From positions 1 to 35,680 of the forward strand of contig JAIORV010000152.1 in the NCBI GenBank assembly GCA_021107945.1: a stretch of 35,680 bases of DNA. The letters are read 5' to 3'. This document shows, one piece after another, positions 1 through 35,680 of the stretch (positions within the stretch are counted from its first letter, which is position 1; each line of letters opens with the position of its first letter). This stretch comes from Vulcanimicrobiota bacterium. GTDB taxonomy: Bacteria; Vulcanimicrobiota; JAJTBE01. The notes under the pieces were generated by a model that had not been told where the DNA came from, made no database searches, and was given only the letters and a program-made list of their open reading frames with translations. Position numbers and translations under genes: made by a program.

Positions 1-84
1 TCAGGAGATTCAATCGTTTTCAGGGCAATCCGGCGTCCCTGAGAAGTATGATAGCGCCGTTCCGTAAAATGATGACAAACTAAA

Positions 85-558
85 TTACGCGGAGTATAAT
101 TGCTCAGGAACTTTTTCATAAACATCAGACAATCTCTTGAATTTGACGTTTCCTATTTCTATTTCTGACTTATTTATCTTTATAATTAGTGCTTTAACAG
201 GAACAAAAACAGTCTGTTTAATATTGTATTTATCTAATTTTTCCATTAGATCGCTAAAATAATTATTAATATTATCCAAATTTTTTTCCATTATTGCCCT
301 GGAAATTATTTTATGCATACATTTGTAAATATATATTGATGAGAATTTGTCATTCAAGGTTTTTTCTCCTTGAACCTCTGCAATTACTTTATCAAACTCT
401 ATGGCTTCATTAGAGCCAAGTCCAATCGAAATAATTCCATTGTTATCAGAAAAATAAATAAAATAATTGCTATTATATTGTGCAGGTTGAGAAATTTCTG
501 ATTTTCTAATTATCTCTTTTATTCGATTTGAAATATTCTCTTGCTTTTTTGGATGCAT
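85..558 (-). CDS. hypothetical protein, possibly C-terminally truncated
   Basis: I do not recognise this family. The frame gives 157 residues from the ATG at 558, which has a purine-rich GGTGAG a few bases upstream. An in-frame TTG at 579 would add seven residues but lacks a good ribosome site. The protein is Lys/Asn/Ile-rich with mixed helix and strand character (for example YFIYFSDNNGIISIGLGSNE) and has no signal peptide, membrane segment or catalytic motif. The end is abrupt (VPEQLYSA). The DNA below 85 changes character, so the gene may have lost its 3' part. Its AT-rich codon use matches the defence island at the right end of the window better than the metabolic genes beside it. Functional assignment is not possible. 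Confidence 0.5.
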   Translation of the reverse strand: MHPKKQENISNRIKEIIRKSEISQPAQYNSNYFIYFSDNNGIISIGLGSNEAIEFDKVIAEVQGEKTLNDKFSSIYIYKCMHKIISRAIMEKNLDNINNYFSDLMEKLDKYNIKQTVFVPVKALIIKINKSEIEIGNVKFKRLSDVYEKVPEQLYSA

Positions 559-651
559 TAATCTCACCGCCTCGGACAAATCGGAGAAACTTATGTAATT
601 TAACAGGTTACTACTCTATAGAGGTAAAATAAAAGCCTCGGAGGTTATTTG

Positions 652-777
652 ATGAGCGATTCCAACCTTCCTGTTAATAAACAACTTTTTCTTGACAATC
701 TCTATATTTTCAATAAGCAATTAAAGAGCAGGACCTACGCATTTCCAAGAAAGAAATGCGTGAAACTGTCATCCTGA
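652..777 (+). pseudogene. short 5' gene fragment cut by a repeat
   Basis: A good start (GGAGG at 640-644, ATG at 652) opens a frame beginning MSDSNLPVNKQLFLDNLYIF. After about 37 residues it runs into a CHSER-type repeat at 768 and stops at 775-777. A strong ribosome site followed at once by repeat DNA suggests the first 30-odd codons of a gene whose remainder was displaced. The family is not recognisable from so short a piece. It could equally be a genuine short peptide. Confidence 0.3.
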
Positions 778-880
778 GCGAAAAAGGATCTCTTAATTTA
801 CTGAATAAGCTTTGGTAGGAACGGGTTTTGCTTACCTCCGATGTCTTCCACAGCGAAGGATCTAATCCCCGGGGTTCTCC
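768..880 (+). repeat. CHSER/SEES-type interspersed repeat, copy 1
   Basis: The left edge reads GTCATCCTGAGCG and the right part reads CACAGCGAAGGATCTAATCC. This is the widely scattered bacterial repeat that translates as CHSERSEES, here with an unrelated core between the two halves. A second copy lies about 30 bp away in the opposite orientation. Boundaries are approximate. Confidence 0.55.
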
Positions 881-910
881 TTCTAATTGAGACTTGCTCC
901 CTTTAAACAA

Positions 911-1153
911 TTAGGGTTGAGATTCTTCGCTATGTGAATCTTTGGAGATCAAGAAAATCCCGTCCTTGAGAAAGTCGTCGGAGTAAAGGAATCCTTTCTT
1001 ATATCGCTCAGAATGACAATTGCATAAGTCCTGCTTAAAATGAACTTCGGACATTTCATCCAGGAATTCCCCCAGATCATGGGTGTCAAAAAAATTCACA
1101 AGTTCATCAAGAGAACTGAAATGTGGGAGTGAGCCGGGTTTACTTTCTGCCAT
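911..1153 (-). pseudogene. CopG/BrnA-type antitoxin, C-terminus replaced by a repeat
   Basis: The first 43 or so residues (LPHFSSLDELVNFFDTHDLG, then EFLDEMSEVHFKQDL) match the start of CopG-family antitoxins of the BrnA-like type. These normally continue into a ribbon-helix-helix DNA-binding tail. Here the frame enters the CHSER repeat straight after FKQDL and ends SHSEESQP, so the DNA-binding part is gone. The start ATG at 1153 is preceded by AAAGAGGAAAC. The partner toxin is not visible; in this family it is usually a small RelE/BrnT-like RNase. It is most probably a dead antitoxin left by repeat insertion. Confidence 0.6.
912..1017 (-). repeat. CHSER/SEES-type interspersed repeat, copy 2 (inverted)
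   Basis: Read on the minus strand it begins GTCATTCTGAGCGATATAAG and ends AGCGAAGAATCTCAACCC, the classical ends of this repeat. It lies inside the antitoxin frame and supplies that frame's last 36 or so residues, including CHSERYKKG and SHSEESQP. Together with copy 1 it forms an inverted pair around a spacer of about 30 bp. Confidence 0.65.
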
Positions 1154-1170
1154 ATTGTTTCCTCTTTAAA

Positions 1171-1950
1171 TTAGATAGTCATACTTGTAAACCCACCATC
1201 CACACTGACAATCGCGCCTGTTACAAAACCGGAAGCTTTATCGGATGAAAGCCATACCACAGTGCCAACCAGCTCGTCGGGTTCGCCGAAACGGTTCATC
1301 GGGGTATGTCTCATTATATCTTCAACCCGTTCTTTTGTAAGTATCTTTCTATTTTGCTTTGCAGGAAAGAAGCCTGGGGTGATGGCGTTGACCCTTACGT
1401 TGAAAGGGGCAAACTCCCTTGCAAGCCAACGGGTGAGATTGTTGATCCCCGCTTTTGAAATCGAATATGTGAAAACCTTTGAAAGGGGAAGTTCTGACGA
1501 GGCCGAGGAGATATTGATAATACTTCCCCCTTTTCCCGAATCCACCATTGCCTTTCCAAAAACCTGGCAGGAAAAAAAGACGCTCTTCAGGTTGATATTC
1601 AGGATTTTGTTCCACTCTTCTTCGGTAATTTCAAAAAAGGGAGTTGTAGAATTAATACCCGCGGCATTTACAAGAATGGAGGGGATTCCCATCTCTTTCT
1701 TTATTGTTTCAAGGGCGTTTTCCAGGTCGGTTTTTGAGGATGCGTCAGCTTTTACCCATATGGAATTTGAATATTTCGAAGATTCCTCCGCCCTTGCTTT
1801 TATATTGCTTTCCGTGCGCCCCAATACGGCGACCGACGCGCCCGCTTTTGCCAAACCGACGGCCATTGCGCCGCCCAGGACCCCGCCGCCGCCGATTACA
1901 ATGGCGACTTTATTGTTCAAAGAAAAGATTTTCTCAGGGAATGTGTTCAT
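1171..1950 (-). CDS. SDR-family NAD(P)-dependent oxidoreductase
   Basis: Classical short-chain dehydrogenase of 259 residues, the usual family length. It shows the Rossmann glycine motif GGGGVLGGAMA near residues 20-30, NAAG near 95-98, and the catalytic Ser149, Tyr162 and Lys166 in ISSASSE and YSISK. The late PGFFPAKQNR and C-terminal VDGGFTSMTI are typical. I chose ATG 1950 over the GTG at 1962, because the GTG lies in the AGGTGA ribosome site of the ATG. The closest recognisable groups are D-mannonate/fructuronate oxidoreductases of the SDR type and gluconate 5-dehydrogenases. Next to inositol-ring genes on the same strand, it could reduce the keto-uronate formed after ring opening. That role is inferred from context, and other polyol or keto-acid substrates are possible. 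Confidence 0.85.
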   Translation of the reverse strand: MNTFPEKIFSLNNKVAIVIGGGGVLGGAMAVGLAKAGASVAVLGRTESNIKARAEESSKYSNSIWVKADASSKTDLENALETIKKEMGIPSILVNAAGINSTTPFFEITEEEWNKILNINLKSVFFSCQVFGKAMVDSGKGGSIINISSASSELPLSKVFTYSISKAGINNLTRWLAREFAPFNVRVNAITPGFFPAKQNRKILTKERVEDIMRHTPMNRFGEPDELVGTVVWLSSDKASGFVTGAIVSVDGGFTSMTI

Positions 1951-2010
1951 GTTTAATATCACCTGTCTATAAAACCTGTATTTTATTATAGTATGTAATC
2001 ATAGTTTTAG

Positions 2011-2238
2011 CTATATATTATTCATAAAATCGTCAGGTGTTATTTGGGCTTGTCGTAGAATACCACGTAGTGTACCAATAGCTAGCTCCCGATGAAGAGG
2101 CACTACGCATCCCAATGCGCCTTTATGTGTCTGTTTTCTAAGAATCACATGGCTGCCACTTTTCCGCATCTGCGCGAAGCCAAGACGCTTCAGTATCTTG
2201 ATGGCTTTCAAACCTGATACTCTACGCAACTTAGACAT
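2011..2238 (-). CDS. hicA: HicA-family toxin (mRNA interferase)
   Basis: A 75-residue HicA/YcfA-fold protein with the family landmarks: SGLKAIKILKRLGF at the N-terminus, the catalytic-His segment KSGSHVILRK, and the closing VPLHRELAIGTLRGILRQ. HicA toxins bind double-stranded RNA and cleave mRNA and tmRNA. The start is the ATG at 2238, inside the end of hicB (ATG overlapping by 8 bp), which is the usual translational coupling. A longer reading from 2253 would lie inside hicB and is unlikely. Antitoxin first, toxin second is the less common order but is well known for hicBA loci. The pair sits between metabolic genes, presumably as a later insertion. Confidence 0.88.
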   Translation of the reverse strand: MSKLRRVSGLKAIKILKRLGFAQMRKSGSHVILRKQTHKGALGCVVPLHRELAIGTLRGILRQAQITPDDFMNNI

Positions 2239-2449
2239 GAGCTCTCGCCTCAAAAGTGGTCATAAATGGTCGGGTTACTTTGGGCAAAGGGAATTCTTCC
2301 AGATAAAGTTCCGTTGCCTCTTTCAGGTTGTTAATTGCTTCCTCAATAGTATAACCTTGACTTACAGTTCCTACTTCGGGGCATTCTGCAACATAGAGAT
2401 CTTCTTCTTTATGCAGAACTGCTGTAAAGGTTCGTTCAATCATTGTCAT
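2231..2449 (-). CDS. hicB: HicB-family antitoxin
   Basis: A 72-residue protein with the partial RNase H-like HicB fold: FTAVLHKEEDLYVAECPEVG, then SQGYTIEEAINNLKEATELY. It neutralises HicA by covering its active site. There is no C-terminal helix-turn-helix or ribbon-helix-helix, so this is the short form; autorepression would need another factor. The start ATG at 2449 has AGGAGATAGG upstream. It overlaps hicA, so both are made from one message. Confidence 0.88.
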   Translation of the reverse strand: MTMIERTFTAVLHKEEDLYVAECPEVGTVSQGYTIEEAINNLKEATELYLEEFPLPKVTRPFMTTFEARAHV

Positions 2450-2519
2450 AGTTCCTATCTCCTGTAAACATACTTATGTCAAATACAACCGACTTGCTCT
2501 TCTACGCTACGCGGAAGGA

Positions 2520-2744
2520 CTATCCCAGAGGTTGAAAAGTCTCTACTTCTTGATGTTCTAATTTCCTTCTGATTTCTTCAAATTGCCGGACTGTTTCTTG
2601 AGAATAGAGGCGTTCCCCACAATGAAGGCAAACCTCTGCAGGAATGTTCAGAACAGCAACATGGATACCGCCTCGAAGCAGTTTCTCGACATTTTTGTCT
2701 ATCAATTCCCCGCCACATACCGGGCATCTTTCGAAAGGCTTCAT
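2520..2744 (-). CDS. YgiT-type zinc-finger protein (MqsA N-domain-like), orphan
   Basis: A 74-residue protein with two CxxC knuckles, CPVCGG at residues 8-13 and CLHCGE near 39-44, about 30 residues apart. This is the zinc-binding domain found at the N-terminus of MqsA antitoxins and as stand-alone YgiT-type proteins. The tail SQETVRQFEEIRRKLE is a helix typical of the stand-alone form. Such genes usually follow a DUF4258-type toxin, but only 56 bp separate this gene from iolN and no toxin is present. It is therefore an orphan antitoxin or the remnant of a pair. Confidence 0.75.
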   Translation of the reverse strand: MKPFERCPVCGGELIDKNVEKLLRGGIHVAVLNIPAEVCLHCGERLYSQETVRQFEEIRRKLEHQEVETFQPLG

Positions 2745-2800
2745 ATCATTTCGCCTTATTCTGATTTAAATATATTGGGAGGTGGGATAACCTCATAATT

Positions 2801-3766
2801 CTAAAACGGATACGCCACCGAGTATATGCTCTTTCCGCCGTTTAGCGGCCCTTTCAGGAGAGCTTCAATTTCGGCAGGTTCTCTCTCCGTCAATTCATTT
2901 GCGGGGGGTAATTTTCCTACAGGGAAAGCTTTCATTATGTCGTCATGCAATTTTACCATGTAATCGAGCAGAGCTTCTACCCCTGCCCTTGCCTTTTCAG
3001 GGTCCGCCAGGGTCGAACTGCCCACGCAACCTTCGGGGTATGCCTTGATTTCGATGGGTCCGCATCCCACCTGTCCATACCATGCAATGGGTCTATGCAG
3101 TAAGTTTCCGGCCTTGTCGATGTGCCCCTCGGGGAGGTATCCCGTGGGTTTTGTATCCACTGCGTCTTCCTGGTTCATGAATTCAGGGAGCAGAGCTAAC
3201 GCCCATGAAGTTTCCGCTTCGTCGGCATGAATAAATTGAGTTTCGTAAGGCCCACCATCTTTCTTTGTCTTGAAGTAATCCTGAACCGCGTGATACCAAT
3301 TCAGATTGATAAAAACACCCGGCACCTTGAAGGTCTTTGCAAACTGGTGAATAGCGGTGGGAATAACGTATTCCTGGCCATGACCGTTCAGGAGAATCTG
3401 TTTCCTGAAGCCCGCATTCCAGAAACCGGCCATCATTGATTTTATCATTCCGATGAAATATTCCTCCGGCACAATAATGCTTCCGGGCATTCCCATGTGA
3501 TGATATGGGTGGGAGCCATACCAGAGCGGCTGGGCTATTGTGCAACCGGTTTTCTTTGCTATCTGTTCCGCCATTCTCGTAACCAGGAACGTGTCTTCGC
3601 CGGTGCAGGCGTTTGGTCCGTGAGCTTCGGTGCTTCCTATGGGCAGTATTATCAGGTCATTGACTTTCAGGCGATCTTCAATGTCGTGCCACGTCATATT
3701 TTGAAAATATAACTTTTCACTGCTTTCCATGTAGCCCTGTTTCGGTGGAATTTCCCATTTACTCAT
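2801..3766 (-). CDS. iolN: creatininase-family hydrolase, likely 3-dehydro-scyllo-inosose hydrolase
   Basis: A 321-residue protein of the creatininase fold. Metal-binding residues are visible in LPIGSTEAHGP (Glu, His), the following GEDTFLV (Asp), LNGHGQE (His) and HADEAETS (Glu). Family members hydrolyse cyclic amides or, in the inositol branch described for Thermotoga, open the ring of diketo-inositol to give 5-keto-gluconate. The late region GYLPEGHIDKAGN and YPEGCVGSS, plus the nearby iolM-like gene, favour the inositol role over creatinine. AAGGAGG lies 8 bp before ATG 3766. The gene runs in the same direction as the two dehydrogenases above 4.4 kb but is separated from them by 650 bp of repeats. 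The exact substrate is an inference. Confidence 0.72.
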   Translation of the reverse strand: MSKWEIPPKQGYMESSEKLYFQNMTWHDIEDRLKVNDLIILPIGSTEAHGPNACTGEDTFLVTRMAEQIAKKTGCTIAQPLWYGSHPYHHMGMPGSIIVPEEYFIGMIKSMMAGFWNAGFRKQILLNGHGQEYVIPTAIHQFAKTFKVPGVFINLNWYHAVQDYFKTKKDGGPYETQFIHADEAETSWALALLPEFMNQEDAVDTKPTGYLPEGHIDKAGNLLHRPIAWYGQVGCGPIEIKAYPEGCVGSSTLADPEKARAGVEALLDYMVKLHDDIMKAFPVGKLPPANELTEREPAEIEALLKGPLNGGKSIYSVAYPF

Positions 3767-3980
3767 AATTTTTGCCTCCTTAATTTATATAGATATCTCG
3801 ATAAATTTAATCTTTTTTTCACCACAGAGGGCACAGAGGACACAGAGAATATTACTTCTTAGATTTCGCACATCTGACATCTTTTAATTAAGTCACTCAA
3901 TTTGTCAAAAATGTGGTTGTAAATATTGCATTATTTGCTTTATAATCATATTTCACAATATTGATAAACGTTTCGAGTTT

Positions 3981-4160
3981 TTAAGACAGCACCCGATTTT
4001 AATCGGGTGGTTAGAAGCCTATAAAACCTACCTCCCCCTCCAATTTAACCGTTTCAACGGTTTCTTTACGAGACAAACCACTGAAGTGGTTGGGACGTTG
4101 TAGTGGCGGGGTTTACGCTCAATTCACCACAATAAATTGTGGTGTTGTCTTAAATACCTT
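3981..4160. repeat. four-palindrome repeat element with inverted ends
   Basis: The ends TTAAGACAGCACC and GGTGTTGTCTTAA are inverted copies. Between them lie four perfect short palindromes, each with a 2-nt centre: CACCCGATT/AATCGGGTG at 3990-4009, AACCGTT/AACGGTT at 4047-4062, AACCACT/AGTGGTT at 4076-4091, and CACCACAAT/ATTGTGGTG at 4125-4144. It codes for nothing and resembles a MITE or REP cluster. A copy of the first palindrome recurs at 9152-9184. Confidence 0.75.
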
Positions 4161-4275
4161 AAAACACCTGTAATTACCTTAATGCACCTGTTATCTCCTT
4201 AAGGTACTTGTTATCTCCTTAAGGTACCTGTTATCTCCTTAAGGTACCTGTTATCTCCTTAAGGTACTTGAAATT
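4156..4275. repeat. 20-bp tandem repeat, six units
   Basis: Six units with a 20-base period follow directly on the palindrome element; the clearest unit is CTCCTTAAGGTACCTGTTAT. The two middle units are identical and the outer ones are diverged. Each intact unit holds the palindrome CCTTAAGG. There are no spacers, so it is not CRISPR. The rest of 3767-4415 holds no gene that I can support. Confidence 0.85.
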
Positions 4276-4415
4276 AATTCTATTACTTCTTGGCAAATTC
4301 ACATGTGCGAAATGTGAGTACTTAATTAAGTATTCAAAGTCCCTGGTCAGATAATTCCAACAGTAACCCTCTGATTTTACATTCAAGAGTTCGTCATTTA
4401 CACTTTGTCCCCCTG

Positions 4416-5471
4416 TCACAGTTTTATTATCACTTTTAACGCCTTACCGCTTCTCATCTTCTCAAATCCTTTTTCAATTTCAGAAAGGGGGAGAACGTCG
4501 GTAATCACATTATCCGGACTTAAAATTCCATTCTCGATAATCTTTATTGCCCGCGGGAAGTTGTGTCTCGAAATATACGTGCCTATGATCCTCCATTCCC
4601 CACGGGTGATCCTGTCCTGTGAAATGCTCGCCCGGGCATTTTTATTCTGTCCGAACAGAAGTATATCGGCGCCTTTTGCGGCGCAGTCCATTGCGTCCTG
4701 GATTCGACTGCCGACGGCGTCAACTATCACGTCACATCCCCGACCGGTCTCTTCCATTATAACGTCCTTCAAATTTTCCTTCAAAGGATTTATCACTCTT
4801 GTAGCTCCCGCTTTCCTGGCGACGGATGCCCGGAATTCCTGGGGTTCCGATATGAAAATCTTTCCCGCCCCGGAAGCTTTGAACATTTCCAGGAACAGCA
4901 TGCCAATAGGGCCTGCGCCGATTATCAGAACCGCCTGTCCGGGTTGAACTTTTACCTTTTCCGTTCCATTGACCACACAGGCAAGCGGTTCCACAAGGGC
5001 GGCGTATTCGGGTTTTACGTCACCGGATATCTTAAACAACGCGTTATAAGGCGTAACGGTGTATTCCGCAAACCCACCGTCGATAAATATCCCAAGGGTT
5101 GTCATATTGTCACAGAAATTATGCATGCCGTCCTGACAGTAGCGGCAATGCCCGCAGGTCAGATTCGGATCAGCCACGACCCTGTCGCCAATCTCAAACG
5201 CTGAAACGTCCTCGCCCTTTTCAACAATAGTTCCGACGAACTCATGTCCAAGAACCACATTTTCACCGGCTGGATGTCCTGGAGGGACGGAGCAGATGTG
5301 GAGGTCGGTTCCGCATATTCCCGCAGATTCGATCTTTAAGAGAACTTCGTCTTCACTCTTTATCCGGGGAACGGGCAAGTCTTTGACTTTATATTTCCCC
5401 ACGCCTTCGAAAACGAATGCCTGCATGGTTTTAGTTGCAGTTTTTGTTTTACTCAATTCTATCACTTCCAT
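4416..5471 (-). CDS. zinc-dependent medium-chain alcohol/polyol dehydrogenase
   Basis: A 351-residue MDR-family dehydrogenase. The catalytic zinc site is seen in AGICGTDLH and GHEFVG, and the structural zinc site in CGHCRYCQDGMHNFC. The nucleotide fold GAGPIGMLFLEMFKASGA is intact. It belongs with sorbitol, threonine and L-idonate-type dehydrogenases. ATG 5471 lies 1 bp after the stop of the iolM-like gene, so the two are translated as an operon. Residues 1-15 are a short extension before the conserved start MQAFVFEG, whose Met16 is an alternative start without a ribosome site. In this cluster it could oxidise an inositol or reduce a ring-opened keto-acid; the substrate cannot be read from sequence. 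Because iolM is frameshifted, this may be the only working MDR enzyme of the pair. Confidence 0.85.
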   Translation of the reverse strand: MEVIELSKTKTATKTMQAFVFEGVGKYKVKDLPVPRIKSEDEVLLKIESAGICGTDLHICSVPPGHPAGENVVLGHEFVGTIVEKGEDVSAFEIGDRVVADPNLTCGHCRYCQDGMHNFCDNMTTLGIFIDGGFAEYTVTPYNALFKISGDVKPEYAALVEPLACVVNGTEKVKVQPGQAVLIIGAGPIGMLFLEMFKASGAGKIFISEPQEFRASVARKAGATRVINPLKENLKDVIMEETGRGCDVIVDAVGSRIQDAMDCAAKGADILLFGQNKNARASISQDRITRGEWRIIGTYISRHNFPRAIKIIENGILSPDNVITDVLPLSEIEKGFEKMRSGKALKVIIKL

Positions 5472-5472
5472 A

Positions 5473-6649
5473 CTACATCTTCAGCATCATCTTGCCTTCC
5501 CTTTGTGTTACGGGGGAGCCTATTGCACTGGCGATCTCGTCAAAACCATATCTTGACGTGATCATCTTTGTTGTATCCAGCATTCCTGAGGCCATCAGCC
5601 TTATGACATTGGGGAAGTTGGCATGCCCCGAATGACCCTGGGCTCCGTGGAGATGCCCTCTTCTTACCTGGAACTGCTCAAGATACATGGGCACTTTGCA
5701 CGATTGTGCCGTTCACGGCGAGGGACTTTTCCATTTCCGCTATGGTTTTTGTAGGCACGCCTGCAGATTCGACCTGGAAATCAGCGCCTTCGCCATTGGT
5801 AAGTTTCATTACCAAGTCGGAAGTACACTTACCCTCTTTTCCCAGGGCTATTGGGTCAAATACGTAATCGGCGCCCATCTCTTTTGCTAATTTCCTTCTC
5901 AATCCGGATATTTCAAAAGCAATGACTTTCGTGGCTCCGCCCAGTTTGGCAAGCGCGCATGCTGCAAGGCCGATAGGACCGGTGCCGTATATGACAACGT
6001 AAGCGCCCGGTCTGAAACCGCCACCAATTTCAAACATGCCGTTATATGCGACACAGGCTGGTTCGATAGTGGCCCCAAGCTCGAACACCTTGTCTTCGTC
6101 ATGGTGTTTGTCCATTATCGCATTCAACTTCCAGCAGTATTTTGCCCCTATAGCGATGTATTCCGCCGCCGCCCCATCAATAGTGAAACCGATTTCTTCA
6201 AGGTTCATACACTGGTTGGGGAAACCGTTTCTGCAGTGAATACACTCCCCGCACCATATCATTTCTTCAGCAGTCACCATATCGCCGATCCTGAAATCTC
6301 TGACTTCGGGACCCAATTTCTCAATTACTCCGGAGAATTCATGTCCGATTATCGCCGGAAACTTCGTCAAACCCGGATACAGCATATAATTGTCATCGTC
6401 GGTTTGATAAAAATGAACGTCCGAACCACAAACCCCGCATGCCTTAATTTTGATAAGGACCTCGTCCGGTTTAATTTCAGGAATTTTCGCTTCCTTGACA
6501 GATAACCTCGGGTTTCTCCAGACACTGTTTCCCGTGACGGCCTTTCCCGTCTTCTTTTCAAATTCCGAGACAACATAACCCTCCCGGGGCTCCCAGTCAG
6601 CCTCCAGAATAAGACCGGTCATTGTTTTTTTCTCAACAGCAGTTGTCAT
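5473..6649 (-). pseudogene. iolM: scyllo-inosose 3-dehydrogenase homologue, frameshifted
   Basis: The reading frame from ATG 6649 (AAGGAGGAGAG upstream) covers the zinc-ADH fold: CGVCGSDVHFYQTDD, GHEFSGV, the structural zinc CGECIHCRNGFPNQC and GTGPIGLAACALAK. It stops at 5678 after NGTIVQSAHVS. The C-terminal part continues in another frame from about 5694 to 5473 with FQVRRGHLHGAQGHSGHANF and RLMASGM. By my recollection this resembles the Thermotoga maritima enzyme that oxidises 2-keto-myo-inositol. One extra base in the AAA or CCC run near 5683-5692 accounts for the break: removing it gives a continuous Zn-ADH of about 390 residues. It is either a recent pseudogene or a sequencing error. 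It heads the operon with the next dehydrogenase. Confidence 0.8.
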
Positions 6650-6833
6650 ATCAACCCTCTCCTCCTTCAGATATTTTACGCAATTTTCAACCTTTTCCCT
6701 TGACGAACTTATATATCAACTAACTTTTTCCTGCACTTCTCTTCCCTGTATAATATATTATTTTCCTGGTATCCCCGTGAGAAGAAAGGCAGGGATGTCC
6801 ACGCTGAACAAGATAGAATATTAACAATCTGTT

Positions 6834-6850
6834 AACAATAAACGATTGTT
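6834..6850. promoter_or_regulatory. possible operator palindrome
   Basis: AACAAT-AAACG-ATTGTT is a perfect 6-bp inverted repeat with a 5-bp centre. It overlaps the -35 box of the predicted promoter for the phosphatase gene and lies in the divergent region between that gene and iolM. The position fits a repressor site. The regulator is unknown. Confidence 0.4.
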
Positions 6851-6875
6851 TGCACAGCGACCATCATGTTATAAT
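6846..6875 (+). promoter_or_regulatory. sigma-70-type promoter for the phosphatase fusion gene
   Basis: TTGTTT at 6846-6851 and a consensus TATAAT at 6870-6875 are separated by 18 bp. Transcription would start near 6882 and leave a leader of about 135 bases before the GTG start at 7017. The rest of 6650-6845 is the divergent intergenic region and shows no gene. Confidence 0.5.
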
Positions 6876-7016
6876 TGAAAGTGAGAAAATTGCCTTTTCA
6901 CAGGAAATTAATCGGGATATATTCCTGGATAATTACATCGGGAATGCAGGTTTTTCCGGGCTAACCAAAAGGAACGCCTGGACTTTTCTTTTAACTCAGG
7001 TAGGGGAGGATTTACG

Positions 7017-8768
7017 GTGAAAATTGAGGGGTCATTTGATAAAACAAACGTTTACATAAGTCCTCAATTATATAATTTTCGTAAGACAGATCAATCATCG
7101 ACGTCAGTAAGACAGGCGGATAAATTTTCTCCAGGCAATGCTTCCCCCGGGAAAAAGCAAAATGACATTCTGGATTCAAAAACCGGCCTCGCCCTGAAAC
7201 GCACAGATTTGAAAGAGACTCCATCACATAAAGATGAAGGCCCTACTGAAATAAATAAATACGTATCTTCGATTGAGAATTTTATCAACGAGATAGACAC
7301 CCATGATATTTCTGTGAAATCTCAAAAGGAAGTTGAATCCGGTCTGAGGCAGATCATAAAAGATGCTGGAGATATACAAGAGGGGCTTCAGACGAAGGAA
7401 GTCTTTCACGGCAAGGACAACCTGAAATGCGCCCTGAAATCCACTGCCGATAGAATTGCCGGGTTAAGAAATCAAGAGGGCGGAATCACTGATGCTGATG
7501 TAGAAAGGATGGGCTTAAATTCCCCCGTCCCCAACTTTGGAGAAGTCAAAAAAGGAATCTTATACCGGGGAGCGCAACCTTCAAGAACAAGCTTGCACTG
7601 GCTTGCCAAAAAAGGAATTAAAACCATCGTAAACTTTCGTGAGGTCGGGCGGGAAGATGAATATGGTTATTCCGATTTTAACCGCCAGGAAGAAAAAAGG
7701 TTATGCAAACAACTTGGTATAAAATACGTCGAAATTAACATAAAAGACCGCGCTTTACCCACGCAAGAAGACGTTTATAAGTTCCTGGACAATTTCGATT
7801 CTAAAAGTACCCGGCCGGTGTTCATCCACTGCGCCGCCGGCGTGGGAAGAACAGGAATAATGGCAGGCCTATTCCACACAAATATTGATGGATGGAAAGC
7901 TTCCAATGCAATAAAGGAAGCCGGTAAGTTCGGACTTCAGCCCGATGTGAAGCCTGACCATAAGATCCAGGCTGAATTTGTCCGGGCTAATGAGACGCTT
8001 CCTCCCCGCAATCCCGTCTTTAAAGCTTTTGCTGAAAACAAGGGAATTATTCAAAAACATACTCTCCACGATACCAGTTTAATGTGGGGAAATATTAATG
8101 AGTCCGCCGCGTTTGGACACAGCTATGAAATTGATGGAAACTATGTTAACATAGGCGGCAAGACATATTTTGTGAACGCCCACGATCCTGAAGCATACAA
8201 AGCTCATGGGGAACCTTTCCCGGCGAAGAATCCGGAGGACTTACACCCCGCCCCCCTGATCAAATTTGCAAAAGAAAAAGGGGTGTTTATAAAATTTGAT
8301 TTTAAAACCCCTTTGGTTATAGATGAGTTTACGAAGTTGGGCAAGGACATTCCTTTTCACCGAAAAATGGGACACGCTTTCGTGAAAGAATTGGAGATGG
8401 AAGGGACGGAATTGAAGCCTTTTCAGACAAAAGAACAGCTTTCTCTGGAGGATGTTGCCCGCGCCAAGGAACTCCTCGGTGGAGCGCCCTTCCAGGTCAG
8501 TTGCCGCGGCGTTACCCTGAAAAACCTTGATCATAAACAGGTGGATCGCATTGCAGAAAAGGTAAAAGGGATTGCCGAAATTGTCAATTTCAACCTTCCC
8601 AAAGGCCAGAAAACGCCATTGCACATTGTAAAATATATGTGGAAAAAATATGGCATTACCACAGAAATAAAAATTAACAGCCCGAAAGACAGGGAATTCT
8701 GGGAAAAGGCAGGGATTCCGTATTTTGGAAGCTCGGACAAAAATGAATATGCGACACCTTTTACTTAA
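7017..8768 (+). CDS. tyrosine-phosphatase-like protein fused to a possible menorin/FAM151-like domain
   Basis: A 583-residue protein. The GTG start is favoured because AGGGGAGGA ends 6 bp before it. Residues 1-165 are polar and low in order, with no signal peptide. Residues 175-325 form a dual-specificity/tyrosine phosphatase domain: NFGEVKKGILYRGAQPS, KTIVNFRE, and the catalytic loop HCAAGVGRTG with Cys and Arg of the CX5R motif. The same loop type occurs in PTP-like inositol-polyphosphate phosphatases. From about 340 the protein resembles the DUF2181/FAM151 phosphodiesterase-like barrel: FVNAHDPEAY, EKGVFIKFDFKTPLVIDEF, then VNFNLPKGQ. That match is my weaker call. It is transcribed away from the inositol genes with a shared upstream region, so a link to inositol phosphates is tempting but unproven. 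Confidence 0.7.
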   Translation: MKIEGSFDKTNVYISPQLYNFRKTDQSSTSVRQADKFSPGNASPGKKQNDILDSKTGLALKRTDLKETPSHKDEGPTEINKYVSSIENFINEIDTHDISVKSQKEVESGLRQIIKDAGDIQEGLQTKEVFHGKDNLKCALKSTADRIAGLRNQEGGITDADVERMGLNSPVPNFGEVKKGILYRGAQPSRTSLHWLAKKGIKTIVNFREVGREDEYGYSDFNRQEEKRLCKQLGIKYVEINIKDRALPTQEDVYKFLDNFDSKSTRPVFIHCAAGVGRTGIMAGLFHTNIDGWKASNAIKEAGKFGLQPDVKPDHKIQAEFVRANETLPPRNPVFKAFAENKGIIQKHTLHDTSLMWGNINESAAFGHSYEIDGNYVNIGGKTYFVNAHDPEAYKAHGEPFPAKNPEDLHPAPLIKFAKEKGVFIKFDFKTPLVIDEFTKLGKDIPFHRKMGHAFVKELEMEGTELKPFQTKEQLSLEDVARAKELLGGAPFQVSCRGVTLKNLDHKQVDRIAEKVKGIAEIVNFNLPKGQKTPLHIVKYMWKKYGITTEIKINSPKDREFWEKAGIPYFGSSDKNEYATPFT

Positions 8769-9353
8769 CCTATCACTCCGCCGGAGGATGCCTCACTGAA
8801 AAGAGTTGAACCTGAATACCTTGCTCATAGTTAATCTTTCAAGAATCGGAGCTTCTCTCATAAAAAAAACATCAAAAAGTCATCGCCTGGATTTCCTCGT
8901 TGGAGCAGTGTGACAGGTTTGCTGTGACTTTTCCGTTCCTGAAACAAGTTCAGGACAGGCTTCCCGGTACGACCTTCTCAGGAGCACCCTTCTATGAATT
9001 TTTCCATTTGTTGTGTATGTGCGGTTGTCGATATACATAGTGTCCATATTATATATATCAAACTACATGGCAATATCATTATCAAAGCTTATTCCATATA
9101 ATATTGCCTTTTTTTGGCTCCCCCCTCCAAGGCTAATCTTTCATGACATTTTTTAAGACAACACCCGGATTTTAATCGGGTGGTAGGACGATGCTCCAAC
9201 TTAGAGATTATTCTTGTGTATTCTTGTTCCCGATACACTATTAACCTTCAGAATCTGGAAGATCCGTTAAAGAACCTGGCGCGCTTCTTAACTTTTCTCC
9301 TTTCCCCCTAAAGATAAAATGAAAGCAAATCTTGGCCGCAGGGGAGAGAAAAG
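8769..9353. other. intergenic stretch with palindromic repeats
   Basis: No convincing gene is seen. The stretch holds a TCCTGAA/TTCAGGA palindrome at 8937-8955 (a common dispersed bacterial repeat) and a single CACCCG...CGGGTG palindrome unit at 9152-9184. An AT-rich tract near 9040-9110 carries no recognisable promoter pair that I can defend. Confidence 0.6.
9152..9184. repeat. single palindrome unit related to the 3981-4160 element
   Basis: TTTAAGACAACACCC, then GGATTTTAATCGGGTGG, repeats the left end and first palindrome of the element at 3981 with one inserted G. The other three palindromes are missing, so this is a solo or decayed copy. Confidence 0.7.
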
Positions 9354-9605
9354 ATGAATGCTTCTTTTAGGGAGAAAGGATCGGGGCAAAGAAAGAATAA
9401 CCTCTCTCCTTTCAACGAAGGTGTCTTACGGGATGTCCTGCCACCTTCAGACATCCTGGCACGCCTTTTTGAGCAGGCCAGGAAGATCAGGGCGAAAAGG
9501 TCGGAAGAAGAAGCCCGTCCCACTTCCCAAACAAAACTCCGAAAAAATCCCTATATAAAGTTGAGGCACATTCTTAATTCCTCCCTCCTGAATTTGTATA
9601 GGTAA
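9354..9605 (+). CDS. small basic hypothetical protein
   Basis: An 83-residue frame with ATG 9354 behind AGGGGAGAG at a good distance. The middle segment (SDILARLFEQARKIRAKRSE) could form an amphipathic helix. The rest is rich in Arg, Lys, Ser and Asn and has no known motif. The ribosome site is the only real support. It may be a spurious frame in the gap before the sugar kinase. Confidence 0.3.
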   Translation: MNASFREKGSGQRKNNLSPFNEGVLRDVLPPSDILARLFEQARKIRAKRSEEEARPTSQTKLRKNPYIKLRHILNSSLLNLYR

Positions 9606-9763
9606 GTGCAGAGTCGGAGCGCAATACCCGGGGGGGAGCAAGAGCGATATTCCATTCTCTGCCTGTGGAGGAAATGAATCATGAAAAAGCGGGGATTAAG
9701 AAGAACAATAAAGCTCTTCCAGCCCTTAAAGAAAAGTAGTAAATATTTTTGGAGGTGTTATCA

Positions 9764-10741
9764 ATGGACCATATTTCAATTGTAGGCTCTGTATGCTATG
9801 ACGTGGGAGGCATAATATCAAAAGCTGTCGGCGGCAAGATATTCATTGGACCCGAGATCCTCAGATCGCCCGGTGGAGCTCTTTTCCACACCGCCCGCTA
9901 CCTGGGATCTCAGAACCTTTCAGTAGCCGTGAAGACATTTGTGGCTTTGGAAAAAGATGTATATGGCGAAATGATCAAAAAGGAGCTCAAGGAGCAAGGA
10001 ATGGATATCAGCCACCTGAAGGAGGTTGAAATGTCAACCAACTTCTCGGTATTCGCCCTGGATCCGGAGACAGCGGAAAGGATTATCATTGTTATTGAGG
10101 GTGCTATCCGAAAATACGAGATGAATTTTAAGGATTATTACACAATTGGAAAATCTCGAGCTGTCTTCCTTACGCATAGTTATGCAGAGGATTCGAGAGA
10201 GCAAATAAAAGAGATTGCCAGGATATGTCAAAAAAAAAATCCAATCTTCTGCCAGATGGGGAAAACTCAGTATGCTTTTGGAATGGAATTCCTGTCGAAC
10301 ATCGCACAAAAGGTGACTTCAATCCAATTCAACGAGGATGAAGCTAGGCAGGTACTCAATATCAAGAACAACCCGACAGGTGTTCAGTTGGCAACGCGGC
10401 TGGTCGAAGAGCTGCCGGGAGTGCCTATCATCAATTTGACATTCGGAAACGGGGGTTCCATAACATACGACCGGCGCACTGACTCATTCCACACCTCCGG
10501 CATTCATGTCGTTGATTCCGTAAACTCGGTGGGAGCGGGTGACATCTTTTTCGCCAGCTTCAACCTGGAGTTCTTACTCTCCGGTGGAGACACTCAAAAA
10601 GCGTTGTTAACCGCCCGCGCCTCTGCAGCCCAAAAGACCACGGGGGAAATTCTCAAAAGGGATGAAGTTGCAGGTTTCCAGAAAAAATATCCCGCTCTTC
10701 CGATTGTGGTGCAAGCTGCTTCCAGAAAGGCCGCCGCCTGA
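9764..10741 (+). CDS. PfkB-family carbohydrate kinase
   Basis: A 325-residue ribokinase-fold kinase. Visible landmarks are the N-terminal DHISIVGSVCYDVGG, the substrate-side SPGGALFHTARYLG and the C-terminal signature NSVGAGDIFFASF. The last contains the catalytic-base Asp and the anion hole that binds ATP phosphates. I start at ATG 9764 because GGAGG at 9751-9755 lies 8 bp before it; a TTG at 9749 would sit on that ribosome site. The family phosphorylates sugars, nucleosides and, in some members, inositol. Given the inositol genes 3 kb away, inositol or a keto-deoxy-gluconate are possible substrates, but the sequence alone does not decide. It stands alone on its strand. Confidence 0.85.
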   Translation: MDHISIVGSVCYDVGGIISKAVGGKIFIGPEILRSPGGALFHTARYLGSQNLSVAVKTFVALEKDVYGEMIKKELKEQGMDISHLKEVEMSTNFSVFALDPETAERIIIVIEGAIRKYEMNFKDYYTIGKSRAVFLTHSYAEDSREQIKEIARICQKKNPIFCQMGKTQYAFGMEFLSNIAQKVTSIQFNEDEARQVLNIKNNPTGVQLATRLVEELPGVPIINLTFGNGGSITYDRRTDSFHTSGIHVVDSVNSVGAGDIFFASFNLEFLLSGGDTQKALLTARASAAQKTTGEILKRDEVAGFQKKYPALPIVVQAASRKAAA

Positions 10742-10830
10742 CCGGGATTATACAAAAGAGGGAACCAGCTACTTTTGTGAGCCGCTTCCCCTCGGGCAAC
10801 CCTCTCGATGCGTGTTTTATTGAAGTCTAT

Positions 10831-11200
10831 TTATGCAACACAGACAAAGTTCTTGCCGTTAATGGCCACCTTCTCGGCAAATCTCAATGAGCCTAAGACG
10901 CCGGGATGATCAGGGTTAATGATGAGGGCATTCATAAAAGCGTCTCGTACCGATCTGAACCTGCCAAGCTTCAGAAAACCTATTCACAGACAGTAGTGAA
11001 TGAGCGCAGTCTCCCTGAAGCCGGGGGCATTCTCAATCATTCCAATAAGTCGAGTAATTCCTTCCCGAATCTTCTCCCGGCGCCCTGAGATGAAGCTCCG
11101 CCCGATCACCTACCGCAGTTCTGACAGATATTCTTCACTGGTTTTTCCTGGCACTTCACTCACCCTTTTCGCAAAGTATATAGGGGAGTGATTGTGATTG
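10831..11200 (-). pseudogene. TPR-like protein remnant with two nonsense codons
   Basis: One continuous minus-strand frame reads IYFAKRVSEVPGKTSEEYLS, then IREGITRLIGMIENAPGFRE, then GFLKLGRFRSVRDAFMNALI and NPDHPGVLGSLRFAEKVAIN. It is interrupted by a TAG after SELR and a TGA after HYCL where a Gly codon would fit. It ends at TAA 10831-10833. The LG..A...N..HP spacing is that of a tetratricopeptide repeat. Coding quality remains good between the stops, so decay looks recent. The upstream limit near 11200 is uncertain. Confidence 0.55.
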
Positions 11201-11255
11201 AAGCTTACATTTTCTATCAGGACTTACGTAAACCGAGAAATTCTCTTAATTTAGC

Positions 11256-11860
11256 ATGGATATTTTGACTCAAAGGAGCAAGCGCTCAATCTGTGCCACC
11301 ACGACAGCCTCTGCAGAATGCTCATGGGGATGAATCTTACAATGACGGTGCTCTCGAAGTTTTTTAGCCGATGGATTCGCATAAACCGCAGGCGTCCAGG
11401 ACGGCTTATCCTTGATGATACGCTCGTCGAAAAGATTCACTCAAGGGCAATGGAATGTGCAGGGCATGCCTGGTCATCATCCCCTGGGACGCTCCATTAT
11501 GGGGATTTATATAGTGGTGCTTTGCTAGGCTGACGAGGAAGTGCGGATTCCCATCTATTTCCGCCTCTGGCTTCCAAAGGAAAGAACAATCCACTGCAAG
11601 ACCAAGGTGGATCTGGCGATTGTTACTCTCTAACTCTCTTCCAATGCTTTTCCTTCGATTGTCGGATCACTTCCAAAAAACCGGGATATGGGACTCTTTG
11701 CAATGGCGGCAATTCTATGCGGTTGATCGATTCTGCACTCGATTTCATTTCTCTTCCAGCGAGGGACCGTATTCCATGCCCTAAGCCAGGCGCTGAGAAA
11801 TAAATCGGAGGTTGTTACCAGTCCCATGTGTCTTTTAAGGGGACGCAAAAGAAAAGATTT
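11256..11860 (+). pseudogene. degenerate DDE transposase remnant
   Basis: A starting frame (MDILTQRSKRSI) breaks near 11320. The next frame contains FFSRWIRINRRRPGRLILDD followed by TLVEKIHSRAMECAGHAWSS, where ILDDTL looks like the first catalytic Asp region of IS4/IS701-like transposases. Shortly after a stop comes IPIYFRLWLPKE, the usual next conserved strand (PL.LRLY..K). The remainder to about 11860 shows only scattered similarity. There are several frameshifts and stops, so it is inactive. No terminal inverted repeats could be matched by eye. Confidence 0.6.
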
Positions 11861-11955
11861 GTATAGTGCTTTTGGCGTTGTAAGAGGCGAATTTCAACTG
11901 CTATAGTTGACTTTTCCTTCATTGTAAGCGTTACTTGTGTTGAGGAAGGATAACT

Positions 11956-12432
11956 ATGAAGAAGAAGATCTACCTGCCAAAGACACTAAAGGAACTGCAA
12001 TCTCTTGACGATGATCGGCTCAAGGAATTGTGGGTAAGATATTTCAATGCACCACCAACAATGGCTTGTCCTGGGATGATAAGGACATTGTGGTATAGAA
12101 TCCAATGTGAGAACCATAATTTGCGCATTAAACAGAAGAATATCACCAGGCTGAACCGCTACTCAACTAACCCGGACAAATACATAGAGAAATCATACAA
12201 AACCAAGTATCATCTGAGAAGCGGTATGGAAATTGTGAAGACATACCGGGGCAGACAGTATCGGGTACTTGTCCGCTCGCCGGGGGAGTTTGTCTATGAC
12301 AACCAATCCTACAAAAGCCTGTCGGCCGTTGCAAAATCTATCTGTAACAAGAAGGTTTCCGGGTATGACTTCTTCGGGATCAACAATAAATGTCATAGGA
12401 ATAGCAAGTTTATTCGTGGTGGAAACCCCTAA
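11956..12432 (+). CDS. DUF2924 protein of a serine-recombinase cassette
   Basis: A 158-residue protein with the DUF2924 pattern: a leading LKELWVRYFNAPP, then GMIRTLWYRIQCENH, then RSGMEIVKTYRGRQYRVLV, FVYDNQSYKSLSAVAKSICN and VSGYDFFGIN. AGGAAGGA precedes ATG 11956. Genes of this family are regularly found immediately before a large serine recombinase in small integrated elements, as here. The molecular role is unknown; the central RGRQYRV and basic N-terminus suggest nucleic-acid binding. The 200-bp gap to the recombinase is filled by three hairpins. Confidence 0.75.
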   Translation: MKKKIYLPKTLKELQSLDDDRLKELWVRYFNAPPTMACPGMIRTLWYRIQCENHNLRIKQKNITRLNRYSTNPDKYIEKSYKTKYHLRSGMEIVKTYRGRQYRVLVRSPGEFVYDNQSYKSLSAVAKSICNKKVSGYDFFGINNKCHRNSKFIRGGNP

Positions 12433-12473
12433 GTTGTTTCCCCCACACCCCCTTCCTCAGAAAATTTCATACT

Positions 12474-12588
12474 GCCGGATTGATGGAAATCGGAAATTTC
12501 CATCAATCCGGCGACATAAAAGTTCTTGGAGAGGGCGGGTGCCCAACCGTAGGTTGGGCGCGAGAAGCCTTCTTTCAAGAAGGTTCTC
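12474..12588. promoter_or_regulatory. three consecutive hairpins upstream of the recombinase
   Basis: Hairpin 1 is a perfect 17-bp inverted repeat: arms 12474-12490 and 12496-12512 with loop CGGAA. Hairpin 2 is GCCCAACC-GTA-GGTTGGGC at 12541-12559. Hairpin 3 is GAGAAGCCTTCTT-TC-AAGAAGGTTCTC at 12562-12588 with one bulge. None is followed by a run of T on the plus strand, so simple terminators are unlikely. They may be recombination or attenuation structures of the cassette. Confidence 0.65.
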
Positions 12589-12635
12589 CCTGAAAATCAA
12601 ACAAATAGCTCTTGAAAATGGCTGGAGGTATAGAA

Positions 12636-14108
12636 ATGCAAAGGGTAAATTGTGCCATATATGTTCGAAAATCCACGGAGAAGGGATTGGAGCAGGAGTT
12701 TAATTCTCTCCACAACCAGGAGGAAGCTTGCAAGAACTACATCCTGTCCCAGGCATTTAACGGGTGGGAATACTACAGGACTTACGAGGACGGCGGTGTC
12801 TCCGGCGGGACGATGAAACGCCCGTCTCTCAAAAGAATGCTTCTTGATATGAAGAAGGGACTTGTTCAGACTATTGTGGTTTACAAGGTGGACCGCCTCT
12901 CAAGATCCATTATCGATTTTCACAATATGATGAAGGAGTTTGAAAAATACAACTGTAGCTTCGTTTCCATCACACAGGCATTCGACACCTCCAATTCTAT
13001 GGGAAAGCTCACTCTCAATATGTTGCTCTCGTTTGCTCAGTTCGAACGGGAGGTCTCTGCGGAGAGAATCCGGGATAAGATTGCCGCCACCAAAAAGAAA
13101 GGGTTGTGGACAGGGGGATGCCCACCGCTGGGTTATGATCTGTCGGAGAAGAGGTTGATTCCCAATCCGAAGGAGGCGGAGCATGTCAGGTTCATTTTTA
13201 AGAAATACGTGGAGTTGAAGTCGCTAATCAAGTTGAGGAAATTTCTATTGAACACTGATGTAAGAACCAAGAAATGGACCAGTAAAACCGGTTTAAAGAA
13301 AGGCGGAATGGTATTCTCCCGCTCCATGCTGTCCCGTTTGCTTCGCTCCAAGGTTTATATCGGTAAAATCGAGAACAAAAAAGACGGAGTCTCATACCCT
13401 GGAAAACACCAAGCTATAGTGAGCAGAGACCTTTTCAACAACGTCCAATCGCTCCTCGATAACAATCGGAAGAATAGGCTGGAAACATATAGCCGGGATT
13501 CGTTTCTTCTATCCGGCAAGATATTTGATGAAGGTGGGAAGCCATTTAAGAATGAGAAGGGGACAAAAAACAAGGTGAAAAAGTATCGATATTACGCACA
13601 AAAAGGCAGGTACCTTCCCGCAGGCGATTTTGAGGATATCACCTTTGAAGTTGTAAAAGATTTACTGAACTGTCCGCTGAACAAAATCCTTACCGACGGA
13701 CAGGCGCTTGATTTCAAGCAGATTGATTTTGACGGACTGACTTTGCGCAAACAGGCAGATTTGATCAGAGCTATGATTTCAAGGATTATCTATCACGATG
13801 AAAAGCTGACCTATTTTATCAATGTTGACGACCTGTCATATCTCAGGTCATTCGGAAAGAAGGATTACATCAATGTAAAAAGTGACGAAAGCGACGCCCG
13901 GATATACCTTGCCGGGGACAAGAAAAACCTTGTTGTCGAGAAAGATATACTACTCGCCAGCCGACCTTCAACGAATCAATATATCGGGGACGGCAAAAAG
14001 ATCATTACGGTATCCGGAAACAACACAAACCTGATAAAAGCCCTCAGCGTCGGATGGAGATATGGGAAAATGTTTATGGGAAAATGTTTAATGAAGGAAA
14101 AACAATAA
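12636..14108 (+). CDS. large serine recombinase, C-terminus frameshifted
   Basis: The resolvase-type catalytic domain spans residues 1-150: CAIYVRKST with the nucleophile near Ser13, EDGGVSGGTMKRPSLKRML, YKVDRLSRS, and FAQFEREVSAERIRDKIAAT. A recombinase domain follows (CPPLGYDL, SRSMLSRLLRSKVYIGKIEN). ATG 12636 is chosen because GGAGG ends 7 bp upstream; ATG 12618 and TTG 12612 lack one. The frame ends 14108 in MGKCLMKEKQ, an artefact of a 14-bp duplication at 14062-14089. The natural C-terminus, a helix-turn-helix tail, continues in another frame to 14308. The catalytic part is intact; loss of the tail probably weakens function. Confidence 0.85.
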   Translation: MQRVNCAIYVRKSTEKGLEQEFNSLHNQEEACKNYILSQAFNGWEYYRTYEDGGVSGGTMKRPSLKRMLLDMKKGLVQTIVVYKVDRLSRSIIDFHNMMKEFEKYNCSFVSITQAFDTSNSMGKLTLNMLLSFAQFEREVSAERIRDKIAATKKKGLWTGGCPPLGYDLSEKRLIPNPKEAEHVRFIFKKYVELKSLIKLRKFLLNTDVRTKKWTSKTGLKKGGMVFSRSMLSRLLRSKVYIGKIENKKDGVSYPGKHQAIVSRDLFNNVQSLLDNNRKNRLETYSRDSFLLSGKIFDEGGKPFKNEKGTKNKVKKYRYYAQKGRYLPAGDFEDITFEVVKDLLNCPLNKILTDGQALDFKQIDFDGLTLRKQADLIRAMISRIIYHDEKLTYFINVDDLSYLRSFGKKDYINVKSDESDARIYLAGDKKNLVVEKDILLASRPSTNQYIGDGKKIITVSGNNTNLIKALSVGWRYGKMFMGKCLMKEKQ

Positions 14109-14308
14109 GGCAAATTGGCACTGAAGAAAAAAGAGCCGACAGGACGATTTACAAATATCTGAATCTCAACTACCTCTCCCCTAATGTCGTTAATAGTGTC
14201 ATGGACAGCGAAGCCCCGTCGCATATTAACCTGCAGGCACTCTTCAACATCGCCTCAAAGTATCCCGATTTCAATGATCAGGAGCAGGTGTTTTATTGTA
14301 GGCAATAG
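14054..14308 (+). pseudogene. separated helix-turn-helix tail of the serine recombinase
   Basis: This frame carries NEGKTIRQIGTEEKRADRTI followed by YKYLNLNYLSPNVVNSVMDS. That is the C-terminal DNA-binding tail usual in recombinases of DUF2924 cassettes (a segment of the type AEAEKI..YVSR.LRL..LAPDIVEAIL). Deleting one copy of the 14-bp duplication joins GWRYGKMF directly to NEGKTIRQIG in the recombinase frame. It is therefore the missing end of that gene and not a separate gene. Confidence 0.8.
14062..14089 (+). repeat. 14-bp tandem duplication inside the recombinase
   Basis: ATGGGAAAATGTTT occurs twice without a gap (14062-14075 and 14076-14089). Fourteen is not a multiple of three, so the second copy moves the frame and creates the stop at 14106-14108. 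Confidence 0.95.
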
Positions 14309-14512
14309 TAGGTAATAGTCTGAAGTTGTGCAAAGCTGTTGGGGAAGAAACTTTTTTTAAAAAAATTCTCTTCCTGCGCCCAAAGATGAAAACAACGCCA
14401 ATACCTTTGACTCACCCAATTTCGCCCATGTATAGAAACCCATATGTCTCGCCAAATTCATCGCAGATCACAAGCTTACCCAAGTCAAAGTTACTTCCCA
14501 CAATGCAAAAAT

Positions 14513-14528
14513 CCCGCAGTGTTGCGGG
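14513..14528. terminator. rho-independent terminator, mainly for the minus strand
   Basis: CCCGCA-GTGT-TGCGGG forms a 6-bp GC stem. On the minus strand it is followed by ATTTTTG, on the plus strand by ACTTTTG. It could close the recombinase cassette and any transcript coming from the IS remnants on the other strand. The surrounding 14309-14633 holds no other supportable gene. Confidence 0.6.
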
Positions 14529-14633
14529 ACTTTTGAGATGTTTTGTATATAAACATTAAACATGAAAAATACTGGTGGTGGACTAAAAATTCCCAGACTC
14601 AACCATACAAGAATCTCACTTGAAAACATCAAA

Positions 14634-14845
14634 TAACAGGGAATTTACAGGGAAATATTAAATTTTCGGGTAAGTTCATTGGAATAAGGGAAAATCGAGA
14701 TGGAACAAACATAGTAAAACAGGAGCTTTCCACGATCAAAGAATCCCCTAAAACTCCAAATTCCCTGAAAAGATAACAGGGAATTTTTTTGGGGTAACAG
14801 GGAAAGATTTTGGACTAATGGGAAATATCGTTGGAAATGCAATCT
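14634..14845. repeat. scattered ACAGGGAA repeats
   Basis: ACAGGGAA occurs at 14636, 14647, 14776 and 14797, with a related ATGGGAAATAT near 14818. Two copies are 11 bp apart and two are 21 bp apart, and inverted TTCCCTG lies at 14761. No gene is visible in the stretch. The pattern resembles end-binding sites of a transposable element, perhaps left by one of the IS remnants next to it. Confidence 0.5.
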
Positions 14846-14871
14846 CCTGACCACGTCTAGAAAGTACAACA

Positions 14872-15138
14872 TTATCTATACTCCTCCAAACCATAATCAA
14901 CCTTGAGTTTATTCAAAGACTTGTTTTCATCCCCAAATATCACCGCAGCTTCCCCGATAAACGAGTTCTTTTGGCGGGAAAGCTGGTTGGGATGAAGTCC
15001 GTATTTAGATGCAATCTGAGATAACGATTGCTCTTCCCCCAAAAACTTCAGGATAACCTCAGCTTTGAACTGAGGTGATACTTTTATCGATTCTTTATTA
15101 ATTGGGGACCTCCACACCTTCTTTCTTGGTCTCCACAC
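14872..15138 (-). mobile_element. IS3-family transposase OrfA remnant
   Basis: An 88-residue frame whose core SPQFKAEVILKFLGEEQSLS, then QIASKYGLHPNQLSRQKNSF, is the helix-turn-helix of IS3-type OrfA proteins. OrfA provides DNA binding and is normally fused to OrfB by programmed frameshifting. No OrfB follows at 14872, so the element is 3'-truncated. TCCACACCTT occurs twice just upstream (15109-15134) and may be part of an IS end. The MWRPRKKVWRSPINKE leader is probably read from those repeats, so the true start is uncertain. Confidence 0.75.
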
Positions 15139-15353
15139 CTTAAATACTTTTATATATTGTCCGAATTTATGGGTCCACTAAAACCCCGTGTAAATTCCTT
15201 CTCAAAAATGTACAGTTTTTCCGAAAAATTCCCACTTAAAAATGTTCAGGTACATCTGTATCCTTGAGGCCACAAATATCGCGACGGCTTTGAATATGCC
15301 CTGTCAATAATTTAAACATTTTTTTTAACTGTTTCGATTCCTCTTTCAGGTTG

Positions 15354-15500
15354 TTAGCCGCCTTCCAGACAGATGTTTTCTTTTGATTTCTCTGCAACCG
15401 CCTCCTCTCTGACCATCCTGCTTTTGCCTTTTAGCCTATGACTTTCGCCTTTGAGGTAATAGACGTCGCCGTGGTGATGCAGTTGGTTAACTCTATCCTT
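15354..15500 (-). mobile_element. IS21-type IstB C-terminal remnant
   Basis: The minus-strand frame DRVNQLHHHGDVYYLKGESH, then RLKGKSRMVREEA, matches the end of IstB (DnaC-like helper ATPase) proteins, whose usual form is DRLLHHA..L.IKGESYRL. The N-terminal ATPase part is missing. The fragment begins exactly where the HD-GYP gene ends. Nearby AAAAATGTACAGTTTTT and AAAAATGTTCAGG (15204-15250) look like IS21 end repeats. The remaining 15139-15353 holds no other gene. Confidence 0.6.
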
Positions 15501-16542
15501 CAGAAAGTTTTTCTTTTGCCTCATCACTCATATCTATTTGTCTTGGTCTGGAATAATAGGCTTTAATAAATGCATCGACAACATCCGGATCAAACTGCTT
15601 TCCTTTTTCTGAAAGAAGTATCTTAATTGCATCGTCGGGATGTATTCCATATCTATAGGCGCGATCGCTTGTCATTGCATCGAATGCATCAGCGACAGCA
15701 ATTATTCTGGAACATTCTGGAATATCCTTTCCACTTTTTATGCCAGGATATGCCGGACGATCAACACCTTTCGTCTTTCCATCAAATCTTTCATGGTGAT
15801 ATTTAACGCAATCGGAGAATTTTTCCAGATGATAAACTCCCTCAACAATACTTGCACCAACTTCAGGATGTTTTCTGATCTTCTCTATTTCATCAACAGT
15901 TAATGGATCGATTTTCTGCAAAATCTCTTTGCTGACAATTATTTTTCCAACATCATGAAACATACCAACAGTCCACTTATCTTTTTCTTCTCTTTTATTA
16001 GTACTAGTACTTTTTTTCAATTCCCTCAATATTGCAATACAATTGATAGCAACCCTTCTTGAATGCCCCTTTGTAAAATTATCGATTCTCTCCAAAATAG
16101 AGCAAATTAATTCATATAGCTTTCTCCCCCTTTCTTCTTCCTGCTCCCTTTTGTTATCTTTATCTTTCTTCCTCTTGCATGCTTTTTCTATTTTGGCAAG
16201 CAACTGTTCTATCCATTTATCAATACCTTTTACTTGATATCCAAATGAATTTGGGTATTCCATTACTTCACCTGCATTTGGAATAGTCCCATATGCAGTC
16301 AATATTATAATCTGGGTAGTTACGTCTTGTTGTTTAACAAATTCTAATACTTCTATGCCGCTTTTATCATTATGCATCTTCATGTCAAGAATAATTACAT
16401 CAAAGTATCCCTCTTTATCCTTAAGAATTTCAATCGCGATATCTTCATCTTTCGCTGTAGATACTTCCCATTTTTTAAGTTTAAATTTCTGAGGAAGAGA
16501 TTCTCTTATGCCAAGATCATCATCGACTAATAGTATTTTCAT
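15493..16542 (-). CDS. response regulator with HD-GYP-type phosphodiesterase domain
   Basis: A protein of 349 residues. The N-terminal receiver (residues 1-120) has the acidic pocket LLVDDD and phospho-acceptor Asp53 in VIILDMKMH. A very charged linker (KRKKDKDNKREQEEERGRK) leads to an HD-GYP domain with GHSRRVA, the HD pair in MFHDVGKI (His196-Asp197), KHPEVGA, YHHERFDG and the closing AVADAFDAMTSDRAYR. Such proteins usually hydrolyse cyclic di-GMP. The GYP stretch is altered: DGKTKGVDRPAYPGIKSG replaces the usual DG.GYP.GL.G, with five extra residues and Ala for Gly. I start at ATG 16542, 9 bp after AGGAG; ATG 16551 almost touches that site. It is third in the operon, 20 bp after the large kinase, and likely takes phosphate from the kinases. 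Its last codons meet an IstB remnant, so the natural C-terminus may be lost. Confidence 0.85.
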   Translation of the reverse strand: MKILLVDDDLGIRESLPQKFKLKKWEVSTAKDEDIAIEILKDKEGYFDVIILDMKMHNDKSGIEVLEFVKQQDVTTQIIILTAYGTIPNAGEVMEYPNSFGYQVKGIDKWIEQLLAKIEKACKRKKDKDNKREQEEERGRKLYELICSILERIDNFTKGHSRRVAINCIAILRELKKSTSTNKREEKDKWTVGMFHDVGKIIVSKEILQKIDPLTVDEIEKIRKHPEVGASIVEGVYHLEKFSDCVKYHHERFDGKTKGVDRPAYPGIKSGKDIPECSRIIAVADAFDAMTSDRAYRYGIHPDDAIKILLSEKGKQFDPDVVDAFIKAYYSRPRQIDMSDEAKEKLSEG

Positions 16543-16562
16543 ACAATTCATCTCCTTTTAAA

Positions 16563-19500
16563 TTAAGTTCTACTTGACTTTGAAATTTCAGGGAAGAAAA
16601 TCAGGAAATTCGCACCTTCTCCCGGAATTCCATCTTCAAAAATATGTCCATCCATATATTCCACAAATAATTTTATAAGAGAAAGTCCAAGTCCAATAGA
16701 ATCATCTTTATTCCTTGTTGTATAAAACGGTTCGAATATTTTATTCTTGTCTTCACAAGGAATTCCATGGCCTGTATCTGATATTTGAATTTTCACAAAT
16801 CTTTCTCTTATCGGTAAATTATATTTCCAATTTTCTTCCCTTGTAGCGTTATTTACACCAATTCTGATCTCTACAACTTGTTCCATTAGGGTAGAGGCAT
16901 TCGAGATAATTTCTTCCATTATGTCAATCAGTTTATTTTCATCTGCCTGGATATATCCCACATTTTCTTCAAGATTGAAATATATCAAATTCTTCTCTGC
17001 TAATGATCCAAATGTGCTTATATGCTCTTTCACAAGCTTTGTGGGATTGACTATTGAGAATTTAAAATCTGGCCTTCCGGAAAATTCCTTGAATTCTTTG
17101 ATGATTTTTCTTATTCTTCCGATTTGGATGTCAATTTTATCAATGATCTTACTGGTTTTATTTAAGTCAATTACTCCTAATTCCTTTGCTTCATTGAAAT
17201 TGGAAATATGGACATCTATTGCAGAAAGAGGATTCATTATCCTATGAGATGATGAAGCGGTAAATTGCCCCAGTGCAGCGAACTTGGTCATCTCAATTTT
17301 TTCTTGCAACAACTTCCAACTATCTATTGCCGCTGCAGCCTGGTTTGCAAAAAGCTGAAGAGCGCCGGTATCTGCCGAAGTTATCGGTCTTGGGATATAC
17401 TTATTATCTACATACAAAGCTCCAATAGCATTTCCTCTGACTAATAAGGGAGCAATTGCAAATTCTGAAGTATCTATCTTCAATTGTCTCATACCTCGAA
17501 AGAATGAATCAGATTCACCAACTTCAGAGGAGTGGAATCTCTTGGCAGTCTGATTTAACATGACATCCAGGAGTATGTTTCTATCCTCAACAGGAAAACT
17601 CAGGCTCTTGACAGCTCTTGAAATATTAGAATTTTTAAATTCATCTTCCCTATATTCGAACTCCTGGACGACAACCTTAAAAGTTGAAAAAGGATCTTCT
17701 CCTTCCCAAAGCTTATTTCTAAATACTTCGTCAGCCTCTTTCTTCTCAATTGAACCAATGGCAAGTTCCCCCCTTACTTCTTTTGAGCCTTCATCTGTCA
17801 GGAAAAGAATTGCTCTATTAAATTCAAGACAACCTTTCATTGTTAATCCTGTCAAAATAAGAAAGAGATTTTTTAAATAATTCGGCTCTGTCTGGAGCAT
17901 CGGGCCAATTCTGTTCATTATCCTAAGTTTTCTTGCCATTTCCCTTTCCTGTTTCTGAAGCCTTTCGTTTCGAATGGCAACTGCCGCCCTGTAGCAAAAA
18001 TCCCTGATAAGATTGCAAAGCTTTGATTCAAAGAAATCATATTTTAACGACTTTAAACTCAAGACTCCAAATATCTCAAAATAGATTTTTTTAATTGATT
18101 TGGTGAATAATGAGTTTAGCACCAGGCGATTAATTTTCTGAATTTCTCCTCTACCAAGGTTTTTAATTCCCTTTTTATATAGAATAAGAGCGTCTTCTGA
18201 TATTGTATCATCAACAAATGATTCAGGAAGAAAGAATGTTTTATCCTCAATAATTCTATTCAAACTTCTTGTAATTATTTTCTTTAATTTTCCCTCAATA
18301 TCAGTATCAATGCCGATATTCCAATTGCTAATAATTGATTTACTTTCATTTTCAAGAAAATCCCATGTTCTTCTCATGCCAATAGTCTCTCGACGCTTCA
18401 AACAATCAAGAAAAGAATGCCAATCTAAAATATCATCTTCATTGAGCAATAGAAAACGAACAAAAATTGGAAATGAGGCAAAAGATTTTATTTTTTCTAA
18501 TTCCATTAAAATCTTTGGATCTTTTATACTTTTTTTAAAATTCTGAAATCGCTGACTATGTGCCTCGTCTTGAATGACTATTTCTTCACATGATTTCACC
18601 ACCTTGATTGAACCCCATTCTGGATCATTCCCTATATTTAAGACTCCCGGAGTTAACTTATAATATTTGCCCTCCCCGGCTACTTTTATTGCTTCATCCC
18701 CTACAACAAGTCTTATGTGACCTGCATCAGCTTGTGTAACATCCATAATCAACTTAAAAAGATGCTGAAGTTTTGACTCAACTCCTCCGTGCAAAAGTGC
18801 CAGATCCAACTCTCTGAGTTTATTAAAAGCTTCAGCTTCTTTTGTCATCTGCTCATACTTCTGAGCGGCTTTCAAGTTATATGCGGCAACCTTAACATAA
18901 TCCTTGAGACATTGCGAATCTTTAACTGAGAATTTCTTGCTGATTTTGCGGACAATATTATGAGGATATATGCTCTCAATGATAAGCCTATTTAATCTAC
19001 GAATATCCCCCTGGGTCAGGACTATTTCTTCACTTCGCCAGAGTTGATTGCAATGTTCCGGATAATTTATATCCTCCAGGACTTCCTTATCAAAGAAGTC
19101 TCTTTTCTCGATAATCCTATTCAATGTAGAAATCACACTTACTTTAATGCCATCATCAATGTCTTGAAGTGGCTTGATTCCAGGTAATTTAGGCTTTATT
19201 TCTTCGTCCATATTTTTAAATATTAATTCTTCCACATTTTTTTCAGGCTCCCTCAGCTTTCTTAGAAATGAATGCCATTTGAAATCATCAGCCTGAAACA
19301 ATGCAGGCCCATTGTCAACACATATACAACCAATTGTTTCATTTTTCACAATCATTGGGGAGACAATCCACTGTTCAATCTCATCCTTTTGTAAAGTGAC
19401 CCATCCTGTGTGTTTCCCATCTTTTTTATATCTTCTGATATCGTCTCTGTTAAAGATTGTCGGACTCTCTTTGAGCTTGGCTTTTTCCCAATAAGGATTT

Positions 19501-20489
19501 CCTTCTATTGTAATTCTGATGCCACAAGGTTCGGGTTCGTGACCAATTGATTTCTTCAATACAATTTCTTTGCCATTCGGCGATGCAAGGTATATCCTTG
19601 CATGATTATAACCAAGGTCCCTGATTGCATTTATAATTGTATCAATTCTCTCCCCCAGGGATTTTTCGGATAACTCTTCCAATTTCGATAGCATACCTTT
19701 TAAGTTTGCAATTTCATTGATATCAATAGTTGATAATATAGCACCAATTACTTCGTCGTCATCATTTCTCACAGGCATGGAAGTGACACGGACAAATCTT
19801 AAACCGTAAGCTGTCCTGAGAATTAGTACTTTTTGTTCGTCTTTCCCTTCTTTGAATGTAATTTTTGCGGGACAATCCTTGCATGGAGTCATTCTTGCAT
19901 ATTCCTGCAGGAAAGCCGCCCAGCACGAGCCGGAGGGTTTGGGATCCCCACCGAACATTTCAATATGCTTTTTATTTCTATACCATATACCATACACTCT
20001 ATCAATAATGCAGATTCCTGTATCAAGATTATCGAGAGTTTTATGGAGCCATTTTACACCTTCTTGCCTTTGGCTCAATTGCTCATCCATATCATTAAGG
20101 GAATCTATATAAAACATCAGATGGTCAACAAATTCACCCACATTTTCCCTTTCAATATATTTATGAATACAACGGATAACACCGCTCTTTAATACTGATT
20201 TAGTCGGGATTTCAGTCTTCCCGCTGTAAAGGATTATTTTAGAATCAGGCGACTTATCTGCCAATTTTGGAATAACCTTGGGATCAATTGCCCCATCCTC
20301 CAGGACATAATCAATAAGAATATAATCAAATTTTATACCGCTTCTATCTATCTCTTGAAGGGCTTCATCGGTTTTCTTAAAGCTTCTAATAATATACCCC
20401 CTTCTTTCCAGGGGACCGGTTAATGCCGATAACATTGATTTATCATCGTCAATAACCAGGATTGCCATTTTATTCTCATTTGTTCCCAT
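16563..20489 (-). CDS. hybrid sensor histidine kinase REC-PAS-GAF-GAF-GAF-HisKA-HATPase
   Basis: A soluble protein of 1308 residues without membrane segments. The receiver spans 8-128 (VIDDD, phospho-acceptor Asp60). A PAS domain at about 145-260 carries PCKDCPA (Cys203/Cys206), a pair seen in some redox- or metal-sensing PAS domains. GAF-like domains lie at about 275-545, 555-845 and 860-1060. The first two contain a related helical insert at about 405-545 and 690-845; shared positions are LNRIIE..FF and G[DE]I..[LI]NRL. The kinase core has His1082 in SSSHRIMNPLSAI, an N-box around Asn1197 (EEIISNAS), DTGHGIP at 1238, IFEPFYTT and IGLGLSLIKL. Arg follows the phospho-His where Glu or Asp is usual. 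AAGGGA precedes ATG 20489. It is second in the operon and presumably senses two or more small ligands and signals to the HD-GYP protein. Confidence 0.88.
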   Translation of the reverse strand: MGTNENKMAILVIDDDKSMLSALTGPLERRGYIIRSFKKTDEALQEIDRSGIKFDYILIDYVLEDGAIDPKVIPKLADKSPDSKIILYSGKTEIPTKSVLKSGVIRCIHKYIERENVGEFVDHLMFYIDSLNDMDEQLSQRQEGVKWLHKTLDNLDTGICIIDRVYGIWYRNKKHIEMFGGDPKPSGSCWAAFLQEYARMTPCKDCPAKITFKEGKDEQKVLILRTAYGLRFVRVTSMPVRNDDDEVIGAILSTIDINEIANLKGMLSKLEELSEKSLGERIDTIINAIRDLGYNHARIYLASPNGKEIVLKKSIGHEPEPCGIRITIEGNPYWEKAKLKESPTIFNRDDIRRYKKDGKHTGWVTLQKDEIEQWIVSPMIVKNETIGCICVDNGPALFQADDFKWHSFLRKLREPEKNVEELIFKNMDEEIKPKLPGIKPLQDIDDGIKVSVISTLNRIIEKRDFFDKEVLEDINYPEHCNQLWRSEEIVLTQGDIRRLNRLIIESIYPHNIVRKISKKFSVKDSQCLKDYVKVAAYNLKAAQKYEQMTKEAEAFNKLRELDLALLHGGVESKLQHLFKLIMDVTQADAGHIRLVVGDEAIKVAGEGKYYKLTPGVLNIGNDPEWGSIKVVKSCEEIVIQDEAHSQRFQNFKKSIKDPKILMELEKIKSFASFPIFVRFLLLNEDDILDWHSFLDCLKRRETIGMRRTWDFLENESKSIISNWNIGIDTDIEGKLKKIITRSLNRIIEDKTFFLPESFVDDTISEDALILYKKGIKNLGRGEIQKINRLVLNSLFTKSIKKIYFEIFGVLSLKSLKYDFFESKLCNLIRDFCYRAAVAIRNERLQKQEREMARKLRIMNRIGPMLQTEPNYLKNLFLILTGLTMKGCLEFNRAILFLTDEGSKEVRGELAIGSIEKKEADEVFRNKLWEGEDPFSTFKVVVQEFEYREDEFKNSNISRAVKSLSFPVEDRNILLDVMLNQTAKRFHSSEVGESDSFFRGMRQLKIDTSEFAIAPLLVRGNAIGALYVDNKYIPRPITSADTGALQLFANQAAAAIDSWKLLQEKIEMTKFAALGQFTASSSHRIMNPLSAIDVHISNFNEAKELGVIDLNKTSKIIDKIDIQIGRIRKIIKEFKEFSGRPDFKFSIVNPTKLVKEHISTFGSLAEKNLIYFNLEENVGYIQADENKLIDIMEEIISNASTLMEQVVEIRIGVNNATREENWKYNLPIRERFVKIQISDTGHGIPCEDKNKIFEPFYTTRNKDDSIGLGLSLIKLFVEYMDGHIFEDGIPGEGANFLIFFPEISKSSRT

Positions 20490-20538
20490 TTTAATCCCTT
20501 TCTATACTCAACCGCAAAAGAATTGTCATCTTAATTGG

Positions 20539-20554
20539 CAGGCATGAATGCCTG
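20539..20554. repeat. short palindrome between the two kinase genes
   Basis: CAGGCAT-GA-ATGCCTG has 7-bp arms and a 2-bp centre in the 159-bp gap between the kinase genes. It continues as TGTGCTACGAGTTTTGCG, as in a dispersed repeat often seen between bacterial genes. Its form is like the palindromes at 3981-4160. It could act as a weak attenuator or processing site in the operon message. Confidence 0.55.
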
Positions 20555-20648
20555 TGCTACGAGTTTTGCGACATTTTTTATGATGACAAAATATATTCAC
20601 AGGAGTATAATGGCAGATTTTATACAGAGTCACTATTAAATGATATAA

Positions 20649-22997
20649 TCAGTATTTGCCCGGAATCTCAAGGCAAAAGGTTGATCCAACAAACATAATA
20701 CTTTCTGCTACTGATAGGTCTCCGCCAATTCTTTTGGCTATCCCCCTTGCAAGGGATAGTCCTATTCCAAGTCCTTTTTCCTTTGTCGTGTACATGGGTT
20801 GAAAAATTTGGTCAAATCTTGGATCAAAATTTCTTCCATGTATTCCGGGTCCCGAATCCTGGACAAGAATCCTCACTCTGTTTGCCTGTTTGTTAACCGG
20901 CTCAATTCTTATTAGTACCTCACCCTTTTTTCGGAAGAAAAGAGAAATCTGTTGTATGGCATTTATTACGAGATTAAATAATACCTGTTCCGCCCCGACA
21001 TCAATTTTCAGGTCTTTATCTATACCTTCATCAAACTGTGGGTCTATTTTTGCGCCTGATTCTCTTGCAAGAGGCTTTGCTGAATCAACGACATTCTTTA
21101 TAATTTGAACAAGAGGAATGAATTTTTCTCTTCCTTTCTTAAATAATCTGAGAAAAACATCGGCAGTCCTATGAATATTATCTTTTTCAAGTATAATATC
21201 TTCTAAAGTGGGATATAAAAGATCCAAAGATTTACCCTTTTCTTCTATATCCTCAATTCGCGCTTTAAATTCCTTTACAAATTCTCCAAATGCTGCCATC
21301 CTTGTATTTAGCTCATGTCCCAAGCCTGCTATCAATTGTCCATCAACTATGAACTTATGTTCCGACTCCACCCATTCATATAACTTCTTCTTGAAAATAA
21401 GTGATTCAATTTGTGCCGCATAAGCCTTAAATTTCTCATAATTTATTTTCTTAAGAGCGTTTATATCTTTATAAAATGCAAAGAAAGAATAGCCAATTTC
21501 TGCCGGGACATGGAGTGGTATTCCCATGCATGAATCAAAGAATAAAACTTTTCTTAAATACCGAAATTTGCCAATTCTTTTTGAGACATTTTGAGAATAA
21601 ATGATATGCGGTTTATCTTCAAGAACATCTCTTACGGGACTATATCGCATTTTATCTGAATTGTTATAAAATCTTTCTTCATCTATTTTTTCCTTAATAC
21701 CATCCTCATCTACTTTTTCCTCAACACCATATTTATTACAATATGCAAAAAGCTCAGATCTGTATGTTATAGGATCAAGAGTTATTATGGCAATATTATC
21801 GGCAGATATTTCTTTTCTCAATTTTTCGAGCATTTCAGTTATTTCTTTCCTGAAGTCCTTATCTTTTTTTTCTATTACTGAAGAACTAAAAAAAATGGGA
21901 GAGGATAACTCAGGCTCATCTGACAATCCCCTATTACAACCAATTCCTTGTTGAATTTCACCTTTTAACGCCTTATCCAATGCCTCTTCAAGTTCTTCAT
22001 CGGTAAAAGGAAGGTAAATAAATCCATATATCTTTAATCCGCATATTCCTATCTCATGAGAGCTTTCAAGATTTCCAGTCATCAGAATTACTTTGGAATA
22101 ATCCTTTTCCTCCAGGATTTTCTCACATGCCCACTTTCCCCCATTTGTTGGTATTGAAATATCCATTAAGATCACATCATAGTCAAATTCTTCCGTTTTC
22201 TTCACAGCATCTTCTGCAGTCTCTGAGGTATCAACTCTATTAAATCCTAACCTTTCAAATTTACTTTTCATTGCATCCAAAAAAGGTGGATCATCATTTG
22301 CGATAAGCACACTGCAATTATCAGGAACGGTGAATGTGCTATGTTTTGTCCTGGCAACATTTGATTCGGAAAATATAAAAGGTTCTCCCTGGCCTGAAAT
22401 TGCCCTGTCTGGATGGATCTTTACATCTTCAATAATCCTGAGGTATTCTTCAATACTGACATCAATTAATCTTATAGAAGGATCTACTTTCTTTATTATA
22501 CCAATTACATAATCCCCGGACATAATATTTAGCTTAATATCGTCTTTTTTCTCCAGTCTCTCCTCTTCAACTCCATCTTCATAATAATTTCTGACTTCCT
22601 TAATAGGTAACCTTGCTGATATTCCTTCTTCTATTTCTCCTACGGCATAATCCCCACTAATTGAATTGATATGTAATCTTACAATTTGTCCCTCGTTATA
22701 GTCAAAGCTATCTCTTTTCCAGGGATCGTCTCTTGCAATTCTCCAGCTAAGCTTTAACCTTTTCCCTTTCTCATATACAGCAAGGACATAAAAGTCTTCT
22801 TCACTTCCCTCTTTTAGTTTTGGTACATTTTTTTCTTTAAGTTCCTTCGACCAATTAATTTCCCTTTGATGAACTCTCCCCGACCAATTATTTTCAATTT
22901 TAACAACAACATAATTGGGGTATCTCTTTATTACCTTCCCCTTTACTATATCTCCCTCTTTATACCTTATTTCATTTTCTTCTTTGACATTACTCAA
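20649..22997 (-). CDS. S1-S1-receiver-GAF-histidine kinase fusion
   Basis: A soluble protein of 782 residues. Residues 14-86 (EGDIVKGKVIKRYPNYVVVK, then WSGRVHQREINW) and 101-182 (EGQIVRLHINSISGDYAVGE, then ARLPIKEV) have the pattern of S1/OB RNA-binding domains; the second is more diverged. A receiver follows at 228-346 with LIANDD and phospho-acceptor Asp279 in VILMDISIP. A GAF-like region spans about 365-540. The kinase core shows His561 in AGLGHELNTR, the N-box NLVINAIQQ (Asn679), DSGPGIH at 714, IFQPMYTT and KGLGIGLSLARGIAKRIGG. No membrane segment is present. It is the first gene of the operon, with an AT-rich 190-bp leader up to the IS fragment. S1 domains normally bind RNA in ribosomal protein S1, RNase E and PNPase, so an RNA or nucleotide ligand for this kinase is possible, but that is inference. 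Confidence 0.85.
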   Translation of the reverse strand: MSNVKEENEIRYKEGDIVKGKVIKRYPNYVVVKIENNWSGRVHQREINWSKELKEKNVPKLKEGSEEDFYVLAVYEKGKRLKLSWRIARDDPWKRDSFDYNEGQIVRLHINSISGDYAVGEIEEGISARLPIKEVRNYYEDGVEEERLEKKDDIKLNIMSGDYVIGIIKKVDPSIRLIDVSIEEYLRIIEDVKIHPDRAISGQGEPFIFSESNVARTKHSTFTVPDNCSVLIANDDPPFLDAMKSKFERLGFNRVDTSETAEDAVKKTEEFDYDVILMDISIPTNGGKWACEKILEEKDYSKVILMTGNLESSHEIGICGLKIYGFIYLPFTDEELEEALDKALKGEIQQGIGCNRGLSDEPELSSPIFFSSSVIEKKDKDFRKEITEMLEKLRKEISADNIAIITLDPITYRSELFAYCNKYGVEEKVDEDGIKEKIDEERFYNNSDKMRYSPVRDVLEDKPHIIYSQNVSKRIGKFRYLRKVLFFDSCMGIPLHVPAEIGYSFFAFYKDINALKKINYEKFKAYAAQIESLIFKKKLYEWVESEHKFIVDGQLIAGLGHELNTRMAAFGEFVKEFKARIEDIEEKGKSLDLLYPTLEDIILEKDNIHRTADVFLRLFKKGREKFIPLVQIIKNVVDSAKPLARESGAKIDPQFDEGIDKDLKIDVGAEQVLFNLVINAIQQISLFFRKKGEVLIRIEPVNKQANRVRILVQDSGPGIHGRNFDPRFDQIFQPMYTTKEKGLGIGLSLARGIAKRIGGDLSVAESIMFVGSTFCLEIPGKY

Positions 22998-23187
22998 TAT
23001 AAATCATCACACTTTCAGGTAATAGAAATAAACATATATAATGATATTATCTCAATAATAATCTTTTATGTAATTAATATGCCTTTCCTTGCCGTTAAAT
23101 ATTTTCCTTTAAAGTAATTAGAAATATTTATTTCAGAAAAATGTTGATTAAATATTATACACACAAAAAAATTCCCTCTTAAACTCC

Positions 23188-23853
23188 TCAAACCTGTCTT
23201 CCAATATCGCCTCTCTTATTCTCCTCACAAGGTTCAATGAAAAATGCAGGTTGTGATATGATGCAAGTCTGGGGCCCCAGGACTTCGCCTGTTATAAAGA
23301 GGTGGCGGAGGTATGCAGGCGTCCGGTATTTTAAGCTCTGATGGGGTCTTTCGTTGTTGTAAAAAACAATATACCCCCTGATGCCCGCCCGTGCTTCCCG
23401 TGGAGTCGAATAATCCTTCAAATACACCTCCTCATACTTCAAACTCCTCCAAAATCTCTCGGAAAAAATGTTGTCGATGGCACGGCCTTTGCCATCCATG
23501 CTTATCAATACATTTCTGTCCTTCACAAGCTCAATATACTTCGAGCTTGTGAAATGGCTCCCCTGGTCGCTGTTGAATATGGCCGGGCAAGACCTGGAAA
23601 AAGCCCGCTCCACAGTTTTAAGAACAAAGGGCATTTCAAGTGTCTGGTCCAACTCCCAGCTGATGATAAATCGGGAATACCAGTCAATGACGGCGACCAG
23701 ATACATCCACGACTTTTGGAGCTTGATATAAGTAATATCTATTCCCCAGACGTGGTCGGGGCGCTGGACCTTGACATCCCGCAACAGATAAGGATATACT
23801 CTGTGTTGCAAGTCCCGCTTGCTCAGATTGGGACCGGGATGGATAGCAGGATA
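23188..23853 (-). mobile_element. IS3-family transposase OrfB, 5'-truncated
   Basis: About 220 residues of an IS3-type integrase-core transposase. The frame opens with IHPGPNLSKRDLQHRVYPYL, the stretch just before the catalytic domain. It then shows WGIDITYIKL with the first Asp, FNSDQGSHFTS with the second Asp, and FSERFWRSLKYEEVYL with the Glu of DDE. The last 30 residues follow the usual NNERPHQSLKYRTPA. The N-terminal 60 or so residues and OrfA are missing, and no start codon is in place; the first ATG-like codon would be internal. At about 23850 the sequence changes at once into a methyltransferase frame on the other strand. It is inactive. Confidence 0.8.
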
Positions 23854-24197
23854 AATCTATTCATTTGACCATAACAAGCCCGCCTTATCTTCACCTGAGA
23901 CAGTATTCAGACAAGACTGAATACATAGGCAACAAGGAAGGTCTCTTCCCGACCCTTGTCAGGATATTCGAAGAAGTTTATCGGGTAACCAAGAAGAAAG
24001 GATTCCTGTGTGTCAACGTTTCCGATGTCATTGAAACGAAGACGAAACATTTGACGGATTTCCCATATAGAGTTCTGGACATTTGCAAGGCGGTCGGATT
24101 CAAACACAAAAGCACAACAATATGGGATAAAGGCTCGCCCTTCTCTTCCTGGAATCTTCTGAGAAGAAGGATGTTCTTTAATCACGAGTATATTTAG
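23850..24197 (+). pseudogene. DNA methyltransferase fragment (N4/N6 type)
   Basis: The plus-strand frame begins DKSIHLTITSPPYLHLRQYS, with the SPPY motif of amino-methylating DNA methyltransferases (N4-cytosine or N6-adenine). It goes on through FPTLVRIFEEVYRVTKKKGF and LCVNVSDV to FFNHEYI, then stops at 24195. Normal enzymes have more sequence on both sides, including a target-recognition part and the FxGxG cofactor motif, which is absent here. The 5' side is replaced by the IS3 OrfB fragment and the 3' side by unrelated DNA. It is a remnant of a restriction-modification or DISARM-like methyltransferase. Confidence 0.7.
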
Positions 24198-24351
24198 GTG
24201 CTCCAAAAATAGTCCAGATAAGTTCTCATAGGCATCTTGGCGGAAGCATCCATATCATTAGAAGTAAAGGAATTTGCAAAATAGTGTTAAATGGAAATTA
24301 TGATAGATTCTATTTGACAAATAAATATCTGGGGCTTTATCGGAGGTTCCT

Positions 24352-24600
24352 ATGAGCAATGACAGTTATTTAAAAGAAATTGAGGAAGTATTAAAAATTC
24401 CGGACATTATGGCAAATTTGGAACCTGAAAATGCTATTAGTTTAAAAAAACAGAAGCCATCATCTTTGAGATCTTTACTTATTAGTGAATCTTCTATGGG
24501 TCAAAGAGATGTTGATTCTATTATTTATGAAGATCTGCCAGAGCATGTTATGAAGGAATTTCATCCTCCATTGACTAGTTCTGAAGATTCATCTGAATGA
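24352..24600 (+). CDS. small acidic hypothetical protein
   Basis: An 82-residue frame starting at ATG 24352 behind a good GGAGG at 24342-24346. The protein is acidic and helix-prone at the start (YLKEIEEVLKIPDIMANLEP) and ends in a Ser/Glu-rich tail (TSSEDSSE). I know no family for it. The ribosome site and coding-like composition support a real gene. It sits between fragments of modification and repair genes and could belong to that module. Confidence 0.5.
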   Translation: MSNDSYLKEIEEVLKIPDIMANLEPENAISLKKQKPSSLRSLLISESSMGQRDVDSIIYEDLPEHVMKEFHPPLTSSEDSSE

Positions 24601-24686
24601 AGTGAAATGAAACATTCTTTTTTCAAAAGCACCGAGAGAAGCAAATGATAGTTCTTATTATGATCCCCCTATAGTATTATGCACCT

Positions 24687-25320
24687 TTGTTTATCAAAAA
24701 CCCAATCATATCAGGTAAATACTATTTTGTTGAAAGGACTACCGCATTGATTGACGACAATGAAAAAAAACGGATAAATAACAACTCAAAATCGGTGGCA
24801 ACCATGTTTAGAGTCAAAAAGGCTCAAACTCGTAAATGGGTGCCCCAACCTATGCTAAATGGAAGAATTGATTGGAGATACCTTTCGGATATTCTTGAGT
24901 TATTATACAAGAATCCGAGACATGGTAATCCCGATGATCCCCTTGATGATCTTATCTATGTAATGCTCACCCGAAAGTCACCCATTGATATGGCCCCTAA
25001 GATTTTCAAGAAATTAAAAGAGAAATATGAGAATTGGGATAATTTGCTACAAGATTCTCAAAACAATTTAATAAATTTGCTTTATGGAATCGGACTTGAG
25101 GAAATCCGGGCAAAGGATATCACAGATACGCTTGAGATAATTAAAAAGGAATTCGGCTCGCTATCACTGGATCCACTGAAGAAATGGACAAATGATAGGT
25201 GTCTCAGACTCCTCACTTCCCTGCCAGGAGTTGGCACAAAAACTGCTCGCTGTGTAATGATGTACGCTCTTGGTCGAAATGTTTTTCCCGCTGATGCGCA
25301 TTGCACCAGGCTTACCCGGG
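24687..25320 (+). pseudogene. HhH-GPD (endonuclease III-like) glycosylase, 3' part lost
   Basis: The frame shows the endonuclease III fold: DPLDDLIYVMLTRKSPIDMA, then the helix-hairpin-helix LLTSLPGVGTKTARCVMMYA with the GVG loop, and the catalytic-Asp region VFPADAHCTRLTRD. After this the homology ends; the rest of the frame to 25487 is antisense to a vsr gene. The iron-sulfur or C-terminal helices are missing. The start is open: TTG 24687 or ATG 24804, and the recognisable fold begins only after the latter. Glycosylases of this kind often accompany methyltransferases to repair T:G mismatches from deaminated methylcytosine. It is probably inactive. Confidence 0.75.
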
Positions 25321-25454
25321 ATATCTTTCCGGTGTATCCTATAGCGAAAACCTTTCCTATAAAGCAAGGATCGGATAAGTCTTTCCGGTTTTGTATTGCC
25401 GGAGCGGATTCGGCTCAAATTATAGCTTCTTTTATTTCTGTTCATTTTATTCAT
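25309..25454 (-). pseudogene. vsr: Vsr (very short patch repair) endonuclease, 5' fragment
   Basis: Minus-strand residues after the ATG at 25454 read LSRIRSGNTKPERLIRSLLY, then RKGFRYRIHRKDIPGKP, the well-known N-terminal half of Vsr. It is expected to continue D..F......IFVHGCFWH. Instead it enters the antisense of the HhH-GPD gene at about 25309, so the catalytic and zinc-binding half is gone. The ATG overlaps the stop codon of the HNH frame by 8 bp, showing that the two were one operon. Vsr nicks T:G mismatches at sites of 5-methylcytosine. Confidence 0.8.
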
Positions 25455-25877
25455 ACCGATTCCTCTGTTCTTCCATCATTGCTCTGACCTTTTCAATTTC
25501 ATAAGGCGGTTTCTTGAGATGAATAATGGCATGACAATTGGGGCAAACCGGGACAAGATCCGTGGCAGGGTTGATCCCGTAAGATCCATTAAGCGGAAAA
25601 AGGGGTTTGGTATGATGAATATGAATAAAACCTTCTGCAACAGAACCATATAAATTACTCGGATTCAGTCCACAGACAGAACAAATGACACCTTTGATTT
25701 GGAGACATAAAGCCCTGTTTATCCTGCTTCTCTTATTCTGTAAGAACTCTCGCCTTCTTACTCTGCAATAACACTGTCATCAAAATCTTGTTGTATTGTT
25801 TCAAGAGGAAGAAGAGCAAGAGAAACTCCCAAGAAGTCGGTTATCCATGGTAGAATTGTTAGCAGATTATTCTCGAT
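25447..25877 (-). pseudogene. HNH endonuclease (McrA-like), frameshifted remnant
   Basis: Minus-strand frame, partly without a start codon. Up to about 25780 it reads RRREFLQNKRSRINRALCLQ, the zinc knuckles ICSVCG and VCPNCH, and the HNH core EGFIHIHHTKPLFPLNGSYG, then AIIHLKKPPYEIEKVRAMMEE, to the TAA at 25447. The layout is that of HNH restriction endonucleases of the McrA-like type. A different frame upstream, from 25877 to about 25766, reads LPWITDFLGVSLALLPLETI then QQDFDDSVIAE and is probably the preceding part of the same protein. A single-base shift near 25765 separates them. It overlaps vsr and is its operon partner. Confidence 0.7.
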
Positions 25878-26099
25878 CTATACAAAATTTACATGTCTAA
25901 ATAAAAAACCATATAAAAGCAATAAATACATAGAACTTAAGGACAAATTTCAATTAGCTATCTAGCGGAAAATTGTTTAGCAGAGGGGAGGTTTCTCTTT
26001 TGAATTATGGAATGATAATTATGACTGGATGTGCTAACTTTGTCCTAAGATCATTGAGATTTCTTCCAAAGCGCTTATCAAAAACTTGAAGAGGCATAA

Positions 26100-28076
26100 A
26101 TGAAGCGAGAATATTATTCTGATTCCATTTCAAATTTCATAACATCTTCCATAGATGAAATAATTGGCAAATTAGCCATCAGTAATGATTTTTCATTGAA
26201 ACAAACACAAAGATATGCATGGGTGGAAGAAATTCGAATATTACAAAAAGCTCTTTCCCGCTATCAAGGCTCTGTATATTTCGAATATTCAATACCAAGA
26301 ATGGGACAACGGATTGATGTTGTGGTCTTGATTGGGCCGGTAATCATCGTCCTTGAATTTAAAATTGGAGAAAATGAATTTACTTCTTATGCTATAGAAC
26401 AAGTATGGGATTATGCATTGGATCTGAAGAACTTCCATGAATCGAGCCATGAGCATTACATTGCTCCGATTCTTATCGCCACTAATGCCAAAAATATCAC
26501 TCCAGTGATTTCCATAACCCCACAAAACGACAAATTGTTTTTTCCCATTAAAGGCAATGAGAAGTCGCTTTGTAACATTATTGACAATGTTTTAGTGTTT
26601 GCAGAAGGTGAAAATATTGAGCCTACATTATGGGAGCAAGGTCGCTATTGCCCCACTCCCACCATCATCGAAGCAGCAACTGCGCTTTACAATGGTCACT
26701 CAGTTGAAGATATCTCCCGTAGTGATGCCGGCGCAATAAATCTTAGCAAGTCATCAGACACCATAGATGAAATCATCAAAATATCAAAAACGAATTCTCA
26801 AAAATCAATTTGTTTTTTAACCGGCGTCCCGGGAGCTGGAAAGACTCTAGTAGGTCTAAACATTGCAACAAAAAACTTTGATAAATCTAATGAGATGTAT
26901 AGTGTATTCCTTTCAGGTAACGGACCGCTTGTTAATATCCTCCGAGAAGCTTTGGCAAGGGATAAGGTTAAACAAGGGAAAGAAACAGGCAAAAGAATAA
27001 AGAAAGGCGAGGCAATGAGTGAAGTCAAGATGTTCATCCAGAATGTTCATCATTTTCGAGACGATTGTCTTATCTCTCCTGAGACACCTCCAATCGAACA
27101 TGTAGCCCTATTTGACGAAGCTCAACGAGCCTGGGATCTTAAACAAACATCATTTTTCATGAGAAGTAAAAAAAACAAACCCAATTTTGATCAGTCAGAG
27201 CCTGAGTTTCTTATTTCCTGCCTTAATCGCCATCCAGATTGGGCTGTTATTGTCTGCTTAGTTGGTGGTGGCCAAGAAATCAATACAGGCGAAGCAGGAA
27301 TTACGGAATGGATAGAGGCATTGGATAAATCTTTCCCACATTGGCACGTTTATATATCGCCTCGACTTACTGATGCAGAATATGGCACCGGAGAAATTTT
27401 AAATACACTCTCATTTCATTCTAATATCAACTACTTAGATGATTTGCATCTTTCTATATCAATGCGTTCATTTCGAGCGGAAAATGTATCTCTATTGGTA
27501 AAACAATTATTAGACTTAGACAAGAAAGAGGCACAAAATACTCTTGAAGAAGTTGGAACCAAATACCCTATAGTTTTAACCCGTGATATCAACAAAGCAA
27601 AAAGATGGTTGAAAGAGCAAGCAAGAGGTTCTGAGCGATATGGAATGATTGTTTCGTCTCGAGCACAACGTTTGAAACCCTACGCCATAGATGTAAAGTC
27701 CCCCATGGATCCCATTCATTGGTTCCTCGATAGCAAAGAAGACGTACGATCATCTTTTTATCTGGAAGATGTGGCGACAGAATTTCATATTCAGGGTTTA
27801 GAATTGGATTGGATATGCGTAACTTGGGATGCAGATTTCAGATTTACTGATAAAGGTTGGGAATATCGATCTTTCTGCGGAGATCGTTGGAACTATATTA
27901 GGAAAGAAGACAGAAAGAAATACCTTAAAAATGCTTACAGAGTTCTTCTTACCAGAGCCCGTCAAGGAATGATAATAGTAATTCCTTCCGGTGATCTGGA
28001 GGATCCCACCCGTAATCCTGATTTTTATGATCCCACATACGAATATTTAAAAGAAATTGGTTTTAAGATAATTTAA
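26100..28076 (+). CDS. DUF2075-family nuclease-helicase ATPase
   Basis: A 658-residue protein. Residues 45-130 fit a PD-(D/E)xK-like nuclease: Glu62 in VYFEYSI, Asp73 in [10 protein letters not shown], and E86-F-K in [11 protein letters not shown]. The DUF2075 (Schlafen-related) helicase-like ATPase follows, with Walker [10 protein letters not shown] at 241-249 and Walker [14 protein letters not shown] near 335. A C-terminal motor half carries [16 protein letters not shown] and [21 protein letters not shown] 26100 has GAAGAGG upstream. The gene looks intact, in contrast to its neighbours. It lies directly before the ATPase/UvrD/drmAB block on the same strand, and the next frame opens 4 bp inside its end. 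Defence against foreign DNA is the likely role, inferred from domain content and location. Confidence 0.8.
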
Positions 28077-28787
28077 TGGAAAACTGCGGGGTATTCCACA
28101 ATTTTTCCAGCAGATCGAAACTGAGAGAAATACTGATAAGGATCGCATTCACAGCGCATATAATCGTAAGCATCAGAAAGAACCTGTATTGGAAGAGCTA
28201 GCAATACTGAGAAAAAAGATTGGAGAGCGTAATCTCGAAGAAAAACTTGGCAAATATCTTGGCAGAATCGAAACTCAATATAAAGAGGTATTGGATAGGC
28301 TTCTTACTGCTTCGGGTGCGGGATTGGCCCTTTCTGTTGTGCTCCATGAAGTTGAAAAAGGAATCAAGGAGTTGGATAGAGGATTGAATCGAAACCTTCC
28401 CTGGATCATTTACAGGAGCTTGCCAATCATTTAACTGAATTAATCGATGGGCTTACTTATCTTACAAGAAAGTCCGGAATGAGAAATAAAAAGTCCAATG
28501 TATTAATAAAACAGGTGCTTTTCAATGTTGGCTTTCGACTTCGCTACCATAAGATTAAGATTATTAATGAGATGGGACAAGGTGGCCCCATCTTCGAAGT
28601 AAAATGTTCCCGCCGCCTTATAATAGCAACCATGATGAATCTTATTGATAATTCAATATGGTGGCTTGATAACAAGGGATCAACAGATAAGCGAATATAT
28701 GTTGGAAGCACGCTCGATCTTCCACAATGTCCATCTATCATTGTTGCTGACAACGGTCCAGGATTTGATCAGGTCGGAATATCTTGA
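28072..28787 (+). pseudogene. histidine-kinase-like ATPase, frameshifted and 3'-truncated
   Basis: An open frame without a proper start (KLRGIPQFFQQIETERNTDK) leads into LDRLLTASGAGLALSVVLHE, an H-box-like helix. It breaks near 28400: LNRNLPWII is read in one frame, while LDHLQELANHLTELIDGLTY continues in the -1 frame. From there VKCSRRLIIATMMNLIDNSI (N-box) and IVADNGPGFDQ (G1 box) are clear. The homology stops at 28770, exactly where UvrD-helicase sequence begins in another frame. The G2 box and ATP lid are lost, so it cannot be active. Related ATPases accompany helicase-type defence genes. Confidence 0.75.
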
Positions 28788-29454
28788 TGTCTTTGATTCG
28801 CTAATAAAAGGCGGACTTTCAGGTGGGAAATGGGAGATTTACTCTGACTTCAGGAGACAGGCTATTTATTCTGAAATTACAGCTTCTGATATGATAAATA
28901 TGCTCGATTCAAGAGCTCAATTTACCAGGTTTCAATTGACTTATAACTGTCGCAATACACGCCCAATTGGAGAGGAGACATCATTAATTTCTGGATTTGA
29001 GACTCCTCCATTTTTACCGAACAAAATTGAAGGAATACCAGTTGAATACTTTTTTTATGGAAATCAGCGTGAAGAAATAAAATCTCTGGAAAAAATCCTG
29101 AAGAATCTAAAAAAAGCAGGAATTCCCTTTCGGAATATTACTATTCTGTCCCCACATAAATTTGATGGATCTATTGCATCAAAACTTGATAGTAATGATT
29201 ACTCAATAATTAATTTATTTGATAAAGCAGTGCTATTTCCAAGAAGGCGCAAGATTACATTTTCCACTATCCATGGATTCAAGGGCATGGAAAACTCATA
29301 TGTTATTATTGTTGATATTGATAGTTTGAGCGAGGATTATCAGAAGTGCCTACTCTATATCGGAATGTCAAGAGCAAGAGTGGGATTGTCATTATTGATT
29401 TCGAGGGAATCAAGAGATTACTATCGTGAACTTGTAAGAAAGAGTGTGGTGTAA
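28759..29454 (+). pseudogene. UvrD-like helicase, C-terminal portion only
   Basis: The plus-strand frame starts within the ATPase fragment at QDLIRSEYLDVFDSLIKGGL and runs to VRKSVV. It carries LTYNCRNTRPIGEETSLISG (motif IV-like), STIHGFKGMENSYVIIVDID (motif V) and LLYIGMSRARVGLSLLIS (motif VI). Walker A and B of domain 1 are absent. The junction lies inside GGATTTGATCAGGTCGG and suits a deletion at short homology. The stop at 29452-29454 is 2 bp before drmA, so the operon layout is kept. A working helicase is not expected. Confidence 0.8.
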
Positions 29455-29456
29455 AT

Positions 29457-32400
29457 ATGAGAGAGCAATTGTTGGATTTCTTGAAGAGGGAGCTTATAGG
29501 CCCGGATCCGGTTTCGCCTTATATTCAACCCAATGGGGAAGAATTTCTGACTGAACCCCCCAGACTCAGATATGGAGCCGGGATTCTATTCCCTCAAAAG
29601 TCTATTGTCAGGGATGCTGATTCAAATGAAAATACCGAAAGACAACTTCTTGAGGGTCAGGAAGAACCTCAAGAAGCAAGTGAAATCTCTTCTGATATTA
29701 AAGAACTGGAATTTTCTAGCGCATCTCTGGATGAGACCAATGATGTTGATGATGATCCAGTAAATCTCGCCAATGATTTTTTTCCCTCGGCACTGGGATT
29801 TAGCTGTTATTTAAAAGTTCCGGAAAGTGGTTTAAAGATAGAGATAACTGCTGGAAGATACAAAAAAGGCGAATTAACTACCTCCGATAGTGATGGGAAT
29901 CACATAGAAAAGGAGGGTTTTGCGCGGGAATCTCTGGACACAAGCTTACTGATTCCAGCAAATAGTCTGCCAACAGCGAATTCTCCTTCTTCCAATTATA
30001 CTGTGGATAAAAATAATCAACCAACCGGGATGACATTGAATATTAGAGATAGGTCTCGAATTGCACCCGGGGGAGATGAGAATAGACTCTTTACATTTAC
30101 ATTAATAAATACACTTGAATGTTCGGGGGGCAGTATTCAGAATGAAAAATGCCTATTCCAGGTTGAATTTGAAGTTAAGGCGGTAGATGATTCCCCCTGT
30201 TTTTTTCCATATCCTGCAATAGAGCCGGTATCAGAAGATAAAGATGAAAGAGCAATAAGGTTACTCTACAGGAATCACCATGCATATGCTATTGGACATG
30301 GTTGTGCCCCTTCCTGGGAGGAAGTCACTGTTGGAAATGCCCGCAGAATTCGGTCGGATATAATACCAGATTACGATTTAAAGCCAATTGTGCCCACAAG
30401 ACTCCCTGATCTCAAATTATCAATGTATCGACTTGGCTTTCCGGAGAATGAAGAAAGTCTCATTTCAAGTTTAATCTTGCTTTGTGATAAGTATGAGGAA
30501 TGGATTGGCAATCAGAAACAATTTGCTGAAAGTCAATTGAGTGAGGATTTAAGAGGAATTGCTGAAATCCATATAGGAAATTGTAGGAAATGTCTTGAGC
30601 GAATGAGAAATGGAATAAATTTGATACAGAGCGACTTCCTGATCAGAGAGTCATTTTTGCTCATGAATCGGGCAATGCTTACCCAGCAATTAAGATATGG
30701 AATAAAACTCAGAGATTGGAGTAAACGGGGCAATGATTTTATTCTTGAGCACGCACGGGAACCTGACATTCACGAACCTCAGACATGGCCTGATTGGGAT
30801 CCTGAGAGCGGAATAAATACTCGATATGGCATCTGGCATCCATTCCAGCTCGCTTTTATCCTTATGAATGTCAGATCAATTTCAGAACCTACAGATCCTG
30901 AGAGGAACATCGTTGATCTTATATGGTTTCCGACAGGAGGAGGCAAAACAGAAGCCTATCTGGGTCTTTCTGCATTTACGATCTTTCTAAGACGCCTCAG
31001 GAATAAAGAGAATACAGGTACAACAGTTTTTATGAGATATACCCTCAGACTATTAACAGCACAGCAGTTTCAACGAGCAGCCTCCCTGATATGTGCTATG
31101 GAGCAAATTAGAAGAGCAAATCCGGATGAACTTGGAAATAGGGATATTAATATTGGTTTATGGGTGGGGCAGGGACTTACTCCAAATAAACGTAAAGATG
31201 CAAAAAGGGCATTTAAACAACTCTCAAGAGGGGAGAGTGATGAAAATCCTTTTATCATCCTGAAATGTCCCTGGTGTGGGGCGAGAATGGGACTTATTCA
31301 GGCAGGACGTCAAAGGGTCATCAGGGGATATAAAAAAGTCGGGCGTCCTTCCACAAACATAATATTTTGTTGTCATAATCCGGAATGCGCATTCTCAAGT
31401 ACTTCAGAACCATTGCCACTTCAGGTTATTGATGAAGATATTTATGAGAATCCACCGACTCTGTTAATTGGCACTGTTGACAAATTCGCCATGCTTCCCT
31501 GGAAACCGAAATCCGGGAGTCTTTTTGGAAATCTTGAAAACCAATCTGTTAGCCCACCTGAATTAATAATTCAGGATGAGTTGCATCTAATATCCGGTCC
31601 TCTGGGAACTATGGTCGGACATTATGAAACTCTGATATATGAACTGTGTAAAAAATCAATTAATGGTAATATTATTGGCCCAAAAATTATTGCATCAACT
31701 GCAACGATAAGTCGTGCAAGATCGCAATGTCATGCACTCTATAATTGTGGCGTGGAAAATGTGTTTCTTTTTCCCCCGCAATGCATTGATACTGGTAATT
31801 CATTCTTTGCTTTTGAGGACAAAAGTGCACATGGAAGAATGTATGTGGGAATCCATGCCTCGGGACTTCCATCCCATGCAACCACTCAAGTCCGTGTACT
31901 GTCTGCTTTATTGCAGGCGACTTTATCAGCAGATGTCCCGGAAGAAAAAAACAGGGATCCATATTGGACAATAATGTGGTATTTCAATAGTCTTCGTGAA
32001 CTCGGGCATGCTGCCACCCTCATAAGAGCTGATATACGTGAATATTTGAATTCAATGCGGATAAGAAAGCAAATCCGAAAGCAGAATGATTTTGACCCCC
32101 GAAGATTTACAAACAAATCCAGAGAACTCACGAGTAGAATGCCGCGGGATGAAATACCCCGCACTCTCCAGGAGCTCGAATTCTGTTATCCCTCGAATGG
32201 ATATAATCACCCAATTGATATTTGCCTTGCAACAAATATGATTTCAGTGGGGATGGATGTGCCAAGGTTGGGACTGATGGTTGTAACAGGACAACCCAAA
32301 ACGACTTCGGAATATATTCAGACAACAAGCCGGGTTGGGCGCTCGAAAAAGGGACCGGGATTTGTTGTAACTATATATAACACTGGTAAACCAAGAGATA

Positions 32401-32873
32401 GATCACATTATGAGCATTTCCATACATATCATTCAAGAATATACAGTCAGGTTGAACCCACAAGTGTAACACCTTTTTCCTCTCCTGTGCGAGAAAGAGC
32501 ATTACACGCAATATTAATAGGTTTTGTAAGGCATTTGGGCAGTAGCTTGAATCGTCAATCTCCCCAACCCATGCCAGATAATGATTTGCTGAATAAAATA
32601 TATGAAATCATAGAAAAACGGGTTGATGGGATTGATACTGATGAGACACAACACACAATAAACTTATTAAATGAATTAACGGAACATTGGCAAAGGGTTC
32701 TTCCTCCGAAATATGGGGGTTTTGCTCCTCCAACTGTCGAATATCGATTGATGTATCCGGCAGGAACTTCTCCCCTTGATGAATGGTCTGGAATTGCCTG
32801 GCCAACCCCCACATCTATGAGAAATGTTGATGCCAGTTGTGAGGCCAGGGTAATTCAAAATTATGAATTATGA
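29457..32873 (+). CDS. drmA: DISARM-type helicase DrmA
   Basis: An 1138-residue protein of the expected length. It opens LLDFLKRELIGPDP, typical of DrmA. A long N-terminal region is followed by the SF2 helicase core: Walker A WFPTGGGKTEAYL near residue 494, Cys pairs CPWCGARM and CCHNPECAF near 604-645, the DExH-like IIQDELHLISGPLG near 704, ASTATISRA, and the late motifs MISVGMDVPRLGLMVV and QTTSRVGR near 955. DrmA and DrmB form the core that blocks entry of unmodified phage DNA in DISARM. The ATG follows the stop of the UvrD fragment by 2 bp. The frame looks intact throughout. Confidence 0.87.
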   Translation: MREQLLDFLKRELIGPDPVSPYIQPNGEEFLTEPPRLRYGAGILFPQKSIVRDADSNENTERQLLEGQEEPQEASEISSDIKELEFSSASLDETNDVDDDPVNLANDFFPSALGFSCYLKVPESGLKIEITAGRYKKGELTTSDSDGNHIEKEGFARESLDTSLLIPANSLPTANSPSSNYTVDKNNQPTGMTLNIRDRSRIAPGGDENRLFTFTLINTLECSGGSIQNEKCLFQVEFEVKAVDDSPCFFPYPAIEPVSEDKDERAIRLLYRNHHAYAIGHGCAPSWEEVTVGNARRIRSDIIPDYDLKPIVPTRLPDLKLSMYRLGFPENEESLISSLILLCDKYEEWIGNQKQFAESQLSEDLRGIAEIHIGNCRKCLERMRNGINLIQSDFLIRESFLLMNRAMLTQQLRYGIKLRDWSKRGNDFILEHAREPDIHEPQTWPDWDPESGINTRYGIWHPFQLAFILMNVRSISEPTDPERNIVDLIWFPTGGGKTEAYLGLSAFTIFLRRLRNKENTGTTVFMRYTLRLLTAQQFQRAASLICAMEQIRRANPDELGNRDINIGLWVGQGLTPNKRKDAKRAFKQLSRGESDENPFIILKCPWCGARMGLIQAGRQRVIRGYKKVGRPSTNIIFCCHNPECAFSSTSEPLPLQVIDEDIYENPPTLLIGTVDKFAMLPWKPKSGSLFGNLENQSVSPPELIIQDELHLISGPLGTMVGHYETLIYELCKKSINGNIIGPKIIASTATISRARSQCHALYNCGVENVFLFPPQCIDTGNSFFAFEDKSAHGRMYVGIHASGLPSHATTQVRVLSALLQATLSADVPEEKNRDPYWTIMWYFNSLRELGHAATLIRADIREYLNSMRIRKQIRKQNDFDPRRFTNKSRELTSRMPRDEIPRTLQELEFCYPSNGYNHPIDICLATNMISVGMDVPRLGLMVVTGQPKTTSEYIQTTSRVGRSKKGPGFVVTIYNTGKPRDRSHYEHFHTYHSRIYSQVEPTSVTPFSSPVRERALHAILIGFVRHLGSSLNRQSPQPMPDNDLLNKIYEIIEKRVDGIDTDETQHTINLLNELTEHWQRVLPPKYGGFAPPTVEYRLMYPAGTSPLDEWSGIAWPTPTSMRNVDASCEARVIQNYEL

Positions 32874-32897
32874 ATATTAATAATAAGAGGTGCCAGA

Positions 32898-34742
32898 ATG
32901 CCACAAAAAAGGCCAATACGCAGAGGACAATTGATAACTCCATGGGGAATTGGTTCAATGATAAACTTTCCCTATGATGAGTCACTTATGGTTTGTGGAC
33001 TTGATATATGGGAATTTGCACTTCAAAACTGTCCTGAAGAGATGAAAATATTGGAGGAAAGATTACAGCAACGTCTGAGAGTTGATCATTTCAGACTGCC
33101 TCCGGAATACCGTGATAGAGGGCCCGGAGTTAAATATCCCGGTCTGAACATTCCCTGTGTTCGTTTTCCCAGATGGCATTACTGTCCCCAATGTGGTGCA
33201 ATGGAAAAACTATCCATATATGGTGGAAGACAAAGATGCAAGGGACCTGCCTTTTCAACCGGACGCACCTGTCACGACCGTCCCGATAGAAATAGACCAT
33301 ATCTTATTCCATCACGTTTTATTGCAGTATGTTCCGGGGGCCACATTGAGGATTTCCCTTTTATGGATTGGGTTCACAGGGAAGAAAATTTCACTGATAA
33401 TTGTAGTCTGAGATTGCAATCTGGTCGCTCATCGAGTAGTCTCTCGGGAATCATTATTACCTGTTCTTGTGGAAGAAGTAGAAGTATGGCAGGCGCATTC
33501 AACAAAAATTCACTATCACGCTATATCAACAAAAAATGTAGTGGACAAAGACCCTGGTTGGGTGAAGTTGATGAAGAAGCAACTCATTGTGACAAGGAGT
33601 TGCAAGTGATTCAGAGAGGTGCTTCAAATGTCTATTTTCCACAGGTCAGAAGTTCCATTTATTTACCAGTATGGGGTGGGGATGTCAATCGGCGAATCGT
33701 TGAGGTTCTTGAAAAAAATTGGGATATCCTTACAAGAAGTCGGGAGAATGGACATCTTAACAGAGTGGTTTTTGAAGCAATATCAAGAAATGCCCATGTG
33801 GATTGTGATGCGCTTATGGCTGCTGCTGAGGAGCGTTTACAGGATTCTTCTTCTGCCCTTGAGCAGGCAATCGATTCTGAGGAAACTTTCAGAAAAACAG
33901 AGTATGATGCATTATTGTCAGAAGCAGGTGGCGAGAATCAGGATTTCTTTGTAACAAGAATTAATATGCATCAATATTCCCCCACAATAAGTGAATACTT
34001 TAATAGTATCTCATTAGTCCATAAGCTTCGGGAAACCCGTGTTCTCATTGGATTTTCAAGGTTACTTCCAGAGGATGGCAATAGTTTAGATGAGAAAAAG
34101 CTTTTCCTTCATAAAAATGAACGAATAAATTGGCTTCCTGCAATAGCAGTAAAAGGCGAGGGCGTGTTTTTTGAATTCAAACCTCAAAAGATGGAAACTT
34201 GGCTTGAAATCCCTGGAGTGAAAGAAAGAGCCAGTTTGCTTATCGAAAATTATAATAATGCCCGTGTTAATAGAAGACAATTCGAAAGAGAGCTAAATCC
34301 ACGCTTTATTCTCCTTCACACGTTTGCCCATCTAATAATAAATCAGTTTAGTTATAGCTGCGGATATGGTAGTTCGGCTTTAAGGGAACGTATTTATTGT
34401 AATACCGAAAATGAAGATGAGATAATGAATGGAGTTTTGATTTATACAGCATCGGGAGATTCTGGTGGTTCACTTGGAGGTCTTGTCAGACAAGGCAAAC
34501 CTGGTAATCTTGAGGACATTATTTTCGATTCTCTGAGTCGGGCAAAATGGTGTTCATCAGATCCAATTTGTATGGAAAGCCGGGGACAGGGACCTGATTC
34601 CTGTAATCTGGCTGCCTGTTACGCCTGTACTCTTCTGCCGGAAACATCCTGTGAAGAAGGAAATAGACTTCTTGATCGAGGACTGGTCATTGGTTCTCTA
34701 GATGATCCGAGAATTGGTTATTTTGCTGGAGGTTTGAGGTGA
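32898..34742 (+). CDS. drmB: DISARM-type DUF1998 protein DrmB
   Basis: A 614-residue protein. It starts RRGQLITPWGIGSMINFP, the usual DrmB opening. Near residue 95 it has a zinc knuckle CPQCGAMEKLS. The DUF1998 domain occupies the C-terminal third: FILLHTFAHLIINQFSYSCG, VLIYTASGDSGGSLGGLVR, and the Cys-rich end DSCNLAACYACTLLPETSCE. AAGAGGTG precedes ATG 32898, 24 bp after drmA, so the two are one transcript. DrmB binds DrmA. After it a 95-bp gap leads to an unknown gene in place of the phospholipase-D-like drmC expected in classical DISARM. Confidence 0.87.
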   Translation: MPQKRPIRRGQLITPWGIGSMINFPYDESLMVCGLDIWEFALQNCPEEMKILEERLQQRLRVDHFRLPPEYRDRGPGVKYPGLNIPCVRFPRWHYCPQCGAMEKLSIYGGRQRCKGPAFSTGRTCHDRPDRNRPYLIPSRFIAVCSGGHIEDFPFMDWVHREENFTDNCSLRLQSGRSSSSLSGIIITCSCGRSRSMAGAFNKNSLSRYINKKCSGQRPWLGEVDEEATHCDKELQVIQRGASNVYFPQVRSSIYLPVWGGDVNRRIVEVLEKNWDILTRSRENGHLNRVVFEAISRNAHVDCDALMAAAEERLQDSSSALEQAIDSEETFRKTEYDALLSEAGGENQDFFVTRINMHQYSPTISEYFNSISLVHKLRETRVLIGFSRLLPEDGNSLDEKKLFLHKNERINWLPAIAVKGEGVFFEFKPQKMETWLEIPGVKERASLLIENYNNARVNRRQFERELNPRFILLHTFAHLIINQFSYSCGYGSSALRERIYCNTENEDEIMNGVLIYTASGDSGGSLGGLVRQGKPGNLEDIIFDSLSRAKWCSSDPICMESRGQGPDSCNLAACYACTLLPETSCEEGNRLLDRGLVIGSLDDPRIGYFAGGLR

Positions 34743-34837
34743 CTTTCTGCTGTAGCCAGAATTTCAGAAATTGCACTTCATTGGACTTCCCGGCATATAA
34801 TAGAGCGAATAATTAAGAAGTGGTGGGGGCAATTTGT

Positions 34838-35616
34838 ATGAAGAGAATTTTAATAGCCGAAGAAAACAGCGGCTTCGAAACAGATGAAAATGGAAACCAT
34901 GTGTATCGATTATGTCTAATTCTTAACAGGGGAAAGTATAATGAAATCCATATCGACATTTCGCCTGCTCAGGGGGTTACATTTGAAGATCGCCTTGATC
35001 CAGGAGGTTCGCTTCAATCTTCTCTTACTAATGGTCACACTTTATCGGCAGGATTCGCATTGGGTTTGAGTGGATCATATTGCGGATTTACCAGTTTGGA
35101 AAGGATAGCAAGCTCCTTGATGGATGTAAAAAAATTGAGAAAGAAGTTGAAGAACTCAGAGAGATTTATATATCCTCATTGGGTCAGCATATCGGAAACA
35201 TTATACTAAAAGCGAAGAAGAAAGAATTTGAAAGCAAATTAGAGGAGATTCGAAAGAAAATTGAGACTTTCAAAAAGGAAGCCAAGGAAAATATTAAGGC
35301 GGAATTTAAGCAAAGCAAGAAATCCTTGATAGAAGTCCTCAGACCAAGAATAGTAAAAAATCCTCCAAGTAGTCTAATAGGAAAAATTTCAGGTGGCAAA
35401 CCCACCAACGAACAAGCTGAGATGTATCTGGAAGACCGTCTAAATAAGGTTATCCCCAATGCTTCACAGTTTATAAAGAATATGGAATTGATATGTAATT
35501 TCAAGGATGTGACCCATGAGATGTTAAAGAACTCAGATTTTCAAAAGGCGGTTCGAAAAGTTTATCCATATGAAGAATGGAAAAACCTTTTGAAGAAGGC
35601 GAGGCCATTCAACTAA
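34838..35616 (+). pseudogene. unknown DISARM-adjacent gene, frameshifted
   Basis: ATG 34838 follows GTGGGGGC. The first frame reads MKRILIAEENSGFETDENGN and YRLCLILNRGKYNEIHIDIS up to about 35030. A second frame, open from 35032, reads FIGRIRIGFEWIILRIYQFG and continues through a Lys/Glu coiled-coil-like part (KKKEFESKLEEIRKKIETFK) to VYPYEEWKNLLKKARPFN at 35616. The two frames overlap for 180 bp, where the first becomes antistructure-like. They are probably one gene broken by a small deletion or shift, or two genes joined by deletion. I do not recognise the family. No HxK motif of phospholipase D is present, so it is not drmC. Confidence 0.5.
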
Positions 35617-35680
35617 GAATCAATTGGGTGCACATGTTTTTTGTCAAAGTAGGAATCTTGGCATGAAATAAGCAACCTTC

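Follow-up and report, generated by a model that had tools for sequence, protein, structure and literature searches.

Within a window of 35,680 nucleotides from a Vulcanimicrobiota bacterium (positions 1–35,680 of contig JAIORV010000152.1, the whole stretch analysed), we identified three adjacent minus-strand genes that probably form an intact, horizontally acquired phosphorelay operon, the second kinase of which has also been invaded twice by a separate in-frame module. The predicted domains are best read as a cytosolic phosphorelay whose last component is a cyclic-dinucleotide phosphodiesterase. The genes encode an S1-S1like-REC-linker-histidine kinase of 782 amino acids (kinase 1, positions 20,649–22,997), a REC-PAS-GAF-histidine kinase of 1308 amino acids (kinase 2, 16,563–20,489) and a REC-HD-GYP response regulator of 352 amino acids (15,493–16,551). 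As the initial annotation stated, all three are intact reading frames on one strand, with no other substantial minus-strand open reading frame between them. The TTG start of the first gene is forced by stop codons a few codons upstream. The kinase 2 gene is preceded by a 159-bp gap, and the HD-GYP gene by an 11-bp gap with AGGAG; this close packing and the ribosome sites support reading the genes as an operon. A repeat beginning GTAGCACAGGCATTC... in the longer gap had no second copy among the loci examined.

The S1-type start proposed for kinase 1 was confirmed by profile searches. The first domain (residues 12–85; positions 22,743–22,964, minus strand) matched Pfam PF00575 at 3.7e-7, scoring 30.9 bits against a cut-off of 22, and aligned with bS1 repeats; of the S1 consensus it retains VH (His43) and the Y/H/K positions on the binding face, and an aromatic residue lies at the RNA face. 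The second domain (residues 101–181; 22,455–22,697, minus strand) has lost the consensus residues and gave no Pfam match, but residues 90–225 scored 11.7 bits against an rpsA-repeat profile (shuffle maximum 9.5, n = 1000), and NCBIfam rpsA models spanned both domains (residues 9–161, 2.7e-16). As judged by these alignments, the first is a genuine bS1-type domain and the second probably a divergent, S1-like one. The literature search returned no paper describing an S1-led kinase.

The kinase 1 receiver (residues 230–340; 21,978–22,310, minus strand; Pfam REC, 1.7e-16) contains D235, D236, D279 and T307, but Leu329 replaces the conserved Lys, for which reason it is probably no ordinary switch and more likely serves in regulation or docking than as a switch for output. 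Pfam detected REC in the other two proteins as well, so the earlier count of three receivers is correct, while the accompanying idea of phosphate moving among them is weakened at kinase 1 by the missing Lys. A linker of ~200 residues (21,333–21,950, minus strand), GAF-like by layout only and without a Pfam match, leads to the DHp and ATPase domains (20,661–21,350, minus strand; H561, N679, DSGPGI, GLGIGL). Pfam recognized the HATPase (residues 668–779, 1.6e-15) and missed HisKA, though H561 lies in a good H-box. AlphaFold models from the single sequence, with no alignment, were too poor for use (pLDDT of 35 for residues 1–200 and 41 for residues 350–555). The overall layout resembles that of cytosolic histidine kinases with an N-terminal receiver (REC-PAS/GAF-HK), in which REC likewise precedes the sensor modules, the DHp and ATPase domains come last and there is no membrane segment; kinase 1 differs in beginning with bS1-type S1 domains and in its Lys-less receiver. 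The H, N, G1, F and G2 boxes are intact in both kinases of the operon (H561/N679 and H1082/N1197), and both are predicted to be catalytically complete.

Kinase 2 contains REC, PAS, GAF, HisKA and HATPase domains by Pfam; its H1082, N1197 and G boxes are intact, and its receiver has D60 and K110, with Ser89 replacing Thr. The initial annotation read the protein as a receiver-PAS-triple-GAF kinase, and these domain types stand, except that two stretches of ~125 residues are copies of an inserted module rather than a sensor domain. Copy 1 (18,906–19,316, minus strand; profile core 18,948–19,289) lies after the core of GAF1 and ahead of the last helix of that domain, and copy 2 (18,057–18,461, minus strand; profile core 18,087–18,434) in the second GAF-like region. 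The two aligned with each other at a score of 115, compared to 60 for the best of 2000 shuffles, and a module profile built without them gave 86 bits for copy 1 and 99 bits for copy 2.

The third protein has a complete receiver (REC, residues 6–99; D10-12, D56, T85 and K108) followed by an HD_5 match (residues 152–324, 9e-26). This is the order found in c-di-GMP phosphodiesterases of the RpfG/NosR class, with which it shares the HD, GK, H, HH and D ligands. It aligns with the solved phosphodiesterases 4mcw and 5z7c, and the HD metal ligands are intact in an alignment with 4mcw and seven paralogues of the same genome. Its best NCBIfam match was the NosR family (residues 112–338), although at 141 bits it falls far under the 400-bit cut-off, and the GYP motif is altered to AYP after a 7-residue insertion, so we filed it as HD-GYP-like rather than as a typical member. 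Elsewhere in the host genome there are ~18 further HD-GYP domains along with 21 matches to GGDEF, which makes c-di-GMP signalling plausible. The HD-GYP output suggested earlier is supported, though weakened by the altered motif.

Taken together, these features suggest how the operon could work. The bS1-like tandem OB region would give kinase 1 its cytosolic input, the ligand probably being RNA, single strands or something related to the ribosome. Kinase 2 would read cytosolic cues via its PAS and GAF domains. The two kinases would most likely meet at the REC-HD-GYP protein, acting on its receiver, in which the phosphorylation residues are complete; this protein may in turn switch the hydrolysis of c-di-GMP or of a similar cyclic dinucleotide.

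Comparison with relatives and paralogues shows the module to be an in-frame insert. It measures ~120–127 residues, is apparently helical, belongs to no family in Pfam or NCBIfam (so that a known domain was rejected) and would enter loops of unrelated proteins in frame and be kept there as a translated domain. In the same genome, its hosts include PPi-phosphofructokinase, PcrA helicase, Na/Ala and Glu symporters, an O-mannosyltransferase, an NrtR-like Nudix protein and secreted beta-propellers, among others, and in a relative it occurs within ClpC, after residue 791, near the C-terminus. PDB relatives are continuous where it interrupts PPi-phosphofructokinase (residue 307), PcrA (546 to 550) and AgcS (181 to 189), and module-free paralogues exist in the same genome for an AAA protein (49% identity) and a TPR protein (68%). 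We looked for direct repeats or palindromes marking the insertions and saw none; the longest inverted repeats in module DNA (7–12 nt) were the same as in shuffles.

Inteins, too, interrupt conserved proteins in frame, helicases and ClpC among them, but none of 24 module copies matched a Pfam intein or Hint domain, the ends lack a terminal Cys or His-Asn, and the insertion points fall in loops, in linkers or close to a terminus; we therefore rejected an intein. Rickettsia palindromic elements (RPE) are short sequences that recur in frame, within a single genome, in many protein genes unrelated to one another. The module shares this distribution with the RPE (listed in PMC2635572), but it is ~120–127 residues long, non-palindromic, constrained as a protein domain and only ~30% identical between copies.

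Selection on the module acts, as far as codon-position identities of 0.46/0.60/0.34 can tell, at the protein level: copies average 29.5% amino-acid identity, no recent ones were seen among those compared, and a W, an N and an N-R are invariant or nearly so. Together with a distant relative found in a glycoside hydrolase of Peribacillus, this constraint argues for a useful shared domain (an adaptor, or a tag for localisation or stability) that domain shuffling would have spread, rather than for a selfish element, an explanation that we rate at close to an even chance. Its hosts, however, have no evident theme, ranging over glycolysis, helicase, membrane transport, secreted beta-propellers and a sensor kinase, and close paralogues differ in whether they have it. 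More tentatively, the module may be a protein-level genomic parasite: coding DNA that has spread, or is still spreading, by in-frame insertion into loops of essential enzymes. It would have reached some tens of proteins in one genome, perhaps using an insertion or removal mechanism of its own, and its hosts would tolerate it because its two ends lie together once it is folded.

Regarding origin, the operon is foreign in composition and probably horizontally acquired, as indicated by its low GC content and the IS3 relics on both sides. Its GC content is 0.354, as compared to 0.419 ± 0.013 for 7.5-kb stretches of the genome, no sampled one of which is as low. Upstream lies a 5'-truncated IS3-family orfB (23,188–23,811, minus strand; contig C6 has a copy that is 91% identical) and downstream an IS3-family orfA remnant (14,872–15,177, minus strand). 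The two belong to different subgroups, and a composite IS transposon was rejected.

Searches of 388 genomes, of plasmids and of viral contigs turned up no relative of the operon, and no full-length relative of kinase 1 was found in these or in GTDB contigs, where the two candidates proved to be unrelated REC/HK loci. With no homologous operon in any collection searched, adjacency is the one line of evidence for functional coupling of the three genes. The operon could instead be a lineage-specific assembly of ordinary signalling parts, its S1 region a chance-fused OB-fold interaction domain rather than an RNA sensor. The absence of any S1-REC protein from the 388 genomes, where the four weak matches to residues 1–345 were all plain rpsA on reading, favours this, as does the second S1 without its consensus residues, yet the conserved binding face of the first S1 and the selection implied by the long intact reading frames make it rather unlikely.

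The operon does lie beside defence genes, as noted earlier, including the DISARM genes DrmA and DrmB. Detocs is a two-component defence system (PMC11249213), and in it and in the HEF_HK/Response_reg_2 systems (family defined in PMC8011034) a kinase and receivers likewise occur near defence genes, as two-component elements in a defence or a restriction setting. The three proteins here have no nucleosidase-type effector fused to a receiver by Pfam, in contrast to Detocs, and no match to HEF_HK (PF19191) or Response_reg_2 (PF19192) at E up to 1. An undescribed anti-phage system, in which phage RNA or an arrest of translation would be sensed by the S1 kinase, with the HD-GYP protein acting on cyclic-nucleotide or nucleotide pools, is improbable: the Detocs precedent, the mobile surroundings and the DISARM genes and PDC-S41 Schlafen-type helicase starting ~3 kb or more away speak for it, but an IS3 remnant and the opposite strand separate the operon from DISARM, none of the kinds of effector domain known from defence was found, PADLOC models gave only weak receiver matches (E of 1e-4 or worse) and no defence homologue, and, since no operon relative was found, there is no recurrence beside defence genes, which leaves adjacency as the link behind the defence role first suggested.

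Overall, we favour a horizontally acquired phosphorelay operon with a twice-invaded second kinase. An S1-led histidine kinase, if true, would feed RNA or the state of translation straight into a phosphorelay, a type of input for which we found no report. The module inserts distort annotation, making kinase 2 seem far longer than its signalling domains require, and their presence in phosphofructokinase, PcrA, ClpC and transporters with unbroken frames is a natural experiment in insertion tolerance. The module would represent either a coding mobile element of a new class, much exceeding RPE in size, or a shared regulatory domain missed by databases.

The signalling operon is real. As described in the initial annotation, three open reading frames lie on the reverse strand, each with a receiver: kinase 1 (20649–22997; Pfam S1, receiver at residues 230–340 and ATPase at 668–779), kinase 2 (16563–20489; REC, PAS, GAF, HisKA and ATPase matches) and an HD-GYP response regulator (15493–16551; REC and HD_5 matches). 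The first two genes are separated by 159 bp and the last two by 11 bp, with AGGAG ahead of the third. The larger gap includes GTAGCACAGGCATTCATGCCTGCC (20537–20560, reverse strand), which has no other copy among the loci compared. A short reverse-strand frame resembling an IstB tail (LHHHGDVYYLKGESHRLK, 15354–15527) overlaps the 3' end of the HD-GYP gene.

Both kinases retain the phosphoacceptor histidine, the ATPase asparagine and intact G boxes (H561 and N679 in kinase 1; H1082 and N1197 in kinase 2). The kinase 1 receiver keeps the acidic pair, D279 and T307, with Leu329 at the position of the expected Lys, while that of kinase 2 has D60 and K110, with Ser replacing Thr. Alignment of the HD-GYP protein with seven same-genome paralogues and solved phosphodiesterases revealed that all metal ligands are present and that GYP is replaced by AYP, preceded by a 7-residue insertion. 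Judging by what is established for these families, the simplest route for phosphate from either kinase would end at the HD-GYP protein receiver. Besides this HD-GYP domain, the source genome encodes ~18 more, along with 21 GGDEF matches, and cyclic-di-GMP signalling is therefore present in the organism.

Sequence comparison relates residues 1–160 of kinase 1 to the tandem repeats of ribosomal protein bS1. Of the two S1-like domains proposed there, the first is a clear Pfam match (residues 12–85); the second is weaker, lacking a Pfam match and recovered by an rpsA-repeat profile (11.7 bits over residues 90–225, against a maximum of 9.5 in 1000 shuffles; best match at residues 102–159). No full-length relative of kinase 1 was found in 388 genomes, among them all those available from the phylum, in the plasmids and viral contigs searched, or in GTDB contigs, where short exact patterns reach close relatives only. 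The S1–S1–REC part as sole query returned only rpsA matches. This type of kinase input is unusual and possibly unreported.

None of 149 genomes of the phylum contained a full-length match to kinase 2, and the gene order has one example among the collections searched. The suggested defence role comes down to adjacency to DISARM, the operon's own proteins having no defence match beyond weak receiver matches. With a single example and no recurring context, the operon cannot support the proposal that it is a new defence system.

The operon has a GC content of 35.4%, compared with a mean of 41.9 ± 1.3% in sampled 7.5-kb genome stretches, none of which was as low; its tetranucleotide use is extreme too. 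It is flanked by a truncated IS3-family orfB (23188–23811), which has a 91% identical copy on contig C6, and by an IS3-family orfA remnant of a different subgroup (14872–15177). A large serine recombinase (12612–14108, forward strand; nearest NCBIfam CcrB and XisF) may mark the left end of an island. Past the right IS relic, the DISARM genes DrmA and DrmB, together with a PDC-S41 helicase, lie on the strand opposite to the operon, adjoined by a DNA-glycosylase/endonuclease-III-like protein (24687–25487, forward strand). Between PDC-S41 and DrmA, frameshifted frames with the GHKL-ATPase-like motifs NLIDNS and IIVADNGPGF (28072–28787, forward strand) are followed by a UvrD C-terminal fragment (28645–29454); these are probably broken genes of the DISARM locus.

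Kinase 2 contains two related stretches, residues ~401–523 and 686–809, whose mutual alignment scores 115 (a maximum of 60 in 2000 shuffles) and which match no Pfam family. Both lie within GAF-like regions, and the first separates the GAF core from its last helix. A profile with these two stretches as its rows found the module at nine further places in the source genome, twice in G003 and once in G002 (other genomes of the phylum), with a weak match in one other genome. The profile rebuilt with further copies and applied to 1.53 Mb of the source genome located 22 places, always inside an open reading frame; the match at one of them, in L076, is weaker and shorter. In ~1.38 Mb chosen irrespective of the module there were five copies, projecting to ~20 genome-wide, with directly found clusters extra. 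Locus L078 (contig C101; 7721–19446, reverse strand) carries five tandem beta-propeller genes with one mid-gene module each. At locus L076 (5413–10866, forward strand), two module-bearing genes adjoin, one of them encoding a 1183-aa membrane protein that has a full module and the weaker, shorter one, so inserts are clustered locally.

Uninterrupted solved relatives show that the module is inserted in frame: PPi-phosphofructokinase has 123 extra residues where 9dqm runs unbroken at residue 307, PcrA has 122 where 1pjr goes from 546 to 550, and AgcS has 138 where 6cse goes from 181 to 189. Other hosts include a glutamate symporter, an O-mannosyltransferase, an NrtR-like Nudix protein, an AAA_15 ATPase, and ankyrin, TPR and beta-propeller proteins, together with a C11 peptidase in G002 and, in G003, an O-antigen-ligase/TPR protein and ClpC, where the module follows residue 791 near the C-terminus.

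The module (core roughly DILDWxxFLxxLKxH...RIWxxLD...LNxIxxxKDFY...LLxKGxxNL...NRLLxExIYPxEI) has no Pfam, NCBIfam or convincing PHROG family match. It is not palindromic and has no intein features. Copies share a mean identity of 29.5%, with 0.46, 0.60 and 0.34 at codon positions 1, 2 and 3, indicating that the module is translated, constrained at the protein level and old. It may be a mobile coding parasite or, instead, a shared functional domain. Its scatter over unrelated hosts, and module-free AAA_15 and TPR paralogues in the same genome (49% and 68% identical), favour insertion; the absence of recent copies points to a process that is old or dormant. The closest pairs, 52% and 49% identical, are both in neighbouring paralogous genes. 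A glycoside hydrolase encoded on a Peribacillus plasmid contains a distant relative (32.5 bits), so the domain is probably not restricted to a single phylum.

Since the module found in kinase 2 is typical of this lineage, the operon was probably once resident in this or a related lineage, its foreign composition notwithstanding. Overall, the in-frame insert inside the operon is both better supported and more surprising.
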